From Tepidimonas alkaliphilus (lineage in GTDB: Bacteria > Pseudomonadota > Gammaproteobacteria > Burkholderiales > Burkholderiaceae_C), in assembly GCF_007556595.1 (NCBI RefSeq), contig NZ_VJNB01000004.1:62001-126000 (forward strand): DNA of 64,000 nucleotides, in the 5' to 3' direction. A program made the position numbers and the translations under genes. Shown piece after piece: positions 1-64,000 of the stretch. Numbering within the stretch: position 1 is the stretch's first letter; every line of letters starts with the position of its first letter. The notes beneath the pieces are model-generated. The model saw only the letters and a list, made by a program, of their open reading frames with translations. It was not told the origin of the DNA and did not search any database.

Positions 1-1380
1 TTGCGCAAGGCCCTTTCGCGCATCATGGGCCCCGGGGTGGACGACGCTGACCTCTACTTTCAATTCACGCGCAGCGAGGGCTGGAGTCTGGAGGAAGGCA
101 TCGTCAAGACCGGCAGCTTCAGCATCGACCAAGGCGTGGGCGTGCGCGCCATCAGCGGCGACAAGACCGCCTTTGCCTATTCCGACGACTTGAGCTGGGC
201 GGCGCTGCGCGAGGCTGCCGACAGCGTGCGCGCCATCGGGCGTCAGGGCGGGGCCCAGCGCGCCGACCTGCGCCGTCGTCGTCGCGTGGCGCCATCCCAC
301 GATCTCTACGCCGCGCAAGATCCGCTGGGCACGCTGGACAGCGCCGCCAAGGTGGCGTTGCTGGAGCGCATCGAGCGCATGGCGCGCGCGCGCGACCCGC
401 GCATCGTGCAGGTGATGGCGGGGCTGGCGGCGGAATACGATGTGGTGCTGGTGGCGCGCGCCGACGGCGTGCTGGCTGCTGACGTGCGCCCGTTGGTGCG
501 GCTGTCGCTGACGGTGATCGCGCAGCAGGGCGACCGGCGCGAGGTCGGCTCCTCCGGCGGCGGCGGGCGCTGGGGGCTGGAGCGCTTCGACGAGGCGTTG
601 CTGAGGCGCTACGTCGATGAGGCGGTCGATGCGGCGTTGACCAATCTGGAGTCGCGCCCGGCGCCGGCCGGGGAGCTGACCGTGGTGCTGGGCCCCGGCT
701 GGCCCGGCGTGCTGCTGCACGAGGCGGTCGGCCACGGGCTGGAGGGCGACTTCAACCGCAAGGGTTCCAGCGCGTTCGCCGGCCGCATCGGCGAGCGCGT
801 GGCGGCCAAAGGCGTGACGGTGCTGGACGACGGCACACTGCAGGGCCGGCGCGGCTCGCTCAACATCGACGACGAGGGTCATCCAACGCAGCGCAACGTG
901 CTGATCGAGGACGGCATCCTGCGCGGCTATTTGCAGGACCGGCTCAACGCGCGGCTGATGGGCGTGCCGTGCACCGGCAATGGCCGCCGCGAGAGCTACG
1001 CGCACCTGCCGATGCCGCGCATGACCAACACCTACATGCTGGCCGGCGAGCACGACCCGCAAGAGATCATCGCCAGCGTCCCGCGCGGCCTGTATGCGAC
1101 GCAGTTCGGCGGCGGGCAGGTTGACATCACCAGCGGCAAGTTTGTCTTCTCCGCCAGTAGCGCGTGGTGGATCGAAAACGGCAAGCTGGCTTACCCTGTC
1201 AAGGGCGCCACCTTGATCGGCAGCGGCCCGCAGGCGCTCAAGCGCGTGCGCATGATCGGCTGCGACCTGCAACTCGACGCCGGGGTCGGCACCTGCGGCA
1301 AGGAAGGCCAAAGCGTGCCGGTGGGCGTGGGCCAGCCGACGCTGCGGATCGACGGCTTGACTGTCGGCGGCACCGTTTGA
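1..1380 (+). CDS. tldD: TldD metalloprotease, 5' end outside the window
   Basis: This is a PmbA/TldD-family zinc metalloprotease. With its partner TldE/PmbA it forms a cytoplasmic protease that degrades unfolded peptides, and in some species matures modified peptides or affects gyrase toxins. The open frame runs in from the window edge; 459 residues are visible and the family is usually about 480, so roughly the first 20 residues are missing. The TTG at position 1 should not be read as a start. The HExxxH zinc motif (HEAVGH) lies near visible residues 240-245. The conserved [19 protein letters not shown] block and the C-terminal TCGKEGQ segment are present. The partner gene is not in the window. 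Identification is firm; the start cannot be set. Confidence 0.95.
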
Positions 1381-1420
1381 GCTGGCGGCGAATCGTCTGC
1401 ACGGTCGGCAGCCGATACAC

Positions 1421-1445
1421 AAAAAAGCCCGCTTGGCCAGCGGGC
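1421..1445 (-). terminator. Rho-independent terminator for the exported-protein gene
   Basis: Read on the minus strand this is GCCCGC, a 7-nt spacer, GCGGGC, then six T. It lies about 85 nt beyond the stop of the minus-strand gene that ends at 1531 and faces the end of tldD. Confidence 0.75.
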
Positions 1446-1530
1446 GAAACGGGTGAGACAACAGGATCTTTGGCGTGCCCGCTGACCGCTTCGGCGACCG
1501 TGGTTGACGGTCAGCGGGCGTTTGACCGGC

Positions 1531-2196
1531 TCAGATCGAGCGGCGGAACAGCCCCAGCCAGCGCGGGTGCATCGCCACTTCCTGCAGCACGCGGGCCGAT
1601 TTCTGCCCTTCGGCATTAACCGCCACTTGGTGCACCAGCGCCTTGCCGTCTTGCGCGTTGACCGTGGCGGTGTAGAGATTGTCCTTGCGCGCGAGGTAGG
1701 CCGCCACCGCCGCGTCCTCCTTGGCGGCGCGCTCCGGCAGTTTGGCGCCCCAGACGCGCAGGTGGAAAAAAATCGGGCCGGTGTAGTTGACCTTGGCGGC
1801 TTCCTGCAGCGCGGCTTTGACCATCGCGTAGTTGTCTTCCACGCTGGCCTGGCCGCCATAGATCAGCGCCAGCGCCGGGGCGTTGGCGTGGCCTTGCACC
1901 GCCGCGCTGGCTTCCTCGGGCTTGGCGGTGGCCACCACCGAGGGATGGCCGCCCTTGGCCACCAGCTGCGCGGCCATCGCGCCGGCCAAAGAGCTGCAAA
2001 TCGACGTTTGATTGGTCAGGATCAGCGGGCTGTCCACCTTCATCAGATCCGCCATCACCGAGCCAAACGCCTGGCCCGTATAGCCGCGCAGCGCGAACTG
2101 CTCACCCAACGACAGCGCTTGCGCATGCGCGCCGCCGGCCAGCAGCGCCGCACCCAGCGCCAGGGCTACAGCTCCGGTCCTCACTCGAAATGCCAT
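1531..2196 (-). CDS. Exported protein of unknown function
   Basis: I do not recognise this 221-residue protein. It has a clear Sec signal peptide: charged MAFRVRTG, a hydrophobic Ala/Leu stretch, and a likely cleavage after AHA near residue 25, so the mature protein should be periplasmic. The rest is soluble. The middle segment (LILTNQTSICSSLAGAMAAQ, then an Ala-rich block and ALALIYGG) looks like an alpha/beta fold, loosely like DsrE-type proteins, but I see no diagnostic motif and there is one cysteine in the mature region. A good GAGGAGAG ribosome site sits just before the ATG. It is a single-gene unit with its own terminator. The call as a real gene is strong; function is open. Confidence 0.8.
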   Translation of the reverse strand: MAFRVRTGAVALALGAALLAGGAHAQALSLGEQFALRGYTGQAFGSVMADLMKVDSPLILTNQTSICSSLAGAMAAQLVAKGGHPSVVATAKPEEASAAVQGHANAPALALIYGGQASVEDNYAMVKAALQEAAKVNYTGPIFFHLRVWGAKLPERAAKEDAAVAAYLARKDNLYTATVNAQDGKALVHQVAVNAEGQKSARVLQEVAMHPRWLGLFRRSI

Positions 2197-2396
2197 CGGA
2201 AGCTCTCCTCTACGTCGTGAAAACGAGCTTGATGCTCTATGCTCTACTCAGTATGGCTTGCGTCGATGACGCGACGATGAAGAGTCACGCGCCGCCGTCC
2301 AAGTTCCGGAAAACCGCCAGACCGCGCGGCGGGCGTTGCGGCGCTGCAACAATGCCGCCGCATCCGCCTTGCTGCAGACCAACGGCTCCAATCTTG

Positions 2397-2405
2397 TGCT
2401 ACATT
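2397..2405 (+). promoter_or_regulatory. Candidate extended -10 promoter for the aro leader
   Basis: TGcTACATT matches an extended -10 element (TG, one base, then a TATAAT-like hexamer). No good -35 is seen. The expected start of transcription falls at or next to the A of the leader-peptide ATG at 2412, so the leader peptide may be translated from a leaderless mRNA. Inference from sequence only. Confidence 0.4.
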
Positions 2406-2411
2406 GATAGT

Positions 2412-2480
2412 ATGCGTTCGCAAGGGTTTGGCTACGGCTACTTTTGGTTCTCTGGCCCCACCGACGGCCGAGAGGAGTGA
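2412..2480 (+). CDS. Aromatic leader peptide controlling DAHP synthase
   Basis: A 22-codon open frame begins at ATG 2412 and ends at TGA 2480. Its middle reads GFGYGYFWFSGP: three Phe, two Tyr and one Trp among eight residues, with Tyr-Phe-Trp-Phe consecutive. This is the hallmark of a leader peptide whose translation senses charged aromatic tRNAs. It is followed 32 nt later by a strong terminator hairpin and then by the DAHP synthase gene, the first committed enzyme of aromatic amino acid synthesis. The Thr-Asp-Gly codons right after the aromatic run contain ACCGACGG (2460-2467), which can pair with the terminator's left arm. Too short for standard gene calling. Confidence 0.85.
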   Translation: MRSQGFGYGYFWFSGPTDGREE

Positions 2481-2512
2481 AGTCGCCCAAGTCAAGCCCT
2501 CCCCCATCTCGC

Positions 2513-2545
2513 AACCGTCGGTTCCCCAACCGACGGTTTTTTTTT
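2513..2545 (+). terminator. Attenuator terminator hairpin upstream of aroG
   Basis: A perfect 11-bp stem (2513-2523 with 2528-2538) closes on a CCCC loop and runs into nine T (2537-2545). CCGTCGGT (2515-2522) in the left arm can pair instead with ACCGACGG (2460-2467) inside the leader peptide frame, which would be the antiterminator. The two structures exclude each other, as in trp/phe-type attenuation. When aromatic tRNAs are charged the ribosome reaches the leader stop, masks 2460-2467 and lets the terminator form. When it stalls on the Tyr-Phe-Trp-Phe codons the antiterminator can form. Confidence 0.85.
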
Positions 2546-2573
2546 GCCGCGCTGAGCGCAGGAGAACCGCACC

Positions 2574-3710
2574 ATGAGCCCAAGCCCCAGCAAAGCCAGC
2601 CTCGCCGAGGCGTGGTACGTCCATCCGGCCGACCGAACCAGCCTGACCGACGACCAACGCATCGAGGACATCACCGTGCTGCCGCCGCCCGAGCACCTGA
2701 TCCGCTTCTTTCCGATCCGCGGCACCGCCATCGAGACCCTGATCACCCACACCCGCCGCGCCATCCACCAGATCCTGCACGGCAAGGACGACCGGCTGCT
2801 GGTCATCATCGGCCCGTGCTCGATCCACGACCCGGCCGCCGCAATGGAATACGCGCGGCGCCTGAAGGAGCAGCGCGACCGCTTCGCCGACCGGCTCGAG
2901 ATCGTCATGCGCGTCTATTTTGAAAAGCCGCGCACCACGGTGGGCTGGAAAGGGCTGATCAACGACCCCTACCTGGACGAGAGCTTCCGCATCGACGAGG
3001 GCCTGCGCATCGCGCGCCAGCTGCTGATCGAGATCAACCGCCTGGGGCTGCCGGCAGCCAGCGAGTTCCTTGACGTCATCAGCCCGCAGTACATCGCCGA
3101 CCTGATTTCGTGGGGGGCGATCGGCGCGCGCACCACCGAAAGCCAGGTGCACCGCGAGCTGGCCTCGGGCCTGTCGGCGCCGATCGGCTTCAAGAACGGC
3201 ACCGACGGCAACATCCGCATCGCCACCGACGCCATCCTGGCCGCCAGCCGCCCGCACCACTTCCTGTCGGTGCACAAAAACGGGCAGGTGGCCATCGTGC
3301 GCACCAAGGGCAACGCCGACTGCCACGTCATCCTGCGCGGCGGCAAGCTGCCCAATTACGACGCCGACAGCGTGGCCATCGCCTGCCAGCAGCTGGCTGA
3401 CGCCAAGCTGCCCGCGCGCGTGATGGTGGACTGCAGCCACGGCAACAGCCAGAAGCAGCACGAGCGCCAGGTGGACGTGGCGCGCGACGTCGCCGCCCAA
3501 GTGGCTGGCGGCTCGCAGCGCATCTTTGGCGTCATGGTCGAAAGCCATTTGCGCGCCGGCGCGCAAAAGTTCACCCCGGGCAAGGACGATCCGGCCAAGC
3601 TCGCCTACGGCCAAAGCATCACCGACGCTTGCATCGACTGGGACACCTCGGTGCAGGTGCTGCAAATGCTGGCGGAGGCGGTGACGGCGCGTCGCGCCCG
3701 CCGCGGCTGA
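2574..3710 (+). CDS. aroG: 3-deoxy-7-phosphoheptulonate (DAHP) synthase, class I
   Basis: Condenses phosphoenolpyruvate and erythrose 4-phosphate to DAHP, the first step of the shikimate pathway, in the cytoplasm. The 378-residue protein is a class I AroF/G/H-type enzyme (E. coli enzymes are about 350). Diagnostic segments are IGPCSIHDP near residue 80, EKPRTTVGWKGLINDP near 115-130, IGARTTESQVHRELASGL, and the C-terminal DCSHGNSQK and GVMVESHL blocks. The start follows an AGGAG site 9 nt upstream. Expression is probably set by the leader-peptide attenuator at 2412-2545. Which aromatic amino acid inhibits the enzyme allosterically cannot be told here. It appears to be a single-gene unit. Confidence 0.96.
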   Translation: MSPSPSKASLAEAWYVHPADRTSLTDDQRIEDITVLPPPEHLIRFFPIRGTAIETLITHTRRAIHQILHGKDDRLLVIIGPCSIHDPAAAMEYARRLKEQRDRFADRLEIVMRVYFEKPRTTVGWKGLINDPYLDESFRIDEGLRIARQLLIEINRLGLPAASEFLDVISPQYIADLISWGAIGARTTESQVHRELASGLSAPIGFKNGTDGNIRIATDAILAASRPHHFLSVHKNGQVAIVRTKGNADCHVILRGGKLPNYDADSVAIACQQLADAKLPARVMVDCSHGNSQKQHERQVDVARDVAAQVAGGSQRIFGVMVESHLRAGAQKFTPGKDDPAKLAYGQSITDACIDWDTSVQVLQMLAEAVTARRARRG

Positions 3711-3727
3711 GGCTCGCGCCGCCTGCG

Positions 3728-3749
3728 ACCGCGTGTACGATCACGCGGT
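3728..3749 (+). promoter_or_regulatory. Inverted repeat enclosing a TACGAT -10-like box
   Basis: ACCGCGTG and CACGCGGT flank the hexamer TACGAT. It could be a -10 box inside an operator for the small gene at 3797, or a weak hairpin after aroG without a T-tract. Both readings remain possible. Confidence 0.3.
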
Positions 3750-3796
3750 GCGGCCGGCGGCCGCGTCCCCTCCAATTCCCGCCCGCGGAACCCATC

Positions 3797-4117
3797 ATGC
3801 GCAACCACCTCATCGTCGCCTTCGGGCCCGACCGCGAATACACCTTCGACCTCGACGAGGTGCAGCCGATGCCGCACGAGCTGGCGCGCCAGTGGCTTGA
3901 CGAGCAGTTCACGACGCTGGGCTGCGAGCCGCTGCGCCTGACCGGCAAGGTGCTGACCGCCGACAAGGCGCTGGCGATCGCGCAGGCGGTCGGCGAGGAG
4001 CGCTTCGCCGAGCCGGCGCACCGCGCGTGGGCGATGGTGTATGCGCGCGCCGTCTCGAGCCTGCTGGCCAAGCCGATCGTCAAGGTGGACGTGCCGGCGC
4101 AGACGGTCGGCTACTGA
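3797..4117 (+). CDS. Conserved small cytoplasmic protein of unknown function
   Basis: A 106-residue protein that I cannot assign to a characterised family. It begins MRNHLIVAFGPDREYTFDLDEV and has no signal peptide or membrane segment. It is acidic in the N-terminal half and helix-rich in the second (ADKALAIAQAVGEERFAEPAHRAWAMVYARA). Codon use matches its neighbours, and the reading frame is clean from a plausible ATG, so I regard it as real. Its last 7 nt overlap the end of the convergent mpl gene. It lies between aroG and mpl with a possible promoter at 3728-3749. Confidence 0.65.
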   Translation: MRNHLIVAFGPDREYTFDLDEVQPMPHELARQWLDEQFTTLGCEPLRLTGKVLTADKALAIAQAVGEERFAEPAHRAWAMVYARAVSSLLAKPIVKVDVPAQTVGY

Positions 4118-5547
4118 GCCGGCGCTGCTGCCGGGGCGGCGGCGCGCAGCGCGGCGGCCAGCCGTTCGTGGATGCCGCCAAAGGCGCCGTTGCTCATGCA
4201 CAGCAGGTGGTCGCCGCCGCGCACCTCGGCCATCACCTGGGCCAACAGCGTGTCGAGGTCCGGCGCCACCCGCGCGCGCGCGCCCAGCGGCGCCAGCGCG
4301 GCCGCGGCGTCCCAGCCCAGCCCGCCGGCGTGGCAAAACGCCAACGCCGCCCCTTCCAGCGCCCACGGCAGCTGCGCCTTCATCGTGCCGAGCTTCATCG
4401 TATTGGAGCGCGGCTCGAAGATCGCCAGGATCCGCTCGTGTGCGCGCCCCTGCGCGTCGAGCCGCCGGCGCAGCCCGTCGATGGTGGAGCGCATCGCCGT
4501 CGGGTGGTGCGCGAAGTCGTCATACACCGTGACCACGCCGTCGGCGCGCGGCACGCGCGCGCGCACCTCCAGCCGCCGCCGCACCCCTTGGAAGTCTGCC
4601 AGCGCCTCGGCCGCCAGCGCGGGGCTGACGCCCACGTGCTCCGCGGCGGCGATCGCCGCCAGCGCATTGAGCTGGTTGTGCACGCCCGCCAGGCCCCAGC
4701 GCACGCGCGCCACCTCGCGCCCGTGGCGCAGCACTGCGAAGTCGTGCGGCTCGCCGTCGGCGACATAGTCGCTGCTGGCGGCGCCGAAGGTGCGCAGCTC
4801 GCTGTAGAGCCCCTGGTGCAGCACGCGCGCGATCGACTCCTCCAGCCCGTTGGCGATGACGCGCCCACTGGCCGGCACGGTGCGCAGCAGGTGGTGGAAC
4901 TGGCGCTCGATCGCCGCCAGGTCGTCGAAGATGTCGGCGTGGTCGAACTCCAGGTTGTTGAGCACCGCGGTGCGCGGCCGGTAGTGCACGAACTTGCTGC
5001 GCTTGTCGAAGAATGCGGTGTCGTATTCGTCGGCTTCGATCACGAACAAGGGCCGCCCGGGGCCGTCCACCGCGCCCAGGCGCGCCGAGACGCCGAAGTC
5101 CAGCGGCACGCCGCCGACCAGAAAGCCCGGCGCGCGCTGCGCGTGCTGCAGGATCCAGGCCAGCATCGCGGTGGTGGTGGTCTTGCCGTGCGTGCCGGCC
5201 ACCGCCAGCACGTGGCGCCCGTGCAGCACGTGCTCGGCCAGCCACTGCGGGCCGCTGGTGTAGCGCGCGCCGGCCTCCAGGATCGCCTCCATCAGCGGAA
5301 ACTTCGGGCTGCCGTCCGGCAGCCGCGCGCGGCTGACGACGTTGCCGACCACGAACACGTCCGGGCGCAGCGCCATCTGGTCGGCGTCCCAGCCCTCGAT
5401 CAGCTCGATGTCCAGCGCGCGCAGCTGCTCGCTCATCGGCGGATAGACGCCGGCGTCGCAGCCGGTGACGCGGTGGCCGGCCTCGCGCGCCAGCGCCGCC
5501 AGTCCCCCCATGAAGGTGCCGCAGATGCCGAGAATATGGATGTGCAT
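4111..5547 (-). CDS. mpl: UDP-MurNAc:L-Ala-gamma-D-Glu-meso-DAP ligase
   Basis: Mpl reattaches the recycled tripeptide L-Ala-gamma-D-Glu-meso-DAP to UDP-MurNAc, returning cell-wall fragments to peptidoglycan synthesis. The 478-residue protein has the Mur-ligase layout: an N-terminal UDP-binding Rossmann part starting MHIHILGICGTFMGG, a central ATPase with the P-loop GTHGKTTTT near residue 115, the conserved IEADEYDTAFFDKRSKF block, and a C-terminal domain with YDDFAHHPTA and FEPRSNTMK. The GICGTFMGGLA start separates Mpl from MurC. Together with anmK at 25.9 kb it supplies a murein-recycling route. A small gene of unknown role starts 57 nt away on the other strand. Confidence 0.96.
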   Translation of the reverse strand: MHIHILGICGTFMGGLAALAREAGHRVTGCDAGVYPPMSEQLRALDIELIEGWDADQMALRPDVFVVGNVVSRARLPDGSPKFPLMEAILEAGARYTSGPQWLAEHVLHGRHVLAVAGTHGKTTTTAMLAWILQHAQRAPGFLVGGVPLDFGVSARLGAVDGPGRPLFVIEADEYDTAFFDKRSKFVHYRPRTAVLNNLEFDHADIFDDLAAIERQFHHLLRTVPASGRVIANGLEESIARVLHQGLYSELRTFGAASSDYVADGEPHDFAVLRHGREVARVRWGLAGVHNQLNALAAIAAAEHVGVSPALAAEALADFQGVRRRLEVRARVPRADGVVTVYDDFAHHPTAMRSTIDGLRRRLDAQGRAHERILAIFEPRSNTMKLGTMKAQLPWALEGAALAFCHAGGLGWDAAAALAPLGARARVAPDLDTLLAQVMAEVRGGDHLLCMSNGAFGGIHERLAAALRAAAPAAAPAQ

Positions 5548-5604
5548 GGGGGCGCATTATCGCGGCGCGCTGCAGCCGGCCTGCGCCTGCACGACAATGG
5601 CGAC

Positions 5605-6210
5605 ATGCACGACGACCGCACGCAACGCGAAATTGCCGCCGTGGCCGCGGCGCTGATCGTGGATGAGGGGTTGCCGGCGCGCGCCGCGCAGGCGCGGGCG
5701 TTGCAACAGCTTGGGTTGCCGGCCCGCACGCCGCTGCCCGATGCGGCGGCGCAAGACGCCGCGGTGCGCGAGCATCTGGCGATTTTCCATGCCGACACCC
5801 AGCCGCGCGAGCTGGCCGCGCTGCGCGCCACGGCGCTCGTGTGGATGCAGCGGCTGGCGGCGTTCGAGCCGCTGCTGGGCGGCGCGGTGTGGCACGGCAC
5901 CGCCACGCGGCGCTCCGACATCCACCTGCAGCTGTTCAGCGACGACCCGAAGGCGGTGGAGATCGCGCTGATCAACGCCGGCGTGGCCTACGACGCGGCG
6001 CAGGCGCGCGGCCTGCATGGGCGCGAGGTGCCGGTGCTGCACGTTTCGGTGCGCTGCGAGGCGCTGGGCGAGCGCGTCGGGCTGCACCTGTGGGTCAACG
6101 ACGGGGCGGCGCGCCGCGGCGCGCGTCTGCCCGACGAGCTGGGCCGCACGCCGCGCGGCACCGCCGACGAGGTGCGCGCGCTGCTGGCCGCGGCGGAGGA
6201 TGCGGCATGA
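5605..6210 (+). CDS. Hypothetical protein, possibly nucleotidyltransferase-like
   Basis: A 201-residue cytoplasmic protein starting MHDDRTQREIAAVAAALIVDEG. The first 100 residues are helical. The segment LLGGAVWHGTATRRSDIHLQLF near residues 90-112 resembles a Pol-beta-type nucleotidyltransferase core (G-G/S, spacer, then D-x-x/h-x), but the paired aspartates are not clear, so activity is uncertain. It lies divergent from mpl and overlaps the next gene by ATGA, so the two are probably translated together. A longer in-frame extension upstream exists but crosses mpl and is not credible. Real gene likely, function unproven. Confidence 0.7.
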   Translation: MHDDRTQREIAAVAAALIVDEGLPARAAQARALQQLGLPARTPLPDAAAQDAAVREHLAIFHADTQPRELAALRATALVWMQRLAAFEPLLGGAVWHGTATRRSDIHLQLFSDDPKAVEIALINAGVAYDAAQARGLHGREVPVLHVSVRCEALGERVGLHLWVNDGAARRGARLPDELGRTPRGTADEVRALLAAAEDAA

Positions 6211-6737
6211 ACGCGCGCCGGGCGTGGATGGTCGGCGTCGGGGTGGCCGCGGCGGCGCTGGGCGCGGGCGTGGCGGCGTGGCGGCTGCGCCCGCAGCCGG
6301 CCGCCGACGGCGCCGAGGCGGCGTTCTGGAGCGCCCGATGGGAGCGTCCCGAAGGCGGGGAGCTGATCGCCGCTGAGCTGCGCGGCGGGCCGCTGCTGCT
6401 CAACTTCTGGGCCACCTGGTGCCCGCCGTGCGTGGAGGAGCTGCCGCTGCTGGATCGCTTCTATCGCGAGCAGCAAACGCGCGGCTGGCGCGTCGTGGGG
6501 CTGGCGATCGACCAGCCCAGCGCCGTGCGCGCTTTTTTGCAGCGGTTGCCGCTGTCGTTTCCGGTGGGGCTCGCGGGCTTCGGCGGCACCGAGCTGGCGC
6601 GCCAGCTCGGCAACGCCACCGGCGCGCTGCCGTTCACGGCGGTGTTCGACGCCCAGGGCCGGCTGGCGCAGCGCAAGTTGGGCAAAGTCTCAGCCGCTGA
6701 TTTGCAAGCGTGGCAGGACGCGCTGACGTCACGCTGA
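6207..6737 (+). CDS. TlpA-like membrane-anchored thioredoxin
   Basis: A 176-residue thiol-disulfide oxidoreductase. Residues 7-27 form an N-terminal membrane anchor or signal ([19 protein letters not shown]), so the thioredoxin fold lies in the periplasm. The active site is WCPPC at residues 71-75, followed by the TlpA/ResA-type VEELP. The cis-proline segment is GALPFTAVFD near 150. TlpA/ResA/CcmG-type proteins reduce apocytochrome or oxidase-assembly disulfides; no cytochrome genes are adjacent, so the partner is unknown. ATGA overlap with the preceding gene suggests coupling. Its final 9 nt overlap the end of the convergent GGDEF-EAL gene. Confidence 0.88.
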   Translation: MNARRAWMVGVGVAAAALGAGVAAWRLRPQPAADGAEAAFWSARWERPEGGELIAAELRGGPLLLNFWATWCPPCVEELPLLDRFYREQQTRGWRVVGLAIDQPSAVRAFLQRLPLSFPVGLAGFGGTELARQLGNATGALPFTAVFDAQGRLAQRKLGKVSAADLQAWQDALTSR

Positions 6738-9164
6738 AGATTCAGCGCGCCAAGGCACCGTCGCCTCCAGGTGAGCGGTGACGTCGGCCACCGGCATCGG
6801 CTGGGCATACAAAAAGCCCTGAAAGTGGTCGCAGCCGAGCCGGCACAAGCGCTCCAGCTGCGCCGGCTGCTCCACCCCTTCGGCCACCACCTGCATGCCC
6901 AGCGCATGCCCCATCCGCACGATGGCGGCCACAATCGCCTCGTCGGTCGGATTCGGCTCGTCCAGCGCCACGACGAAGCTGCGGTCGATCTTGAGCCGGT
7001 GCAAAGGGAAGCGTCTCAGGTAGGTCAGGCTAGAGTAGCCGGTGCCAAAGTCGTCCAGCGACAGCTCCACCCCCAGCGCCGCCAGCGCCTGCAGCCGAGT
7101 CAGCGCTTCGTTGGCGTCGCGCACCAGGATGGTTTCCGTCAGCTCCAGCTCCAGCAGCCGCCCCGGCAGTCCGTGGCGTTGCAGCGTGTCAGCCACCTCC
7201 TGCACAAAGGTGGGGCGCTCAAATTGCAGCGCCGAGACATTGACCGCCACTTGCATCGGATGGCCAGCATCCAGCCAGGCGCGCGCTTGCGCCACGGCTC
7301 GATCCAGCACCCACTGGCCGAGCTGCACGATCAAGCCGGTTTCTTCTGCCACGCCGATGAACGCTCCGGGCAGCACCAGGCCGGTTCCAGGGCGGTGCCA
7401 GCGCAGCAGCGCTTCGCAGGCGGACACGCGTGCGCGTCGTAAATCGACTCGGGGCTGGTAAAACAACTCAAACTCGCCGCGCTGCAAGCTTTGGCGCATG
7501 GCGTGATCGGTCTGCAGCCGCGCCAGCAGATCCGCGTTCATGCCGGGCTCGTAGAAGCGCCAGTGCCCTTTGCCGCGCTCCTTGACCTGATACATCGCCG
7601 TGTCGGCGCATTGAATCAGACCATCCAAGGTGGTGGCGTCGTGCGGATACAAGGCGATGCCGATGCTGCACGACAGCGAAAACTCCAGCTGATCGAGGGC
7701 GATCGGTTGCGCCACGGTTTCGGCGATGCGCTGCGCCGCGCGCTCGGCGGCGGCGCGGTCGGCGTCGTGCAGGTGAATGACGAACTCATCGCCGCCCAAG
7801 CGCGCCAGCGTGTCGGTCTGGCGCAGGCAGCGGCGCAGCCGGTCGGCGATTTCCACCAGCACGCGATCTCCGAATGCGTGGCCGAGCGAGTCGTTGATGC
7901 CTTTGAAGCGGTCGAGGTCGAGGAACAGCACGGCAAACCCATGGCCGCTTTGTTGCGCCAGGCGAATGGCGTGGCCGACGCGCTCGCCCAGCATCAGCCG
8001 GTTGGGCAGGCCGGTCAGCGGATCGCTGTAAGCCAGTTGTTCGATGCGGCGCTGCGCTTCCAGCTTTTCCGACAGATCTTTGGCGAACAGCACGGTGTTG
8101 AGCGGCTCGCCCTGGGCATCGCGCAGCAACACCCACGACACCTGCAGCGCCAGCGCTGGGCCGTGCGGACGCGGCAGCCACAATTCGCCCTCCCACAAGC
8201 CGCGCTCCAGCAGCGCGGCCTTGGCCTCGTGCAGGCCACCCGGGCGCTCAGGGCAGGCTTGCAGCACGTCGTCGATCGAGCGGCCAATCGGATCGTCGTG
8301 CTCCAGACCCACCAGCCGCAGCGCCGCCGGGTTGCAGGCCACGATGTGGTGCTGCGCATCGGTGATGACAATCGCATCCAGGCTCGCTTCGAACACTTTG
8401 GCCGCCAGGCGCAGCTTGGCCTCGGTGGCGGCGCGTTCGGTGACGTCCCGATACACATGGATGCGCCCAATCGGCCGCCCGCGCGCCAGTTGCGGGCGCG
8501 AGCTGCGCTCCAGAAGCCGGCCATCGCGCAGCAGCACCAGGTCGTGCGCTTCCATCAGGGGCGCGCGTTGCAGTTCGCTTAAGCGGCTTTGAAATGCGCT
8601 CGGGTCGTGCACCAAGGCGGCCAGATGGCGCAGCAGCGCCGGCTCATCCGGCTGCGTCAGCAGAGTCTGCGGCAGCGCCCAGATGTGCGCGAAGGCGCGG
8701 TTGAACGCGCGCACGTGTCCGTCCAAGTCGCACACCAAGATGCCTTCGGAGGACGATTCCAGCACCGAGCGCAGCTCCGCCAGCAGTTCCTCCAGCCGCT
8801 GCCGCGTGCGCTGCCACTCGGTCAAATCTTGCATGGCCACCAGCACCACCGGGGTGTCGCCCTCGGGGTGCACCGGGCCGATGCGGCGTTGCACGCGCAG
8901 CAGCTCGCCGTCGGCCCGCCTGAGCCACGCTTCCGATTCCAGGGTCTGATGGATGCCGCGCCGCCATTCGTCCCAATACACGTGATCCTGCAGGTCGCTG
9001 GCCCATTGGTGCACGGGGCTGCCGATCATGACCTCGCGCTCGGCCCCCACCAATCGCAGCGCGGCCTGATTGACCGCCAAAATCTGCAGGCTTGTCGGAT
9101 CGACCACCCAGACCGATTCCAGCAAACCTTCGGTGATCGCGGCCCAATGGCCGTGGCAGCTCAC
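6729..9164 (-). CDS. PAS-GGDEF-EAL cyclic-di-GMP signalling protein
   Basis: An 811-residue soluble sensor that probably makes and/or breaks cyclic di-GMP. About three PAS-type sensor domains occupy residues 1-370 (LLESVWVVDPTSLQILAVNQ, ILVCDLDGHVRAFNRAF, and SLDAIVITDAQHHIVACN). The GGDEF domain carries an intact GGDEF near residue 455. The EAL domain has EALLRW near 583 and the DDFGTGYSSLTYL metal-binding loop. Both catalytic signatures look intact, so it could be bifunctional. The likely start is GTG at 9164, overlapping the stop of the upstream HD-GYP gene in a GTGA arrangement, which indicates translational coupling of two cyclic-di-GMP proteins. Confidence 0.93.
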   Translation of the reverse strand: MSCHGHWAAITEGLLESVWVVDPTSLQILAVNQAALRLVGAEREVMIGSPVHQWASDLQDHVYWDEWRRGIHQTLESEAWLRRADGELLRVQRRIGPVHPEGDTPVVLVAMQDLTEWQRTRQRLEELLAELRSVLESSSEGILVCDLDGHVRAFNRAFAHIWALPQTLLTQPDEPALLRHLAALVHDPSAFQSRLSELQRAPLMEAHDLVLLRDGRLLERSSRPQLARGRPIGRIHVYRDVTERAATEAKLRLAAKVFEASLDAIVITDAQHHIVACNPAALRLVGLEHDDPIGRSIDDVLQACPERPGGLHEAKAALLERGLWEGELWLPRPHGPALALQVSWVLLRDAQGEPLNTVLFAKDLSEKLEAQRRIEQLAYSDPLTGLPNRLMLGERVGHAIRLAQQSGHGFAVLFLDLDRFKGINDSLGHAFGDRVLVEIADRLRRCLRQTDTLARLGGDEFVIHLHDADRAAAERAAQRIAETVAQPIALDQLEFSLSCSIGIALYPHDATTLDGLIQCADTAMYQVKERGKGHWRFYEPGMNADLLARLQTDHAMRQSLQRGEFELFYQPRVDLRRARVSACEALLRWHRPGTGLVLPGAFIGVAEETGLIVQLGQWVLDRAVAQARAWLDAGHPMQVAVNVSALQFERPTFVQEVADTLQRHGLPGRLLELELTETILVRDANEALTRLQALAALGVELSLDDFGTGYSSLTYLRRFPLHRLKIDRSFVVALDEPNPTDEAIVAAIVRMGHALGMQVVAEGVEQPAQLERLCRLGCDHFQGFLYAQPMPVADVTAHLEATVPWRAESSA

Positions 9165-10429
9165 GGTTCGTCCCCCCTGTCGTCGGCATCCAGCGCGCGT
9201 TCAAAAAAGTAGTAATAACGCGCGCGCGGCTCCAGATAGTCTAGCGCGGCGCGCGGCAGCTGATCGGGGCGCAGGCTGCGCTGGATGGACAGCTGCGGCT
9301 GCGTTTCCAAATTCAGCAACAGAGCTTCGCTGCGCGGCACGGCAGGGTCGTGCACCAACACCAGGGGTTTGAGCGGGCGGGTGGTGTTGACGGCCTGCAC
9401 CTGGGCGTAGCGTCCGTCGCTGAGCTGCACCAGCGAGCCTGGCGGATAGACCCCCAGCATGCGAATGAACGCCGCCAGCGTGCGCGCCTCAAAATGGTTG
9501 CGGTCGCGCGCAAACAGCAGCGCCAGCGCTTCGTGGGGGGTGAGCGCGCGGCCTGGATGATGCGGGTTGCACAAGCGGTCGTAGCGATTGACCAGCGCCA
9601 GCACGTGCGCCGCCGGTCCCATGGTCTCGGCGCGGCAGCCGGCCGGAAAACCGCTGCCATCGGCGTGTTCGTGGTGCTGGGCCACCGCGTCGGCCACCTC
9701 CTCGGGCAAGCCCAGCTCGCGCACGATGGCGGCCCCAAGCGCGGGGTGCTGCTGATAGGCCCGGGTCTGCGCAGGGGTGAACGCCTCGTTCTTGTGGCGC
9801 ACCACCTCGGGCAAGCGTAGCTTGCCGACATCATGCAGCAGCGCGGCCAACGCCAGCGTGCGCAGCGCCGCAGCCTCCAGCCCCAGCGCACGGCCCAGCA
9901 GCAAAGCCAGCACCGCGACGTTGAGGGCATGCTGCGCTTGGCGATCCCCGGGCAGGTCGCCCAACAGCCGCATGGCGGCTTGCGCCGGTGCGCTGACCTC
10001 GGCGGCCAGCTCGTGGGCCAGCGCCTGGGCCTGCTCGGCAGCGCGCGCCGGCGCGCGCTCAAGGTCGTCGAAGACGGCTTTGCAGCGCTGCGTGCTTTGA
10101 TGGTAGCGGCGTTCGCAGCGCTGCTGGCTTTGCCGCTGTCGCGTCAGCGCTTGCAGCCAGGCCGCCCGCGCGGCGTCGGCGGCGGGCGGTGCGTCTTGCG
10201 GACTTGTCTGGGCCGGGGTGCCTGAGACCTCAAGCTCGGCGGTGCTGCGCGCCGGATCGATGCGCACCCGCGTCAGCCCAAGCGCACGGATCACCTCGAT
10301 CTGCCGCGGTGACGTGATGCGAAACTGATTGCGCGGAAACGGGTGGTCCATCCACCCGAGGTCGAGCAGCACATAATGCCCGACCCGCAGATCCGCCACA
10401 GAGATCACCGGCAGGGCAGGCTCAGCCAT
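9161..10429 (-). CDS. HD-GYP cyclic-di-GMP phosphodiesterase with DUF3391
   Basis: A 422-residue protein with an N-terminal DUF3391 region (ISVADLRVGHYVLLDLGWMDHPFPRN, residues 9-34) and an HD-GYP domain from about 165. Key residues are the HD pair in LLHDVGK (199-200) and HHEHADGSGFP (252-262); Phe replaces the usual Tyr of GYP, a tolerated change. A C-terminal LGVYPPGSLVQLSDG segment is typical. HD-GYP proteins hydrolyse cyclic di-GMP. I chose ATG 10429 because it places DUF3391 at the N-terminus; a longer frame to 10483 adds 18 unlikely residues. It is divergent from a degenerate paralogue at 10563. Confidence 0.92.
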   Translation of the reverse strand: MAEPALPVISVADLRVGHYVLLDLGWMDHPFPRNQFRITSPRQIEVIRALGLTRVRIDPARSTAELEVSGTPAQTSPQDAPPAADAARAAWLQALTRQRQSQQRCERRYHQSTQRCKAVFDDLERAPARAAEQAQALAHELAAEVSAPAQAAMRLLGDLPGDRQAQHALNVAVLALLLGRALGLEAAALRTLALAALLHDVGKLRLPEVVRHKNEAFTPAQTRAYQQHPALGAAIVRELGLPEEVADAVAQHHEHADGSGFPAGCRAETMGPAAHVLALVNRYDRLCNPHHPGRALTPHEALALLFARDRNHFEARTLAAFIRMLGVYPPGSLVQLSDGRYAQVQAVNTTRPLKPLVLVHDPAVPRSEALLLNLETQPQLSIQRSLRPDQLPRAALDYLEPRARYYYFFERALDADDRGDEP

Positions 10430-10562
10430 GGGGCGCAAGGGCAAACGCCGACATAAACGGATTATCGGCAGCTTGGCCAACAACTTTGGGGCTCGTGGAC
10501 GCGCCGTCTGTCGTTTGCGTTACATTGCAGGGCCGCATCGAGAGGGTTGCCGGGTTGCTTTT

Positions 10563-11774
10563 ATGTGGGTTCCTTTGCCGCTTGACGAGATCACCCTGGG
10601 TGAGCCGCTGCCGGTTGCGGTTTGGGATCCGCGCGGGCAGCTGCTGCTGGCCAAAGGCGCGGCGATCCGCGACGAGCTCCACCGCGAATGGCTGCGCATG
10701 CACACACCGGTGATCCGGCGCGAGGATCACGATATTTGGCGCAAGCACTACGTCGCGGCGCTGGATCGGGCGGTGCGCCGCAACGAGTCGCTGCAGACCA
10801 TTGCCCGCATCGCCCGGCCGATGCAGTTTGACGAACCCGTGGCGCAGCCCGACGAGACGGCGCGACCGCTCAGTGAGCGGCTGGCGGATCTGCATGCGGC
10901 CCTGACGCTGTTGTTGCACCAGGGTAGCCACGCGCAAGATTTTGGTGGCCGTTTTGTGCAGATCGATCGGCAACTGGGGCGCTGGCTCCATCAACAGCCC
11001 GACGCGGTGCTGCTGGTGCTGGTGCAAATGCTGTTCAACCCGCGGCTGGGCTACAGCGCCGCGCACGCGCTGACATGCGCGGCGGTGGCCGGGTTGACGG
11101 CGCAAACGCTGGGCTGGCCAGCGGCCACCGCCGATGCGCTGCGACGTGCGGCGCTGTCGATGAACCTCGGCATGGCGCGGCTGCAGGACGAGCTGGCGTG
11201 CCAGGCCGAGCCGCTGCGACCTGAGCAGCGGCAAGCGGTGCACGCCCATCCTCAGCGCAGCGAAGCGATATTGCGCGAGGTGGGGGTGAGGGATGCGCTC
11301 TGGTTGGATTTGGTGCGCGACCACCACGAAATCCCTGGCGGCGGCGGCTATCCGCGAGGGGCGGTGGAGGTGAGCGAACCCGCGCAGCTGCTGCGCTTGG
11401 TGGATGTGTATGTGGCGCGTTTGAGTCCGCGGCTGCATCGCCCAGGTCTGCCGGCGCCGCGCGCCGCGCGCGATGTCTGTCTGGACGCCAGCGGTGTGCC
11501 AACGCCGCTTGGGGCGGCGCTGGTGCGCACGCTGGGCCTCTACATCCCGGGTAGTTACGTGGAGCTGGCTAATGGCGAGCTGGCGGTGGTGGCGCGTCGC
11601 GGAGCCAGGGCAACCACGCCGCTGGTGCTGGCGTTCACGGGCCGCGATGGTCTGCCGCGCAGCGAACCGTTGCTGCGCGACACCGCTGAAGCAGCTCACG
11701 AAGTGCGGCGCAGTGTGCCGGCGCAGGAGGTCAAGGTCCGGGTCAGCGTGGAGCGCCTGCTGGCGCGGGTGTGA
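10563..11774 (+). CDS. Degenerate HD-GYP-like protein
   Basis: A 403-residue relative of the neighbouring HD-GYP protein. It shares the DUF3391-like N-terminus (PLDEITLGEPLPVAVWDPRGQ) and the C-terminal LGLYIPGSYVELANG segment. The catalytic HD pair is replaced by SMNLG at 199-203, while the second half keeps HHEIPGGGGYP at 254-264. It therefore has the fold but probably not the hydrolase activity and may act as a cyclic-di-GMP or partner-binding protein. The start at ATG 10563 is chosen from the homologous N-terminus; an in-frame start at 10428 is possible but adds a basic stretch that overlaps the divergent gene. Confidence 0.85.
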   Translation: MWVPLPLDEITLGEPLPVAVWDPRGQLLLAKGAAIRDELHREWLRMHTPVIRREDHDIWRKHYVAALDRAVRRNESLQTIARIARPMQFDEPVAQPDETARPLSERLADLHAALTLLLHQGSHAQDFGGRFVQIDRQLGRWLHQQPDAVLLVLVQMLFNPRLGYSAAHALTCAAVAGLTAQTLGWPAATADALRRAALSMNLGMARLQDELACQAEPLRPEQRQAVHAHPQRSEAILREVGVRDALWLDLVRDHHEIPGGGGYPRGAVEVSEPAQLLRLVDVYVARLSPRLHRPGLPAPRAARDVCLDASGVPTPLGAALVRTLGLYIPGSYVELANGELAVVARRGARATTPLVLAFTGRDGLPRSEPLLRDTAEAAHEVRRSVPAQEVKVRVSVERLLARV

Positions 11775-11815
11775 CGCGCGCCGGTGGCGTCGCCGTGCCG
11801 CGACGGCGGCGCGCG

Positions 11816-11830
11816 GCACCCTGATGGTGC
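11816..11830 (+). promoter_or_regulatory. NtrC-type enhancer site for the cyn operon
   Basis: GCACC, five bases (CTGAT), GGTGC. This matches the enteric NtrC recognition pattern GCACC-N5-GGTGC. It lies about 130 bp upstream of the sigma-54 promoter at 11947, a usual distance for an NtrC enhancer. The same inverted repeat could form a hairpin after the preceding gene, but there is no T-tract. Confidence 0.7.
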
Positions 11831-11946
11831 AGTGCACACCCCGCCGGGGGGCGGGTGAACCACATCAGGGATGACCTCGATGCGCAGGCTGGTCCGGGCG
11901 CGTTCAGGGGTGTGTCCAAGACAGGGGGCGGCTTGCTGGCCGTGAT

Positions 11947-11962
11947 TGGCATGGGGTTTGCT
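11947..11962 (+). promoter_or_regulatory. Sigma-54 promoter of the cyn operon
   Basis: TGGCATG-GGGT-TTGCT agrees with the -24/-12 consensus TGGCACG-N4-TTGCW, with the GG and GC dinucleotides exactly 10 bases apart. Transcription should begin near 11973, 25 nt before the first gene. Together with the NtrC-type site upstream this implies nitrogen-limited expression through NtrBC and RpoN. Confidence 0.8.
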
Positions 11963-11997
11963 TGGTCGAGGAAGCCATCGTCCACAGGAGCGTCCCC

Positions 11998-13407
11998 ATG
12001 ACCCAATACTTCGATCCCTACGACGCGGACCGTCCCCTGATGCTCAGGTGCAGTTGCGGCCGCCACCACACCGAGGCCGAGCACCAGCGGGAAGAAGCCC
12101 AAGCGCGCGAGCGGGCCGTCGCTACCCTGCGCCAGCGCAGCGAATCGCCGGACTTCGTCGAGTACGCCAACCAGTTCATCGAGGCAGCGCTGGTCAAGGC
12201 GCTGTTTCCGAAGGACGCGGTGCGGCGCCGCTTCCTGCGTGCCGTCGGCAAGGGCACGGCGATGGCCGCCATCGCCAGCGTGGTGCCGATCGCCAGCCTG
12301 CAGGCGATGGCGCAGGAAAAGGGAGCACTGGAAAAGAAGGACCTCAAGATCGGCTTCATCCCAATCACCTGCGCCACGCCGCTGATCATGGCGCACCCGT
12401 TGGGCTTCTATCAGAAGCAGGGCCTCAACGTCGAGATCGTCAAGACCGCCGGCTGGGCCCTGATCCGCGACAAGATGCTCAACAAGGAGTACGACGCGAC
12501 GCACTTCCTGTCGCCGATGCCGCTGGCCATCAGCCTGGGACTGGGCTCCAACGCCACGCCGATGAACGTGGCCACGATCCAGAACACCAACGGGCAGGCC
12601 ATCACGCTGGCGCTCAAGCACAAGGACAAGCGCGACCCGAAGGACTGGAAGGGCTTCAGGTTCGCGGTGCCGTTCGAGTACTCGATGCACAACTTCCTGC
12701 TGCGCTACTACGTGGCGGAGGCTGGCCTCGATCCGGACAAGGACATCCAGATCCGCGTGGTGCCGCCGCCGGAGATGGTGGCCAACCTGCGCGCCGGCAA
12801 CATCGACGGCTTCCTCGGCCCCGATCCGTTCAACCAGCGCGCGGTGTTCGAGGAGGTCGGCTTCATCCATCTGCTGACCAAGGACCTCTGGAACGGGCAC
12901 CCCTGCTGCGCCTTCGGCACCAGTACGGAGTTCATCCAGCAGAACCCCAACACGTTTGCGGCGCTGTTCCGGGCCGTGCTGACCGCCGCCGCCATGGCGC
13001 GTGAAGCACGCAACCGCGAGCTGATCGCCAAGGTGATCGCGCCGACCCAGTACCTCAACCAACCCGAGGTGGTGTTGCAGCAGGTCCTGACTGGCCGCTT
13101 CGCCGACGGTCTCGGCAAGGTGCACAACGTTCCAGATCGGGCCGACTTCGACCCGATGCCTTGGCAGAGCATGGCGGTGTGGATGCTGACCCAGATGAAG
13201 CGTTGGGGCTACATCAAGGGTGACGTCAACTACCGGCAGATCGCCGAGCGCGTCTTCCTGCTGACCGATGCCCGCAAGCACATGAAGGAGCTGCGCATGC
13301 CGGTCACCGAAGGTTCGGGCTATCGCAAACACACCATCATGGGCAAGGAGTTCGATCCGGCCAAGCCCGAGGAGTACCTCAACAGCTTCGCGATGCGGAG
13401 GGTGTGA
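11998..13407 (+). CDS. cynA: Cyanate/nitrate-type ABC transporter substrate-binding protein
   Basis: A 469-residue CmpA/NrtA-family solute receptor. The mature domain (from about 110) starts DLKIGFIPITCATPLIMAHPLGF and contains the family block GFLGPDPFNQRAVFE near 270. The twin-arginine motif RRRFLRAVG sits at residues 76-84, followed by a hydrophobic stretch, so export is probably Tat-dependent. The 75 residues before it include CSCGRHH at 18-24, an unusual hydrophilic extension that could bind metal. ATG 11998 follows CAGGAG; an upstream in-frame start would lie inside the sigma-54 promoter. The adjacent cyanase makes cyanate the likely ligand, though nitrate or bicarbonate receptors look alike. 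Confidence 0.88.
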   Translation: MTQYFDPYDADRPLMLRCSCGRHHTEAEHQREEAQARERAVATLRQRSESPDFVEYANQFIEAALVKALFPKDAVRRRFLRAVGKGTAMAAIASVVPIASLQAMAQEKGALEKKDLKIGFIPITCATPLIMAHPLGFYQKQGLNVEIVKTAGWALIRDKMLNKEYDATHFLSPMPLAISLGLGSNATPMNVATIQNTNGQAITLALKHKDKRDPKDWKGFRFAVPFEYSMHNFLLRYYVAEAGLDPDKDIQIRVVPPPEMVANLRAGNIDGFLGPDPFNQRAVFEEVGFIHLLTKDLWNGHPCCAFGTSTEFIQQNPNTFAALFRAVLTAAAMAREARNRELIAKVIAPTQYLNQPEVVLQQVLTGRFADGLGKVHNVPDRADFDPMPWQSMAVWMLTQMKRWGYIKGDVNYRQIAERVFLLTDARKHMKELRMPVTEGSGYRKHTIMGKEFDPAKPEEYLNSFAMRRV

Positions 13408-13410
13408 GCG

Positions 13411-14283
13411 ATGCGGTCGGCTTCGCTGCACCTGCGCGCAGGGCTGGTGTCGCTGCTGCTGCTGTTCGTGGTCGTCGCGGCGTGGCACGCGGCCACTGGC
13501 GGCGCATCGGTGCCCGCCGCGGTCTCGTCCTCGCTGACGGCTGAGGAAATCGAATACCTGCGCATGATGGGCAAGGATCCGGAGGGCGCGGCTGCCAAGA
13601 CAGGGGGCTTTCCGACGCCATCGGCCGTGGCGGAGGCGGCCTGGAAGCACCTGTCGGATCCGCTCTACGACCGCGGCCCGAACGACAAGGGCATCGGGCT
13701 GCAGTTGCTGCATTCGCTGGCGCGCGTCGCCATGGGCTTTGGCCTGGCGGTGCTGGTGGCACTGCCGTTGGGTTTCCTGATCGGCATGTCGCCGCTGATG
13801 CGCAAGGCCCTGGATCCCTTCGTGCAAGTGCTCAAGCCCATCAGTCCGCTCGCGTGGATGCCGCTGGCGCTCTACACGCTGAAGGACTCCAACGTCAGCG
13901 GGGTGTTCGTGATCTTCATCTGCTCCGTGTGGCCGATGCTGATCAATACCGCCTTCGGTGTGGCGTCGGTCAAGCGTGACTGGCTCAACGTCGCCGCGAC
14001 CTTGGAGGTCTCGCCCTTGCGCAAGGCGTGGCGTGTGATCCTGCCAGCGGCCGCCCCGACCATCCTGACCGGCATGCGCATCAGCATGGGCATCGCCTGG
14101 CTCGTGATCGTGGCGGCGGAGATGCTGGTCGGTGGCACGGGTATCGGCTACTTCGTCTGGAACGAGTGGAACAACCTCAGTCTGCCCAACGTGATTTTCG
14201 CCATCCTGACGATCGGGGTGGTCGGCATGTTGCTCGACCAGCTGTTTGGCCTTTTGCAACGGGCGGTGACCTATGTGGAGTGA
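13411..14283 (+). CDS. cynB: Cyanate-type ABC transporter permease
   Basis: A 290-residue NrtB/SsuC-type inner-membrane permease. An N-terminal membrane segment (residues 8-27) is followed by a periplasmic stretch and at least five further hydrophobic segments (from MGFGLAVLVALPLGFLIG near 110 on). The cytoplasmic coupling loop that contacts the ATPase is around LEVSPLRKAWRVILPAAAPTI. The extended periplasmic region between the first two membrane segments (residues 28-100) is typical of nitrate/cyanate-class permeases. It begins 3 nt after the receptor gene and is followed 22 nt later by the ATPase, so the three form one operon. Confidence 0.92.
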   Translation: MRSASLHLRAGLVSLLLLFVVVAAWHAATGGASVPAAVSSSLTAEEIEYLRMMGKDPEGAAAKTGGFPTPSAVAEAAWKHLSDPLYDRGPNDKGIGLQLLHSLARVAMGFGLAVLVALPLGFLIGMSPLMRKALDPFVQVLKPISPLAWMPLALYTLKDSNVSGVFVIFICSVWPMLINTAFGVASVKRDWLNVAATLEVSPLRKAWRVILPAAAPTILTGMRISMGIAWLVIVAAEMLVGGTGIGYFVWNEWNNLSLPNVIFAILTIGVVGMLLDQLFGLLQRAVTYVE

Positions 14284-14305
14284 ACGACGTTCGGAGGACA
14301 CGCCG

Positions 14306-15145
14306 ATGACGGCCCCGACCAGCCCGGCTCCCGAGTCTGCGAAGGCGGTTTCGGCGCCGTTCCTGCAGGTGCAGCAATTGTCCAAGGCTTACCACCCGGC
14401 ACGTCCGGTCTTCGCCGATGTCTCATTCACACTAGAGCGCGGCGAGTTCGTCTGCATCATCGGCCATTCCGGGTGCGGCAAGACCACGATCCTCAACATC
14501 TTCGCGGGGCTGGACACGGCGACGTCCGGCTACGTCTTCATGGATGGCCGGGAGGTACGGGGACCGGGGTTGGAACGCGGGGTCGTCTTCCAGAACCACG
14601 CCCTGATGCCATGGCTTACCGTGCGGCACAACATCGCGTTCGCGGTCGAGTCGCGCTGGCCGCAGTGGAAGGCTGCGCAGGTACGCGAGCACGTCGAGCG
14701 CTACGTGGCGATGGTGGGGCTGAGCCACGCCATCGACAAGAAGCCGAGCCAACTCTCGGGCGGCATGAAGCAGCGGGTCGGCATCGCGCGGGCGTTTGCC
14801 ATTCAGCCGAAGATGCTGCTGCTCGACGAGCCGTTCGGCGCGCTGGACGCGCTGACCCGCGGCACGATCCAGGACGAGCTGATGGCCATCGTGCGCCAGA
14901 CCCGGCAGACCGTCTTCATGATCACGCACGACGTGGACGAGGCCATCCTGCTGGCCGACCGCATCCTGCTGATGCGCAACGCCGCCGATACGCCCGCCGG
15001 CTTCCGGCCGGGCGGCATCGCCGAGGTGGTCACCAACCCGCTGCCGCGTGACCGCAGCCGCGCCACCCTGCATCACCTGCCCGGCTATTACGAGCTGCGC
15101 AACCACATCGTCGATTTTCTCGTCACCCGCGCCAAGGCGCATTGA
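14306..15145 (+). CDS. cynD: Cyanate-type ABC transporter ATP-binding protein
   Basis: A 279-residue ATPase of the NrtD/SsuB/TauB group that powers the transporter. Motifs present: Walker A GHSGCGKTT near 58-66, the Q-loop in VFQNHALMPW, the signature LSGGMKQR, Walker B LLLDEPFGALD, and the switch histidine in MITHDVDEA. The C-terminal TNPLPRDRSRATLHHLPGYYELRN tail is characteristic of nitrate/cyanate-class ATPases. ATG 14306 follows CGGAGGA. A longer in-frame start at 14273 overlaps the permease and lacks a ribosome site. Confidence 0.94.
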   Translation: MTAPTSPAPESAKAVSAPFLQVQQLSKAYHPARPVFADVSFTLERGEFVCIIGHSGCGKTTILNIFAGLDTATSGYVFMDGREVRGPGLERGVVFQNHALMPWLTVRHNIAFAVESRWPQWKAAQVREHVERYVAMVGLSHAIDKKPSQLSGGMKQRVGIARAFAIQPKMLLLDEPFGALDALTRGTIQDELMAIVRQTRQTVFMITHDVDEAILLADRILLMRNAADTPAGFRPGGIAEVVTNPLPRDRSRATLHHLPGYYELRNHIVDFLVTRAKAH

Positions 15146-15172
15146 ATCCCGAACCTGCCGTCAGGAGTCAAC

Positions 15173-15616
15173 ATGAACCGCAACGACGTAACCGAAAAGA
15201 TCATCGCGACCAAGGTCGCCAAGGGCATCAAGTGGGCCGACGTGGCCAAACGCGTGGGCCAGTCCAAGGAGTGGACCACCGCGCTGTGCCTCGGGCAGAT
15301 GACGGCCACGGCCGAGCAGGCGCAGGTGCTAGCTGAGATCTTCGACTTGACCGACGAGGAGAAACGGTGGCTGCAAGTGGTGCCCTACAAGGGGTCGCTG
15401 CCGACCGCGGTGCCGACCGATCCGCTGATCTACCGCTGGTACGAGATCGTCAACGTGTATGGCACGACGATCAAGGAGCTCATCCACGAGGAGTTCGGAG
15501 ACGGCATCATGAGCGCCATCGACTTCAGTCTCGACATCACGCGCGAGCCGGATCCGAAGGGGGATCGCGTTCACGTGGTCATGTCGGGCAAGTTCCTGCC
15601 GTACAAGCAATACTGA
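15173..15616 (+). CDS. cynS: Cyanase (cyanate hydratase)
   Basis: Cyanase converts cyanate and bicarbonate to ammonia and CO2, giving the cell nitrogen and removing a toxic anion. The protein is 147 residues (E. coli 156). The catalytic triad is conserved: Arg88 and Glu91 in YRWYEIVNVYGTT and Ser114 in GDGIMSAIDF, with the same spacing as Arg96-Glu99-Ser122 in E. coli. The N-terminal helix-turn-helix-like domain is present. A CAGGAG site precedes the ATG. It is the last gene of the sigma-54-driven operon, which fixes the substrate of the transporter as probably cyanate. Confidence 0.97.
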   Translation: MNRNDVTEKIIATKVAKGIKWADVAKRVGQSKEWTTALCLGQMTATAEQAQVLAEIFDLTDEEKRWLQVVPYKGSLPTAVPTDPLIYRWYEIVNVYGTTIKELIHEEFGDGIMSAIDFSLDITREPDPKGDRVHVVMSGKFLPYKQY

Positions 15617-15824
15617 ACGGCATGGAACATGCCGGCCCCCGGCGGGGGCGACAGCGCAGGCAACAAACTGCCTCGGGCCGGCGGCGTATCGACGGTGTTC
15701 TGGATGCTGAAGAAGGCGCGCGCGATCGCGGTGCCCGCCAGCGAGCCGTGCCGGCGGCGCTGGCACCGCCGCCAGCTGGATCTCGGCCCTCTAGGTCGCG
15801 CCGGCGACGTCCGATGAAATTCGT
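15617..15824. other. Intergenic stretch after cynS
   Basis: The 208 bases between cynS and tRNA-Pro hold a short hairpin right after the stop (CGGCATG, GAA, CATGCCG at 15618-15634) followed by a GC-rich inverted repeat. There is no T-tract, so it is at best a weak terminator. The rest shows no recognisable gene. Confidence 0.5.
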
Positions 15825-15901
15825 TGGTCGGGGTGAGAGGATTCGAACCTCCGGCCTCTACGTCCCGAACGTAGCGCTCTACCAGGCTAAGCTACACCCC
15901 G
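15825..15901 (-). tRNA. tRNA-Pro (anticodon CGG)
   Basis: The minus strand gives a full cloverleaf of 77 nt including encoded CCA. The acceptor stem CGGGGTG pairs with CACCCCG, the anticodon stem CTACG/CGTAG encloses loop TTCGGGA (anticodon CGG, reading CCG codons), and the T arm contains GGTTCGAATCC. CCG is a common proline codon in this GC-rich sequence. Confidence 0.97.
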
Positions 15902-15919
15902 AAGGCACCGCTGGAGCCG

Positions 15920-16984
15920 CTACGAGCGGCGCCACAACAGCTGAGCCGCAAATTGTAGCAGAGCTTCGCGGTGTTGTTCGCGGTGGGGTTCATCGTCCGT
16001 GGGCAGCGCTTGCGCGGCCTCGATGGCGCGCTGCGCCTCGGCGGCGGCATAGGCTCGGGCTTGCGCCGCGCCGCCGCTTGTGCGCACGATTGTGGCGACC
16101 TCCTCCAGCCGGTCGCCGCCGCCTTGCTCGATGGCCTCGCGGATCAGCGCCGCCTCGTGCGGCGCGCAGCGGCGCAGCGCGCAGATGATGGGCAGCGTCA
16201 CCTTGCCTTCGCGCAGGTCGTCGCCGAGGTTCTTGCCGAGCTGCGCCGCGTCGCCCTCGTAGTCGAGCACGTCATCGACGATCTGGAACGCCGCGCCCAG
16301 CGCCTGGCCGTAGGTGGCGCACAGCGCCTCGGTGGCCTCGTCCGCGCCGGCCAGCAGCGCCGCCAGCCGGGCGCTGGCCTCGAACAGTTTGGCCGTCTTG
16401 GCGCGGATGACGCGCAGGTAGGCCGCTTCGTCCAGCGCGGCGTCGTGCATGTTCATCAGCTGCAGCACCTCGCCCTCAGCGATGACGTTGGTGGCGTCGG
16501 CCAGCACGCGCATGACGCGCATGTCGCCGCAGTCCACCATCATCTGGAAGGCGCGCGAGTAGAGGAAGTCGCCGACGAGGACGCTGGCGGCGTTGCCGAA
16601 CACCTGGTTGGCGGTGTCGCGTCCGCGGCGCAGGGTGGATTCGTCCACCACGTCGTCGTGCAGCAGCGTGGCGGTGTGGATGAACTCCACCACCGCCGCC
16701 AGCGTGTGGCGTCGTGCGTCGGTGCAGCCCAGCGCGCCGCACATCAGCAGCAGCAGGGCGGGGCGCACGCGCTTGCCGCCGGCGCCGATGATGTAGTGCG
16801 CCACCTGCCCGACCAGCGGCACGTCGCTGGTCAAGCGCTGGCGGATCACGGCATCGACCGCCTGCATGTCGGCGGCCACCAGCTGCAGCGCCTGGGTGGC
16901 GGTGGGGGCGGGGGCGGTGAGATCCAAGATGAAATCCAAAAGGCGCCAGCGGCGTCGCGCCGAGTCGATCGGTGAGCCGCGCAA
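15920..16984 (-). CDS. ispB: Polyprenyl (octaprenyl-type) diphosphate synthase
   Basis: A trans-isoprenyl diphosphate synthase that lengthens farnesyl diphosphate to the ubiquinone side chain. Both Asp-rich motifs are intact: LLHDDVVDE near 110-118 and QIVDDVLDYEGD near 235-246. GGKRVRPALLLL near 70 binds the allylic substrate. Length (up to 354) fits IspB; chain length (C40 or other) cannot be read with certainty. The first available start is TTG at 16984, and another TTG, the first of the two Leu before DFILDL, is equally possible, so the exact N-terminus is uncertain. A TATAAT-like box on this strand (17017-17022) suits a start near 17010. Confidence 0.93.
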   Translation of the reverse strand: MRGSPIDSARRRWRLLDFILDLTAPAPTATQALQLVAADMQAVDAVIRQRLTSDVPLVGQVAHYIIGAGGKRVRPALLLLMCGALGCTDARRHTLAAVVEFIHTATLLHDDVVDESTLRRGRDTANQVFGNAASVLVGDFLYSRAFQMMVDCGDMRVMRVLADATNVIAEGEVLQLMNMHDAALDEAAYLRVIRAKTAKLFEASARLAALLAGADEATEALCATYGQALGAAFQIVDDVLDYEGDAAQLGKNLGDDLREGKVTLPIICALRRCAPHEAALIREAIEQGGGDRLEEVATIVRTSGGAAQARAYAAAEAQRAIEAAQALPTDDEPHREQHREALLQFAAQLLWRRS

Positions 16985-17016
16985 ACAAGCCGAAAGCCGA
17001 AGCAGACGCTGTGCGG

Positions 17017-17022
17017 ATTATA
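17017..17022 (-). promoter_or_regulatory. Candidate -10 box for ispB
   Basis: Reads TATAAT on the minus strand, about 33 nt upstream of the TTG start at 16984. It is arranged back-to-back with the plus-strand TATAAT at 17047 that serves ahcY. No clear -35. Confidence 0.45.
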
Positions 17023-17046
17023 AAAACCGATCGCGGCCAAGCCTTT

Positions 17047-17052
17047 TATAAT
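17047..17052 (+). promoter_or_regulatory. Candidate -10 box for the ahcY riboswitch transcript
   Basis: TATAAT lies 12 nt before the conserved start of the SAH aptamer, so transcription would begin near 17059 and include the whole riboswitch. No good -35 hexamer is visible. Confidence 0.55.
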
Positions 17053-17061
17053 CTCTCCAGC

Positions 17062-17173
17062 CTCTCGAGGAGCGTTGCAGCGCTGCACAGGTGAATGACA
17101 CGGCGTCAGGCTCGAGACGGCTGCCGCCCGCGTCATCGGATGCGCCGCGGCGATGCTGGCAACGACGCTCACC
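17062..17173 (+). promoter_or_regulatory. SAH riboswitch upstream of ahcY
   Basis: The conserved core of the S-adenosylhomocysteine riboswitch is present: CTCGAGGAGCGTTGC (17064-17078), CAGGCTCGAG (17107-17116) and GCAACGACGCTCAC near 17159-17172. CTCGAG 17064-17069 pairs with CTCGAG 17111-17116, and GAGCG-TTGC pairs with GCAACGACGCTC with one bulge. SAH riboswitches precede ahcY in many beta- and gammaproteobacteria and turn expression on when SAH accumulates. Immediately downstream CCACCGGCG (17173-17181) can pair with CGCCGGTGG (17205-17213), a possible expression platform before the ribosome site at 17227-17232. Confidence 0.9.
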
Positions 17174-17239
17174 CACCGGCGCGTGGCGTGAGCTTGCAAG
17201 CCCCCGCCGGTGGCCCCCTCAAAGCGTAGGAGTCACCGC

Positions 17240-18676
<1,437 letters not shown>

Positions 18677-18691
18677 CGGCGTGCGCGGGGC

Positions 18692-19459
18692 ATGCGGGCC
18701 GATCAGGCGCTGGTGCAGGCGGGCCTTGCCGCGTCGCGCTCGGCGGCGCAGCGGCTGATCGCTGCCGGCGCGGTGCGCTGGCGCGCAGGCGACGGTGCGC
18801 CGTGGCAGCCGCTGCGCAAGGCCGGCGACTCCGTGCCCCCGCAGGCGCAGTGGCAGCTGGCGGACGACGCCGAGGTGCGCTACGTCTCGCGCGGCGGGCT
18901 CAAGCTCGCCGCGGGGCTGCAGCGCACCGGCGTGCCGGTGGCCGGGCGGCGCTGCCTGGACGTGGGGCAGAGCACCGGCGGCTTCACCGACTGCCTGCTG
19001 CAGGCGGGGGCCGCCCAGGTGGTCGGGGTGGACGTCGGCCACGGTCAGCTGCACCCGCGGCTGCGCGCGGACGCGCGCGTGGTGGCCATCGAGGGCTGCA
19101 ACGCGCGCGAGCTCAGCGCCGAGCGACTCGTGGCCGCCGGCGGCCCCGCCGCCGCGCCGCCGTTCGACCTGATCGTCGGCGACCTTTCGTTCATCTCGCA
19201 GACGCTGGTGTGGCCGGCGCTGGCGCCGCTGCTGGCGCCGGGCGGCTCGATGCTGATGCTGGTCAAGCCGCAGTTCGAGCTGCAGCCCGCCGACATCGGC
19301 AAGGGCGGCGTGGTGCGCGACGAGGGGGCGCTCGAGCGCGTGCGCCAGCGCATCGAGCGCGCCGCGGCCGCGCAGGGCCTGGTGCTGCGCGACTACTTCG
19401 ACAGTCCGATCGCCGGGGGCGACGGCAACCGGGAGTTTCTGGCATGGCTTTGCCGTTGA
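18692..19459 (+). CDS. tlyA: TlyA-family rRNA 2'-O-methyltransferase
   Basis: A 255-residue protein with an N-terminal S4 RNA-binding domain (residues 1-60) and an FtsJ/RrmJ-like methyltransferase domain. The SAM loop is CLDVGQSTGGF at 88-98, with Gln where most relatives have Ala. The K-D-K-E tetrad can be seen in YVSRGGLK, VGDLSFIS and VKPQFE. TlyA methylates rRNA cytidines using SAM, producing SAH, which fits its position between ahcY and metF. It starts 15 nt after ahcY and overlaps metF by 16 nt, so the three are probably co-transcribed. It was historically called hemolysin A. Confidence 0.9.
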   Translation: MRADQALVQAGLAASRSAAQRLIAAGAVRWRAGDGAPWQPLRKAGDSVPPQAQWQLADDAEVRYVSRGGLKLAAGLQRTGVPVAGRRCLDVGQSTGGFTDCLLQAGAAQVVGVDVGHGQLHPRLRADARVVAIEGCNARELSAERLVAAGGPAAAPPFDLIVGDLSFISQTLVWPALAPLLAPGGSMLMLVKPQFELQPADIGKGGVVRDEGALERVRQRIERAAAAQGLVLRDYFDSPIAGGDGNREFLAWLCR

Positions 19460-20283
19460 GTTTCGAATTCTTTCCGCCGAAGACGCCGGAAGGCGCGGCC
19501 AAGCTGCGCGCGGCGCGCCAGCGGCTGTATGCGGCGCGGCCGCAGTTCTGCTCCGTCACCTACGGCGCCGGCGGCTCCACGCAGGAAGGGACGCTGGCCA
19601 CCGTGGCGGAGATCCTGGCCGAAGGCATGGACGCCGCGGCGCACTTCTCGTGCATCGGCGCCACGCGCGAGCGCGTGCGGGCGCAGCTGGCCGAGCTGCA
19701 GCGCATGGGCGTGAAGCGCCTGGTGGCGCTGCGCGGCGACCTGCCGAGCGGCTACGGGCTGGGCGGCGAATTCACCTACGCGCGCGACCTCGTGGCCTTC
19801 ATCCGCGCGGAGTTCGGCGCCGCCTTCCACATCGAGGTCGCGGCCTACCCGGAGATGCACCCGCAGGCGCGCTCGCTGCAGGCCGACCTGCAGGCGTTTG
19901 CCGACAAGGTGCGCGCCGGGGCCGACGGCGCCATCACGCAGTATTTCTTCAACACCGACGCCTATTTCCGCTTCGTTGACGAGGCGTATGCGCTGGGCGT
20001 GGACGTGCCGATCGTGCCGGGCATCATGCCGATCACCAATGCGTCGCAGCTGGTGCGCTTTTCGGACGCCTGCGGCGCCGAGATCCCGCGCTGGATCCGC
20101 CTGCGGCTGCAGGGCTATGGCGACGACGTGGCCTCGATCCGCGCGTTTGGGCTCGACGTTGTCACCGACCTGTGCGATCAGCTGCGCAGCGCCGGCGTGC
20201 CGGGCCTGCACTTCTACACGATGAATCAGGCCGAGCCGACGCTGGCGATTTTGCAGCGGCTGGGTATGATCGAGGCAGGGTGA
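19444..20283 (+). CDS. metF: 5,10-methylenetetrahydrofolate reductase
   Basis: Reduces methylene-THF to methyl-THF, the methyl donor for methionine synthesis. The 279-residue flavoprotein begins MALPLSFEFFPPKTPEG and has the family's VTYGAGGST and LVALRGDLP segments, the FAD-contacting IEVAAYPEMHPQA, ITQYFFNTDAYFRF, and the closing GLHFYTMNQ. Its ATG lies inside the end of tlyA, so translation is likely coupled. It completes an ahcY-tlyA-metF unit downstream of the SAH riboswitch, linking SAH clearance to homocysteine remethylation. Confidence 0.96.
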   Translation: MALPLSFEFFPPKTPEGAAKLRAARQRLYAARPQFCSVTYGAGGSTQEGTLATVAEILAEGMDAAAHFSCIGATRERVRAQLAELQRMGVKRLVALRGDLPSGYGLGGEFTYARDLVAFIRAEFGAAFHIEVAAYPEMHPQARSLQADLQAFADKVRAGADGAITQYFFNTDAYFRFVDEAYALGVDVPIVPGIMPITNASQLVRFSDACGAEIPRWIRLRLQGYGDDVASIRAFGLDVVTDLCDQLRSAGVPGLHFYTMNQAEPTLAILQRLGMIEAG

Positions 20284-20319
20284 CGTCCAGGCTCGAGGAA
20301 GTTCGAAGGAGGCACAGCG

Positions 20320-20589
20320 ATGGCCACTACGATCGCGCTTGATCCCGTCCATGAGGATCTGGTTCGCCGGCAGCTCGAAAGCGGACGGTACAACGACGCC
20401 CGCGCCGTCGTGGAAGCCGGACTGCACCTGCTCGAGGAAGCCGAGCGGCGGCGGCAGGCGCAGCTGGATGCGTTGCGGACGGATCTCGCGGCCGGTCTCG
20501 CCAGCGGGCCGGATGCACCAGCCGAGGGGGTGTTCGAAACCTTGCAGGCGCGCTACCGGGCACGGATCAACGACACCGGTCAGGGTTGA
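20320..20589 (+). CDS. parD: ParD-type antitoxin
   Basis: An 89-residue antitoxin. The N-terminal half (TTIALDPVHEDLVRRQLESGRYNDARAVVEAGLHLLE) is a ribbon-helix-helix DNA-binding domain of the ParD/CopG type. The C-terminal tail (from 60) is acidic and flexible-looking and would wrap the toxin. Its stop codon overlaps the toxin start by 1 nt. Such pairs are autoregulated through the antitoxin; I see no obvious operator in the 36-nt gap after metF. It may read through from metF. Confidence 0.88.
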   Translation: MATTIALDPVHEDLVRRQLESGRYNDARAVVEAGLHLLEEAERRRQAQLDALRTDLAAGLASGPDAPAEGVFETLQARYRARINDTGQG

Positions 20590-20903
20590 TGCGCCTGTTG
20601 ATCACGCCGCTGGCCCGGCAGGACATCGAAGGCATTGGCGACTACATTGCGCAGGACGATCCGGCCCGAGCGCTGGCCTTCGTCGAGGCGTTGCGCGACC
20701 AGTGCCGACGTATCGCGGCGCAGCCGCTGCTGTACCGCTTGCGCCCCGAACTCGGGCCAGGACTGCGGTCGTGTCCTCATGGACGCTATGTGATCTTCTT
20801 CACTGTCCATGACGATGCCGTGCGCATCGTGCGCGTCCTGCACGGCGCACGGGATCTGCCCGTGGCCCTGCAACAGGCGGGGCCACAGGCGGCGACGGAT
20901 TGA
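20589..20903 (+). CDS. parE: ParE/RelE-family toxin
   Basis: A 104-residue type II toxin beginning MRLLITPLARQDIEGIGDYIAQDDPARALAFVEAL, the usual ParE opening, and with the C-terminal GRYVIFFTVHDDAVRIVRVLHGARDL block. ParE proteins poison DNA gyrase, though other family members cleave mRNA. ATG 20589 overlaps the parD stop (TGATG). The gene appears intact. It ends 6 nt before the convergent DUF3047 lipoprotein gene. Confidence 0.9.
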   Translation: MRLLITPLARQDIEGIGDYIAQDDPARALAFVEALRDQCRRIAAQPLLYRLRPELGPGLRSCPHGRYVIFFTVHDDAVRIVRVLHGARDLPVALQQAGPQAATD

Positions 20904-20908
20904 GCCGT

Positions 20909-21703
20909 TCACCCCCCGCGGCGGACCAGCTCGAGCGGCCCGTACCACGCCGCCGCGCGGGAGCGGGTGTTGTTGGCGTCGGTCATCAGGCCCACGGAGA
21001 TCAGCGCCGTCGGCGTCTCGCCGAAGGCAAGCCGCATGTCAGCCACGGGGTCGCGCTCCAGGTCCAGCCAGCGGCCCAGCTCCTGCGCGCCGCTGGCCGC
21101 AATGAGCTTGCGGATGCGGCCGGTGCCGGGGTGGCGCACGACGGTGCCGACCGGCAGCCGCGCGTCCCACACATACATCAGCGTGGCATCCGGCAACGGC
21201 TCGCCGGTGACCAGGCGCGCCAGCTCCGACAAGTGGTGGTCGCGCGGCGTCCAGTGCTCGCGCCCGCCCTCGAAGGCCAGGATCACGCGCGCCACCGCGT
21301 CGTCGGTGTCGCGCTCCGTCAGGTCGAAGGCCGGGTTGAGCTCGTCCACCCACCACGACCAGCGCAGCGCGGCGATCTCGGCGGCCGGCACGCGCAGCCG
21401 CATGCGCACCGCGGAGGTGCCGGCGTCGCTGTCGGCGCGCAGCGCCGGGCGGCCGGCGTGCTGGCCGGCGCGGTAGTGGGTGATGCGCCGCTGCGGAAAG
21501 ACGTGGTGCTCCCAGCGCGCGCCGGGGGCAAGCTGGCTGGCCTGCGCCCAGGCGGAGTCGGCCAGCGCCGTCTCGCCGCCGTCGGCCTCGTCCGGGGGCC
21601 GCGGCAGCCCGGCGCAGCCGGCTAGCAGCGCGGCGGCGCCGGCGCTCAGCCACGCCAGCGCCCGGCGGCGGCCCGCGGGAGGATGGCCTGCGCCGGCGCG
21701 CAC
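20909..21703 (-). CDS. DUF3047 lipoprotein
   Basis: A lipoprotein of unknown function containing DUF3047. The signal peptide ends at lipobox LAGC, residue 30 if translation begins at GTG 21703. An upstream ATG at 21790 would put 29 extra residues before the signal and is less likely. The mature domain carries the family's features: LRWSWWVDELNP, DDAVARVILAFEGG, LMYVWDARLPVGTVVRHPGTGR, and ISVGLMTDANNTRSRAAAWYGPLEL at the end. It is expected to be tethered in the periplasm or outer membrane. No operon partner is evident; metY lies divergent at 21955. Confidence 0.82.
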   Translation of the reverse strand: MRAGAGHPPAGRRRALAWLSAGAAALLAGCAGLPRPPDEADGGETALADSAWAQASQLAPGARWEHHVFPQRRITHYRAGQHAGRPALRADSDAGTSAVRMRLRVPAAEIAALRWSWWVDELNPAFDLTERDTDDAVARVILAFEGGREHWTPRDHHLSELARLVTGEPLPDATLMYVWDARLPVGTVVRHPGTGRIRKLIAASGAQELGRWLDLERDPVADMRLAFGETPTALISVGLMTDANNTRSRAAAWYGPLELVRRGG

Positions 21704-21845
21704 GTAAGGCTGGTGACCCGGCTGCCGGTTAACGGCAGCAGCGCTTTCGTGAGAGCGGGAGGGGGGTGACGGCAGCGGTTCGAACCCCATCGTCGGAAAC
21801 AGCGGCGGGTTGCAGACAGCGCGACGTTATAGCGCATGGTCATGT

Positions 21846-21855
21846 CGTCATGACG
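21846..21855. promoter_or_regulatory. Palindrome upstream of metY
   Basis: CGTCATGACG is a perfect 10-bp palindrome about 100 nt before metY, within a stretch rich in GTCATG. It could be an operator for a methionine-pathway regulator or for the divergent lipoprotein gene. Short palindromes arise by chance, so this is tentative. Confidence 0.25.
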
Positions 21856-21954
21856 GCAATGTTGTGGACGCGACCCATGCGGGTGCGCTATCGTTGCCGC
21901 CGTTGCGCCTTGTCAAAACCCCTGTTTTCCCTGACGTTTGAGGAGAGCTTGCCG

Positions 21955-23226
21955 ATGCGATTCGAGACCCAGGCCGTGCACGCCGGCTACCGCCCCGATC
22001 CGACCACCAAGGCCGTCGTGCCGCCGATCTACCAGACGGTGGCCTACGCGTTCGACAGCGCGCAGCACGGCGCCGACCTGTTCGACCTGAAGGTGCCGGG
22101 CAACATCTACACGCGCATCATGAACCCGACGCAGGCGGTGCTGGAGGAGCGGCTGGCGGCGCTGGAAGGCGGCATCGGCGCGCTGGCGCTGGCCTCCGGG
22201 CAGGCGGCCATCACCTACGCCATCCAGACGATCGCCGAGGCCGGCGACAACATCGTCTCGGCCAGCGCGCTCTATGGCGGCACCTACAACCTGTTCGCGC
22301 ACACGCTGCCGCAGTACGGCATCGAGGTGCGCTTCGCCGACAGCGACCGGCCCGAGACCTTCGAGCCGCTGATCGACGCGCGCACCAAGGCGATCTACTG
22401 CGAGTCGATGGGCAACCCGCGCGGCAACGTCACCGACATCGCGGCGCTGGCGGCCATCGCGCACCGCCACGGCGTGCCGCTGATCGTCGACAACACGGTG
22501 CCGAGCCCCTACCTGTGCCGCCCGTTCGAGCACGGCGCCGACATCGTCGTGCACTCGCTGACCAAGTACCTGGGCGGCCACGGCACCAGCGTCGGCGGGG
22601 CGATCGTCGATTCGGGCAAGTTCCCGTGGGCCGAGCACAAGGCGCGCTTTCGCCGCCTGAACGAGCCGGACGTCAGCTACCATGGCGTGGTTTACACCGA
22701 AGCCATGGGGCCGGCGGCCTACATCGCGCGGGCGCGCGTGGTGCCGCTGCGCAACATGGGCGCGGCGATCTCGCCGTTCAACGCCTTCCTGATCCTGCAG
22801 GGCATCGAGACGCTGCCGCTGCGCATGGACCGCATCTGCGACAACACGCTGGCGGTGGCGCAGTTCCTGCGCCAGCACCCCAAGGTGCGCTGGGTGCGCT
22901 ACGCCGGGCTGCCGGATGACCCCTACCACGCGCTGGCGCAGCGCTACCTGGGCGGGCGCGCCTCGGGCCTGCTGACCTTCGGCATCGAGGGCGGGCGCGC
23001 CGCCGGCGAGCGCTTCCTGGATGCGCTGCAGCTGTTTACCCGCCTGGTCAACATCGGCGACGTGCGCTCGCTGGCCACGCACCCGGCCAGCACCACGCAC
23101 CGGCAGCTCTCGCCCGAGGAACTGGCCAAGGCCGGCGTCACCGAGGACACGGTGCGCCTGTGCGTCGGCATCGAGCACATCGAGGACCTGAAGGCCGACC
23201 TGGCGCAGGCGCTGGCGGCGGCCTGA
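21955..23226 (+). CDS. metY: O-acetylhomoserine sulfhydrylase
   Basis: A PLP enzyme that makes homocysteine from O-acetylhomoserine and sulfide. The 423-residue protein starts [21 protein letters not shown]; the family blocks [35 protein letters not shown], and [13 protein letters not shown] are present. The PLP lysine is in [14 protein letters not shown] near residue 205. The C-terminal [14 protein letters not shown] is typical. The choice between MetY and cystathionine gamma-synthase-like relatives is helped by length and the VSYHG segment. ATG 21955 follows GAGGAGAG. It adds a direct sulfhydrylation route to the nearby methionine-cycle genes. Confidence 0.93.
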
Positions 23227-23298
23227 GCTGGCGACGTGCCCCGGCGCAGCGGCGTGTTGGCGGGGGGGGCGGGGCGCCGCACCCGGTGGCGGCGCGGT

Positions 23299-24219
23299 TC
23301 AGCCTTGCGCCTCGCCCGCGTCCACCTTCCACGCCGCCGCCGGCCCCTGGCGCAGCGCCGCCAGCAGCCACGGCAGCGCCTCGCGCAGCTGGCCGGCCAG
23401 GGTGTAGGGCGGGTTGACGACGAACACGCCGCTGGCGCGCAGGCTGCCGACTGGGCGGCCGCGCGCGGCGGCGGCCTTGGCCGCCGGATCGGCCGGCGTG
23501 CCGACGTTGAGCTCGGCCTGCAGCCAGGCGCGACCGTGGCGCTGCGCCAGCGCCCGCAGGCGCTTGGGCAGCGCGTGCGCCTGCTCGCGCGCGATCACGG
23601 GATACCAGATGAGGTAGCAGCCCACGGCGAAGCGCCGCAACGCCTCGCCGACCGCGGCCGCCACGCTGGCGTAGTCGCGCTTGAGTTCGTAGCTCGGGTC
23701 GATCAGCACCAGGCCGCGCCGCGACGGCGGCGGCAGCAGGGCGCGCAGGCCCGCGAAGCCGTCGTCGCGGCGCAGCTCGATGGACGGACGTGGCTCGCGC
23801 GCGCGCCACTCACGCACCGCGCGATCCAGCAGCCGACCGTCGGTCGGGTGCCACTCGAACAGCACCAGCCGGTCCTGCGGCCGCAGGCGCGCCGCCAGCA
23901 GCGCCGGCGAACCGGGGTAGTGGCGCAGCATTCCGTCCGGGTTGACGGCGGCCACCGCGTCGAGGTAGGCGCGCACCGGCGCCGGGGCGTGCGCCGCAGC
24001 GGCGGCGTGCGCCCACAGCGCGCCAATGCCGGCCAGGGCCTCGCCGGAGGTGCGCGCGGCGTCGTGGTCGAGCCGGTACTGCCCGGCGCCGGCGTGCGTA
24101 TCCACCAGCAGCAGGCCGCCGTCCTTGCGCTGCAAATGCTCCAGCGCCGCCAGCAGTGCAACGTGCTTGAGCACGTCGGCGTGGTTGCCGGCGTGGAACG
24201 CGTGTCGGTAGCTGAACAT
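23299..24219 (-). CDS. rlmJ: 23S rRNA (adenine-2030-N6)-methyltransferase
   Basis: RlmJ methylates A2030 of 23S rRNA. The 306-residue protein starts [19 protein letters not shown], a strong family signature. The cofactor region is [13 protein letters not shown] and the catalytic motif is LIDPSYE, with Ser where most members have Pro (DPPY/F). The C-terminal [16 protein letters not shown] is typical. An in-frame ATG 7 codons upstream is possible but the family start is at 24219. It converges on metY and diverges from rplM. Confidence 0.95.
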
Positions 24220-24289
24220 GCGCCGATCGTAGCCCACCACGCCCCTGCTGGGGCGCGCGGATGCACGCCGCCCACGCTTGCGCGCACGG

Positions 24290-24298
24290 TGTTAGAAT
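24290..24298 (+). promoter_or_regulatory. Candidate extended -10 promoter for rplM-rpsI
   Basis: TGtTAGAAT fits an extended -10. It would give a 5' leader of about 120 nt before rplM. Autoregulatory L13 leaders occur in some bacteria; I see no specific match to one here. Confidence 0.45.
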
Positions 24299-24422
24299 GC
24301 CGCGTTTCGCAGCGCATCGCCTGGCTCCGCGGCGAAATGTTGGATCCCCACCTCAGAGGCCGCCAGCAGAAGCGGCGCCGACCGTGGAAAAGAGCCGGCC
24401 AAACCACAGGAAACCCTGCATC

Positions 24423-24854
24423 ATGACCAAAACCTTCAGCGCCAAGCCCGCTGAGGTGGTGCACGAGTGGTTTGTGATTGACGCCACCGACAAGGTGCTC
24501 GGACGTGTCGCCAGCGAAGTGGCACGCCGTCTGCGCGGCAAGCACAAGGCCATCTACACCCCTCATGTGGATACCGGTGATTACATCATTGTCGTCAACG
24601 CCGACAAGATCCGCGTCACCGGCAACAAGGCCCTCGACAAGATCTACTACCGCCACACTGGCTACCCGGGCGGCATCCGCTCGATCAACTTCCGCGACAT
24701 GCAGGCCAAGCACCCTGGCCGCGCGCTGGAAAAGGCCGTCAAAGGCATGCTGCCCAAGGGGCCGCTGGGCTATGCGATGTTCAAAAAGCTCAAGGTTTAC
24801 GCCGGCCCTGAGCATCCGCACGGCGCCCAGCAGCCCAAGGTGCTGGAGATTTAA
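24423..24854 (+). CDS. rplM: Ribosomal protein L13
   Basis: A 143-residue large-subunit protein, the usual length. Characteristic segments are [49 protein letters not shown], and [28 protein letters not shown]. It begins the conserved rplM-rpsI pair, 12 nt before rpsI. Strong identity; start is fixed by conservation. Confidence 0.98.
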
Positions 24855-24866
24855 AGGAGCGGCAGC

Positions 24867-25259
24867 ATGATCGGTGAATGGAACAACGGCACCGGCCGGC
24901 GCAAGACCAGCGTCGCCCGCGTGTTCCTGAAGAAGGGCTCGGGCAAGATCACGATCAACGGTCGTGACATCCGCGAGTATTTCGGGCGCGAGACGTCCAT
25001 CATGATCGCGCGCCAGCCGCTGGTGCTGACCGGCCATGAGGAGACGTTCGACATCATGGTCAACGTGCACGGCGGCGGCGAGTCCGGCCAGGCCGGCGCG
25101 GTGCGCCACGGCATCACGCGCGCGTTGATCGACTACGACCCGAGCCTGAAGCCCCAGCTGAGCGCCGCCGGCTACGTCACGCGCGACGCGCGCGAGGTCG
25201 AGCGCAAGAAGGTGGGTCTGCGCAAGGCCCGCCGCGCCAAGCAGTTCAGCAAGCGCTGA
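24867..25259 (+). CDS. rpsI: Ribosomal protein S9
   Basis: A 130-residue small-subunit protein. [22 protein letters not shown] at the start and the basic C-terminal tail [18 protein letters not shown], which reaches the P site of the ribosome, are diagnostic. An AGGAGCGGC site precedes the ATG. It is followed by a clear terminator at 25317. Confidence 0.98.
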
Positions 25260-25316
25260 TTCCCGCCGCTGCGGCCCGCCCCCTGCGGGCGGCCGCCTGC
25301 GGTCACCTTTCGGTCC

Positions 25317-25356
25317 GAACCGCCCGTCCACGCCCGTCGTGCGGGCGGTTCGTTTT
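25317..25356 (+). terminator. Terminator of rplM-rpsI
   Basis: GAACCGCCCG (25317-25326) pairs with CGGGCGGTTC (25342-25351), followed by GTTTT. It lies 58 nt after the rpsI stop. Confidence 0.7.
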
Positions 25357-25490
25357 GGCGGGCTGCCGCAGCGGCCATGCCCCTGCGTCCGGTGGTGGCT
25401 TCCCCGCCCTGGGCGGCGCGTCCGCAAGCCGCGTTGCGCTAAGCTTCTAACCTCTGCCTTATTCAGCCTTTCTCAAGAGGAAGACCGTCC

Positions 25491-25874
25491 ATGAGCGCCG
25501 TCGCCGAAACCGCCGCCCCCGAGGCTGGCACCGCCACGATGCCCGATCCGCTGGTGTTCACCGACGCCGCCGCCGCCAAGGTGGCTGAGCTGATCGCCGA
25601 AGAGGGTAACCCCGAGCTGAAGCTGCGCGTGTTCGTGCAGGGCGGCGGCTGCGCCGGGTTTCAGTATGGCTTTACCTTTGACGAAGTCGTCAACGAGGAC
25701 GACACGCAGATGGTCAAAAACGGCGTCACGTTGCTGATCGATGCAATGAGCTTGCAGTATCTGATGGGCGCCGAAATCGACTATAAAGAAGATTTGCAGG
25801 GCGCGCAGTTCGTCATCCGCAACCCGAACGCGGTGACGACCTGCGGCTGCGGCTCGAGCTTCAGCATGGGTTGA
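25491..25874 (+). CDS. erpA: Iron-sulfur cluster insertion protein ErpA
   Basis: A 127-residue A-type carrier that delivers Fe-S clusters to apoproteins, including isoprenoid-synthesis enzymes. Three ligand cysteines are in place: [11 protein letters not shown] near residue 59 and TCGCGSSF at the C-terminus. The N-terminal 20 residues ([13 protein letters not shown]) are a low-complexity extension. An AAGAGGAAG site precedes the ATG. It is a single-gene unit, convergent with anmK; the gap of 48 nt holds a GC-rich inverted repeat (CGCCGCC/GGCGGCG) that may end both transcripts. Confidence 0.96.
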
Positions 25875-25922
25875 CGCCGCCGCCGTGGCTGGCGCGGCGG
25901 CGCTGAATCAGGGGGGCGCGGA

Positions 25923-27065
25923 TCAGGCGGGATAGAGCGCCCCGAGGATGCGCGGTCCCGCCGCCCCGGTGACCTCCGGCACGTTGCCGGGGTGGCCGCG
26001 CAGGTGCTGCGCCGCCAGCCAGGCGAACGCCGCCGCCTCCACTTGCTCGGCAGGCCAGCCGTGCAGATCGGTCGGCTCCACTGGCACCGGCCATAGCCGC
26101 TCGCTCAGGCCGTTCATCAGCTGGCGGTTGCGTGCCCCGCCGCCGCACACCAGCACGCGCTGCAGGCTGCCCGGGCCGGCCTCGCCCCAGTCGCCGTCCA
26201 GCAGCGCGCGCGCCACCGTCTCCACAGTAAAGGCGGCCAGGGTCGCTTGCACGTTGACCGGGGCAAGCTGCGGATGCTGCGCCAGGATGCCGTCCAGCCA
26301 GTTGAGGTTGTAGCGATCGCGTCCGGTGCTGCGCGCGCCGCGCCGCTGCAACCACGGGTCGGCCAGCAGCGCGCGCAGCAGCGCCTCGTCCACTGCGCCC
26401 TGCCGGCCCCAAGCGCCGTCGGCGTCGAACGGCTGGCCGGTGTGGCGCTGGTACCAGCCATCCAGCAGCACGTTGCCGGGGCCGGTGTCGAAGCCACGCA
26501 CCTGGCCGTCGGCGCGCAGCAGCGTGGCGTTGGCGATGCCGCCGATGTTGACCACCGCCACCGCCTGAGCCGGTACGCCGAAGGCGGCGCGATGGAAGGC
26601 GGGCACCAGCGGCGCGCCCTGCCCGCCAGCGGCCACATCGCGGCTGCGCAGGTCGGCGACGACCGGCAGCCCGGTGCGCTCCGCCAGCCGCGCTGCATCC
26701 AGCAGCTGCACGGTGTAGGGGGCTTCGCCGTCGCGCAGCGCCGGGTGGCCGGGGGGGCAGTGGCGCACGGTCTGGCCGTGCGCGCCGAGGGCGGCCACGT
26801 CCTTGGCGGTCAAGCCCGTGGCGTTGAGCAAGTCGGCCACCACGTCCGCGTAGAGGTCGGCCAACGCCGCGGCGGCTTGCTGGCTGCGATGCAGCTCATC
26901 CGGCCCGGGGGTTTGCAGCGCCAGCAGCTCGCTGCGCAACGCGGCAGGCATGGGTCGGTGCGCATGCGCCAAGGCCCGCCCGGCGCCACCGCTTTCGTCG
27001 AACGAAGCCAGCACGCCATCGACGCCATCCAGCGACGTGCCGGACATCAACCCGATGACGCGCAT
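25923..27065 (-). CDS. anmK: Anhydro-N-acetylmuramic acid kinase
   Basis: AnmK phosphorylates and opens 1,6-anhydro-MurNAc from turned-over peptidoglycan to MurNAc-6-P. The 380-residue protein begins MRVIGLMSGTSLDGVDGVL, the ATP-binding signature. GAHGQTVRHCP, VNIGGIANATLL, and FDTGPGNVLLDGW are family blocks. It lies 23 nt downstream of the M23 endopeptidase gene on the same strand and so is probably in a cell-wall turnover operon. With mpl at 4.1 kb it supports murein recycling. Confidence 0.96.
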   Translation of the reverse strand: MRVIGLMSGTSLDGVDGVLASFDESGGAGRALAHAHRPMPAALRSELLALQTPGPDELHRSQQAAAALADLYADVVADLLNATGLTAKDVAALGAHGQTVRHCPPGHPALRDGEAPYTVQLLDAARLAERTGLPVVADLRSRDVAAGGQGAPLVPAFHRAAFGVPAQAVAVVNIGGIANATLLRADGQVRGFDTGPGNVLLDGWYQRHTGQPFDADGAWGRQGAVDEALLRALLADPWLQRRGARSTGRDRYNLNWLDGILAQHPQLAPVNVQATLAAFTVETVARALLDGDWGEAGPGSLQRVLVCGGGARNRQLMNGLSERLWPVPVEPTDLHGWPAEQVEAAAFAWLAAQHLRGHPGNVPEVTGAAGPRILGALYPA

Positions 27066-27088
27066 GCCCGTGCGTGGCGTGGGGCGGT

Positions 27089-28417
27089 TTACTCTGCGCT
27101 GGCCTGCACCAGCCAGCGCGCGGCATCCAGCTGGCTTTGCATCGCGGCGGCGACCTGCGCGAAGGCAGGCCGCCAGCGCGCCTCCAACGGCTCGCCGCCA
27201 GGGTTGTCGCGCGCGATCGTCAGCGGATCGCGGTGGCGTCCGCCGACGATGTACTCAAAGTGCAAATGCGGGCCGGTGGCGGTGCCGGTGGCTCCCACGG
27301 CACCCAAAGTTTGGCCTTGCTGCACGCGCTGGCCTTTGCGCACGTCGATCCGGCTCAAGTGCGCATACAGAGTCTGCCGGTCGCCCTTGTGCTGCAGGAT
27401 GACGACGTTGCCGTAGCCGCGCTGCCAGCCGGCAAACGTCACCACCGCGTCGGCCACGCTGCGCACCGGGGTGCCCGTCGGGGCGGCGTAATCAACCCCC
27501 AGGTGGGCGCGGCGGTCGCCATACACGGGGTGGAACCGCATCCCATAGCCGGAGCTGACGCGTGTGAAGGCCAGCGGCGACGCCAGAAACGCGCGCGCCA
27601 AGCTTTCGCCGCGGAAGTTGTAGTAGGCGCCGCGTCCGCCGCCAGGCGGCTCAAACCACACCAAGCCGTGCTCGCGCCCGTCGTTGACGAAGCGCGCGGC
27701 CAGCAGCCGACCCCAGCGCAGCACCTCGCCGTCCGCTTCCAGCGCTTCATAGACCACTTCAAAGCGGTCGCCGACCCGCAGGTCGCGTCGGAAGTCGATC
27801 TCGCCGGCCAGCAAATCGGCCAGTTGCGAGGCGACGCTGTCGGGAAGACCGGCGGCATCGGTGGCGGCGAACAGCGAGCTGCGGATGACCCCGCTGGCCA
27901 GGCGCACCGTGGTCAGCGGCGCGACGCGATCCAGCCGGGCGTCGAACCGCTCGCCGCGGCGCTCCACCACCAATTCTTCGACTTGAGGAGCCTCGCTTTT
28001 CGGTAGCCAACGCGCGCGCAACCGCAACAGCTGACCTTCGTCGTTGACCTCGACGCTGACGCGCTTGCCGGGCTGGCCGCGCCAGAGTTGAGATGCACGG
28101 GCGTCTTGGCGCAAGAACGCTTCCGCCGCCCGGTCGTGCACGCCCAAGCGCTGCAGCAGCGTGGCCAGCGTGTCGTCCCGGCGCGTGATGTCGGTGCGGT
28201 AGAGCACGAACGGCGCGTCGGCGTCAGCCTTGGGCGTGGGGGCCAGGGTCAGCGCTTCGGTGACTTGCTTCGACGGCAGGCGGTCGATGGCGGCATCCAG
28301 CGGACCGGTGCCGAACGCGGTGACGGCGGTTCCCATCAACAGCGCCGCCAAGGCGGCCATGGCTCGCCGGGGGTGGCGTCGCAGCCAATGGGTGACCCCA
28401 TCCAGTGTTGCTTTCAT
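27089..28417 (-). CDS. M23 (LytM-type) peptidoglycan DD-endopeptidase
   Basis: A 442-residue cell-wall hydrolase of the MepM/YebA type. It has an N-terminal membrane anchor (residues 17-36, AMAALAALLMGTAVTAFG), an OapA/LysM-like middle region (residues 70-120, DTLATLLQRLGV), and a C-terminal peptidase M23 domain. The zinc ligands lie in HLGVDYAAP near residue 304 and HLHFE near 387, both intact. Such enzymes cut peptide cross-links to allow wall growth. It precedes anmK in the same orientation and is divergent from tyrS, an arrangement common in Burkholderiales. Confidence 0.93.
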   Translation of the reverse strand: MKATLDGVTHWLRRHPRRAMAALAALLMGTAVTAFGTGPLDAAIDRLPSKQVTEALTLAPTPKADADAPFVLYRTDITRRDDTLATLLQRLGVHDRAAEAFLRQDARASQLWRGQPGKRVSVEVNDEGQLLRLRARWLPKSEAPQVEELVVERRGERFDARLDRVAPLTTVRLASGVIRSSLFAATDAAGLPDSVASQLADLLAGEIDFRRDLRVGDRFEVVYEALEADGEVLRWGRLLAARFVNDGREHGLVWFEPPGGGRGAYYNFRGESLARAFLASPLAFTRVSSGYGMRFHPVYGDRRAHLGVDYAAPTGTPVRSVADAVVTFAGWQRGYGNVVILQHKGDRQTLYAHLSRIDVRKGQRVQQGQTLGAVGATGTATGPHLHFEYIVGGRHRDPLTIARDNPGGEPLEARWRPAFAQVAAAMQSQLDAARWLVQASAE

Positions 28418-28528
28418 GCGCTTGGAATCTCCAACGCCTCTTCACCACCTGCCAGTGCAGCAGGCAGTCAACGAGGCCGACGGCGCAGCCGCTCGCGCAA
28501 CGGACGGCTTGCGGGCGCCGACTACAAT

Positions 28529-28569
28529 CGGATGCCTTCGGGCTGGCGGCGCCGCCGATGAGGCATCCG
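28529..28569 (+). promoter_or_regulatory. Hairpin in the tyrS upstream region
   Basis: CGGATGCC (28529-28536) pairs perfectly with GGCATCCG (28562-28569), with an inner GGCGGCGCCGCC palindrome. A TACAAT -10-like box (28523-28528) lies directly before it. It could be a structured 5' leader, an operator, or chance in GC-rich DNA. Confidence 0.3.
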
Positions 28570-28626
28570 GCGCAAAACGGGGCAAGTATAGCTGGCCTTG
28601 AGCGGGCGTCATTCGGGTTAACCCTC

Positions 28627-29886
28627 ATGGATCGATCAAGCGTCTTGGCCGCCGATGCGGCGGTTGCCGAAGCGTTGCAAGGGGCGTCGGAGGCCGTGCG
28701 GCACGCGCTGGCGGTGACGCTGCGCGGCTGCGAGGAGCTGTTGCCGGTGGCCGACTGGGTGCGCAAGCTGCGCCGCAGCGAAGCCACGGGCCAGCCGCTG
28801 CGCATCAAGCTGGGGCTGGACCCCACCGCGCCGGACATTCACCTCGGCCACACCGTGGTGCTCAACAAGCTGCGGCAGCTGCAGGATCTGGGGCACACGG
28901 TGATCTTTTTGATCGGCGACTTCACCAGCCTGATCGGCGATCCGTCCGGGCGCAACACCACGCGCCCGCCGCTGACGCCGCAGCAGATCAAGGCCAACGC
29001 CGAGACCTACTACCAGCAGGCCAGCCTGGTGCTGGATCCGGCCCGCACCGAGATCCGCTACAACAGCGAGTGGAGCGATGCGCTGGGCGCGCGCGGCATG
29101 ATCGAGCTGGCGGCCAAATACACCGTGGCGCGCATGATGGAGCGCGAGGACTTCACCAAGCGTTTCCGCGCCGGCACGCCGATCTCGATCCACGAGTTTC
29201 TCTATCCGCTGATGCAGGGCTACGACTCGGTGGCGCTGAAAAGCGACCTCGAATTGGGCGGCACCGATCAAAAGTTCAATTTGCTGATGGGCCGTCACCT
29301 GCAAGCGGAGTATGGGCAGGAGCCGCAGTGCATCCTGACGATGCCGCTGCTGGAGGGCCTGGACGGCGTCGAGAAAATGTCCAAGTCCAAGGGCAACTAC
29401 ATCGGCATCACCGAGGATGCCAACACCATGTTCGCCAAGGTGCTCTCGATCAGCGACGAGCTGATGTGGCGCTGGTTTACGCTGCTGTCCTTTCGCAGCG
29501 AAGCCGAGATCGCCGCGCTGCGCGCCCAGGTGCAACAAGGCCGCAACCCCAAGGAAGTCAAGCTGGAGCTGGCGCGCGAGATCACCGCGCGCTTCCACGG
29601 CGCGGCGGCGGCGGCGCGCGCCGAAGAGGATTTCCACCTGCGCGCGCGCGGCGGCGTGCCGGACGAGATCCCGGAGGTGCGCCTGGGCGGCGCGCCGCTG
29701 GGCATCGGCGTGCTGCTGAAGCAAGCGGGTCTTGCGCCGTCCACCAGCGAGGCCAACCGGCTGATCGACGGCGGCGGCGTGCGGGTGGATGGCAGCGTGG
29801 TGACCGACAAAGGCCTGAAACTGCCGGCGGGCACCTACGTGGTGCAGATCGGCAAGCGCAAGTTTGCCCGCGTGACGTTGGCCTGA
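28627..29886 (+). CDS. tyrS: Tyrosyl-tRNA synthetase
   Basis: Charges tRNA-Tyr. The 419-residue protein is of the TyrZ-like subgroup. The class I signature is HLGH near residues 73-76 (in place of HIGH) and the KMSKS loop is intact near 250-254 (GVEKMSKSKGNYIG). LIGDFTSLIGDPSGRN and YPLMQGYDSVALKSDLELGGTDQ bind substrate. The C-terminal S4 domain (NRLIDGGGVRVDGSVV) binds tRNA. ATG 28627 fits the family start; an upstream in-frame extension crosses the M23 gene's 5' region and is rejected. Confidence 0.97.
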   Translation: MDRSSVLAADAAVAEALQGASEAVRHALAVTLRGCEELLPVADWVRKLRRSEATGQPLRIKLGLDPTAPDIHLGHTVVLNKLRQLQDLGHTVIFLIGDFTSLIGDPSGRNTTRPPLTPQQIKANAETYYQQASLVLDPARTEIRYNSEWSDALGARGMIELAAKYTVARMMEREDFTKRFRAGTPISIHEFLYPLMQGYDSVALKSDLELGGTDQKFNLLMGRHLQAEYGQEPQCILTMPLLEGLDGVEKMSKSKGNYIGITEDANTMFAKVLSISDELMWRWFTLLSFRSEAEIAALRAQVQQGRNPKEVKLELAREITARFHGAAAAARAEEDFHLRARGGVPDEIPEVRLGGAPLGIGVLLKQAGLAPSTSEANRLIDGGGVRVDGSVVTDKGLKLPAGTYVVQIGKRKFARVTLA

Positions 29887-29902
29887 TGCCCAGGAGCGCG
29901 TC

Positions 29903-30847
29903 GTGGATCTATGGTCGCGCCTGACGCCGCAGCGGCTGCTGGCGGCCTCGGTGGCGGTGGCGCTGGCCACCATCGTGCTAAAAACCGCGGCCTGGTGGAT
30001 CACCGACTCGGTGGGGCTGCTGTCCGATGCCCTGGAGTCGATCGTCAATCTGGCCGGGGCGACCTTCGGCCTGTGGATGGTGACCCTGGCGGCGCAGCCC
30101 GCCGATGCCGAACACCCTTACGGCCACCACAAAGCCGAATATTTTTCCGCGGGCTTTGAGGGGCTGCTGATCATCGCCGCGGCGTTGGGCATCGGCTGGG
30201 CCGCGCTGCACCGGCTGCTGCAACCGCAGCCATTGCAGCGGCTGGATTGGGGACTGGGGCTGTCGGTGCTGAGCTCGGCGCTCAATGGCGTGCTGGCGGC
30301 GGTGATGCTGCGCGCCGCGCGCGTGCACCGCTCGCAGGCGCTGGAGGGCGATGCGCGTCATCTGCTGACCGATGTGTGGACCTCGGCCGGGGTGATCGTC
30401 GGGTTGATGCTGGTGGCCGCCACGGGTTGGGGTTGGCTCGATCCGATGGTGGCGTTGCTGGTGGCCGCCAACATCGCCCGCGAAGGCGGGCGGCTGGTGT
30501 GGCAAGCCAGCCAGGGGCTGATGGACCGCGCCGTGGAGCCGCAGGTGCGCGCGGCCATCGAGGCGGTGCTGGCCGACTTTTTGCAGCGCGCCCAAGCCGA
30601 AGGCGCCCTGCTGCGGTTTGATCACCTGCACACCCGCCAAGCCGGGCAGCGCTGCTATGTCGATGTCCACCTGCACGCTCCGCCGCAGTGGACCCTGCGG
30701 CGTGCCGCCGAGCTGCGCCAGCAAGTGGAGCAGGCGCTGATGGAGGCGGTGCCGGGCGTGCGCGCCACCATCCAGGTGTTGCCCAACGACACTGAAACCG
30801 TGTTCGATGCCGCTTGCCCGCCGCCGGGGCGCCCATCCCTCGGTTGA
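29903..30847 (+). CDS. Cation diffusion facilitator (Fe/Zn-type efflux)
   Basis: A 314-residue CDF transporter with six membrane segments in the first 210 residues and a cytoplasmic C-terminal domain (from about 215). Metal-site residues are visible: SLLSDALESIVN in TM2 (as SVGLLSDALES), HPYGHHKAEYFSAG after TM3, and DARHLLTDVWTS in TM5. The paired D/H arrangement is that of FieF-like zinc/iron/cadmium exporters; the ion is not certain. The start is GTG at 29903, 16 nt after tyrS, so the two may be co-transcribed. Confidence 0.92.
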   Translation: MDLWSRLTPQRLLAASVAVALATIVLKTAAWWITDSVGLLSDALESIVNLAGATFGLWMVTLAAQPADAEHPYGHHKAEYFSAGFEGLLIIAAALGIGWAALHRLLQPQPLQRLDWGLGLSVLSSALNGVLAAVMLRAARVHRSQALEGDARHLLTDVWTSAGVIVGLMLVAATGWGWLDPMVALLVAANIAREGGRLVWQASQGLMDRAVEPQVRAAIEAVLADFLQRAQAEGALLRFDHLHTRQAGQRCYVDVHLHAPPQWTLRRAAELRQQVEQALMEAVPGVRATIQVLPNDTETVFDAACPPPGRPSLG

Positions 30848-30888
30848 GCGCTCACGCGCCGCAGCGCAGGGCGCGTCAGCCGAACGGC

Positions 30889-31359
30889 TTAACCCCGCGC
30901 GACATAAGGGTTGGCAAAGCCCAGCCGCGCCAGGATGGCGATCTCGCGCGCCTCCATCGCCTCGGCCTCGGCCTCGCCGCGCTCGTGGTCCCAGCCCTGC
31001 GCGTGCAGCGCCCCGTGCACCAGCAGGTGCGCGTAGTGCGCCTGCAGCGTCTTGCCCTGCTCGGCGGCCTCGCGCGCCACCACCGGCGCGCACAGCACCA
31101 GGTCGGCCAGCACCACCGGCTCAGCCTGGTAGTCGAAGGTCAGCACGTTGGTGGCGTAGTCCTTGTGCCGCCAGGTGCGGTTGAGGCTGCGGCCCTCCTC
31201 GGCGTCGACGATGCGCACGGTCAGCTCCGCCGGGCGCTGCAGCGCATGGCGCAGCCAGCGCGCCACCGCATGGCGCGGCAGCGCGGCGCGGTGCGCCTCC
31301 ACGCCGTCAAAGCGGGCGAACTGCAGCGACAGGGCCAGCGCGGGCAGAGGCTTGGGCAT
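30889..31359 (-). CDS. ybeY: rRNA-processing endoribonuclease YbeY
   Basis: A 156-residue zinc endoribonuclease needed for 16S rRNA 3' maturation and ribosome quality control. The family zinc motif H-x3-H-x5-H is in [39 protein letters not shown] is the second signature. It follows the phoH gene by 11 nt on the same strand, the usual ybeZ-ybeY pairing. Confidence 0.96.
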
Positions 31360-31370
31360 CGGCGGGGCTT

Positions 31371-32315
<945 letters not shown>

Positions 32316-32414
32316 AGCGGATAATCCCCGGCAAAGTGGGCTGGCGAGGGCGCCGGCCCGCAGCGCCTGGACGCCTGGACGGCGGACGGGCGCGCGGCGG
32401 CGCAAGGTAAGGCA

Positions 32415-32993
32415 ATGATAGGCAAACTCTCAGGCACGTTGATCGACAAGCAGCCGCCGCAGATCCTGGTGGATTGCGGCGGCGTCGGCTACGAGGTGGA
32501 GGTGCCGATGAGCACCTTCTACGGCCTGCCGGCGCTGGGCCAGCCGGTGGCGCTGCTGACGCACCTGGTGGTGCGCGAGGACGCGCAGCTGCTCTACGGC
32601 TTTGCCACCGCGGCGGAGCGCGCGGCGTTTCGCGAGCTGATCCGCATCGGCGGCGTCGGCCCGCGCATCGCGCTGGCGGTGCTGTCGGGCCTGAGCGTGG
32701 CGGAGCTGGCGCAGGCCGTGGCGGCGCAGGAGGCCGGCCGCCTCATCAAGATCCCCGGCATCGGCAAGAAGACCGCCGAGCGGCTGCTGCTGGAGCTGCG
32801 CGGGCGGCTGGCGCCCGACCTGGGGCCAGTGGCGGCCGGCGCGCCGCTCGACGACGCGCAGGCCGACATCCAGCAGGCGCTGCTGGCGTTGGGCTACAGC
32901 GAGCGCGAGGCCGCCGCGGCGATCAAGGGGCTGCCCGCCGGCGTCGGCGTCGCCGAGGGGATCAAGCTGGCGCTGAAGGCGCTGGCCAAGTGA
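32415..32993 (+). CDS. ruvA: Holliday junction helicase subunit RuvA
   Basis: RuvA binds four-way DNA junctions and loads RuvB. The 192-residue protein begins [31 protein letters not shown], the OB-fold domain; helix-hairpin-helix motifs are at [18 protein letters not shown] and [16 protein letters not shown]; the C-terminal domain III ([21 protein letters not shown]) contacts RuvB. It starts 100 nt from the divergent ybeZ start and is followed by ruvB after 28 nt. Confidence 0.97.
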
Positions 32994-33021
32994 CACACGG
33001 ATGCAGACGAGGGCGGCAGGC

Positions 33022-34095
<1,074 letters not shown>

Positions 34096-34170
34096 CCGCG
34101 GGTCGGGCCAAGTTGCCCGCTGGTCGGTGAAGCCTTGCGATGCCGCTCGGTCGTCACACAGCAGAGGGGC

Positions 34171-34193
34171 CCGCCTGCTAGGCTTGCAGGCGG
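34171..34193. other. Hairpin between ruvB and the pentapeptide gene
   Basis: CCGCCTGC (34171-34178) and GCAGGCGG (34186-34193) form a perfect 8-bp stem. No T-tract follows, so it may be a weak or Rho-assisted end for ruvAB. Confidence 0.35.
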
Positions 34194-34232
34194 CTCTCCA
34201 GGCATCTCAATGACCACAGAAAGGAGGCAGGC

Positions 34233-34784
34233 ATGCGGGGGTCGATCGTGCGCCACGCGGTGGCCACAGGAATGGCTTGTATGGGGCTGAGCGTTGCGGC
34301 GCAAAGCGTGGTGGTGGATCCGTCGGGTCGGGTCTCAGTGCAAGGCGGCGGCGCCGGCGTGCAGGTGGACCCGCATGGCGGCATCAAGGTGGATGCAGGC
34401 GCCGGCAAGTCCGCCTCCGCAGGCGCGTCGGCGGGCGCCGGGCGGCGCTTTGTCAACGCCGACTTGCAGGGCCAGTCGTTTCAGGGCCAAAACTTGAACG
34501 GCGCCAGTTTTGTCAACACTCAAGCGCAGTCGGCGTCGTTCCAGCGGGCCCAGTTGCAGGGGGCGCAATTCACCAACGCCGATTTGTCGCAGGCTGATTT
34601 GCGCGGTGCCAATCTGGAAGGGGCCAGCCTGACCAACAGCGACTCCAGCGGTGCCGATTTGCGTGAGGCCAACCTGCGCCGCGTGCGCATGGTCAACACG
34701 GATTTGGACGGCGCCAAGCTCGATGGCGCGACCTGGACGGATGGCCGCCGTTGCGCGGCAGGCTCGGTCGGGCGTTGCCGCTAG
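34233..34784 (+). CDS. Exported pentapeptide-repeat protein
   Basis: A 183-residue protein with a signal peptide (cleavage likely near AAQS, residue 23-24), a Gly/Val-rich linker (VDPSGRVSVQGGGAGVQVDP, residues 28-47), and a pentapeptide-repeat domain from about 73 to 170 with repeats of the A(D/N)LxG type (NADLQG, ADLRGANLEGASL, ADLREANL). The C-terminus has two cysteines (RRCAAGSVGRCR) that could form a disulfide. Repeats of this kind form a right-handed beta-helix; cellular role unknown. A strong AAAGGAGG site precedes the ATG. It stands alone. Confidence 0.85.
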   Translation: MRGSIVRHAVATGMACMGLSVAAQSVVVDPSGRVSVQGGGAGVQVDPHGGIKVDAGAGKSASAGASAGAGRRFVNADLQGQSFQGQNLNGASFVNTQAQSASFQRAQLQGAQFTNADLSQADLRGANLEGASLTNSDSSGADLREANLRRVRMVNTDLDGAKLDGATWTDGRRCAAGSVGRCR

Positions 34785-34799
34785 GCGGCCACGCCGCGC

Positions 34800-35456
34800 T
34801 TAGGCAGCGGCGGATTCGTCACGCGGGCCGGCCTCGTCGGCTTCCTCCAAATGGCGCGTGTCGCCCCACGACAGCAGCGCAAAGCCGCTGTCGGCGGTCC
34901 ACAGCAGGCGGTGGATGGCGGCGTTGGCCATCGCCCAGGCGCGCGGAGCCTGCAAGTCGATGCGGGTGGCGGTGCGATAAAGGATGTCCAGCACGCCGCC
35001 GTGCGCCACCACGGCAATCGCCTGGCCCGGGTGGCGCGCGGCCAGCTCGGTGAATGTGGCCTCTACCCGCTCGCGCAGCTGCAGCAGCGACTCGCCGCCA
35101 GGCGGGGCGTAGTCCGGGATGCGGTTTTTCCACGCCAGCACCACCTCTGGATGGGTTTGCTCCAGCTCGGTCCAGGTGTGGCCTTGGAAGACGCCAAAGC
35201 AGCGCTCGCGCAGGCCGGCGTGCGTCTGCACCGCCAGCCCCAGCGCCTGCGCCAGCGGCTCGGCGGTGGCGCGCGCGCGGCTCAAGTCGCTGCTGTAAAT
35301 GGCCGCCAGCGCCTCGTGACGCAGCGCCAGCGCCACACGCTGCGCTTGCCAGCGGCCGGTTTCGTTGAGGGGAATGTCCAGTTGACCTTGGATGCGGGAT
35401 TCGCGGTTCCAGGCCGTCTCGCCGTGGCGAATGGCAAACAGACGTGTCAGTTGCAT
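34800..35456 (-). CDS. Histidine phosphatase (phosphoglycerate-mutase-like)
   Basis: A 218-residue cytoplasmic phosphatase of the dPGM/CobC superfamily. The active-site motif is FAIRHGETAWN near residues 7-17, with the second His in VVAHGGVLDILYR near 157. CFGVFQGHTWTELEQTHP is the usual substrate loop. Family members act on sugar phosphates, phosphoglycerate or alpha-ribazole phosphate; no cobalamin-synthesis genes adjoin, so I leave the substrate open. It diverges from cheV. Confidence 0.9.
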   Translation of the reverse strand: MQLTRLFAIRHGETAWNRESRIQGQLDIPLNETGRWQAQRVALALRHEALAAIYSSDLSRARATAEPLAQALGLAVQTHAGLRERCFGVFQGHTWTELEQTHPEVVLAWKNRIPDYAPPGGESLLQLRERVEATFTELAARHPGQAIAVVAHGGVLDILYRTATRIDLQAPRAWAMANAAIHRLLWTADSGFALLSWGDTRHLEEADEAGPRDESAAA

Positions 35457-35549
35457 GGGGGTTGGAGGGGGCTGCGGTTCAGCCTAGAATGGTAAAGCGT
35501 GACGAAAGCACGCCCAAGCCGCAACGATGGCCGCAAAGAGGATGGCGTC

Positions 35550-36533
35550 ATGAGCAGCGCGTTCCAAAAAGAGGTTGATGAGCGCACCAACCTGACCGGT
35601 TCGAACAAATTCGAAATGCTGCTGTTCCGGCTGGGGCGCGCCCCCGGCACGCAGCAGTCGGAGCTGTTTGGCATCAATGTGTTCAAAATCCGCGAGATTG
35701 TGGCGATGCCGCAGATCACCGCGATGGCCGGCGCGCCGCAGCACGTGCTGGGCATGGTCAATCTGCGCGGGCAGGTGATTCCGGTGATCGATTTGCCGGC
35801 GGTGGTGGGCTGCACGCCTGAAACGGGCCTCAACCTGATGCTGGTCACGGAGTATGCCCGCTCCACCCAGGGCTTTGCCGCCGAGGCGGTGGAAGACATC
35901 GTGCGGCTGGACTGGAACCAAATCCTGGCAGCCGACAACACCGCTTCGGTGGCGCGCGGGCTGGTGACCAGCATCGCGCGCATCGACGACGGCCAAGGTG
36001 GCACGCGGCTGGTGCAGATTTTGGATGTGGAGTCGATCCTGCAAAAGGTCATGCCCAGCGAGCATGTCGAGGTCAAGCAGGATCAGGTGGGGCCGGCGGT
36101 GCGCCTCAAGCCCGGCGCCGTGGTGTTGGCGGCGGACGACTCCTTTGTCGCGCGCAGCATGATCGAGGCCGAGCTCAAGGCGCTGGGCCTGCCGTTCATC
36201 ATGACCAAATCGGGCCAAGAAGCTTGGACGGCGTTGCAGGAAATCGCCGCCGATGCGCGCGCCAAGGGGCAGCCGATCCACGAGCGCGTGGCGGTGGTGC
36301 TCAGCGACCTCGAGATGCCGGAGATGGATGGCTTTACGCTGACGCGCAACATCAAGGCCGATCCGGCGCTGCGCTCAATTCCGGTGGTGATCCATTCCTC
36401 GTTGACCGGCGACACCAACGAGCGCCACGTGCAACGCGCCGGCGCCGACGCCTACGTGGCCAAATTTGCCGCCAAAGAGCTGGCCGACGCGCTGCGCAAG
36501 GTGCTCAGCGACGCGCGGGCGGTGGCGGCCTGA
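35550..36533 (+). CDS. cheV: Chemotaxis protein CheV
   Basis: CheV couples receptors to the CheA kinase and can be phosphorylated. The 327-residue protein has an N-terminal CheW-like domain (residues 22-175, GINVFKIREIVAMPQ and VLGMVNLRGQVIPVIDL) and a C-terminal response-regulator domain (about 190-325) with acidic DD in LAADDS, phospho-acceptor Asp253 in VVLSDLEMPEMDG, and Lys in YVAKFAAKEL. ATG 35550 is chosen for the family start (MSSAFQKEVDERTNL). No other chemotaxis genes are nearby. Confidence 0.95.
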   Translation: MSSAFQKEVDERTNLTGSNKFEMLLFRLGRAPGTQQSELFGINVFKIREIVAMPQITAMAGAPQHVLGMVNLRGQVIPVIDLPAVVGCTPETGLNLMLVTEYARSTQGFAAEAVEDIVRLDWNQILAADNTASVARGLVTSIARIDDGQGGTRLVQILDVESILQKVMPSEHVEVKQDQVGPAVRLKPGAVVLAADDSFVARSMIEAELKALGLPFIMTKSGQEAWTALQEIAADARAKGQPIHERVAVVLSDLEMPEMDGFTLTRNIKADPALRSIPVVIHSSLTGDTNERHVQRAGADAYVAKFAAKELADALRKVLSDARAVAA

Positions 36534-36560
36534 CGCGTTGCCTGTGCGCGGATGGCCGTG

Positions 36561-37190
36561 TCAGCGTGGCGGCTCGATGACCACGCGGCGCGGCCCGGTG
36601 GGCGGCTGTGGAAAGCCGTCCAGCGCCGCCTGCAGCAGTGCCCGCCACAGCGTCGGGCTGTCCGCCCATGGGCCATCTTGGGTGGCGCGGGTTTCATACA
36701 CCACTTCGCCGCTGCGCCGGTCGCGCACCGTCAGCGTGACCTCACGCACGTAATAGGGTGGACGAACCTGCCACAGCAACCCTAGCGAGCTGACCACGCC
36801 GCGGCCCACCAGCACTTGGCCATACGGCGCCCAGCCGGGGCGAGGCTCAGGCGCATCCCAAGGCGCATACGGGTAGCGCACCGACCGAGCCACCAGCTGC
36901 ACGCCCCACGGCACCGCCTCCGCCGCGGCGTCGGCGCGTTGCAGGCCGTGGGTGGCCAGCGCTTCAGCCGCCAGCGCCTCGAGTTCATCTTGTTCGCGCG
37001 CGCTGGGGCCGCTGCGCTGCGACGGCAAGCGTTCAAACAGGTAGCGATCCCCCGCCGCAGGCCGGGTCGCGGCAGGCCAGGCCGCCACGCTTTGCACGCT
37101 GTGTTCCAGCCGCAGCGTGCTGGCGCAGCCGGCCAGCCACGCGGCCACGACGGCAAAGCTCAGCAGCCACAACATGCGGGTACGGGCCAT
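36561..37190 (-). CDS. DUF4136-type lipoprotein
   Basis: A 209-residue lipoprotein. The signal peptide MARTRMLWLLSFAVVAAWLAGC ends at a clear lipobox (LAGC, Cys22). The mature part has the DUF4136 style: RYLFERLPSQRSGPSAREQDELEALAAEAL, then a beta-rich domain ending LTVRDRRSGEVVYETRATQDG. The function of the family is unknown. I take ATG 37190; an ATG 15 nt upstream is possible. It lies 28 nt after ttcA on the same strand. Confidence 0.8.
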   Translation of the reverse strand: MARTRMLWLLSFAVVAAWLAGCASTLRLEHSVQSVAAWPAATRPAAGDRYLFERLPSQRSGPSAREQDELEALAAEALATHGLQRADAAAEAVPWGVQLVARSVRYPYAPWDAPEPRPGWAPYGQVLVGRGVVSSLGLLWQVRPPYYVREVTLTVRDRRSGEVVYETRATQDGPWADSPTLWRALLQAALDGFPQPPTGPRRVVIEPPR

Positions 37191-37218
37191 GGCCGGTTCC
37201 CCCAACAGATCGATTCCG

Positions 37219-38199
37219 TCAATCAGAAGGCGTCAGCGCCACCGCGCGCGGCGCCAATCGGACGTGCTCCTCAGTGGCTTGCTGGCCATTGACCGACAGC
37301 TCTGAGGCTGGCAGCGCCTCCTCGTCAAACGCCAGGTCGCCCTCGGCTTGCGGGCGTCCGGTGGCGCGCACCGCGGCAAAGTCAAACAGTTGCCGATCCA
37401 TCAAGTGGCTCGGCACGACGTTTTGCAGCGCTTTGAGCATGTTGGCCACGCGGCCAGGGAAGCGCCGGTCCCACTCGCGCAGCAGGTCGCCGACCTGCTT
37501 GCGCTGCAGGTGCTGCTGGCTGCCGCACAGGTTGCAGGGAATGATCGGAAACTGCCGCACCTGCGCCCAGCGGATCAAGTCTTTTTCCGCCACGTAGGCC
37601 AGCGGGCGGATGACGACGTGCTCGCCATTGTCGCTGACCAGCTTGGGCGGCATGCCTTTGAGCTTGGCGCCGAAAAACATGTTGAGCAGCAGCGTCTGCA
37701 GGATGTCGTCGCGGTGGTGGCCCAGCGCGATCTTGGTGGCGCCGAGCTCGCGCGCGACGCGGTAGAGGATGCCGCGGCGCAGCCGGCTGCACAGGCTGCA
37801 CATCGTCTTGCCCTGCGGCACCACGCGCTTGACGATGGAGTAGGTGTCCTGCGTCTCGATGTGAAACGGGATGCCCAGGCCCTTGAGGTAATTGGGCAGC
37901 ACGTCAGCCGGAAAGCCGGGCTGCCGCTGGTCAAGGTTGACCGCCACCAGCTCAAAACGCGCCGGCGCGCGCCGCTGCAGCCGCATCAGGATGTCCAGCA
38001 GAGCATAGCTATCCTTGCCGCCGGAGAGGCAGACCATGACGCGGTCGCCGTCCTCGATCATGCGGTAGTCGGCGATGGCTTGGCCGACCAGGCGGCACAG
38101 GCGCTTTTCCAGCTTTTGGTTTTCGTAGGCGACATCCATCGGGGCGATCCACGCGGAGCCGACGGCGCGACGATGAGCGCCGGTCGGGCGGCGTTGCAT
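37219..38199 (-). CDS. ttcA: tRNA 2-thiocytidine-32 synthetase TtcA
   Basis: TtcA makes 2-thiocytidine at position 32 of certain tRNAs using ATP and an Fe-S cluster. The PP-loop is [15 protein letters not shown] near residue 55-68. The CxxC pair [11 protein letters not shown] near 133 and the [17 protein letters not shown] block near 220, both family-specific, hold the cluster. Length up to 326. The start is uncertain: 38199 or an ATG 60 nt downstream. It follows the folB pair on the same strand. Confidence 0.95.
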
Positions 38200-38238
38200 T
38201 CATCAGCCGACATTGTCCCGCAAACCGCGCGCACGCGC

Positions 38239-38625
38239 CTACCACTGGCCGCATTCCATGCGGATGGCGACCTCGCAGTCGTCAAAGATTTCCAGCTTGG
38301 CGATGCGCACGCGCACGCCGATGACGCCGGGCAGCTGCAGCAGCCGCGTGGCCAGCTTGCCAATCAGCGTCTCCAGCAGGTTGACGTGCTCGGCGGTGCA
38401 CTCGTCGATGATGATCTGGCGCACCTTGCGGTAGTCGAGCACGTGGCGGATGTCGTCGTCGTGCGGCTGCAGCGGCTGCCAGCCCTGGTTGAGCTCGGCG
38501 TCCACCTGAATCGGCTGCGGGCGTTCGCGCTCGTGCTCGAGGATGCCCAGGTTGGCGTGAAAGCGCAGGCCGCTTAACGTCAGCACTTGGCGACCGATTT
38601 TGTGCTGCGTGGTCGGGGGCGTCAT
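38239..38625 (-). CDS. folB: Dihydroneopterin aldolase-family protein (FolB)
   Basis: A 128-residue FolB-type protein, acting on 7,8-dihydroneopterin in folate synthesis or on a related pterin. The family residues are present: Glu in NLGILEHERERPQ, Tyr in HVLDYRKVRQI, and Lys in VRIAKLEIF. It is shorter and less typical around the Lys (IAKLEI instead of KP) than its neighbour. Its ATG overlaps the stop of the upstream paralogue (ATGA). I chose 38625 over a longer frame of mostly Arg. Two FolB-family genes in tandem suggest one is folate aldolase and the other an epimerase. Confidence 0.85.
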   Translation of the reverse strand: MTPPTTQHKIGRQVLTLSGLRFHANLGILEHERERPQPIQVDAELNQGWQPLQPHDDDIRHVLDYRKVRQIIIDECTAEHVNLLETLIGKLATRLLQLPGVIGVRVRIAKLEIFDDCEVAIRMECGQW

Positions 38626-39038
38626 GGCTCGGCGAAGGCAAGGCGCTCGACGCCGACGGCGTCGCAATCCGGATAGACGTCGGGCTTTTCAGTGCGCACG
38701 CGCGCGGCCAGCACGCCCGGCTGCGCCATCAACCAGGCCAAGATCGCGTCGCCCAGCGTTTCCTGCAGCTCAAAGTGCCGCTCGACCGCCAGCGCGCGGA
38801 TGGCGTCGCGGATGGCGTCGTAGTCAAAGGTGGCGTCGAGGCGATCTTGGCGCGCATGCGCCTGCGCCAAATCGACGCACACATCGACGTCGATGCGCAG
38901 GCGCTGCGGACCGCGGCGCTCAAAGTCATGAACGCCGATGCGCACCGGCAGCGTCAAGCCGCGCAGCGACAGCAAGCGCGCCCGGCGGGCAAGCTCGGGC
39001 CGCAGCGCGGCAAAGGCCAACAGGATCGAGGGGTTCAT
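38622..39038 (-). CDS. Second FolB/FolX-family protein
   Basis: A 138-residue paralogue of the adjacent FolB. It keeps Glu in GVHDFERRGPQ, Tyr in ATFDYDAIRDAI, and Lys-Pro in VRTEKPDVYPDC, the canonical aldolase/epimerase residues. It has an N-terminal extension of about 20 residues. It could be dihydroneopterin aldolase or dihydroneopterin-triphosphate 2'-epimerase (FolX). Both ends overlap neighbours by ATGA, coupling it to the pteridine-reductase-type gene upstream and folB downstream. Confidence 0.82.
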   Translation of the reverse strand: MNPSILLAFAALRPELARRARLLSLRGLTLPVRIGVHDFERRGPQRLRIDVDVCVDLAQAHARQDRLDATFDYDAIRDAIRALAVERHFELQETLGDAILAWLMAQPGVLAARVRTEKPDVYPDCDAVGVERLAFAEP

Positions 39039-39874
39039 GGGGCGAGGCCCAAATCCACGGCGAACATCACGTCGCGCGCCAGCCCAAGGCGATGCTGGCC
39101 GTTGTCCACGGGGATGACGCAGCCGTTGAGGCCCGGCGTGCGTGCCACGTGCACGACGGTGCGCGCCACGTCCGCAGGGTTCAGGGGGCGGCGCAGCGGA
39201 TTGACCCGGCGCGCGCGCTCAAAGTTATCTTCGGTCTGGGGGCCGCTGACGTAGCTCAGACCGGGCGATACGCCGCACACGCGCAACCAAGGAGCGTAGG
39301 CTTGCGCCTGCAAACCCACGGCGCGCTCCAGCGCCAGCTTGCTCAGCGTGTAGGTGAAATAGTCCGGGTTGAGGTTGTGCACCTTCTGATCCAGGATGTG
39401 CACCACGCAGGCAGGCTCGCCAGCGGGCGCGTGCGCCCCGCCTGCGCGCTGCCGCACCAGCAGGGCAAACGCCTGCGTCAGCCGCAGCGGCGCCAGCAGG
39501 TTGGTCTGCAGGTGGCGCTGCAAGCCATCCGGGGTGTAGCTCCAGCCGTCGTCCTCGACGAACGCGGAGGCGTTGTGCACGATGCACTGCAGCCCGCCGC
39601 GCGCGTCGTCTGGCAGCAAGGGCAGCAGCGCGTCCACCGCCGCGGGATCGGCCAAGTCCGCGCGCACCTGTTCGGCGGGCACGCCGCGAGCGCGCAGGTC
39701 TTGCCTCAGCGCGGCAGCTGCCTGCTGCGAGCGATGGTAATGGATGATCACGCCCCAGCCGGCTTCTGCAAAGGCCAAGCATAGTTCGCGCCCGAGGCGC
39801 ACGGCGCCGCCCGTGATCAGCGCCCAGGGTGTTTGAGCGGACGGCGACGGTGCAGAATGCGCGCTGGATATCAT
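39035..39874 (-). CDS. Pteridine-reductase-type SDR oxidoreductase
   Basis: A 279-residue short-chain dehydrogenase. The cofactor motif WALITGGAVRLGRELC carries TGx3RxG, the variant characteristic of pteridine reductases and FolM (dihydromonapterin reductase) rather than TGx3GxG. The catalytic Tyr-Lys is in YFTYTLSKLALE. NAS in VHNASAFVEDD is the usual Asn-Ala-Ser. Position at the head of the coupled folX/folB pair supports a pterin substrate. The ATG at 39874 overlaps, on the opposite strand, the first ATG of the divergent gene; a TATAGT box (39887-39882) would start transcription at or next to this ATG. Confidence 0.85.
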   Translation of the reverse strand: MISSAHSAPSPSAQTPWALITGGAVRLGRELCLAFAEAGWGVIIHYHRSQQAAAALRQDLRARGVPAEQVRADLADPAAVDALLPLLPDDARGGLQCIVHNASAFVEDDGWSYTPDGLQRHLQTNLLAPLRLTQAFALLVRQRAGGAHAPAGEPACVVHILDQKVHNLNPDYFTYTLSKLALERAVGLQAQAYAPWLRVCGVSPGLSYVSGPQTEDNFERARRVNPLRRPLNPADVARTVVHVARTPGLNGCVIPVDNGQHRLGLARDVMFAVDLGLAP

Positions 39875-41006
39875 GCCGACGACTATAAACGACCCCTCCA
39901 CATCTGTGGCCGACCCGGCCCTGCCCGCCGTGCGCGCCGCGCTGCGCGAGGCGGGCGGCTGGCTGCCGTTTGACCGCTTCATGGCGCTGGCGCTCTACAG
40001 CCCGCAGGGCGGCTACTACGCGGGCGGGGCCGGTGGCATCGTCGGGCGCGGGCCGGCCGACGGCAGCGACTTCGTCACCGCGCCGGAGCTGAGTCCGCGC
40101 TTCGGCGCCACGCTGGCGCGCCAGGTGGCGCAGGCGTTGCAGGCCACCGGCACCGCGGCGGTGTGGGAGTTCGGCGCCGGCAGCGGCGCGCTGGCGGCGC
40201 AGCTGCTGGCGGCGCTGGATGCCGCGGGGCGCGCGGACGTGGGCTACCACATCATCGAAGTCTCCGCCGCGCTGCGCGCGCGCCAGCAGGCGCGGCTGGC
40301 CCCGTGGGCTGATCGGGTGCGCTGGCACGACCGCCTGCCGCCCGCGATCGATGGCGTGGTGCTCGGCAACGAGGTGCTGGACGCCATGCCGGTCAAGCTG
40401 CTGCGTCGCGCCGGCGGCGTGTGGCACGAGCGCGGCGTGGCGTGGGACGAGGCGTCGGGTCGGCTCGTCTGGCATGACCGCCCGACCGACCTGCGCCCGC
40501 CGTGCGCGATCGACGGCGCGCACGACTACCTGACCGAGATCCACCCGCAGGCCGAGGCGTTCGTGCGCACGCTGGCGCAGCACCTGCGCCGTGGCGCGGC
40601 GCTGTTCATCGACTACGGCTTTCCGGAGCACGAGTACTACCACCCGCAGCGCGCGCACGGCACGCTGCGCTGCCACCGCGCGCACCGCGTCGACGACGAG
40701 CCGCTGGCCGACGTCGGCGCCAAAGACATTACCGCGCACGTCAACTTCACCGGCATCGCGCTGGCGGCGCAGGAGGCCGGGCTGGAGGTGCTCGGCTACA
40801 CCAGTCAGGGGCGCTTCCTGCTCAATGCCGGCCTGCTGGAAGGGCTGGATGAGGCGCTGCTGGCGCAGCGCGCGATGGCCGCCAAGCTGGTGCACGAGCA
40901 CGAGATGGGCGAGCTGTTTAAGGCGATCATGTTTGCCCCGCCGGCCAGCGCCCGCGGCTGGGTGCCGGTCGGCTTCGCGGCGGGTGACCGCACGCACATG
41001 CTGTAG
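39873..41006 (+). CDS. SAM-dependent methyltransferase, MidA/NDUFAF7 family
   Basis: A 377-residue class I methyltransferase of the COG1565 family. Mitochondrial NDUFAF7 methylates an arginine of complex I; bacterial targets are unknown. LYSPQGGYYAGG, DFVTAPELSPRFGA, the SAM loop WEFGAGSGALAAQLL, VLGNEVLDAMPVKLL, and FIDYGFPEHEYYHPQRAHGTL are diagnostic. The first start, ATG 39873, lies back-to-back on the divergent SDR start; GTG 39906 is an alternative that leaves room for a TATAAA box at 39884. It is followed by DUF2905 and trxC. Confidence 0.9.
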   Translation: MPTTINDPSTSVADPALPAVRAALREAGGWLPFDRFMALALYSPQGGYYAGGAGGIVGRGPADGSDFVTAPELSPRFGATLARQVAQALQATGTAAVWEFGAGSGALAAQLLAALDAAGRADVGYHIIEVSAALRARQQARLAPWADRVRWHDRLPPAIDGVVLGNEVLDAMPVKLLRRAGGVWHERGVAWDEASGRLVWHDRPTDLRPPCAIDGAHDYLTEIHPQAEAFVRTLAQHLRRGAALFIDYGFPEHEYYHPQRAHGTLRCHRAHRVDDEPLADVGAKDITAHVNFTGIALAAQEAGLEVLGYTSQGRFLLNAGLLEGLDEALLAQRAMAAKLVHEHEMGELFKAIMFAPPASARGWVPVGFAAGDRTHML

Positions 41007-41023
41007 CGGGGCGGGGGCGGACG

Positions 41024-41218
41024 ATGCTGCGCTGGCTGCTGGTGACGCTGCTGGCCCTGGTGCTGATCAACGGCCTGTGGCCGTGGCTGAAGCGGCTGGG
41101 GCTCGGGCGGCTGCCGGGGGACTTCGAGTTCCGCCTGTTCGGGCGCGAGTGGTTCATCCCGCTGGCCAGCACGCTGCTGCTGAGCCTGCTGGCCGCGGCG
41201 ATCGCGCGCTGGATTTAG
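41024..41218 (+). CDS. DUF2905 small membrane protein
   Basis: A 64-residue inner-membrane protein with two hydrophobic segments (residues 1-19 and 43-62) around the conserved GLGRLPGDFEFRLFGREWFIPL loop, which defines DUF2905. Function unknown. It lies 17 nt after the methyltransferase gene and is probably co-transcribed. Confidence 0.85.
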   Translation: MLRWLLVTLLALVLINGLWPWLKRLGLGRLPGDFEFRLFGREWFIPLASTLLLSLLAAAIARWI

Positions 41219-41402
41219 CGGCTTGGGCGGCTGCCCTTGCCGCCTGGGGTGTCCACGGGGGTTGGCCTGATACAGGGGTGGGTATCCCTTGAAGGTCGGC
41301 CATCTGGCCCCCATCTGTTGGGCAGATTCGATGCGTTGGCGGCATTCCAGGCGGCGCGCCGCGCGCATCAACCCTTTTCGTGACCCGTTGGAGAGCCCCG
41401 CC

Positions 41403-41852
41403 ATGACCGCCGAGACCCTGCACGTCGTCTGCCCCCATTGCCACACCACCAACCGCGTGCGCGCCGACCAGCTCGACCGCGCGCCGGACTGCGGCCGCTG
41501 CCACCAGCCGCTGTTCACCGGCCACCCGGTGGCGCTGGACGAGGCGGCCTTCGATCGGCACGTCACGCGCAGCGACCTGCCCGTGCTGGTGGACTTCTGG
41601 GCGCCGTGGTGCGGGCCGTGCCGCATGATGGCGCCGCACTTCGAGGCCGCGGCGCGCCAGCTGGAGCCGCACGTGCGGCTGGCCAAGGTCAACACCGAGG
41701 ACGAGCCGAGCCTGGCGGCGCGCTTCGGCATCCGCAGCATCCCGACGCTGGCGCTGTTCAGCGGCGGGCGCGAGGTCGCGCGCCAGCCGGGCGCGATGGG
41801 CCAGGCCGACATCGTGCGCTGGGTGCAGGCGGCGCTGGCGGCGCGGCGCTGA
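41403..41852 (+). CDS. trxC: Thioredoxin 2 (TrxC)
   Basis: A 149-residue cytoplasmic thioredoxin with an N-terminal zinc-finger-like domain (CPHC at 10-13 and CGRC at 30-33) and a thioredoxin domain with active site WCGPC (69-73). The cis-Pro lies in IRSIPTLALF. TrxC reduces protein disulfides and is often induced by oxidative stress. ATG 41403 follows GGAGAGCC. Upstream 184 nt (41219-41402) is non-coding and contains no clear regulator site. Confidence 0.95.
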   Translation: MTAETLHVVCPHCHTTNRVRADQLDRAPDCGRCHQPLFTGHPVALDEAAFDRHVTRSDLPVLVDFWAPWCGPCRMMAPHFEAAARQLEPHVRLAKVNTEDEPSLAARFGIRSIPTLALFSGGREVARQPGAMGQADIVRWVQAALAARR

Positions 41853-41866
41853 GGAGCGGGTCGGCG

Positions 41867-43225
41867 TCACGTGGTACCGCCGTTGGCCGCTTCCGCCTCC
41901 GCCGGGGCCGCGCCGTCCTGAGCCGCCAGCGCCTGCGCCACGGCCTGCACGCGCGCGCGCTCGATGGCGGCGCCGATGCGCGGGCCAAGGTCGGGCGCGT
42001 CCGGCTTCTGCGCTTGAATGGCGGCGGCGATCGCCGCGGTGTCCACCGCCAGCGCCGCCTGCAGCGCGGCGCGCAGCCGGGCCGCTTGCGGGTAGGGCTG
42101 ATCCTCACGGTGCAGGCGGCCGCGCGCGTCGCATTCGCAGGCCAGCAACACCTGCTCGAAGCGCTGCGGCCGGCGCAGCGCGTCGCAGCGCTGCAGCAGC
42201 CGCAGCGTGGCTTCGGGGCCCAGTTGCCCGCAGCGGTGGATGTGGCCGTGCTCGCGCGCCACGACGTCGGCCAGCTCCTGGCATTCGCGCGGCACGCGCC
42301 AGCGCGCGCCCACCTGCCGAAGCAGCCGCGCGCTGCGCGCTTCGTGGCCATGGTGGCGCGGCAAGATCTCCGGCGGCGTGGTGCCTTTGCCCAGGTCGTG
42401 GCCGAGGCAGGCGTACCGCACCGCCAGCGGGGCTTGCAGCCGCGCGGCCATGTCCAGCACCATCTCCAGGTGCACGCCGGTGTCCACCTCGGGGTGGTGG
42501 TCGGCGCGCTGCGGCACGCCCCACAGCCGGTCCACCTCCGGCAGCAGCACGCGCAGCGCGCCGCAGTCGCGCAGCACCTGCAGCATGCGCGAGGGGCGCG
42601 GCTCCATCAGTCCGCGCGCGATCTCCTGCCAGACGCGCTCGGGTACCAGGTGATCGACCTCGCCACGTTCCACCATGGCGCGCATCAGCGCCATCGTCTC
42701 GGGCGCCACGGTAAAGTCCGGCCAGCGCGCGGCAAAGCGCGCCAGCCGCAGGATGCGCACCGGATCCTCGGCAAAGGCCGGCGTGACGTGACGCAGCACT
42801 TTGGCGGCCAGATCGCGCCGGCCTCCATACGGATCCACCAGGCGGGGGTCGTCGGGGTCGAAGCGGCCGTCGGGCCGCAACGCCGCAGCCGGCAGCGCCA
42901 TGGCGTTGATGGTCAAATCGCGCCGCGCCAGATCTTGCTCCAGCGTGACATCCGGCGCGGTGTGAAAGACAAAGCCATGGTAGCCGTGCGCGACCTTGCG
43001 CTCGGTGCGCGCCAGCGCATATTCCTCGTGCGTCTGCGGGTGCAAGAAAACCGGAAAATCCCGCCCCACCGGCACGAAGCCTTGCGCCGCCATCGCTTGC
43101 GGGGTGGCGCCCACCACCACCCAGTCGCGATCGGACTCGGCTGCCGGGCTGCCCGGCGTCGCCGCGCCGTGGAGATGGCGCATCAGCGCGTCGCGCACCG
43201 CGCCGCCCACCAAGAAGAACTGCAC
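41867..43225 (-). CDS. cca: Multifunctional CCA tRNA nucleotidyltransferase
   Basis: Adds or repairs the 3' CCA of tRNAs. The 452-residue protein has the class II head [15 protein letters not shown], the catalytic DxD-type [21 protein letters not shown] and an HD phosphohydrolase domain with [14 protein letters not shown] near residue 268, which gives the 2',3'-cyclic phosphodiesterase and phosphatase activities of the multifunctional form. The last 70 residues are Ala-rich and variable. The start is GTG at 43225. It follows the CsoR-family gene by 3 nt on the same strand. Confidence 0.96.
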
Positions 43226-43228
43226 GTT

Positions 43229-43546
43229 TTAAGCGTATTTTTCCAGAATGCGCGTGGAGCGCTCGACCTCGCGCAGCGTCTGATCGTCGGCCACCGCCAC
43301 CGATTCCATGACCGAGCAGGCCATCATGCGGAAAAACGCTTTGTCCATGGCCTTGCGCGCCGCCGACATCTGCTGCGCCACGTCTTCGCAGGGGCGGCCG
43401 GCTTCCACCATTTCGATCAGCGCGCGCACTTGGCCTTCAATGCGTTTTAAGCGGTTGACCACGTCGCGCTGGTGCTCGCTGCGGTAGCGCGCCGAAGTCG
43501 GCGGGCACGTGGCCGGAGAAGACGGTGGGGCGGAGGTGCGGCTCAT
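43229..43546 (-). CDS. CsoR-family regulator with a Cys-x23-Cys pattern
   Basis: A 105-residue all-helical DNA-binding regulator (DUF156/CsoR/RcnR/FrmR). The body VVNRLKRIEGQVRALIEMVEAGRPCEDVAQQM is typical. Canonical copper sensors have Cys, His at +25 and Cys at +29; persulfide sensor CstR has Cys at 0 and +29. Here the first Cys is residue 53 and the only downstream Cys is residue 77 (+24), with no His at +25. The ligand is therefore unlikely to be copper. ATG 43546 gives the normal N-terminus; a longer frame is possible. A TACCC-N4-GGGTA site lies in the divergent upstream region. Confidence 0.88.
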   Translation of the reverse strand: MSRTSAPPSSPATCPPTSARYRSEHQRDVVNRLKRIEGQVRALIEMVEAGRPCEDVAQQMSAARKAMDKAFFRMMACSVMESVAVADDQTLREVERSTRILEKYA

Positions 43547-43656
43547 GACAACGACAACCTGGGCATCGGCAAGTGTATGGGCCACAGTGTGCCAAAAAAG
43601 CCTGGGGCGCGCGCATCGGTGGCGGTGCGCCGTGGCTTTTTGGTGCTCGATAACCC

Positions 43657-43670
43657 TACCCTCTAGGGTA
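43657..43670. promoter_or_regulatory. Candidate CsoR-family operator
   Basis: TACCC, four bases (TCTA), GGGTA: an inverted repeat of the C-tract/G-tract type bound by CsoR-family tetramers. It lies between the divergent regulator (43546) and the DUF302 lipoprotein (43755), so it could repress both. Confidence 0.6.
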
Positions 43671-43754
43671 ACACCGGATGCGCAGCTCATTACCCTGACT
43701 TAACCTGATTGTTGCTGATTTTTGTCAAACCATCAGCGAGAAATGGAGGGCGAC

Positions 43755-44348
43755 ATGACCAAGAGCCAGGAAAACCCGCCCCGAATGGCGCGCCTCATCG
43801 GCGCGTGGGTGTTGGCAGTGGCACTGCCGTTGTCGGGCTGCGGCACGCTGGCCACGATCGGCAAGCTGGAGGACGGCGCCGGCGCCGAGGCGATGAAGAT
43901 GTGGGACCGCTGGATCGAAGGCGGCGGCGACATCGCGGTGGCCACCACGTGGGAGCGCAAAGTCAAGCCGGGGCTGACGGTGGCGGAGGTGGAAGAAATC
44001 CTGCGCAACGTGATGGTGGAGCGCAACATGAAGGACGTCGGCACGCTGCCGTTGTCCAAGGAGCTGGAAGCGCGCTCCGGCAAGAAGGAGCCGGTGCTGA
44101 CGATCTATCAGTTCTGCAGCCCCAGCATCGCGCGCCGCATGGCCGACTTCAGCCCGCACATGGCCGCCTACATGCCATGCCGCATCGCGCTGGTGGAGCG
44201 GCCCGACGGGCTGTGGCTCTACACGCTCAACATGGACATGATGGTCAAGATGGGCCGCAAGCTGCCCTCGCCGCTGAAGGAGGAAGCGTGGAGCGTGCGC
44301 GAGGCCGTCTGGGACATGATGGAGCGCGCCGCCAAAGGCGAGCTGTAA
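43755..44348 (+). CDS. DUF302-domain lipoprotein
   Basis: A 197-residue lipoprotein. The signal segment LIGAWVLAVALPLSGCG ends at lipobox LSGC near residue 29. The C-terminal half carries DUF302 features: YQFCSPSIARRMADFSPHMAAYMPCRIALVE and LWLYTLNMDMM. Two cysteines (in FCSPS and MPCR) are conserved-looking. DUF302 proteins are small alpha/beta proteins of unknown function, found often with sulfur or stress genes. ATG 43755 has an excellent TGGAGGG site. It is divergent from a CsoR-family regulator and 56 nt upstream of a FadL-type porin. Confidence 0.85.
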   Translation: MTKSQENPPRMARLIGAWVLAVALPLSGCGTLATIGKLEDGAGAEAMKMWDRWIEGGGDIAVATTWERKVKPGLTVAEVEEILRNVMVERNMKDVGTLPLSKELEARSGKKEPVLTIYQFCSPSIARRMADFSPHMAAYMPCRIALVERPDGLWLYTLNMDMMVKMGRKLPSPLKEEAWSVREAVWDMMERAAKGEL

Positions 44349-44404
44349 AAGCAGCCCAGCCACAGAGAGTTTCCCCACTCACCGACAACGCAGAGGAGAA
44401 CCGC

Positions 44405-45676
44405 ATGATCACCACCCACACGCCGCTGGGGCGGCTGCGCCGTGCCGTGGCCGCCGCCGCGCTGTTGGCCGCCGCGCCCTGGGCGCAGGCCACCAACGGC
44501 TACTTTCCGCACGGCTTCGGCCTGAAGGCCAAGGGCATGGGCGGCGCCGCCATCGCGCTGGCGCACGATGCGTTTGGCGGCGTCAACAACCCCGCCGCGG
44601 CGGCCTTCGCCGGCAACCGCTGGGACGTCGGCGCCGAGCTCTTCCGTCCCTACCGCGACGCGCAGTTCGTCGGGGCGACGCCGGTGGTGGAAAGCGGTCG
44701 CACGGCGTTTGCGATCCCGGAGTTCGGCGCCAACGTCAAGCTGTCGGAGAAGCTGGCGCTGGGCGTGACCGTGTATGGCAACGGCGGCATGAACACCTCC
44801 TACGCGCCGTTTCCCAATGGCGTCAACCTGATGGGCGGTCAGGGCAAGCTCGGCGTGGACTTGATGCAGCTGATCGTCGCGCCGACGCTGGCCTACCAGG
44901 TGGCCGACGGGCACGCGCTGGGGATTTCGCCGCTGCTGGTGCTGCAGCGCTTCGAGGCCTACGGTCTGCAGGGCTTTTCGACGATGTCGCAGTCGCCGGG
45001 CGACGTCACCAACCGCGGCAAGGACACCAGCACCGGCATCGGGGTGCGCCTGGGCTACTTCGGCAAGCTGGGGGATCGCGTCTCGGTCGGCGCGGCCTAC
45101 TCGCCCAAGACCGACATGAGCCGCTTCGACAAGTACAAGGGGCTGTTCGCCGGCGGCGGCGACTTCGACATTCCGGAGAACTACGGCGTCGGCGTGGCGG
45201 TGCAGCTGACCCCGGCGCTGACGGTGGCGCTGGATGCCACGCGCATCAAGTACGGCGGCGTGCCCTCGATCGCCAACGGCAGCCTGAGCCAGCTGATGGC
45301 CGGCCAGCCGCTCGGCGCGGCGGCGGGGCCGGGCTTTGGCTGGCGCGACGTCGGCGTCGTCAAGGTCGGCGTGCAGTGGCAGGCCAGCCCGCAGTGGACG
45401 CTGCGCGCCGGCTACAACAAGGGCGACAACCCGATCCGGCCGCAGGACGCGATGTTCAATGTGCTGGCCCCCGGCGTGATCCGCGAGCACCTCACCTTCG
45501 GCGCGACGTATGCGCCGGACAAGGACACCGAGTGGACGTTCGCGCTGTGGCACGGCCGGCGCGAGACGGTGGTGGGGCCGAGCGTGGACTTCATGTCCGG
45601 CGCGATGAACCCCGCCGGCACGCGCATCGGCATGCACCAGAACGGCTTCGGGTTGCAGTACAGCCGCAAGTTCTGA
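44405..45676 (+). CDS. FadL/OmpP1-type outer-membrane transporter
   Basis: A 423-residue outer-membrane beta-barrel of the FadL family, which imports hydrophobic compounds such as fatty acids or aromatic hydrocarbons. The signal peptide cleaves near AQA-TNGYF (residue 26). The N-terminal hatch TNGYFPHGFGLKAKGMGGAAIALAHDAFGGVNNPAAAAF matches the family NPA motif, and the C-terminus ends in Phe (FGLQYSRKF), as needed for barrel insertion. It lies 56 nt after the DUF302 gene and likely shares its control. Substrate unknown. Confidence 0.92.
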   Translation: MITTHTPLGRLRRAVAAAALLAAAPWAQATNGYFPHGFGLKAKGMGGAAIALAHDAFGGVNNPAAAAFAGNRWDVGAELFRPYRDAQFVGATPVVESGRTAFAIPEFGANVKLSEKLALGVTVYGNGGMNTSYAPFPNGVNLMGGQGKLGVDLMQLIVAPTLAYQVADGHALGISPLLVLQRFEAYGLQGFSTMSQSPGDVTNRGKDTSTGIGVRLGYFGKLGDRVSVGAAYSPKTDMSRFDKYKGLFAGGGDFDIPENYGVGVAVQLTPALTVALDATRIKYGGVPSIANGSLSQLMAGQPLGAAAGPGFGWRDVGVVKVGVQWQASPQWTLRAGYNKGDNPIRPQDAMFNVLAPGVIREHLTFGATYAPDKDTEWTFALWHGRRETVVGPSVDFMSGAMNPAGTRIGMHQNGFGLQYSRKF

Positions 45677-45764
45677 CCGCCTGCGCTGCCGCGGGCGGCG
45701 GGTGGGCTGCTTAAGCATGGCCCGCCGACGTTCCTCTGGCGTGGGGGGATCCCCGCGTGGGTCT

Positions 45765-45814
45765 GGCCCGGGGCGCCCGCGGCGCGAGCCGCCGCCCGTC
45801 CCGGGCCTCTTTTT
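45765..45814 (+). terminator. Terminator after the FadL-type gene
   Basis: GGCCCGGG (45765-45772) pairs with CCCGGGCC (45800-45807); an inner GCGGC/GCCGC stem extends the hairpin; TCTTTTT follows. Confidence 0.8.
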
Positions 45815-45818
45815 GCCG

Positions 45819-46775
45819 TCAGCGGCGCAGGTGGGCGGTGCGGCGCATGCCGATCAGCGGGTCGGCCGGGCCGTCGAGGTCGAGGTAGCGCGCCGCCACC
45901 GGCTCCACCGCGCTGGGCACGAGGCCCAAGTCAACCAGCGTCGGCAACGCGCCGCTGGCGACGTTGGGCACCTCCAGCGAGCGCAGGTTGTCGGTGGTCA
46001 GCAGCGGCTCGCCCGGCATCAGCTCCATCAGCAACGCTTGCACGTAACCGAGGGCGCGCGGCAGCGGCAGCACCGGGCGCGGGTGGCCGCTGAGCCGCCC
46101 GGCCAGCCGCACCAGATCCGCCAGCGTCCACACCTCCGGGCCGACCGCCTCGAAGGTGCGCCCGATGGTGTCGTCGCGCCGCAGGCAGGTGACGATGGCC
46201 TGCGCCACGTCGCCGACCCACACCGGCTGAAAGCGCGCCTGCGCGCCCGCCAGCGGCACCACCGGCAGGCTGCGTTGCAGCCGTGCGAACAGGTTCAAAA
46301 ACCGATCTTCGGCGCCGAAAATGACGCTGGGGCGCAGCAGCGTCAGCGCCAAGCCTTGGGAGGCCAGCGCCTGCAGCGCGCGCTCACCCTGGCCCTTGCT
46401 GCGAAGGTAGCGCGACGGGCCGGCCGGGTCGGCGCCGAGGGCGCTGACGTGCACCAGGCGGCGCACGCCGGCGGCCAGCATCGCCTCGCCAAGCCGCTGC
46501 GGCAGCGCCACGTGCACGCGCTCGAACGCCGCGGCGCTGCCGTGCAGGATCGCCACCAGGTTGACGACCGCATCTACTCCTTGCAGCAGCGCAGTCAGCG
46601 TGGCGGCGTCGTGCACGTCCGCCGGCACCACCGTCACCAGCGGCAGCATCTGCACCACCTTGGCGTGCTCCGGGTGGCGCGTTGGCACGGTGGCCCGGAT
46701 GCCCATGCGGTTGAGATGTTCGCAAACGTGGCGGCCAACGAAGCCGGTGCCGCCCAGGACGAGCACGTGGTTCAT
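45819..46775 (-). CDS. NDUFA9-like NAD(P)-binding protein (complex I family)
   Basis: A 318-residue atypical SDR with an N-terminal Rossmann motif VLVLGGTGFVGRHVCEHL. VVNLVAILHG, VHVSALGADPAGPSRYLRSKGQGE (the Y-x3-K is YLRSK), and LRPSVIFGAEDRFLNLFARLQR match the complex I NDUFA9-type subfamily common in Burkholderiales. These bind NADPH; the bacterial role is not established, and no nuo genes adjoin. It is 39 nt downstream of the lytic transglycosylase gene on the same strand. Confidence 0.88.
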   Translation of the reverse strand: MNHVLVLGGTGFVGRHVCEHLNRMGIRATVPTRHPEHAKVVQMLPLVTVVPADVHDAATLTALLQGVDAVVNLVAILHGSAAAFERVHVALPQRLGEAMLAAGVRRLVHVSALGADPAGPSRYLRSKGQGERALQALASQGLALTLLRPSVIFGAEDRFLNLFARLQRSLPVVPLAGAQARFQPVWVGDVAQAIVTCLRRDDTIGRTFEAVGPEVWTLADLVRLAGRLSGHPRPVLPLPRALGYVQALLMELMPGEPLLTTDNLRSLEVPNVASGALPTLVDLGLVPSAVEPVAARYLDLDGPADPLIGMRRTAHLRR

Positions 46776-46814
46776 GGTCTCCTCGCAGTTGGTGGCGCGC
46801 TGCGGCGCGGGGCC

Positions 46815-48833
46815 TCAGGGCAAGTCGGCATCAGCGGCGCGCGCGGTGGCCAGGCGCGGCCCGATGGGCCCCCCCAGCCGCGCCGATGGCCGCTGAGGCT
46901 GCCCGCTCAGCAGCGCGGCGTAAACGTGGGTATTGGCCAACACCCGCTTGACGTAGTCGCGCGTTTCGTCAAACGGGATGGTTTCGATCCATGCCGCGGC
47001 TTCCAGCATCGGCCCCTGACGCCATTGGCGCGGACGTCCTGGGCCCGCATTGTAGGCGGCGGCGGCCAGCGCCAGCGAGCCCTCAAAATCGTCCAGCACC
47101 AGCTTGAGGTAGGCGGTGCCCAGCATGAGGTTGACGTCGGGGTCGTCGATGTGGTGCGGCTGAAAGTCGCGCAGCCCGATTTTGCGCGCCGTCCAGCGGG
47201 CGGTGGCCGGCATCAGCTGCATCAGCCCGCTGGCGCCGGCGTGCGAGCGCGCGTCCGTCACGAAGCGGCTCTCCTGCCGGATCAGCCCATAAACAAAAGC
47301 CGGGTCGAGGCCGATGGCGCGCGCGCGCGTTGTCACCTGCTCGCGCAGCGGGGTGGGGTAGCGCTGCGCGATGTCCACCTGCTGGCGCGTGCGGCTGCTG
47401 GTGTTGATGCAGCGGTCCCAGACCGCGCGTTCGCACGCCCAGGCCGCGGCGGCCAGCAGTTCGCGCTCCGGCAGGCCGCCGGGATCATGCAGCGCCACCT
47501 CGTAGTGCCACTCGCGCACGCCTTCCGTGCGCAGACCCCACTCGATCAGCAGCAGCGCGCGCTGCAGCCCGGGCAGCGCGCGCACCGCGGCGCGCTCGGC
47601 CGCGGTCGGCGGCGGCGGCGCCGGCGGCAGCGTCACCGGCTGGCCCAGCGCCTCGGCGGCCAGCTGCTCGTAGAACCCTTCCGGCCCGGCGATGCGCTGC
47701 AGCAGCGCGCGCGCCGGCTCCGGCTGGCCCGCGGCCTGCAGCGCGCGCGCCTGCCAGTAGACCCAGGCGGGATCCTGTTGCGCCTGCGGCGACAGCAGGC
47801 CGATGGCGCGCCGCACCGCGGCCCAGTCGCTGGCGCGCAGCGCGGCCCGCACGTGCCAGGCGCGCCACTCATCCGGCAGCGTCGCTTCCCAGGTGCGGGC
47901 GAAGTGATCCGCCGCTTCCGGTTGCTGGCGCAGCGCGGCGCGGCGCCCGATCGCGCCCCACACCCAGGCGCGTTCCTCGGCGGTGAGCTGGGTGCGCCAA
48001 CGCGGCTGCTGTGCCTCGGCCGCGGCGGCCTGCGGGTCTTGAGCGGCCAGGCGGATCAGCGCCAGCGTGACGATTTCCTTGGTACGCGGGCGCACTGCGG
48101 TCAGCTTGTCGTCCAGGTAGCGCTGCGGCGCGTTGAAGACGCGCTCCACCAAGGGCGCGGCGTCGGCATCCAGCAGCGCCACCGCCTGCGCGGCCACGGC
48201 CAGCCGACCCGCTTCCATGCCGAGACGTGCGCGCTGCCAGGCCACCTCGGCCGGCAGCGCCCCGGCGGCGATCAGCCGCCCCGCGGCGCGCGCGCACCCC
48301 GGGGCGGCGCTGCGCTGGCCCAGCCACGCGGCGCGCACCGTCTCGGCCACGCTGGCGGGGCTGGCGGCACCGGTCTCCACCTGCGCCAGCGCGACCCAGC
48401 AGCGCACCTCCGGATCGTCGTTCATGCGAAAGCGCGGCGCCTCCTCCAGCAGCGTGGCCCAGTCGCCGCGCGCGCCGAGCAGCAGCAGCCAGTCGTTGCG
48501 CAGCCGGTCTTCCCAGTAGCTGCCGGCCCAGCGCGACAGCACTGCGCGCACCTCCTCGGTGCCAGCGCGGTCCAGCCGGGCGCGCAGCAGCCAGTAGTCG
48601 GCCAGCGGCTCGGTCAGGTGACCGTTGAGCCGGGGCCGCAGCCCCGCCAGGCGCGCCGTATCGCCTTTTTGAAACGCCTCGCGCATCTGCAGCAACGCCT
48701 CACGACGCGCGGCTTCCTCGTCGCTGGCTGTCTGGGTCTGGCCGTGGGCAGGCAGCAGCGCGGCGGCGACCAACGCAGCGCTCAGCGCGCCGCGCAGTGC
48801 CGTTAAGATGCGAAGGCAGGCTCCCGATCGCAT
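46815..48833 (-). CDS. slt: Soluble lytic murein transglycosylase
   Basis: Cleaves glycan strands of peptidoglycan with formation of 1,6-anhydro-MurNAc, the substrate of AnmK. About 672 residues, with a signal peptide (ALVAAALLPAHGQ), a long helical superhelical region of Slt70 type (residues 30-480), and a C-terminal SLT catalytic domain with IRQESRFVTDARSHAGASGLMQLMPATA; the catalytic Glu is in RQES near residue 521. AAAAYNAGPGRPRQW is the second SLT motif. Start could be 48833 or 48842. It is divergent from the 5-FCL gene. Confidence 0.95.
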   Translation of the reverse strand: MRSGACLRILTALRGALSAALVAAALLPAHGQTQTASDEEAARREALLQMREAFQKGDTARLAGLRPRLNGHLTEPLADYWLLRARLDRAGTEEVRAVLSRWAGSYWEDRLRNDWLLLLGARGDWATLLEEAPRFRMNDDPEVRCWVALAQVETGAASPASVAETVRAAWLGQRSAAPGCARAAGRLIAAGALPAEVAWQRARLGMEAGRLAVAAQAVALLDADAAPLVERVFNAPQRYLDDKLTAVRPRTKEIVTLALIRLAAQDPQAAAAEAQQPRWRTQLTAEERAWVWGAIGRRAALRQQPEAADHFARTWEATLPDEWRAWHVRAALRASDWAAVRRAIGLLSPQAQQDPAWVYWQARALQAAGQPEPARALLQRIAGPEGFYEQLAAEALGQPVTLPPAPPPPTAAERAAVRALPGLQRALLLIEWGLRTEGVREWHYEVALHDPGGLPERELLAAAAWACERAVWDRCINTSSRTRQQVDIAQRYPTPLREQVTTRARAIGLDPAFVYGLIRQESRFVTDARSHAGASGLMQLMPATARWTARKIGLRDFQPHHIDDPDVNLMLGTAYLKLVLDDFEGSLALAAAAYNAGPGRPRQWRQGPMLEAAAWIETIPFDETRDYVKRVLANTHVYAALLSGQPQRPSARLGGPIGPRLATARAADADLP

Positions 48834-48843
48834 GGGCGACATT

Positions 48844-49482
48844 ATGGACAAGCTCGATTGGGCGCACCAGCCCGAGCCGCTGGATGCCGCGCAGCGCAAA
48901 GCCTACTGGCGTCGGCGGCTGGTGGCTGAGCGCCAGCGCCTGCCGGATCGGCTGGCGCGCAACGAGGCGCTGCAGCGCGTCATGCGCGTCTGGATGGTCG
49001 GGCGCGCCGACGCCATCGTCGGCGCCTACTGGCCGATCAAGGGTGAGTTCGACCCGCTGCCGGCGCTGTACCGCTGGCAGGAGGCCGCCAACGTCGAGGA
49101 CGCGCGCGCGGCGCGCCAGCAGCGCCGCATCGCGCTGCCGGTGATCGACAAGGTGGCCGGCACGCTGCGCTTCCACGTCTGGTACCCCGGCTGCCCGATG
49201 GAGGAGGACGCCTACGGCATCCCGAAGCCGAAGGACACCGAGGTGGTGCAGCCGACGCTGCTGTTCGTGCCGTGCGTCGGCTATGGGCCAGGCGGCGTGC
49301 GGCTGGGCTACGGCGGCGGCTTCTACGACCGCACGCTGGCGCAGCTGCGGCCGCGCCCGGTGACGGTGGGGCTGGCCTACGCCAGCGCCTTCGTGCCGTG
49401 GCTGCAGCCCGAGCCGCACGACGTGCCGCTGGACGCCATCCTGACCGACCAGGGCGTGGCCTGGCCGGTGGGCGACGACTGA
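48844..49482 (+). CDS. 5-formyltetrahydrofolate cyclo-ligase
   Basis: Converts 5-formyl-THF to 5,10-methenyl-THF with ATP, returning folate to the one-carbon pool. The 212-residue protein carries the family motif VGYGPGGVRLGYGGGFYDR near residues 140-158, and VGAYWPIKGEFDPLPAL. ATG 48844 sits only a few bases from the divergent slt start, so promoters overlap. No 6S RNA precedes it, unlike in gammaproteobacteria. Confidence 0.94.
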   Translation: MDKLDWAHQPEPLDAAQRKAYWRRRLVAERQRLPDRLARNEALQRVMRVWMVGRADAIVGAYWPIKGEFDPLPALYRWQEAANVEDARAARQQRRIALPVIDKVAGTLRFHVWYPGCPMEEDAYGIPKPKDTEVVQPTLLFVPCVGYGPGGVRLGYGGGFYDRTLAQLRPRPVTVGLAYASAFVPWLQPEPHDVPLDAILTDQGVAWPVGDD

Positions 49483-49484
49483 CC

Positions 49485-49898
49485 TTACGTCTCTTCGCCG
49501 GGCGGCACGACCGCTTTCAAGCCCAGCACCGAGGGCAGTTGCGCGGCCGCCGTCCGGTCAAACGTCAGCATGGCGTCGGCGCCCATCTGGACACCCGCGC
49601 AAGCGATGGCGCCATCGGCGAAGTCTCCGTCGGCGGCCAGCATGGCCAGACCCGCGCGGACGGCCTCGCGGTCGCAGACCACCCGATCCACGTCCATCAG
49701 CGTCCCGATGGCGTGCGCCACCTGCTCTGCGGAATAACGGTAGCCGCGCAGCAGCACCCACGCGAGCTCGCACCAGACCGGCAGCGGAATCACCAGGCGA
49801 TCGGCCGCGCGGATGACGCGCAGGGCGGCCTCGGCCTGAACCGGGTCATCGCGCGTGGCCAGCCGGACGAGGATGTTGGTGTCCAGCGTCAGCGGCAT
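49485..49898 (-). CDS. vapC: VapC-type PIN-domain toxin
   Basis: A 137-residue PIN ribonuclease toxin. Acidic metal ligands are in place: Asp6 (LTLDTNILVR), Glu44 (WCELAW), Asp95 (GDFADGAIA) and Asp114 (LTFDR). VapC toxins cut specific tRNA or rRNA sites. It overlaps the upstream antitoxin gene by 10 nt, the usual VapBC order. It converges on the 5-FCL gene with a 2-nt gap. Confidence 0.93.
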   Translation of the reverse strand: MPLTLDTNILVRLATRDDPVQAEAALRVIRAADRLVIPLPVWCELAWVLLRGYRYSAEQVAHAIGTLMDVDRVVCDREAVRAGLAMLAADGDFADGAIACAGVQMGADAMLTFDRTAAAQLPSVLGLKAVVPPGEET

Positions 49899-50137
49899 CG
49901 GCTCGTCCAGCCCTCACGCGTCCATTCGTCGAGTTCGTCCAGGCTCAGCGCCCGCGCCGGCGGCGGCAGGCAGCCGACGTAGTCGTCCAGCGTGCGCCGT
50001 ACCCTCGGGCGCAGGGCCAACCCGCCGTCCGGCAGCGGTTCGACTTCGACCTGCTGGCCGGGCGTGACCCCGAGGCGTTGCAGCCAACGACGGGGCAGCG
50101 TGATCTGCCCTTTGGCGGTGACGGTCAGCGTACCCAT
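49889..50137 (-). CDS. vapB: AbrB/MazE-type antitoxin (VapB)
   Basis: An 82-residue antitoxin with an N-terminal swapped-hairpin AbrB domain (MGTLTVTAKGQITLPRRWLQRLGVTPGQQVEVEPLPDGGLALRP) and a C-terminal acidic helix (SLDELDEWTREGW) to bind VapC. It likely autoregulates the pair. The 88 nt to icmF contains no obvious operator, but AACCTGGACGGATCCTTCAACC upstream may hold the promoter. Confidence 0.9.
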   Translation of the reverse strand: MGTLTVTAKGQITLPRRWLQRLGVTPGQQVEVEPLPDGGLALRPRVRRTLDDYVGCLPPPARALSLDELDEWTREGWTSRCR

Positions 50138-50225
50138 CGCGATCCTCCGGTACGTCGTTCAACCTGGACGGATCCTTCAACCTTAGCACGTCTGCCGCCG
50201 GGGCGCCGAGCGGCGGCGTCCTGAC

Positions 50226-53200
50226 TCAGACGTTGCGCCGGTACTGGCCGCCGACCTCGAACAGCGCCTGGGTGATCTGGCCCAGCGAGCAGCAGCGCAC
50301 CGCGTCCATCAGCACCTCGAAGACGTTGCGGTTCTCGATCACGGCGTCCTTGAGCCGCTGCAGCATCGCCGGCGCCTCGTGCGCGTGGCGGGCGTGGAAG
50401 TCGCGCAGGCGCTGCAGTTGCGACTGCTTTTCCTCCTCGGTGGAGCGGGCCAGCTCCAGCGACTCGGGGATCGGGTCGCCGTGCGGGTTGCGGAAGGTGT
50501 TGACGCCGATGATCGGCAGCTCCCCGGTGTGCTTGAGCATCTCGTAGTGCATGCTCTCGTCCTGGATCTTGCCGCGCTGGTAGCCGGTCTCCATCGCGCC
50601 CAGCACCCCGCCGCGCTCGGCGAGGCGCTCGAACTCGGCCAGCACCGCCTCCTCCACCAGGTCGGTCAGCTCCTCGATGATGAAGCTGCCCTGGTTGGGG
50701 TTTTCGTTCTTGGCCAGCCCCCACTCGCGGTTGATGATGAGCTGGATGGCCATCGCGCGGCGCACCGATTCCTCGGTCGGCGTGGTGATGGCCTCGTCGT
50801 AGGCGTTGGTGTGCAGGCTGTTGCAGTTGTCGTAGATGGCGATCAGCGCCTGCAGCGTGGTGCGGATGTCGTTGAAGGCGATTTCCTGCGCGTGCAGGCT
50901 GCGCCCGGAGGTCTGGATGTGGTACTTGAGCTTCTGGCTGCGCTCGTTGGCGCCGTACTTGTCGCGCATCGCCACCGCCCAGATGCGCCGCGCTACGCGA
51001 CCCAGCACGGTGTACTCCGGATCCATGCCGTTGCTGAAGAAGAAGCTCAGGTTCGGCGCGAAGTCGTCGATGTGCATGCCGCGCGCCAGGTACGCCTCCA
51101 CGTAGGTGAAGCCGTTGGCCAGGGTGAAGGCCAGTTGGCTGATCGGGTTGGCGCCGGCCTCGGCGATGTGGTAGCCGCTGATCGAAACCGAATAAAAGTT
51201 GCGCACATTGTGGTGGACGAAATACTCCTGGATGTCGCCCATCACCTTGAGGCTGAAGTCGGTGGAGAAGATGCAGGTGTTCTGGCCCTGGTCTTCCTTC
51301 AGGATGTCGGCCTGCACCGTGCCGCGCACGTGGGCCAACACCCAAGCTTTGATGTCAGCCGCTTCGGCTTCCGTGGGCTCGCGTCCATGCTCGGCGCGGA
51401 ACTTGTCGATCTGCTGATCGATGGCGGTGTTGAAGAACATCGCCAGAATCGTTGGCGCGGGGCCGTTGATCGTCATCGACACGCTGGTGGAGGGGTCGCA
51501 CAGGTCGAAGCCGCTGTAGAGCGCCTTCATGTCGTCCAGCGTCGCCACGCTGACGCCGGAGTTGCCGACCTTGCCGTAGATGTCCGGGCGCGGATCCGGG
51601 TCGTGGCCATAGAGCGTGACGGAGTCGAACGCGGTGGACAGCCGCTTGGCCGGCATGCCCTCCGACAGCAGCTTGAAGCGCCGGTTGGTGCGGAACGGGT
51701 CGCCCTCGCCGGCGAACATGCGCGTCGGGTCTTCGTTTTCGCGCTTGAATGGAAAAACACCGGCGGTGTAGGGGAAGTAGCCGGGCAGGTTTTCCAGCAT
51801 CAGCCACTTCAGCAGCTCGCCGTGGTCTTCATATTTCGGCAGCACCACCTTGCGGATCTTGTTGCCCGACAGCGTGGTGTGCACCAGGCGCGTGCGGATT
51901 TCCTTGTCGCGGATGCGCACCACGTGCTCGTCGCCGGCGTAGGCCTTTTGCATGTCGGGCCACTGCGCCAGCAGCTTGCGCGCGTCGGCGTCGAGCCGCT
52001 GCTCGCGCTGCTGCGCCAGTTCCAGCGCCGCCTCGGCGGCCTTGGGCTTGTCGGGCTTGGCCTCGGCCAGCATCGCAGCGGCGGCGCGCAGCTGCTGCGC
52101 CTCGCGCGCCAGCCGCGCCTGCGCCTGCACGCGGCGCTTGTAGGCGCGCACGGTGTCGGCGATCTCGGCCAGGTAGCGGCTGCGCTGCGGCGGCACGATG
52201 GCGTTGAGCATCGTGCTGTGGCGCGTCTGGACGCGCGGCAGTCGCCCGCCGTCGGCGCCCAGCGGCAGCTTCAGGCCGAGTTCCGCCAGCCGCGCCTTCA
52301 GCGCTTGATACAACGCCGTGACGCCGTCGTCGTTGAAGCGCGCGGCCATGGTGCCAAACACCGGCATGTCCTGCGGCCGCTTGCCCCACGCCTCCTTGTT
52401 GCGCTGCACCTGCTTGGCCACATCGCGCAGGGCGTCCAGCGCCCCCTTGCGGTCGAACTTGTTGATCGCGACGAACTCCGCAAAGTCCAGCATGTCGATC
52501 TTCTCGAGCTGGCTGGCGGCGCCGAACTCCGGCGTCATTACGTAGAGCGGCACATCCACCAGCGGCACGATGGCGGCGTCGCCCTGGCCGATGCCGGAGG
52601 TCTCCACGATCACGAGGTCGAAGCCGGCCACCTTGCAGGCGGCGATCACGTCCGGCAGCGCCGGGTTGATCTCGCGGCCGAAGTCGCGCGTGGCCATCGA
52701 ACGCATATAGACGCGCGGGCCCTGCTGCCACGGGCCGATGGCGTTCATGCGGATGCGGTCGCCCAGCAGCGCCCCGCCGCTCTTGCGCCGGCTCGGGTCG
52801 ATGCTGAGGACGGCGATGCGCAGCGCGTCATCCTGGTCCAGCCGCAGGCGGCGCACCAGCTCGTCGGTCAGGCTGCTCTTGCCCGCGCCGCCGGTGCCGG
52901 TGATGCCCAGCACCGGCACGCGCGCCTGCGCCGCCTCCTGCCGCAGCGCCTGCACCAGCGCCGGGTCGGCCTTGCCGTTTTCCAGCGCGGTGATCAGCTG
53001 CGCCAGTGAGCGCCAGGCCGCGTCGCTGTGGCCGCGGATCGCCTCCAGCGTGGTCGGCGCATGCACCGACAGGTCGTGGTCGCAGCGCATGATCATTTCG
53101 CCGATCATGCCCTGCAGGCCCATGCGCTGGCCGTCCTCCGGGCTGTAGATGCGCGCCACGCCGTAGTCCATCAGCGCGCGGATCTCGCTGGGCACGATGA

Positions 53201-53531
53201 CGCCGCCGCCGCCGCCGAACACCAGCACGTGCGCGCCGCCGCGCGCGCGCAGCTGATCGACCATGTAGGTGAAATACTCCATGTGGCCGCCCTGGTAGGA
53301 GCTGACGGCTACGCCCTGCACGTCTTCCTGCAGCGCGGCAGTGACGACTTCATCCACGCTGCGGTTGTGCCCGAGGTGGATAACCTCCGCCCCCATGCTC
53401 TGCAGGATGCGGCGCATGATGTTGATCGCCGCATCGTGCCCGTCGAAGAGGCTGGCGGCGGTGACGAAGCGCACCTTGTGCGTCGGACGGTATTGGGCCA
53501 GGGCCTGATAATCGGCGGCGAGCTGGGTCAT
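50226..53531 (-). CDS. icmF: Fused isobutyryl-CoA mutase
   Basis: IcmF interconverts isobutyryl-CoA and butyryl-CoA using adenosylcobalamin. The 1101-residue protein fuses: a B12-binding domain (residues 19-150, ligand His32 in [10 protein letters not shown]), a MeaB-type GTPase chaperone (Walker [14 protein letters not shown] at 209-221), a linker, and a large mutase domain (about 560-1090; [28 protein letters not shown] and [37 protein letters not shown]). Length and order match IcmF and exclude classical methylmalonyl-CoA mutase. ATG 53531 follows GAGGAGC. A perfect 20-bp palindrome lies 35 nt upstream. Confidence 0.96.
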
Positions 53532-53566
53532 ACGGGGCTCCTCGGGCGGGACGCAAGCGCGAAGAA

Positions 53567-53586
53567 TGACGTTTACGTAAACGTCA
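53567..53586. promoter_or_regulatory. Perfect 20-bp palindrome upstream of icmF
   Basis: TGACGTTTACGTAAACGTCA reads identically on both strands. Position, size and ACGT-rich sequence are those of an operator; the style recalls MerR-type LiuR-like sites of branched-chain amino acid degradation genes, from memory. It could repress or activate icmF and, less likely, the CsoR-family gene on the other side. Confidence 0.8.
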
Positions 53587-53704
53587 ATCGTAAAGCGTTT
53601 GACCCTGCTTGACCATAGGGATCGACCCGCAAAGCCCGCCGCGGCGCGGCGAGGGCTTGTCCCCCACGGCAAGCCAAGCAGGTTGACCACGGTCAACGGC
53701 CCCG

Positions 53705-53720
53705 ATACCATACCGAGTAT
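53705..53720. promoter_or_regulatory. Possible operator before the second CsoR-family gene
   Basis: ATAC, eight bases, GTAT inverted repeat (ATACCATACCGAGTAT) about 26 nt before the ATG. It is weaker and different from the TACCC-N4-GGGTA site at 43657. Confidence 0.3.
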
Positions 53721-53745
53721 TAACCACGTCTGCCAGGCAACGGCC

Positions 53746-53991
53746 ATGACCACCGTCCATGATCCCGAGCGCAAAAAAGCCCTGCTGCTGCGCCTCAAGC
53801 GCGTGGAAGGGCAGTTGCGCGGCATCCAGCGCCTCATCGAAAGCGAAGCCGATTGCGAGCAGGTGGCGCAGCAGTTGGCCGCGGCGCGCAAGGCGTTGGA
53901 CAAATCGTTTTTCCTGATGGTCGGCTGCGTGATGGCGCAGGGCGATGCCCCGCCGGATGACGTGGCCGATCTGTTGGCGCGCTTCGCTTAA
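53746..53991 (+). CDS. CsoR-family regulator next to persulfide dioxygenase
   Basis: An 81-residue CsoR/CstR-family regulator. [32 protein letters not shown] is the DNA-binding and first-ligand part. Cys37 is followed by Cys61 (+24); the His (+25) and Cys (+29) of copper sensors are absent (+25 is Val, +29 is Gln). The same spacing occurs in the regulator at 43229. It lies 28 nt upstream of a persulfide dioxygenase-rhodanese fusion, the same pairing as CstR with CstB, so sensing of persulfide or sulfide is likely. ATG 53746 gives the standard compact length. Confidence 0.88.
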
Positions 53992-54019
53992 GGGGCGGTT
54001 TGCGCCAGAATGGCCCGAT

Positions 54020-55144
54020 ATGCGTCCGATCCAGCTGTTCGATCCCGATTCCTGCACCTACACCTACGTGCTGTTCGACCCCGACACGCGCGAGGCGCTG
54101 ATCCTCGACCCGGTGGATGAGCAGCTCGAGCGCGACTTGCAGGTGCTGCGCGACCATGCCTTGCGGCTCGTGTGGGTGGTGGAAACGCACGCGCACGCCG
54201 ACCACATCACCAGCGCGCTCAAGCTGGCGGAGCACACCGGGGCGCGCACCGCAGCGCCGGCGGCCTGCGGCATCACCACCGTGCACCGCGCGTTGCGCGA
54301 TGGCGACGAGCTCGCCTTTGGCGCCCAGCGCCTGCGGGCCTTGGCCACGCCCGGCCACACCGCCGGCAGCATGAGCTATGTGTGGGAGGTGGATGGGCAA
54401 ACGCACGTTTTCACTGGCGATACGCTGTTGATCGAGGGCTGCGGTCGCACCGACTTTCAGTCCGGCAGCGCCGAGGCGCTCTACCGCAGCATCACCGAGC
54501 GGCTGTTCACGCTGCCCGACGAGGCCATCGTCTGGCCCGGTCACGACTACCACGGTCGCACGCATTCCACCATCGGCCACGAAAAGGCGCACAACCCGCG
54601 CCTGGCTGGCAAGTCGCTGGCGGAATTTGTGGCGCTCATGAACAACTTAAACCTGCCGCGGCCCAAACGCATCGACGAGGCGGTGCCGGCCAACCTGCGC
54701 GGCGGTATCCGCCATGACGCCGACGGCGCTGAGCGCGAGGCGCCGCGTCCCGCGCAAGGCTACGCCGGCGACGTGGCGCCGGAGCTGGCCTGGCGCTGGG
54801 TGCAGGAGGGCCGCGCGCTGCTGGTGGACGTGCGCACCGACGCCGAGCGCGAGTGGGTTGGCTTTGTGCCTGGCGCGCACGCGCTGGCGTGGAAGCAGTG
54901 GCCCGGCATGCAGCCCAATCCCGCCTTTGACGACGGCGTGCGCCAGCTCGCCGCCGAAGGCAAGCCGCTGCTGATGCTGTGCCGCAGCGGGGCGCGCTCG
55001 ATCGCCGCGGCGCGCCGCGCCACCGAGCTGGGGGCGGTCGCTTACAACATCTTGGAAGGCTTTGAGGGCGACCTCGACACGCACGGCCACCGCGGGCGGC
55101 TGGGCGGCTGGCGCATGCGCGGCTTGCCGTGGCGCCAGAACTAA
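54020..55144 (+). CDS. Persulfide dioxygenase-rhodanese fusion
   Basis: A 374-residue cytoplasmic enzyme joining an ETHE1-like metallo-beta-lactamase persulfide dioxygenase (residues 1-250) and a rhodanese (about 265-374). Metal-binding THAHADH is at 56-62, with His in ATPGHTAGS and Asp in FTGDTLLIEGCGRTDFQ, and His in VWPGHDYHGR. The rhodanese active loop is CRSGAR with Cys321. Such fusions oxidise glutathione persulfide to sulfite and transfer sulfur to make thiosulfate; they are known from Burkholderia. The CsoR-family regulator 28 nt upstream probably controls it. Confidence 0.93.
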   Translation: MRPIQLFDPDSCTYTYVLFDPDTREALILDPVDEQLERDLQVLRDHALRLVWVVETHAHADHITSALKLAEHTGARTAAPAACGITTVHRALRDGDELAFGAQRLRALATPGHTAGSMSYVWEVDGQTHVFTGDTLLIEGCGRTDFQSGSAEALYRSITERLFTLPDEAIVWPGHDYHGRTHSTIGHEKAHNPRLAGKSLAEFVALMNNLNLPRPKRIDEAVPANLRGGIRHDADGAEREAPRPAQGYAGDVAPELAWRWVQEGRALLVDVRTDAEREWVGFVPGAHALAWKQWPGMQPNPAFDDGVRQLAAEGKPLLMLCRSGARSIAAARRATELGAVAYNILEGFEGDLDTHGHRGRLGGWRMRGLPWRQN

Positions 55145-55209
55145 GCTGAGCGCGATCGCTGTCGCGCCGGTGCAAGGGAGGCGGCGGCGCGCGGCGCTAA
55201 GATGTCTCT

Positions 55210-56094
55210 ATGACCGCCGGTTGTGGGCCAGCCGAACCCTCTACGCTGTTGGCGTTGGACGTGGGCAACACGCGTCTGAAGTGGGCGCTGTATGACGCGC
55301 CGCGCCCGGGCGCGCGGCTGCTGGCGCACGGGGTGCAGTTTCTGGAAAACATCGAAGCCTTGGCCGAAGGCGACTGGCGCCAGCTGCGGCCGCCGCGCTG
55401 GGTGCTGGGCAGCATCGTGGCCGGCGCCGGCGTGCGCCACCGTGTCGAGGAGCAGCTGGAGCAGTGGGACGCCCAGCCGCAGTGGGTGGTGCCGCGCGCC
55501 GAGGAGGCCGGCGTCGTCAACGGCTACGACCACCCGGCGCGGCTCGGCTCGGACCGCTGGGTGGCGATGATCGGGGCGCGCCAGCGGCTGCTGGCGCGCG
55601 GGCAGCACCGCCCGTGCATCGTCGTCATGGTCGGCACCGCGGTGACGGTGGAGGCGCTGGACGCCAGCGGCCGCTTCCTCGGCGGCATCATTCTGCCGGG
55701 GCACGGCATCATGCTGCGCGCGCTGGAGTCCGGCACCGCCGGGCTGCACGTGCCTACCGGCGACGTGCGGCCGTTCCCCACCAACACCAGCGACGCGCTG
55801 ACCTCGGGCGGGACGTTCGCCATCGCCGGGGCGGTGCAGCGCATGTGGGACAACCTGCGCGTGCACACCGGGCAGGTGCCGGTGTGCCTGATGACCGGCG
55901 GGGCGGGCTGGAAAATGGCCCCGTATCTGACGGTGCCGTTCGAACTGGTGGAGGGGTTGATCTTCGACGGGCTGCTGACGATCGCCGCCAGCCGCTTCGG
56001 GCAGGCGGCAGCCCGGCTCAACGGGGCCGCGCCAGCCAGCGCTGCGCCAGCCGCACCCAGAAGCTCGCCCCCGGCGCAATCAGCGCATCGTTGA
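55210..56094 (+). CDS. coaX: Type III pantothenate kinase
   Basis: First step of coenzyme A synthesis, using ATP and a monovalent cation, not inhibited by Co[17 protein letters not shown] (residues 13-28) is the phosphate-binding start; [39 protein letters not shown] and [18 protein letters not shown] are family blocks. The last 25 residues are Ala/Pro-rich and overlap the convergent M20 gene by 77 nt; the true end of one of the two may be nearer. birA, its usual Burkholderiales partner, is not seen. Confidence 0.94.
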
Positions 56095-57229
56095 AGTCGT
56101 AGCGCGGGTGGTGCAGCGTGCACGCTCCGGCGTCGTGGCCGGGGCCGTGCGCGGCGCGGTGCGCGCCGTCGCCGTTGCCGATGAAGAGGTAAGCCCCGGG
56201 GCGCGCCTGCAGCATGTAGGCGAAGTCCTCCGCGCCCATCGTCGGCTCCTGCGCGTGCACGGCCTCGGCGCCGACGACCTCGCGCGCCACCTCGGCCGCG
56301 AACGCCGCCTCGGCCGCGTGGTTGACGGTGGGCGGATAGTTGCGCCGCAGCGCGAAGTCGGCCTGCAGCCCGTGCGCCGCGGCCACGCCGTGCGCCAGCT
56401 CGCGCAGGCGCTGCTCGATCAGGTCGAGCGTCTCGACGCCGAAGGTGCGCACCGTGCCCTGCAGCTCCACCCGGTCGGGGATGACGTTGGTGGCCTCGCC
56501 GGCGCGCAGCATCGTCACCGACACCACCGCGGCGTCGATCGGCTTGATGTTGCGCGCCACCACCGTCTGCCACGCCAGCACCAGCTGGCAGGCCGCCGGC
56601 ACCGGGTCCGCCGCCAGGTGCGGCAGCGCCGCGTGCCCGCCCTTGCCGGTGAGCGTGCAGCGCAGCTCGTTGCTGGAGGCCATCACCGGCCCGGGGCTCA
56701 CCGCGAAGTGTCCCGCCGGCAGCCCGGGCCAGTTGTGCAGCGCGAACACCGCCTCCACCGGCCAGCGCTCGAACAGGCCGTCGGCGATCATCGCGCGCGC
56801 GCCGCCGCCGCCTTCCTCGGCGGGCTGGAAGATCAGCACTACCGAGCCGTCGAAGTCGCGCGTGCGCGCCAGATGCCGCGCCGCGGCCAGCAGCATCGCG
56901 GTGTGGCCGTCGTGGCCGCAGGCGTGCATGCGCCCGGGGTGGCGGCTGGCGTGCGCGAAGGTGTTGCGCTCGGTCATCGGCAGCGCGTCCATGTCGGCGC
57001 GCAGGCCGATCATGCGGCCGCAGGCGCCGCCGTCGCGGCCGTGCACGACGCCGACCACGCCGGTCTTGGCCAGCCCCCGATGCACCTCGATGCCCCACTC
57101 GGCCAGCCGTGCGGCGACCAGCCCGCTGGTGCGGCGCTCCTCGAAGCACAGTTCGGGGTGGGCGTGCAGATCGCGGCGCAGCTCGGCAAAGCGCGCCGCC
57201 TCGGCGACGATCGGCTCGATCAGGTTCAT
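56018..57229 (-). CDS. M20D amidohydrolase (hippurate hydrolase-like)
   Basis: A 403-residue zinc amidohydrolase of peptidase family M20D, acting on N-acyl amino acids such as hippurate or acetyl-amino acids. Signature segments: [43 protein letters not shown] (with the bridging Cys-Gly-His), [15 protein letters not shown], and [13 protein letters not shown]. The ATG at 57229 fits the family start; an in-frame ATG at 57238 is also possible. The C-terminus overlaps coaX on the opposite strand by 77 nt. Confidence 0.92.
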
Positions 57230-57336
57230 GGCGGGCATCGTAGCGCGCCGCGCCGGGGCGGGGAAGGGACGCGCCACAAGCCCGCGGCGGCGGCGCTGGC
57301 TTGGTGCGCCGCTCCGATGCCGCCTATCATCCGCGG

Positions 57337-59433
57337 ATGCACGCCGACCCTCACGCCGCCGAATCCGTCGCGCCACGCACCGTGCTCGGCGCCTGCCCGC
57401 ACGACTGCCCTGACACCTGTTCGTTGGTCACCACCGTGCAGGGCGGGCGCGCCGTGCGGCTCGTGGGCAATCCGGATCACCCGCACACCGCCGGCGTGCT
57501 GTGCACCAAGGTCAGCCGCTATCTGGAGCGGGTCTATCATCCCGGGCGCCTGCTCGAGCCGCTCAAGCGCATCGGCCCCAAGGGCAGCGGCCGCTTCGCG
57601 CCGGTGTCGTGGGACGAGGCGCTGGACGAGATCGCCGCGCGGCTGCGGGCGATCGCCGCGCGCGACCCGCAGGCCATCCTGCCCTACAGCTACGCCGGCA
57701 CGATGGGGCTGGTGCAGGGCGAGGCGATGGCGGCGCGCTTCTTCCATCGGCTCGGTGCCTCGCGCCTGGAGCGCACGATTTGCGCCAGCGCCGGTGCGGC
57801 GGCGCTGGAGACGACGCTGGGCGCCAAGGTCGGCATGCCGGTGCAGGCGTTCGCGCACAGCCGCGTGATCCTGATCTGGGGCAGCCACAGCATCGCCAGC
57901 AACCTGCACTTCTGGCGCCACGCGCAGGAGGCCAAGCGCCGCGGCGCGCAGCTCGTCTGCATCGACCCGCGCCGCACCGAGACCGCCGAGAAATGCCACC
58001 AGCACCTGGCTGTGCTGCCCGGCAGCGACGCGGCGCTGGCCTACGCGCTGATGCACGAGGCCTTTGCGCGCGGCTGGGCCGATCTGGACTACCTGCAGCG
58101 GCACACGCTGGGCTGGGAGGCGCTGCGCGAGCGCGCGCTGCAGTGGTCGCCGTCTCGTGCGGCCGAGGTGTGCGGCGTGCCGGCGGCGCAGATCGAGGCG
58201 CTGGCGCGCACGGTGGAGGCGGCGGTGCGCGCCGGCGAGCCGGTCGGCATCCGCCTCAACTACGGCATGCAGCGCACGCGCGGCGGCGGCAACGCGGTGC
58301 GCGCGGTGGCCTGCCTGCCGGCGGTGTGGGGCGCCTGGCGGCACCGCGGCGGCGGGCTGCTGCTGTCGAGCTCCGGCGCCTACCCGGTGCGCCGGGACGC
58401 ACTGCACCGCCCCGACCTGCTGGCGCGCAGCGCGTGCCCGCAGCCGCGCAGCGTCAACATGAGCACGATCGGCCAGGCGCTGCTGCACCCGGGGGACGCG
58501 GCCTTCGGCCCGCGCATCGAGGCGCTGATCGTTTACAACAGCAACCCGGCGGCGGTGGCCCCCGACGGCGGCCAGGTGCAGCGCGGGCTGCGCCGTGAGG
58601 ATCTGTTCACCGTGGTGCTGGAGCAGTTCGCCACCGACACCGCCGACCTGGCAGACTTCGTGCTGCCGGCCACCACGCAGCTGGAGCACTGGGACATCCA
58701 CCTCAGCTACGGCCACACCGACGTGCTGCTGAACCGCCCGGCGATCGAGCCGCTAGGGCAGGCGCGGCCCAACACGGCGATCTTTCGCGCGCTGGCGCAG
58801 CGGCTGGGGTTCGACGAGCCGTGCTTTGCCGACGACGACCTGACGCTGTGCCGGCAGGCGTTCGGCGATGCGCTCGATTTCGAGGTGCTGCTGGCGCGCG
58901 GCTGGGTCAGCCTGCCGTGGCCGGAAACGCCATTTGCCGACGGCGGCTTTCCGACGCCGTCGGGCAAGTGCGAACTGGCCAGCCCCCGGCTGGCGGCGCT
59001 GGGGCTGGATCCGCTGCCGCAGGTGCTGCCGAACCACGAGCCGCCTGGGGCCGATCCCCGCTATCCGCTCGCGCTGATCTCGCCGCCGGCGCGCCACTTC
59101 CTCAACTCCACCTTCGTCAACGTGGTGTCGCTGCGCGACGCCGAGGGCGAGCCGGCGCTGGAGATCCACGCCGACGACGCCGCGGCGCGCGGCATCGCCG
59201 ACGGCGACTGGGTCGAGGTGTTCAACGACCGCGGCGCCTGCCGCCTGCGCGCCCGCGTCAACGGGCGGGCGCGGCCCGGCGTCGTGGTGGGGCTTGGCAT
59301 CTGGTGGCGCAAGCTCAGCCCCGACGGGCGCAACGTCAACGAGCTGACCAGCCAGGCGCTGACCGACCTGGGCGCCGCGCCCACCTTCTACGACTGCGCG
59401 GTGCAGGTGCGCCGTGTGGCCGCGCCGGCGTGA
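57337..59433 (+). CDS. Molybdopterin-dependent oxidoreductase (BisC/DMSOR family)
   Basis: A 698-residue DMSO-reductase-superfamily enzyme. An N-terminal [4Fe-4S] site (CPHDCPDTCSL plus LCTKV, residues 20-58) is followed by the cofactor domains: ICASAGAAALE near the expected Mo-ligand loop, WGSHSIASNLHFWRHAQEAKRRGAQLVCIDPRRTETA, and a C-terminal dinucleotide-binding domain (LEIHADDAAARGIADGDWVEVFNDRG). No Tat signal is seen, so it is probably cytoplasmic. The substrate is unknown. The ATG at 57337 places the Fe-S motif normally; a start at 57301 is also in frame. Confidence 0.9.
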   Translation: MHADPHAAESVAPRTVLGACPHDCPDTCSLVTTVQGGRAVRLVGNPDHPHTAGVLCTKVSRYLERVYHPGRLLEPLKRIGPKGSGRFAPVSWDEALDEIAARLRAIAARDPQAILPYSYAGTMGLVQGEAMAARFFHRLGASRLERTICASAGAAALETTLGAKVGMPVQAFAHSRVILIWGSHSIASNLHFWRHAQEAKRRGAQLVCIDPRRTETAEKCHQHLAVLPGSDAALAYALMHEAFARGWADLDYLQRHTLGWEALRERALQWSPSRAAEVCGVPAAQIEALARTVEAAVRAGEPVGIRLNYGMQRTRGGGNAVRAVACLPAVWGAWRHRGGGLLLSSSGAYPVRRDALHRPDLLARSACPQPRSVNMSTIGQALLHPGDAAFGPRIEALIVYNSNPAAVAPDGGQVQRGLRREDLFTVVLEQFATDTADLADFVLPATTQLEHWDIHLSYGHTDVLLNRPAIEPLGQARPNTAIFRALAQRLGFDEPCFADDDLTLCRQAFGDALDFEVLLARGWVSLPWPETPFADGGFPTPSGKCELASPRLAALGLDPLPQVLPNHEPPGADPRYPLALISPPARHFLNSTFVNVVSLRDAEGEPALEIHADDAAARGIADGDWVEVFNDRGACRLRARVNGRARPGVVVGLGIWWRKLSPDGRNVNELTSQALTDLGAAPTFYDCAVQVRRVAAPA

Positions 59434-59491
59434 AGGCCCGCTGGGGCCGTCCGGGCGTCGGTCCCTTCGCGGGGACGCTGCGCCTGCGCGG

Positions 59492-59761
59492 TCAGTCCAG
59501 CGTGGCCACGAGGTCGGCGTAGCGCTGCATCGCCTCCTCGCGGCTCACGCCCTTGAGCTTGCTCCAGGCGTCCCACTTGGCGCGCGCCACGAGGTCGGTC
59601 AGGCTCGGCTTCGGGCTCGTGTTGTCGCCCTCGGTGGCCTGCTTGTAGAGGGCGTAGAGCTGCAGCAGGGTGGCGTTGTCCGGGCGTTCGGTGAGGGTCT
59701 TGACGCGCTGCAGCGCGGCGTCGAACGCGGCTTGGGCGGGGGTTGAAGCAAGGGTCGTCAT
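59492..59761 (-). CDS. Acyl-CoA-binding protein
   Basis: An 89-residue four-helix protein that binds long-chain acyl-CoA. LLQLYALYKQATEGDNTSPKPSLTDLVARAKWDAWSKLKGVSREEAMQRYADLV is the complete ACBP signature (YKQAT, KW-AW). It is uncommon in bacteria outside some proteobacteria. ATG 59761 is taken; another lies 9 nt upstream. A perfect palindrome ACGAACGTTCGT lies 13 nt before the start. Confidence 0.95.
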   Translation of the reverse strand: MTTLASTPAQAAFDAALQRVKTLTERPDNATLLQLYALYKQATEGDNTSPKPSLTDLVARAKWDAWSKLKGVSREEAMQRYADLVATLD

Positions 59762-59774
59762 GGTCAGCAATGAT

Positions 59775-59786
59775 ACGAACGTTCGT
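59775..59786. promoter_or_regulatory. Palindrome upstream of the acyl-CoA-binding protein gene
   Basis: ACGAACGTTCGT is a perfect 12-bp palindrome, extended on one side by a further TTCGT. It overlaps the expected promoter or leader. The sequence resembles TetR-family operators of fatty-acid regulons such as FadP-type sites, by analogy. Confidence 0.65.
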
Positions 59787-59893
59787 TCGTGATTGCAAAT
59801 GCCGCTCCGGCTGCGCGGTGGCTTGGCGCGCAGAAGCCCTCCTAACCCCGGCGGCCATGGGGGCAGCGCGCCCAGGGACGATCCGCGACACGC

Positions 59894-60367
59894 TCACTGG
59901 GCTGCCGCGTGGGGCTGCGACAATCCCGGAATGGCCGGGTAGGCGTGCGGGGGCGGCGCGGGGCCCCTGCGCGCCGGCGGCGGCGCAGCCTTCGGCGAGG
60001 CGGCGGCCTCGTCCGTCACGCGCGTCGAGGGGGACGGCAGCGGCTGCGGGACGGCCGGGCCGGCATGGCGGGCGGCCTCGGCACCGTAGCTGCGACCGTC
60101 GATGCGCAGGCCGTGCAGCGACAGCTTCTGCGCCGTTTTGACGCCAACGCCCGGCACCCGCTGCTCGAAATCAGCCCAACTGGCAAACGGCCGCTGCGCG
60201 CGCGCCTCGACGATGCGCGCGGCCAGCACCGGGCCGATGCCGCGCACCGTCTGCAGCTCCGCGGCGCTGGCGCGGTTGGCTTCCACCTGCGAGCGCGCGC
60301 CGCCAGCCCAGCCCAACAACGCGACCGCGATCGCCGCGGCCACCCCTCTTCGCACGACTGCCTTCAT
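59894..60367 (-). CDS. ComEA-type helix-hairpin-helix DNA-binding protein
   Basis: A 157-residue exported protein. Signal peptide [26 protein letters not shown] cleaves near residue 26. Residues 27-90 form two HhH motifs ([29 protein letters not shown] and [11 protein letters not shown]), as in ComEA DNA receptors for natural transformation. The C-terminal 60 residues are Pro/Ala-rich, probably a flexible tail. ATG 60367 begins the signal peptide. No other competence genes are nearby. Confidence 0.88.
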
Positions 60368-60591
60368 CGGCCCAAACCCCCCTTGAACCTTGCAGCATAG
60401 CGGCTTTTCCCGCGCGGCGGTTGCCGTCTGCCTGGCGTCCGAAGAGCGCCGCGCTGGCCTGGAGCGGTCGGGTTGCGCAGCCCCTTTTGCCGCCGCGCCA
60501 TCCCAGGAGACCGTCGCCCCCGTGCCACAATCCCTGCCGCCCCGCAGTCCCATCCATGGGGGATCAACTCAACCCTTCGCTGACCGTTGCC

Positions 60592-61695
60592 ATGACCATC
60601 CTCGTCACCGGCGGCGCCGGCTTCATCGGCGCCAACTTCGTCCTCGACTGGCTGCAGCACCACGACGAGCCGGTCGTCAACCTCGACAAGCTGACCTACG
60701 CCGGCAATCTGGACAACCTCGCCAGCCTGCAGGGCGACGCGCGCCACGTCTTCGTGCGCGGCGACATCGGCGACCGCGCGCTGCTGGAACGGCTGCTGCA
60801 GCAGCACCGTCCGCGCGCGGTGCTGAACTTCGCCGCCGAAAGCCACGTCGATCGCTCGATCCACGGCCCGGAGGATTTCATTCAGACCAACGTCGTCGGG
60901 ACCTTTCGCCTGCTGGAGGCGGTGCGCGGCTACTGGAGCGGTCTGCCGCAGGAGGAGCGCGCGGCGTTTCGCTTCCTGCACGTCAGCACCGACGAGGTCT
61001 ATGGGACGCTCGAGCCCGACGATGCGCCGTTTGCCGAGACCCACCGCTACGAGCCCAACAGCCCCTACAGCGCCAGCAAGGCCGCCAGCGACCACCTGGT
61101 GCGCGCCTGGCACCACACTTACGGCCTGCCGGCGCTGACCACCCACTGCTCCAACAACTACGGGCCGTATCACTTCCCGGAAAAGCTGATCCCGCTGATG
61201 ATCGTCCACGCGCTGGCGGGCCGGCCGCTGCCGATCTACGGCGACGGCCGGCAGGTGCGCGACTGGCTCTACGTGCGCGACCACTGCGCCGCCATCCGCC
61301 GGGTGCTCGAGGCCGGCCAGCCCGGCCAGACCTACAACATCGGCGGACGCAACGAAAAGACCAACCTCGAAGTCGTGCAGACGATCTGCGCGCTGCTGGA
61401 CGAGCTGGCCCCCGCGCCGCAGCGCGGCGTGCGCGACACCCGCAGCGGCCAGCCGATCGCGCGCTACGCCGAGCTGATCACCCACGTGCCGGACCGCCCC
61501 GGCCACGACCGGCGCTACGCCATCGACGCGCGCAAGATCGAGCGCGAGCTCGGCTGGCGCCCGTCGGAGACCTTCGACAGCGGCATCCGCAAGACCGTGC
61601 AGTGGTATCTCGACCACCCCGACTGGGTGGCGCGCGCGCAAAGCGGCGCCTACCGCGATTGGCTGACGCGGCACTACGGGGCGGCGCTGGCATGA
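60592..61695 (+). CDS. rfbB: dTDP-glucose 4,6-dehydratase
   Basis: Second step of dTDP-L-rhamnose synthesis. The 367-residue extended SDR starts [42 protein letters not shown], and the catalytic [12 protein letters not shown] (Tyr-x3-Lys) are diagnostic, as are [14 protein letters not shown] and [19 protein letters not shown] 60592 is the family start; an in-frame ATG at 60556 is also present. It overlaps rfbD by ATGA. Rhamnose would serve lipopolysaccharide or exopolysaccharide. Confidence 0.97.
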
Positions 61696-62660
61696 GCGCG
61701 CCGCGCCTGCTGCTGCTGGGGGCCCACGGCCAGGTCGGCTGGGAGCTGCAGCGCGCGCTGCAGCCGCTGGGCGAGGTGCTGGCGGTGAGCCGCGCCGGCG
61801 CGCCGCATCCGCAGGGCGGCGCCCCGCTCGTCGGCGACCTGGAGGACCTGGAGGGGCTGCGCCGGACGGTGGCGGCGCTGCGGCCAGCAGCGATCGTGAA
61901 TGCCGCCGCCTATACCGCCGTCGATCAGGCCGAGCGCGAGGTCGAGCGTGCGCGCCGCATCAACGCCGAGGCCCCGGGCGCGCTGGCCGAGGCCGCTGCA
62001 GCCTGCGGCGCGTGGCTGGTGCACTACAGCACCGACTACGTGTTCGACGGCCAAGGCGAGCGGCCGTGGCGCGAGGACGACGCGCCCGCGCCGCTCAACG
62101 TCTATGGCGCCACCAAGCTTGCCGGCGAGGAGGCCATCCGCGCCGCGTGGGGCCGCCACCTGATCCTGCGCACGCAGTGGGTCTATGGCGTGCGCGGCGG
62201 CAACTTCGCGCGCACGATGCTGCGCCTGGCCCGCGAGCGCGAACGCCTCACGGTCGTCGATGACCAGTGGGGCGCGCCCACCGGCGCCGACCTGATCGCC
62301 GACGTCACCGCGCACGCGCTGGCGCGCCTGCTGCGCGAACCCGACGCCGAGCGGCTCGCCGGCACCTACCATCTGGCCGCCGCCGGCGCCACCACTTGGC
62401 ACGGCTACGCCCGCTTCCTGATCGAGCAGGCGCGCGCACGCTGGCCCGACGCCGGCTGGCGCGTGCAGGCCGTCGAGCCGATCCCCTCCAGCGCCTACCC
62501 GACGCCGGCGGCGCGCCCGCGCAACGGGCGGCTCGACACCGCGCGCCTGCGCGCCACCTTCGGCCTCAACCTGCCAGACTGGCGCGCCGGTGTGGCGCGC
62601 TGGGTGCAAAGCGTTGCACCGCCGCCACTGCTGACGCCCGCCAGCGGGGTCAGGGATTGA
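61692..62660 (+). CDS. rfbD: dTDP-4-dehydrorhamnose reductase
   Basis: Last step of dTDP-L-rhamnose synthesis, NAD(P)H-dependent. The 322-residue protein has [47 protein letters not shown] and [12 protein letters not shown] (Tyr-x3-Lys), LRTQWVYG and [15 protein letters not shown]. The first ATG overlaps rfbB (ATGA). rfbA and rfbC are not in the window: the order rfbB-rfbD is the usual start, but here the next gene is a lipoprotein, so the operon is split. Confidence 0.97.
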
Positions 62661-62746
62661 CCGTCGCCGCGCTCCCTGTTACTGTCAAATGATGTTTTCG
62701 ATACCAGCACCGCGCTGGGCACACAATCCGAAAAAAAGGGGAACCT

Positions 62747-63433
62747 GTGAACTTGCTTCGATCGTCATGGCTGGTGGCCGCTGCAGCCGGATGGTTGCTG
62801 GCGGGCTGCTCGCATGCCCCGATACCGGTGGCGGAAAACTTTCCTTACTCAGCGCAGAAAAAAGTTCGTTCTGCGGGGCACTGGGACGTGGTGGCGCAGC
62901 ACGCCGCCGTCACGGCGCTGGAGCGCCTGGGGCAGGCCGGCGGCAAGGCCGAGCCGATTCGCGTGGTCTTGCCCGAGCCGGCCAGCACGTTCGACCGCAC
63001 CTTCCGTGACCTGCTGATCACGCATTTGGTGACCTCCGGCGCCACCGTGGTGGAGCGCGCCGATGCACCGCTGCAGCTGTCGGTGCAGGCGCGGCTGGTG
63101 CGCCACGACAGCGACCGCCCGCACTTCATCCCGGGGTTTTTCACTGCGCTGACCGCGGGGGTTTACGTGGCCCACTACCTGGGCGTGCACGCACACCAAG
63201 ACGCCGCGATGCTGGGCGGTTTGGGCTACGCGGCGCTGGCGGATGTGGCGCGCAGCCAATACAGCGGCGGCCCCACCCACACCGAGCTGGTGCTGACCAC
63301 CACCATCATGCAAGGCGAGCGTTACCTGGCGCGTCACACCAACGTGTATTACATCGAGGATCGCGACGTCGGCCTGTTTGCGCCGCCGCCGCGCCTGCTG
63401 CCAACCCGTGAATTCAAGGTGGTGTCGCCATGA
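62747..63433 (+). CDS. Lipoprotein of unknown function
   Basis: A 228-residue lipoprotein starting at GTG 62747 after AAAAAGGGGAACC. The signal WLVAAAAGWLLAGCSHAP has lipobox LAGC (Cys21). The mature part is mixed alpha/beta (IRVVLPEPASTFDRTFRDLLITHLVTSGATVV), reminiscent of periplasmic domains that follow TolB-N or GNA1162-like folds, with a short hydrophobic glycine-rich stretch (AAMLGGLGYAALADVA near 150). I do not recognise a family. It overlaps the next lipoprotein gene by ATGA, so they are made together. Confidence 0.75.
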   Translation: MNLLRSSWLVAAAAGWLLAGCSHAPIPVAENFPYSAQKKVRSAGHWDVVAQHAAVTALERLGQAGGKAEPIRVVLPEPASTFDRTFRDLLITHLVTSGATVVERADAPLQLSVQARLVRHDSDRPHFIPGFFTALTAGVYVAHYLGVHAHQDAAMLGGLGYAALADVARSQYSGGPTHTELVLTTTIMQGERYLARHTNVYYIEDRDVGLFAPPPRLLPTREFKVVSP

Positions 63434-63996
63434 GCCCGCGCCACGCTTGCATGGTCTTGTCGCTGGCGGCGCTGCTGGGTTTGGGCGGCTGCGCCGCCAC
63501 CCCCGCCAGCGCGCCTATGGTGCCCACCTACGACCAGGCGTTGGCGCATCCCTTCATCAAGGCCAACCGCGACGCGGCCCGCGCCTTGGTGGTCGGCCTG
63601 CCGCCGCTGGACATTGGCCCGGTGCTGGTGGCCACCGTGGTGGATGTCAACGACCTGCGCGTGTCTTCGCCGCTGGGTCGCACGCTGTCGGAGCAATACG
63701 CCTCGGCCATCGCCGCTGCCGGGGTGGACGTGCGCGAAATGAAGCTGCGCGGCGAAGTGTTCGTGCGCGAGCAGACCGGCGAGCTGCTGCTGTCGCGCGA
63801 AATCAAAGACATCGCGCACAGCCACCATGCCCGTTCGGTGCTGGTGGGCACTTACTCGGTGGCCGGCAACGTCGTCTATATCAGCATCAAGCTCGTGCGC
63901 ACCGACACCAGCCAGATCCTGCGCGGCTATGATTACGCGCTGCCGCTGGACGCGGAAGTCAAGCGTCTGGTGCGCCGGCCTGGCGCCGAGCTCTAA
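63430..63996 (+). CDS. FlgO-like lipoprotein
   Basis: A 188-residue lipoprotein. Signal MSPRHACMVLSLAALLGLGGC has lipobox LGGC (Cys21). The domain (LPPLDIGPVLVATVVDVNDLRVSSPLGRTLSEQYASAIAAAGVDVREMKLR, then a HSHHARSVLVGTYSVAGNVVYISIKLV beta region) matches the FlgO outer-membrane family; FlgO in Vibrio helps flagellar assembly. No flagellar genes lie nearby, so the role may differ. It is coupled to the upstream lipoprotein and ends just before the window edge. Confidence 0.82.
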   Translation: MSPRHACMVLSLAALLGLGGCAATPASAPMVPTYDQALAHPFIKANRDAARALVVGLPPLDIGPVLVATVVDVNDLRVSSPLGRTLSEQYASAIAAAGVDVREMKLRGEVFVREQTGELLLSREIKDIAHSHHARSVLVGTYSVAGNVVYISIKLVRTDTSQILRGYDYALPLDAEVKRLVRRPGAEL

Positions 63997-64000
63997 AGCC

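Follow-up and report, generated by a model that had tools for sequence, protein, structure and literature searches.

A candidate leaderless peptide-leader attenuator with phenylalanine, tyrosine and tryptophan codons upstream of aroG in Tepidimonas alkaliphilus and its relatives

How is the flow into aromatic synthesis adjusted in a bacterium whose genome appears to lack the regulators familiar from E. coli? The question is raised by the region upstream of aroG in Tepidimonas alkaliphilus, which lies in the 64,000-nucleotide stretch of DNA analysed here (the window). In E. coli, control of the first shikimate step involves TyrR, TrpR and three isoenzymes. TrpR and TyrR regulons have been reconstructed in gammaproteobacterial lineages, as described in passages of PMC5343134. 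In the 2.46-Mb genome that holds the window neither TrpR (PF01371) nor a TyrR-type protein (TIGR04381) was detected by searches that both find the E. coli control. A count of DAHP synthases in the same genome gave one AroG-like match and no match to the class II enzyme. A second PF00793 match above the cut-off was considered as a DAHP synthase and rejected, as it is a KDO-8-phosphate synthase above the TIGR01362 cut-off, and the statement that a single DAHP synthase is detected in the genome therefore stands.

It was proposed in the original prediction, made from the letters alone, that a peptide-leader attenuator lies before the DAHP synthase gene. Conserved codons, covariation of both the competing pairing and the terminator, and a fixed link to the gene all support this proposal, and we put at about 0.9 the probability that aroG is controlled by transcription attenuation of the trp/phe leader type, mediated by the ribosome. 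The features of the locus are as follows.

2397-2405, + strand: extended -10 element TGCTACATT (TGC-TACATT), six bases 5' of the leader ATG; predicted transcription start at or beside 2412
2412-2480, + strand: leader peptide open reading frame, MRSQGFGYGYFWFSGPTDGREE; ATG at 2412, TGA at 2478-2480, 22 codons; predicted to be leaderless
2439-2450, + strand: likely control codons Tyr-Phe-Trp-Phe (codons 10-13), from the consensus across relatives' leaders
2448-2474, + strand: putative 1:2 protector hairpin, UUCUC (2448-2452) with GAGAG (2470-2474), from predicted folds of the window
2460-2467, + strand: segment 2, antiterminator 5' strand ACCGACGG, within the leader open reading frame; pairs with 2515-2522, from covariation
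2513-2545, + strand: intrinsic terminator of 11 bp with loop CCCC and nine T (hairpin 2513-2538), from covariation and the fold of 2475-2549
2515-2522, + strand: segment 3, CCGTCGGT, common to the antiterminator and the 5' arm of the terminator
2574-3710, + strand: the regulated gene, an aroG-type class I DAHP synthase (PF00793, 324 bits; TIGR00034, 539.8 bits)

Clustered end-product codons are thus found in the leader, an intrinsic terminator lies between the leader and aroG, and a segment just 3' of the control codons is, by sequence and covariation, able to form an antiterminator that excludes the terminator. In the proposed mechanism transcription would begin at the leader ATG or next to it, and the leaderless 5' end would be loaded with a ribosome. 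When charged Phe, Tyr or Trp tRNA is scarce, the ribosome would stall at the Tyr-Phe-Trp-Phe codons and leave 2460-2467 free to pair with 2515-2522, in which case no terminator would form and aroG would be transcribed. When all three amino acids are plentiful, the ribosome would reach the stop codon at 2478 and cover or crowd segment 2, the terminator would form, and transcription would end near 2545. Given the usual ribosome footprint, segment 2 would be free when the ribosome is stalled at the control codons, and covered or directly adjoined when it has reached the stop codon; among the relatives 11-23 nt, with a median of 14, separate the last aromatic codon from the antiterminator core. 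We infer that stalling and read-through operate here in response to a shortage of aminoacyl-tRNA, and that each of the three amino acids would contribute its share.

The leader proved to be as predicted, with three Phe (codons 6, 11 and 13), two Tyr (8 and 10) and one Trp codon (12), including the Tyr-Phe-Trp-Phe run. When 2200-2573 was shuffled 2000 times with its dinucleotides preserved, no + strand open reading frame had six aromatic codons in nine, the best being five in nine, in 3 shuffles. Furthermore, among the 785 open reading frames with 10 or more codons that the two strands of the window contain, the leader was unique in having six aromatic codons in nine within its last 45 residues. 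The aromatic cluster is therefore not that of a chance open reading frame. A longer leader of 96 codons, open in the same frame from an ATG at 2190, was rejected, since conservation and the fixed distance to the -10 element begin at the ATG at 2412 and since the longer frame would overlap the start of an open reading frame on the opposite strand.

An alignment of aroG upstream regions had been suggested as a check for conserved aromatic codons, and these were indeed recovered. A protein scan of named genomes, of which the best 80 loci were kept, gave 78 loci with upstream DNA (L030 and L068 had none), and 63 of these 78, in addition to the window, had an aromatic leader with a terminator-like stretch 3' of it. 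The terminator filter was a pattern (GG, then a T tract), and hairpins were scored separately. Left out were 11 loci without an aromatic open reading frame, three with a weak one that were set aside by hand (L060, L073, L076), and L067, in which a leader is present and a terminator was not found in the stretch read. Leader-bearing loci of this set include Comamonadaceae, Rhizobacter, Rubrivivax, Burkholderia, Caballeronia, Massilia and their relatives, and also Xanthomonas, Stenotrophomonas, Dyella and one Devosia metagenome-assembled genome. A convincing leader was absent from 14 of the 78 loci among the best 80, including those of three Polynucleobacter, two Cupriavidus, Thauera, Azoarcus, Methylotenera and Dechloromonas; the leader is present in another Cupriavidus locus, L071. 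In the three Polynucleobacter loci (L024, L026, L031) and the two Cupriavidus loci (L021, L034) the aroG protein is 76-77% identical to that of the window and no aromatic leader precedes it, making these loci natural comparisons for the loss of attenuation. With four identical duplicates removed from 126, the searches together yielded 122 distinct leaders.

A covariance model built from a 45-row alignment gave one strong match in the window's own genome, at aroG. In the family the model matched 146 of 150 genomes (131 of the 133 of good quality), with a single match per genome in 144 of the 146 and second matches, away from aroG, in the other two. In the order sample 89 of 300 genomes were matched at E 0.01 and 75 still at 1e-4; in the class sample 16 of 369 were matched, of which only seven, the strong ones, lay at aroG; and in the phylum sample 35 of 299 were matched at E 1e-4. 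Among the loci inspected, the element adjoined aroG in 29 of 30 from the family (the remaining one lies at a contig edge), in all 27 that the order search added and in all 13 phylum loci that were fetched. Eleven of these 13 are from outside the window's class and, by elimination, would be Alphaproteobacteria. Nine weak matches of the class sample (L121-L129, E 3e-4 to 9e-3) were not at aroG, and nine second or weak matches (in G054, G086, G748, G653, G629 twice, G776, G528 and G762) had, by eye, no DAHP synthase downstream; matches above an E of about 1e-4 are therefore mostly chance or other elements.

When the presence of the leader was mapped on a tree, for which 155 distinct proteins had been thinned by hand to 84 DAHP synthases, the label was strongly clustered and required 6 changes, 3 of them forced by well-supported branches, versus 13.2 for shuffled labels. 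The labels of L055, L067, L091, L137 and L147, which had been lost to the duplicate or terminator filter, were corrected by hand. A single old origin of the leader followed by a few losses is possible.

Two other kinds of element were noticed away from aroG. In a genome of the same class (G435, locus L124) a leader containing ...NFYYFSSRFFFGRSG... and a terminator stand, by eye, before a likely chorismate mutase/prephenate dehydratase, and this element is probably a Phe attenuator of pheA. In two genomes of the same order and another family (L164, on the minus strand of G629, and L166 in G762) a Tyr-Phe-Tyr-Trp-Tyr leader with a terminator-like stretch was seen by eye ahead of the gene for an uncharacterised protein of some 200 residues, the G629 copy of which has no Pfam match; this gene, whose function is unknown, may be attenuated in response to aromatic amino acids.

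Which amino acids are sensed was approached through the codons of the 122 distinct leaders. Phe was present in all 122, Tyr in 120, Trp in 95 and all three in 93; since Trp is missing from 27 leaders and Tyr from two, not every leader could sense all three. When 115 leaders were lined up backwards from their last aromatic codon, the consensus was Y-F-W-F (Y 57%, F 78%, W 51%, F 75%, the last position being aromatic by construction), and it sits directly 5' of the antiterminator strand. (For these counts, one leader of the 122, L040, had no terminator detected by the script, though one is visible, and six of the other 121 had no core motif.) It may be that the attenuator works and senses one or two amino acids, mainly Phe, with the other aromatic codons being minor, an alternative to which we give a substantial chance, though one short of even. 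The universal presence of Phe beside a Trp found in only 95 of 122 leaders fits such a restricted response, as does the Phe-Tyr-Phe leader aroR of Corynebacterium glutamicum, which, according to passages of the papers cited below, responds to Phe limitation and not to Tyr. However, Trp and Tyr each have a fixed position of their own, occupied in 51% and 57% of the 115 leaders respectively, suggesting selection for each, and the single DAHP synthase detected in the genome serves all three products.

The leaders also differ from their genes in codon choice. TTT makes up 64% of Phe codons in the leaders of the 122 loci versus 15% in the cognate aroG genes, and TAT 41% of Tyr codons versus 20% (the genes being counted over their first 300 codons in 121 of the 122 loci, with L014 left out). 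Slower codons or less structure could be the cause of this preference.

That the leader may be leaderless was also part of the original prediction, which placed the start of transcription at or next to the leader ATG on account of the extended -10 element. This position is backed by a fixed distance and by the lack of a Shine-Dalgarno sequence. The pattern TR-N-TANNNT, picked after the sequences had been seen, has its end 6-8 nt 5' of the ATG in 73 of 122 leaders, and at any other offset out to 59 nt in at most one. A Shine-Dalgarno-like motif was found 5' of 2 of 122 leader starts, versus 90 of 108 aroG genes, for which any in-frame start was accepted (a generous count), and 266 of 2440 random intergenic positions; the aroG gene of the window itself has AGGAG at 2560-2564. 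A scan of the window for sigma-70 consensus promoters that requires a -35 box returned no promoter and no -35 box here, so the promoter claim rests on the extended -10 element and its conservation. These sequence features point towards leaderless translation of 2412-2480. Several loci outside the class also have, by eye, a -10-like element near the ATG. The leaders of Burkholderia and Oxalobacteraceae have no -10 element beside the ATG and no Shine-Dalgarno sequence, and a TATA-like element was seen by eye some 30-45 nt upstream; leaderlessness is therefore not general.

The RNA half of the device was examined by covariation. In the window the 11-bp terminator hairpin is followed by nine T (2537-2545), the first two of which are paired with AA, and ACCGACGG and CCGTCGGT are complementary octamers, both as had been predicted. 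In a first alignment (45 of 64 rows, taken to thin near-copies) 93.3% of antiterminator cells were paired versus 88.7% in shuffles, with 16 doubly changed cells versus 6.6 +/- 1.8. In a second alignment (24 rows, including some from another class, and with L007 kept though visibly misaligned at the terminator) the values were 93.5% versus 87.2% and 9 versus 2.0 +/- 1.2. The terminator had 28 doubly changed cells versus 10.2 +/- 2.2. Both pairings hence covary above shuffles in double changes, as a test for covarying stems had been proposed to reveal. These shuffles ignore relatedness; slid controls, in which relatedness is kept, scored far lower in all three counts, with a register derived from the window that favours the true one. 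Further pair types were not in excess in the first alignment, 187 of 500 shuffles being as high for the antiterminator and 91 of 500 for the terminator. RNAalifold, run on the first alignment, returned the terminator alone, which is expected as the helices compete.

For the 1:2 protector hairpin, the count on the alignment showed no covariation above shuffles, though the fixed register of the alignment may hide it because the strands shift between families. Compared with synonymous recodings, the mean z of this hairpin was -0.5 and it was below the mean in 87 of 121 leaders, a small bias that weakly hints at a protector helix at 2448-2474.

Selection for pairing is also suggested by how the antiterminator strand is read. 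Of 115 leaders, 56 have the core strand in frame 2, 54 in frame 0 and 5 in frame 1, and since it is read in all three frames, it is the RNA and not the tail of the peptide that is selected, the tail being free to change. In a relative of the same genus (G024, locus L162) segments 2, 3 and 4 are CCGGCGG, CCGTCGG and CCGGCGG, and in the window CCGACGG, CCGTCGG and CCGACGG, so that one position is G-U in the relative and A-U in the window in both competing helices. Relative to L162, the A-U pair costs a change from Gly to Asp in the leader. Two loci outside the class (L175, L176) have another linked change, AGCGG with CCGCT; the order of the changes at both places is one that we infer. The mutually exclusive pairings thus appear, from the sequences compared, to be under selection at the RNA level.

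As the terminated leader RNA would be about 134 nt long and leaderless, it or the peptide might also act in trans, like the rnTrpL and peTrpL products described for the Sinorhizobium meliloti trp attenuator in passages of the papers cited below. We consider this unlikely, as outside the aromatic run the peptide varies freely, even in its reading frame.

A search of Rfam had also been suggested. In the window, Rfam 15 at gathering threshold gave no family at the leader locus, and a scan of ten loci to E 10 gave nothing near threshold, with Trp_leader, the E. coli family RF00513 (as named in a portion of PMC4046766), not listed. Phe_leader (RF01859) scored 23.7 and 23.5 bits at two of ten relatives, versus a cut-off of 55, and was not among the matches listed for the window's own locus (L082). 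Elsewhere in the window, a SAH riboswitch (RF01057) was found at 17061-17177 on the + strand, with 51.6 bits for a cut-off of 37. A metabolite riboswitch or T-box, rather than a translated leader, might be proposed for the aroG locus because the predicted leader fold is stable (z -5.5 for 2412-2549); this is very improbable, as no Rfam family lies there at gathering threshold, the matches that ten loci gave at low threshold fall well short of the family cut-offs, and what is conserved are codons and attenuator strands. That the hairpin simply terminates an upstream transcript, beside a short open reading frame that arose by chance, is hardly credible, for although intrinsic terminators often follow genes, the upstream open reading frame with a plausible start (by eye, 1531-2196) is on the - strand, so that the terminator does not end an upstream message, and the leader, the pairing and the link to aroG are conserved together, with an aromatic cluster that none of the 2000 shuffles matched. 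The divergent open reading frame encodes 221 amino acids with a signal-peptide-like start (by eye) and has no Pfam or NCBIfam match.

The attenuation mechanism that we favour is classical. Like trpL and pheL of E. coli, the aroG leader is a peptide leader with an antiterminator that competes with a terminator, whereas trpL and pheL each sense a single amino acid and precede other genes. In the ilvGMEDA and thr leaders of E. coli one leader senses several amino acids of a branched pathway; unlike the element in the window, these respond to branched-chain amino acids or Thr and Ile, and likewise precede other genes. In the original prediction an aro leader sensing three amino acids was called much less familiar than leaders for Trp or Phe only. 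This stands in part: a DAHP synthase leader is known, as the aroF gene of C. glutamicum has the leader aroR with Phe-Tyr-Phe (passages of PMC11802643 and PMC4046766, with Neshat 2014 cited there), and those passages mention no Trp. By description, aroR resembles the window in having an aromatic-codon leader before a DAHP synthase gene and ribosome-mediated attenuation, and differs in being actinobacterial and in responding to Phe alone. The trpL leader of S. meliloti is likewise a leaderless peptide at the first transcribed AUG; unlike the aroG leader it has to do with Trp only, lies before trpE(G) and also acts in trans (passages of PMC7298713 and PMC10117765). The uORFC-13-1 motif before aroF of Acholeplasma, in the portion of PMC8632094 that describes it, combines a terminator with an upstream open reading frame that has one or more Phe codons, likewise ahead of a DAHP synthase gene, but belongs to another phylum and is a prediction only. 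The closest in kind are aroR of C. glutamicum and the leaderless trpL of S. meliloti.

In the open-access literature we found no description of an aroG leader element in Proteobacteria; subscription papers could contain one, among them the study of proteobacterial attenuators by Vitreschak (2004), known to us as a citation, as could an attenuator web resource cited in a passage of PMC1173090. Passages of PMC2965389 and PMC4833913 say nothing on aroG. With no description in this literature and no Rfam match, the element would be a newly recognised attenuator of a known kind, one that combines features known separately and is unusually well conserved.

As it is absent from Rfam yet found in nearly every sampled genome of the family, the element is a candidate Rfam family for annotation. 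The engineering of aromatic production could make use of it, and attenuation on leaderless mRNA could be studied in it under natural conditions of sequence. The finding bears on how Proteobacteria without TyrR-type control set the flux into aromatic synthesis, and the candidate answer for Burkholderiales and relatives in the phylum is one attenuator and one DAHP synthase for all three products. Tentatively, at a little under even odds, the element may be an ancient leaderless integrator that acts on the entry enzyme of the shikimate pathway according to how far the tRNAs for Phe, Tyr and Trp are jointly charged, has been kept with the class I DAHP synthase in at least two classes of Proteobacteria, and may replace repression of the TyrR/TrpR type.
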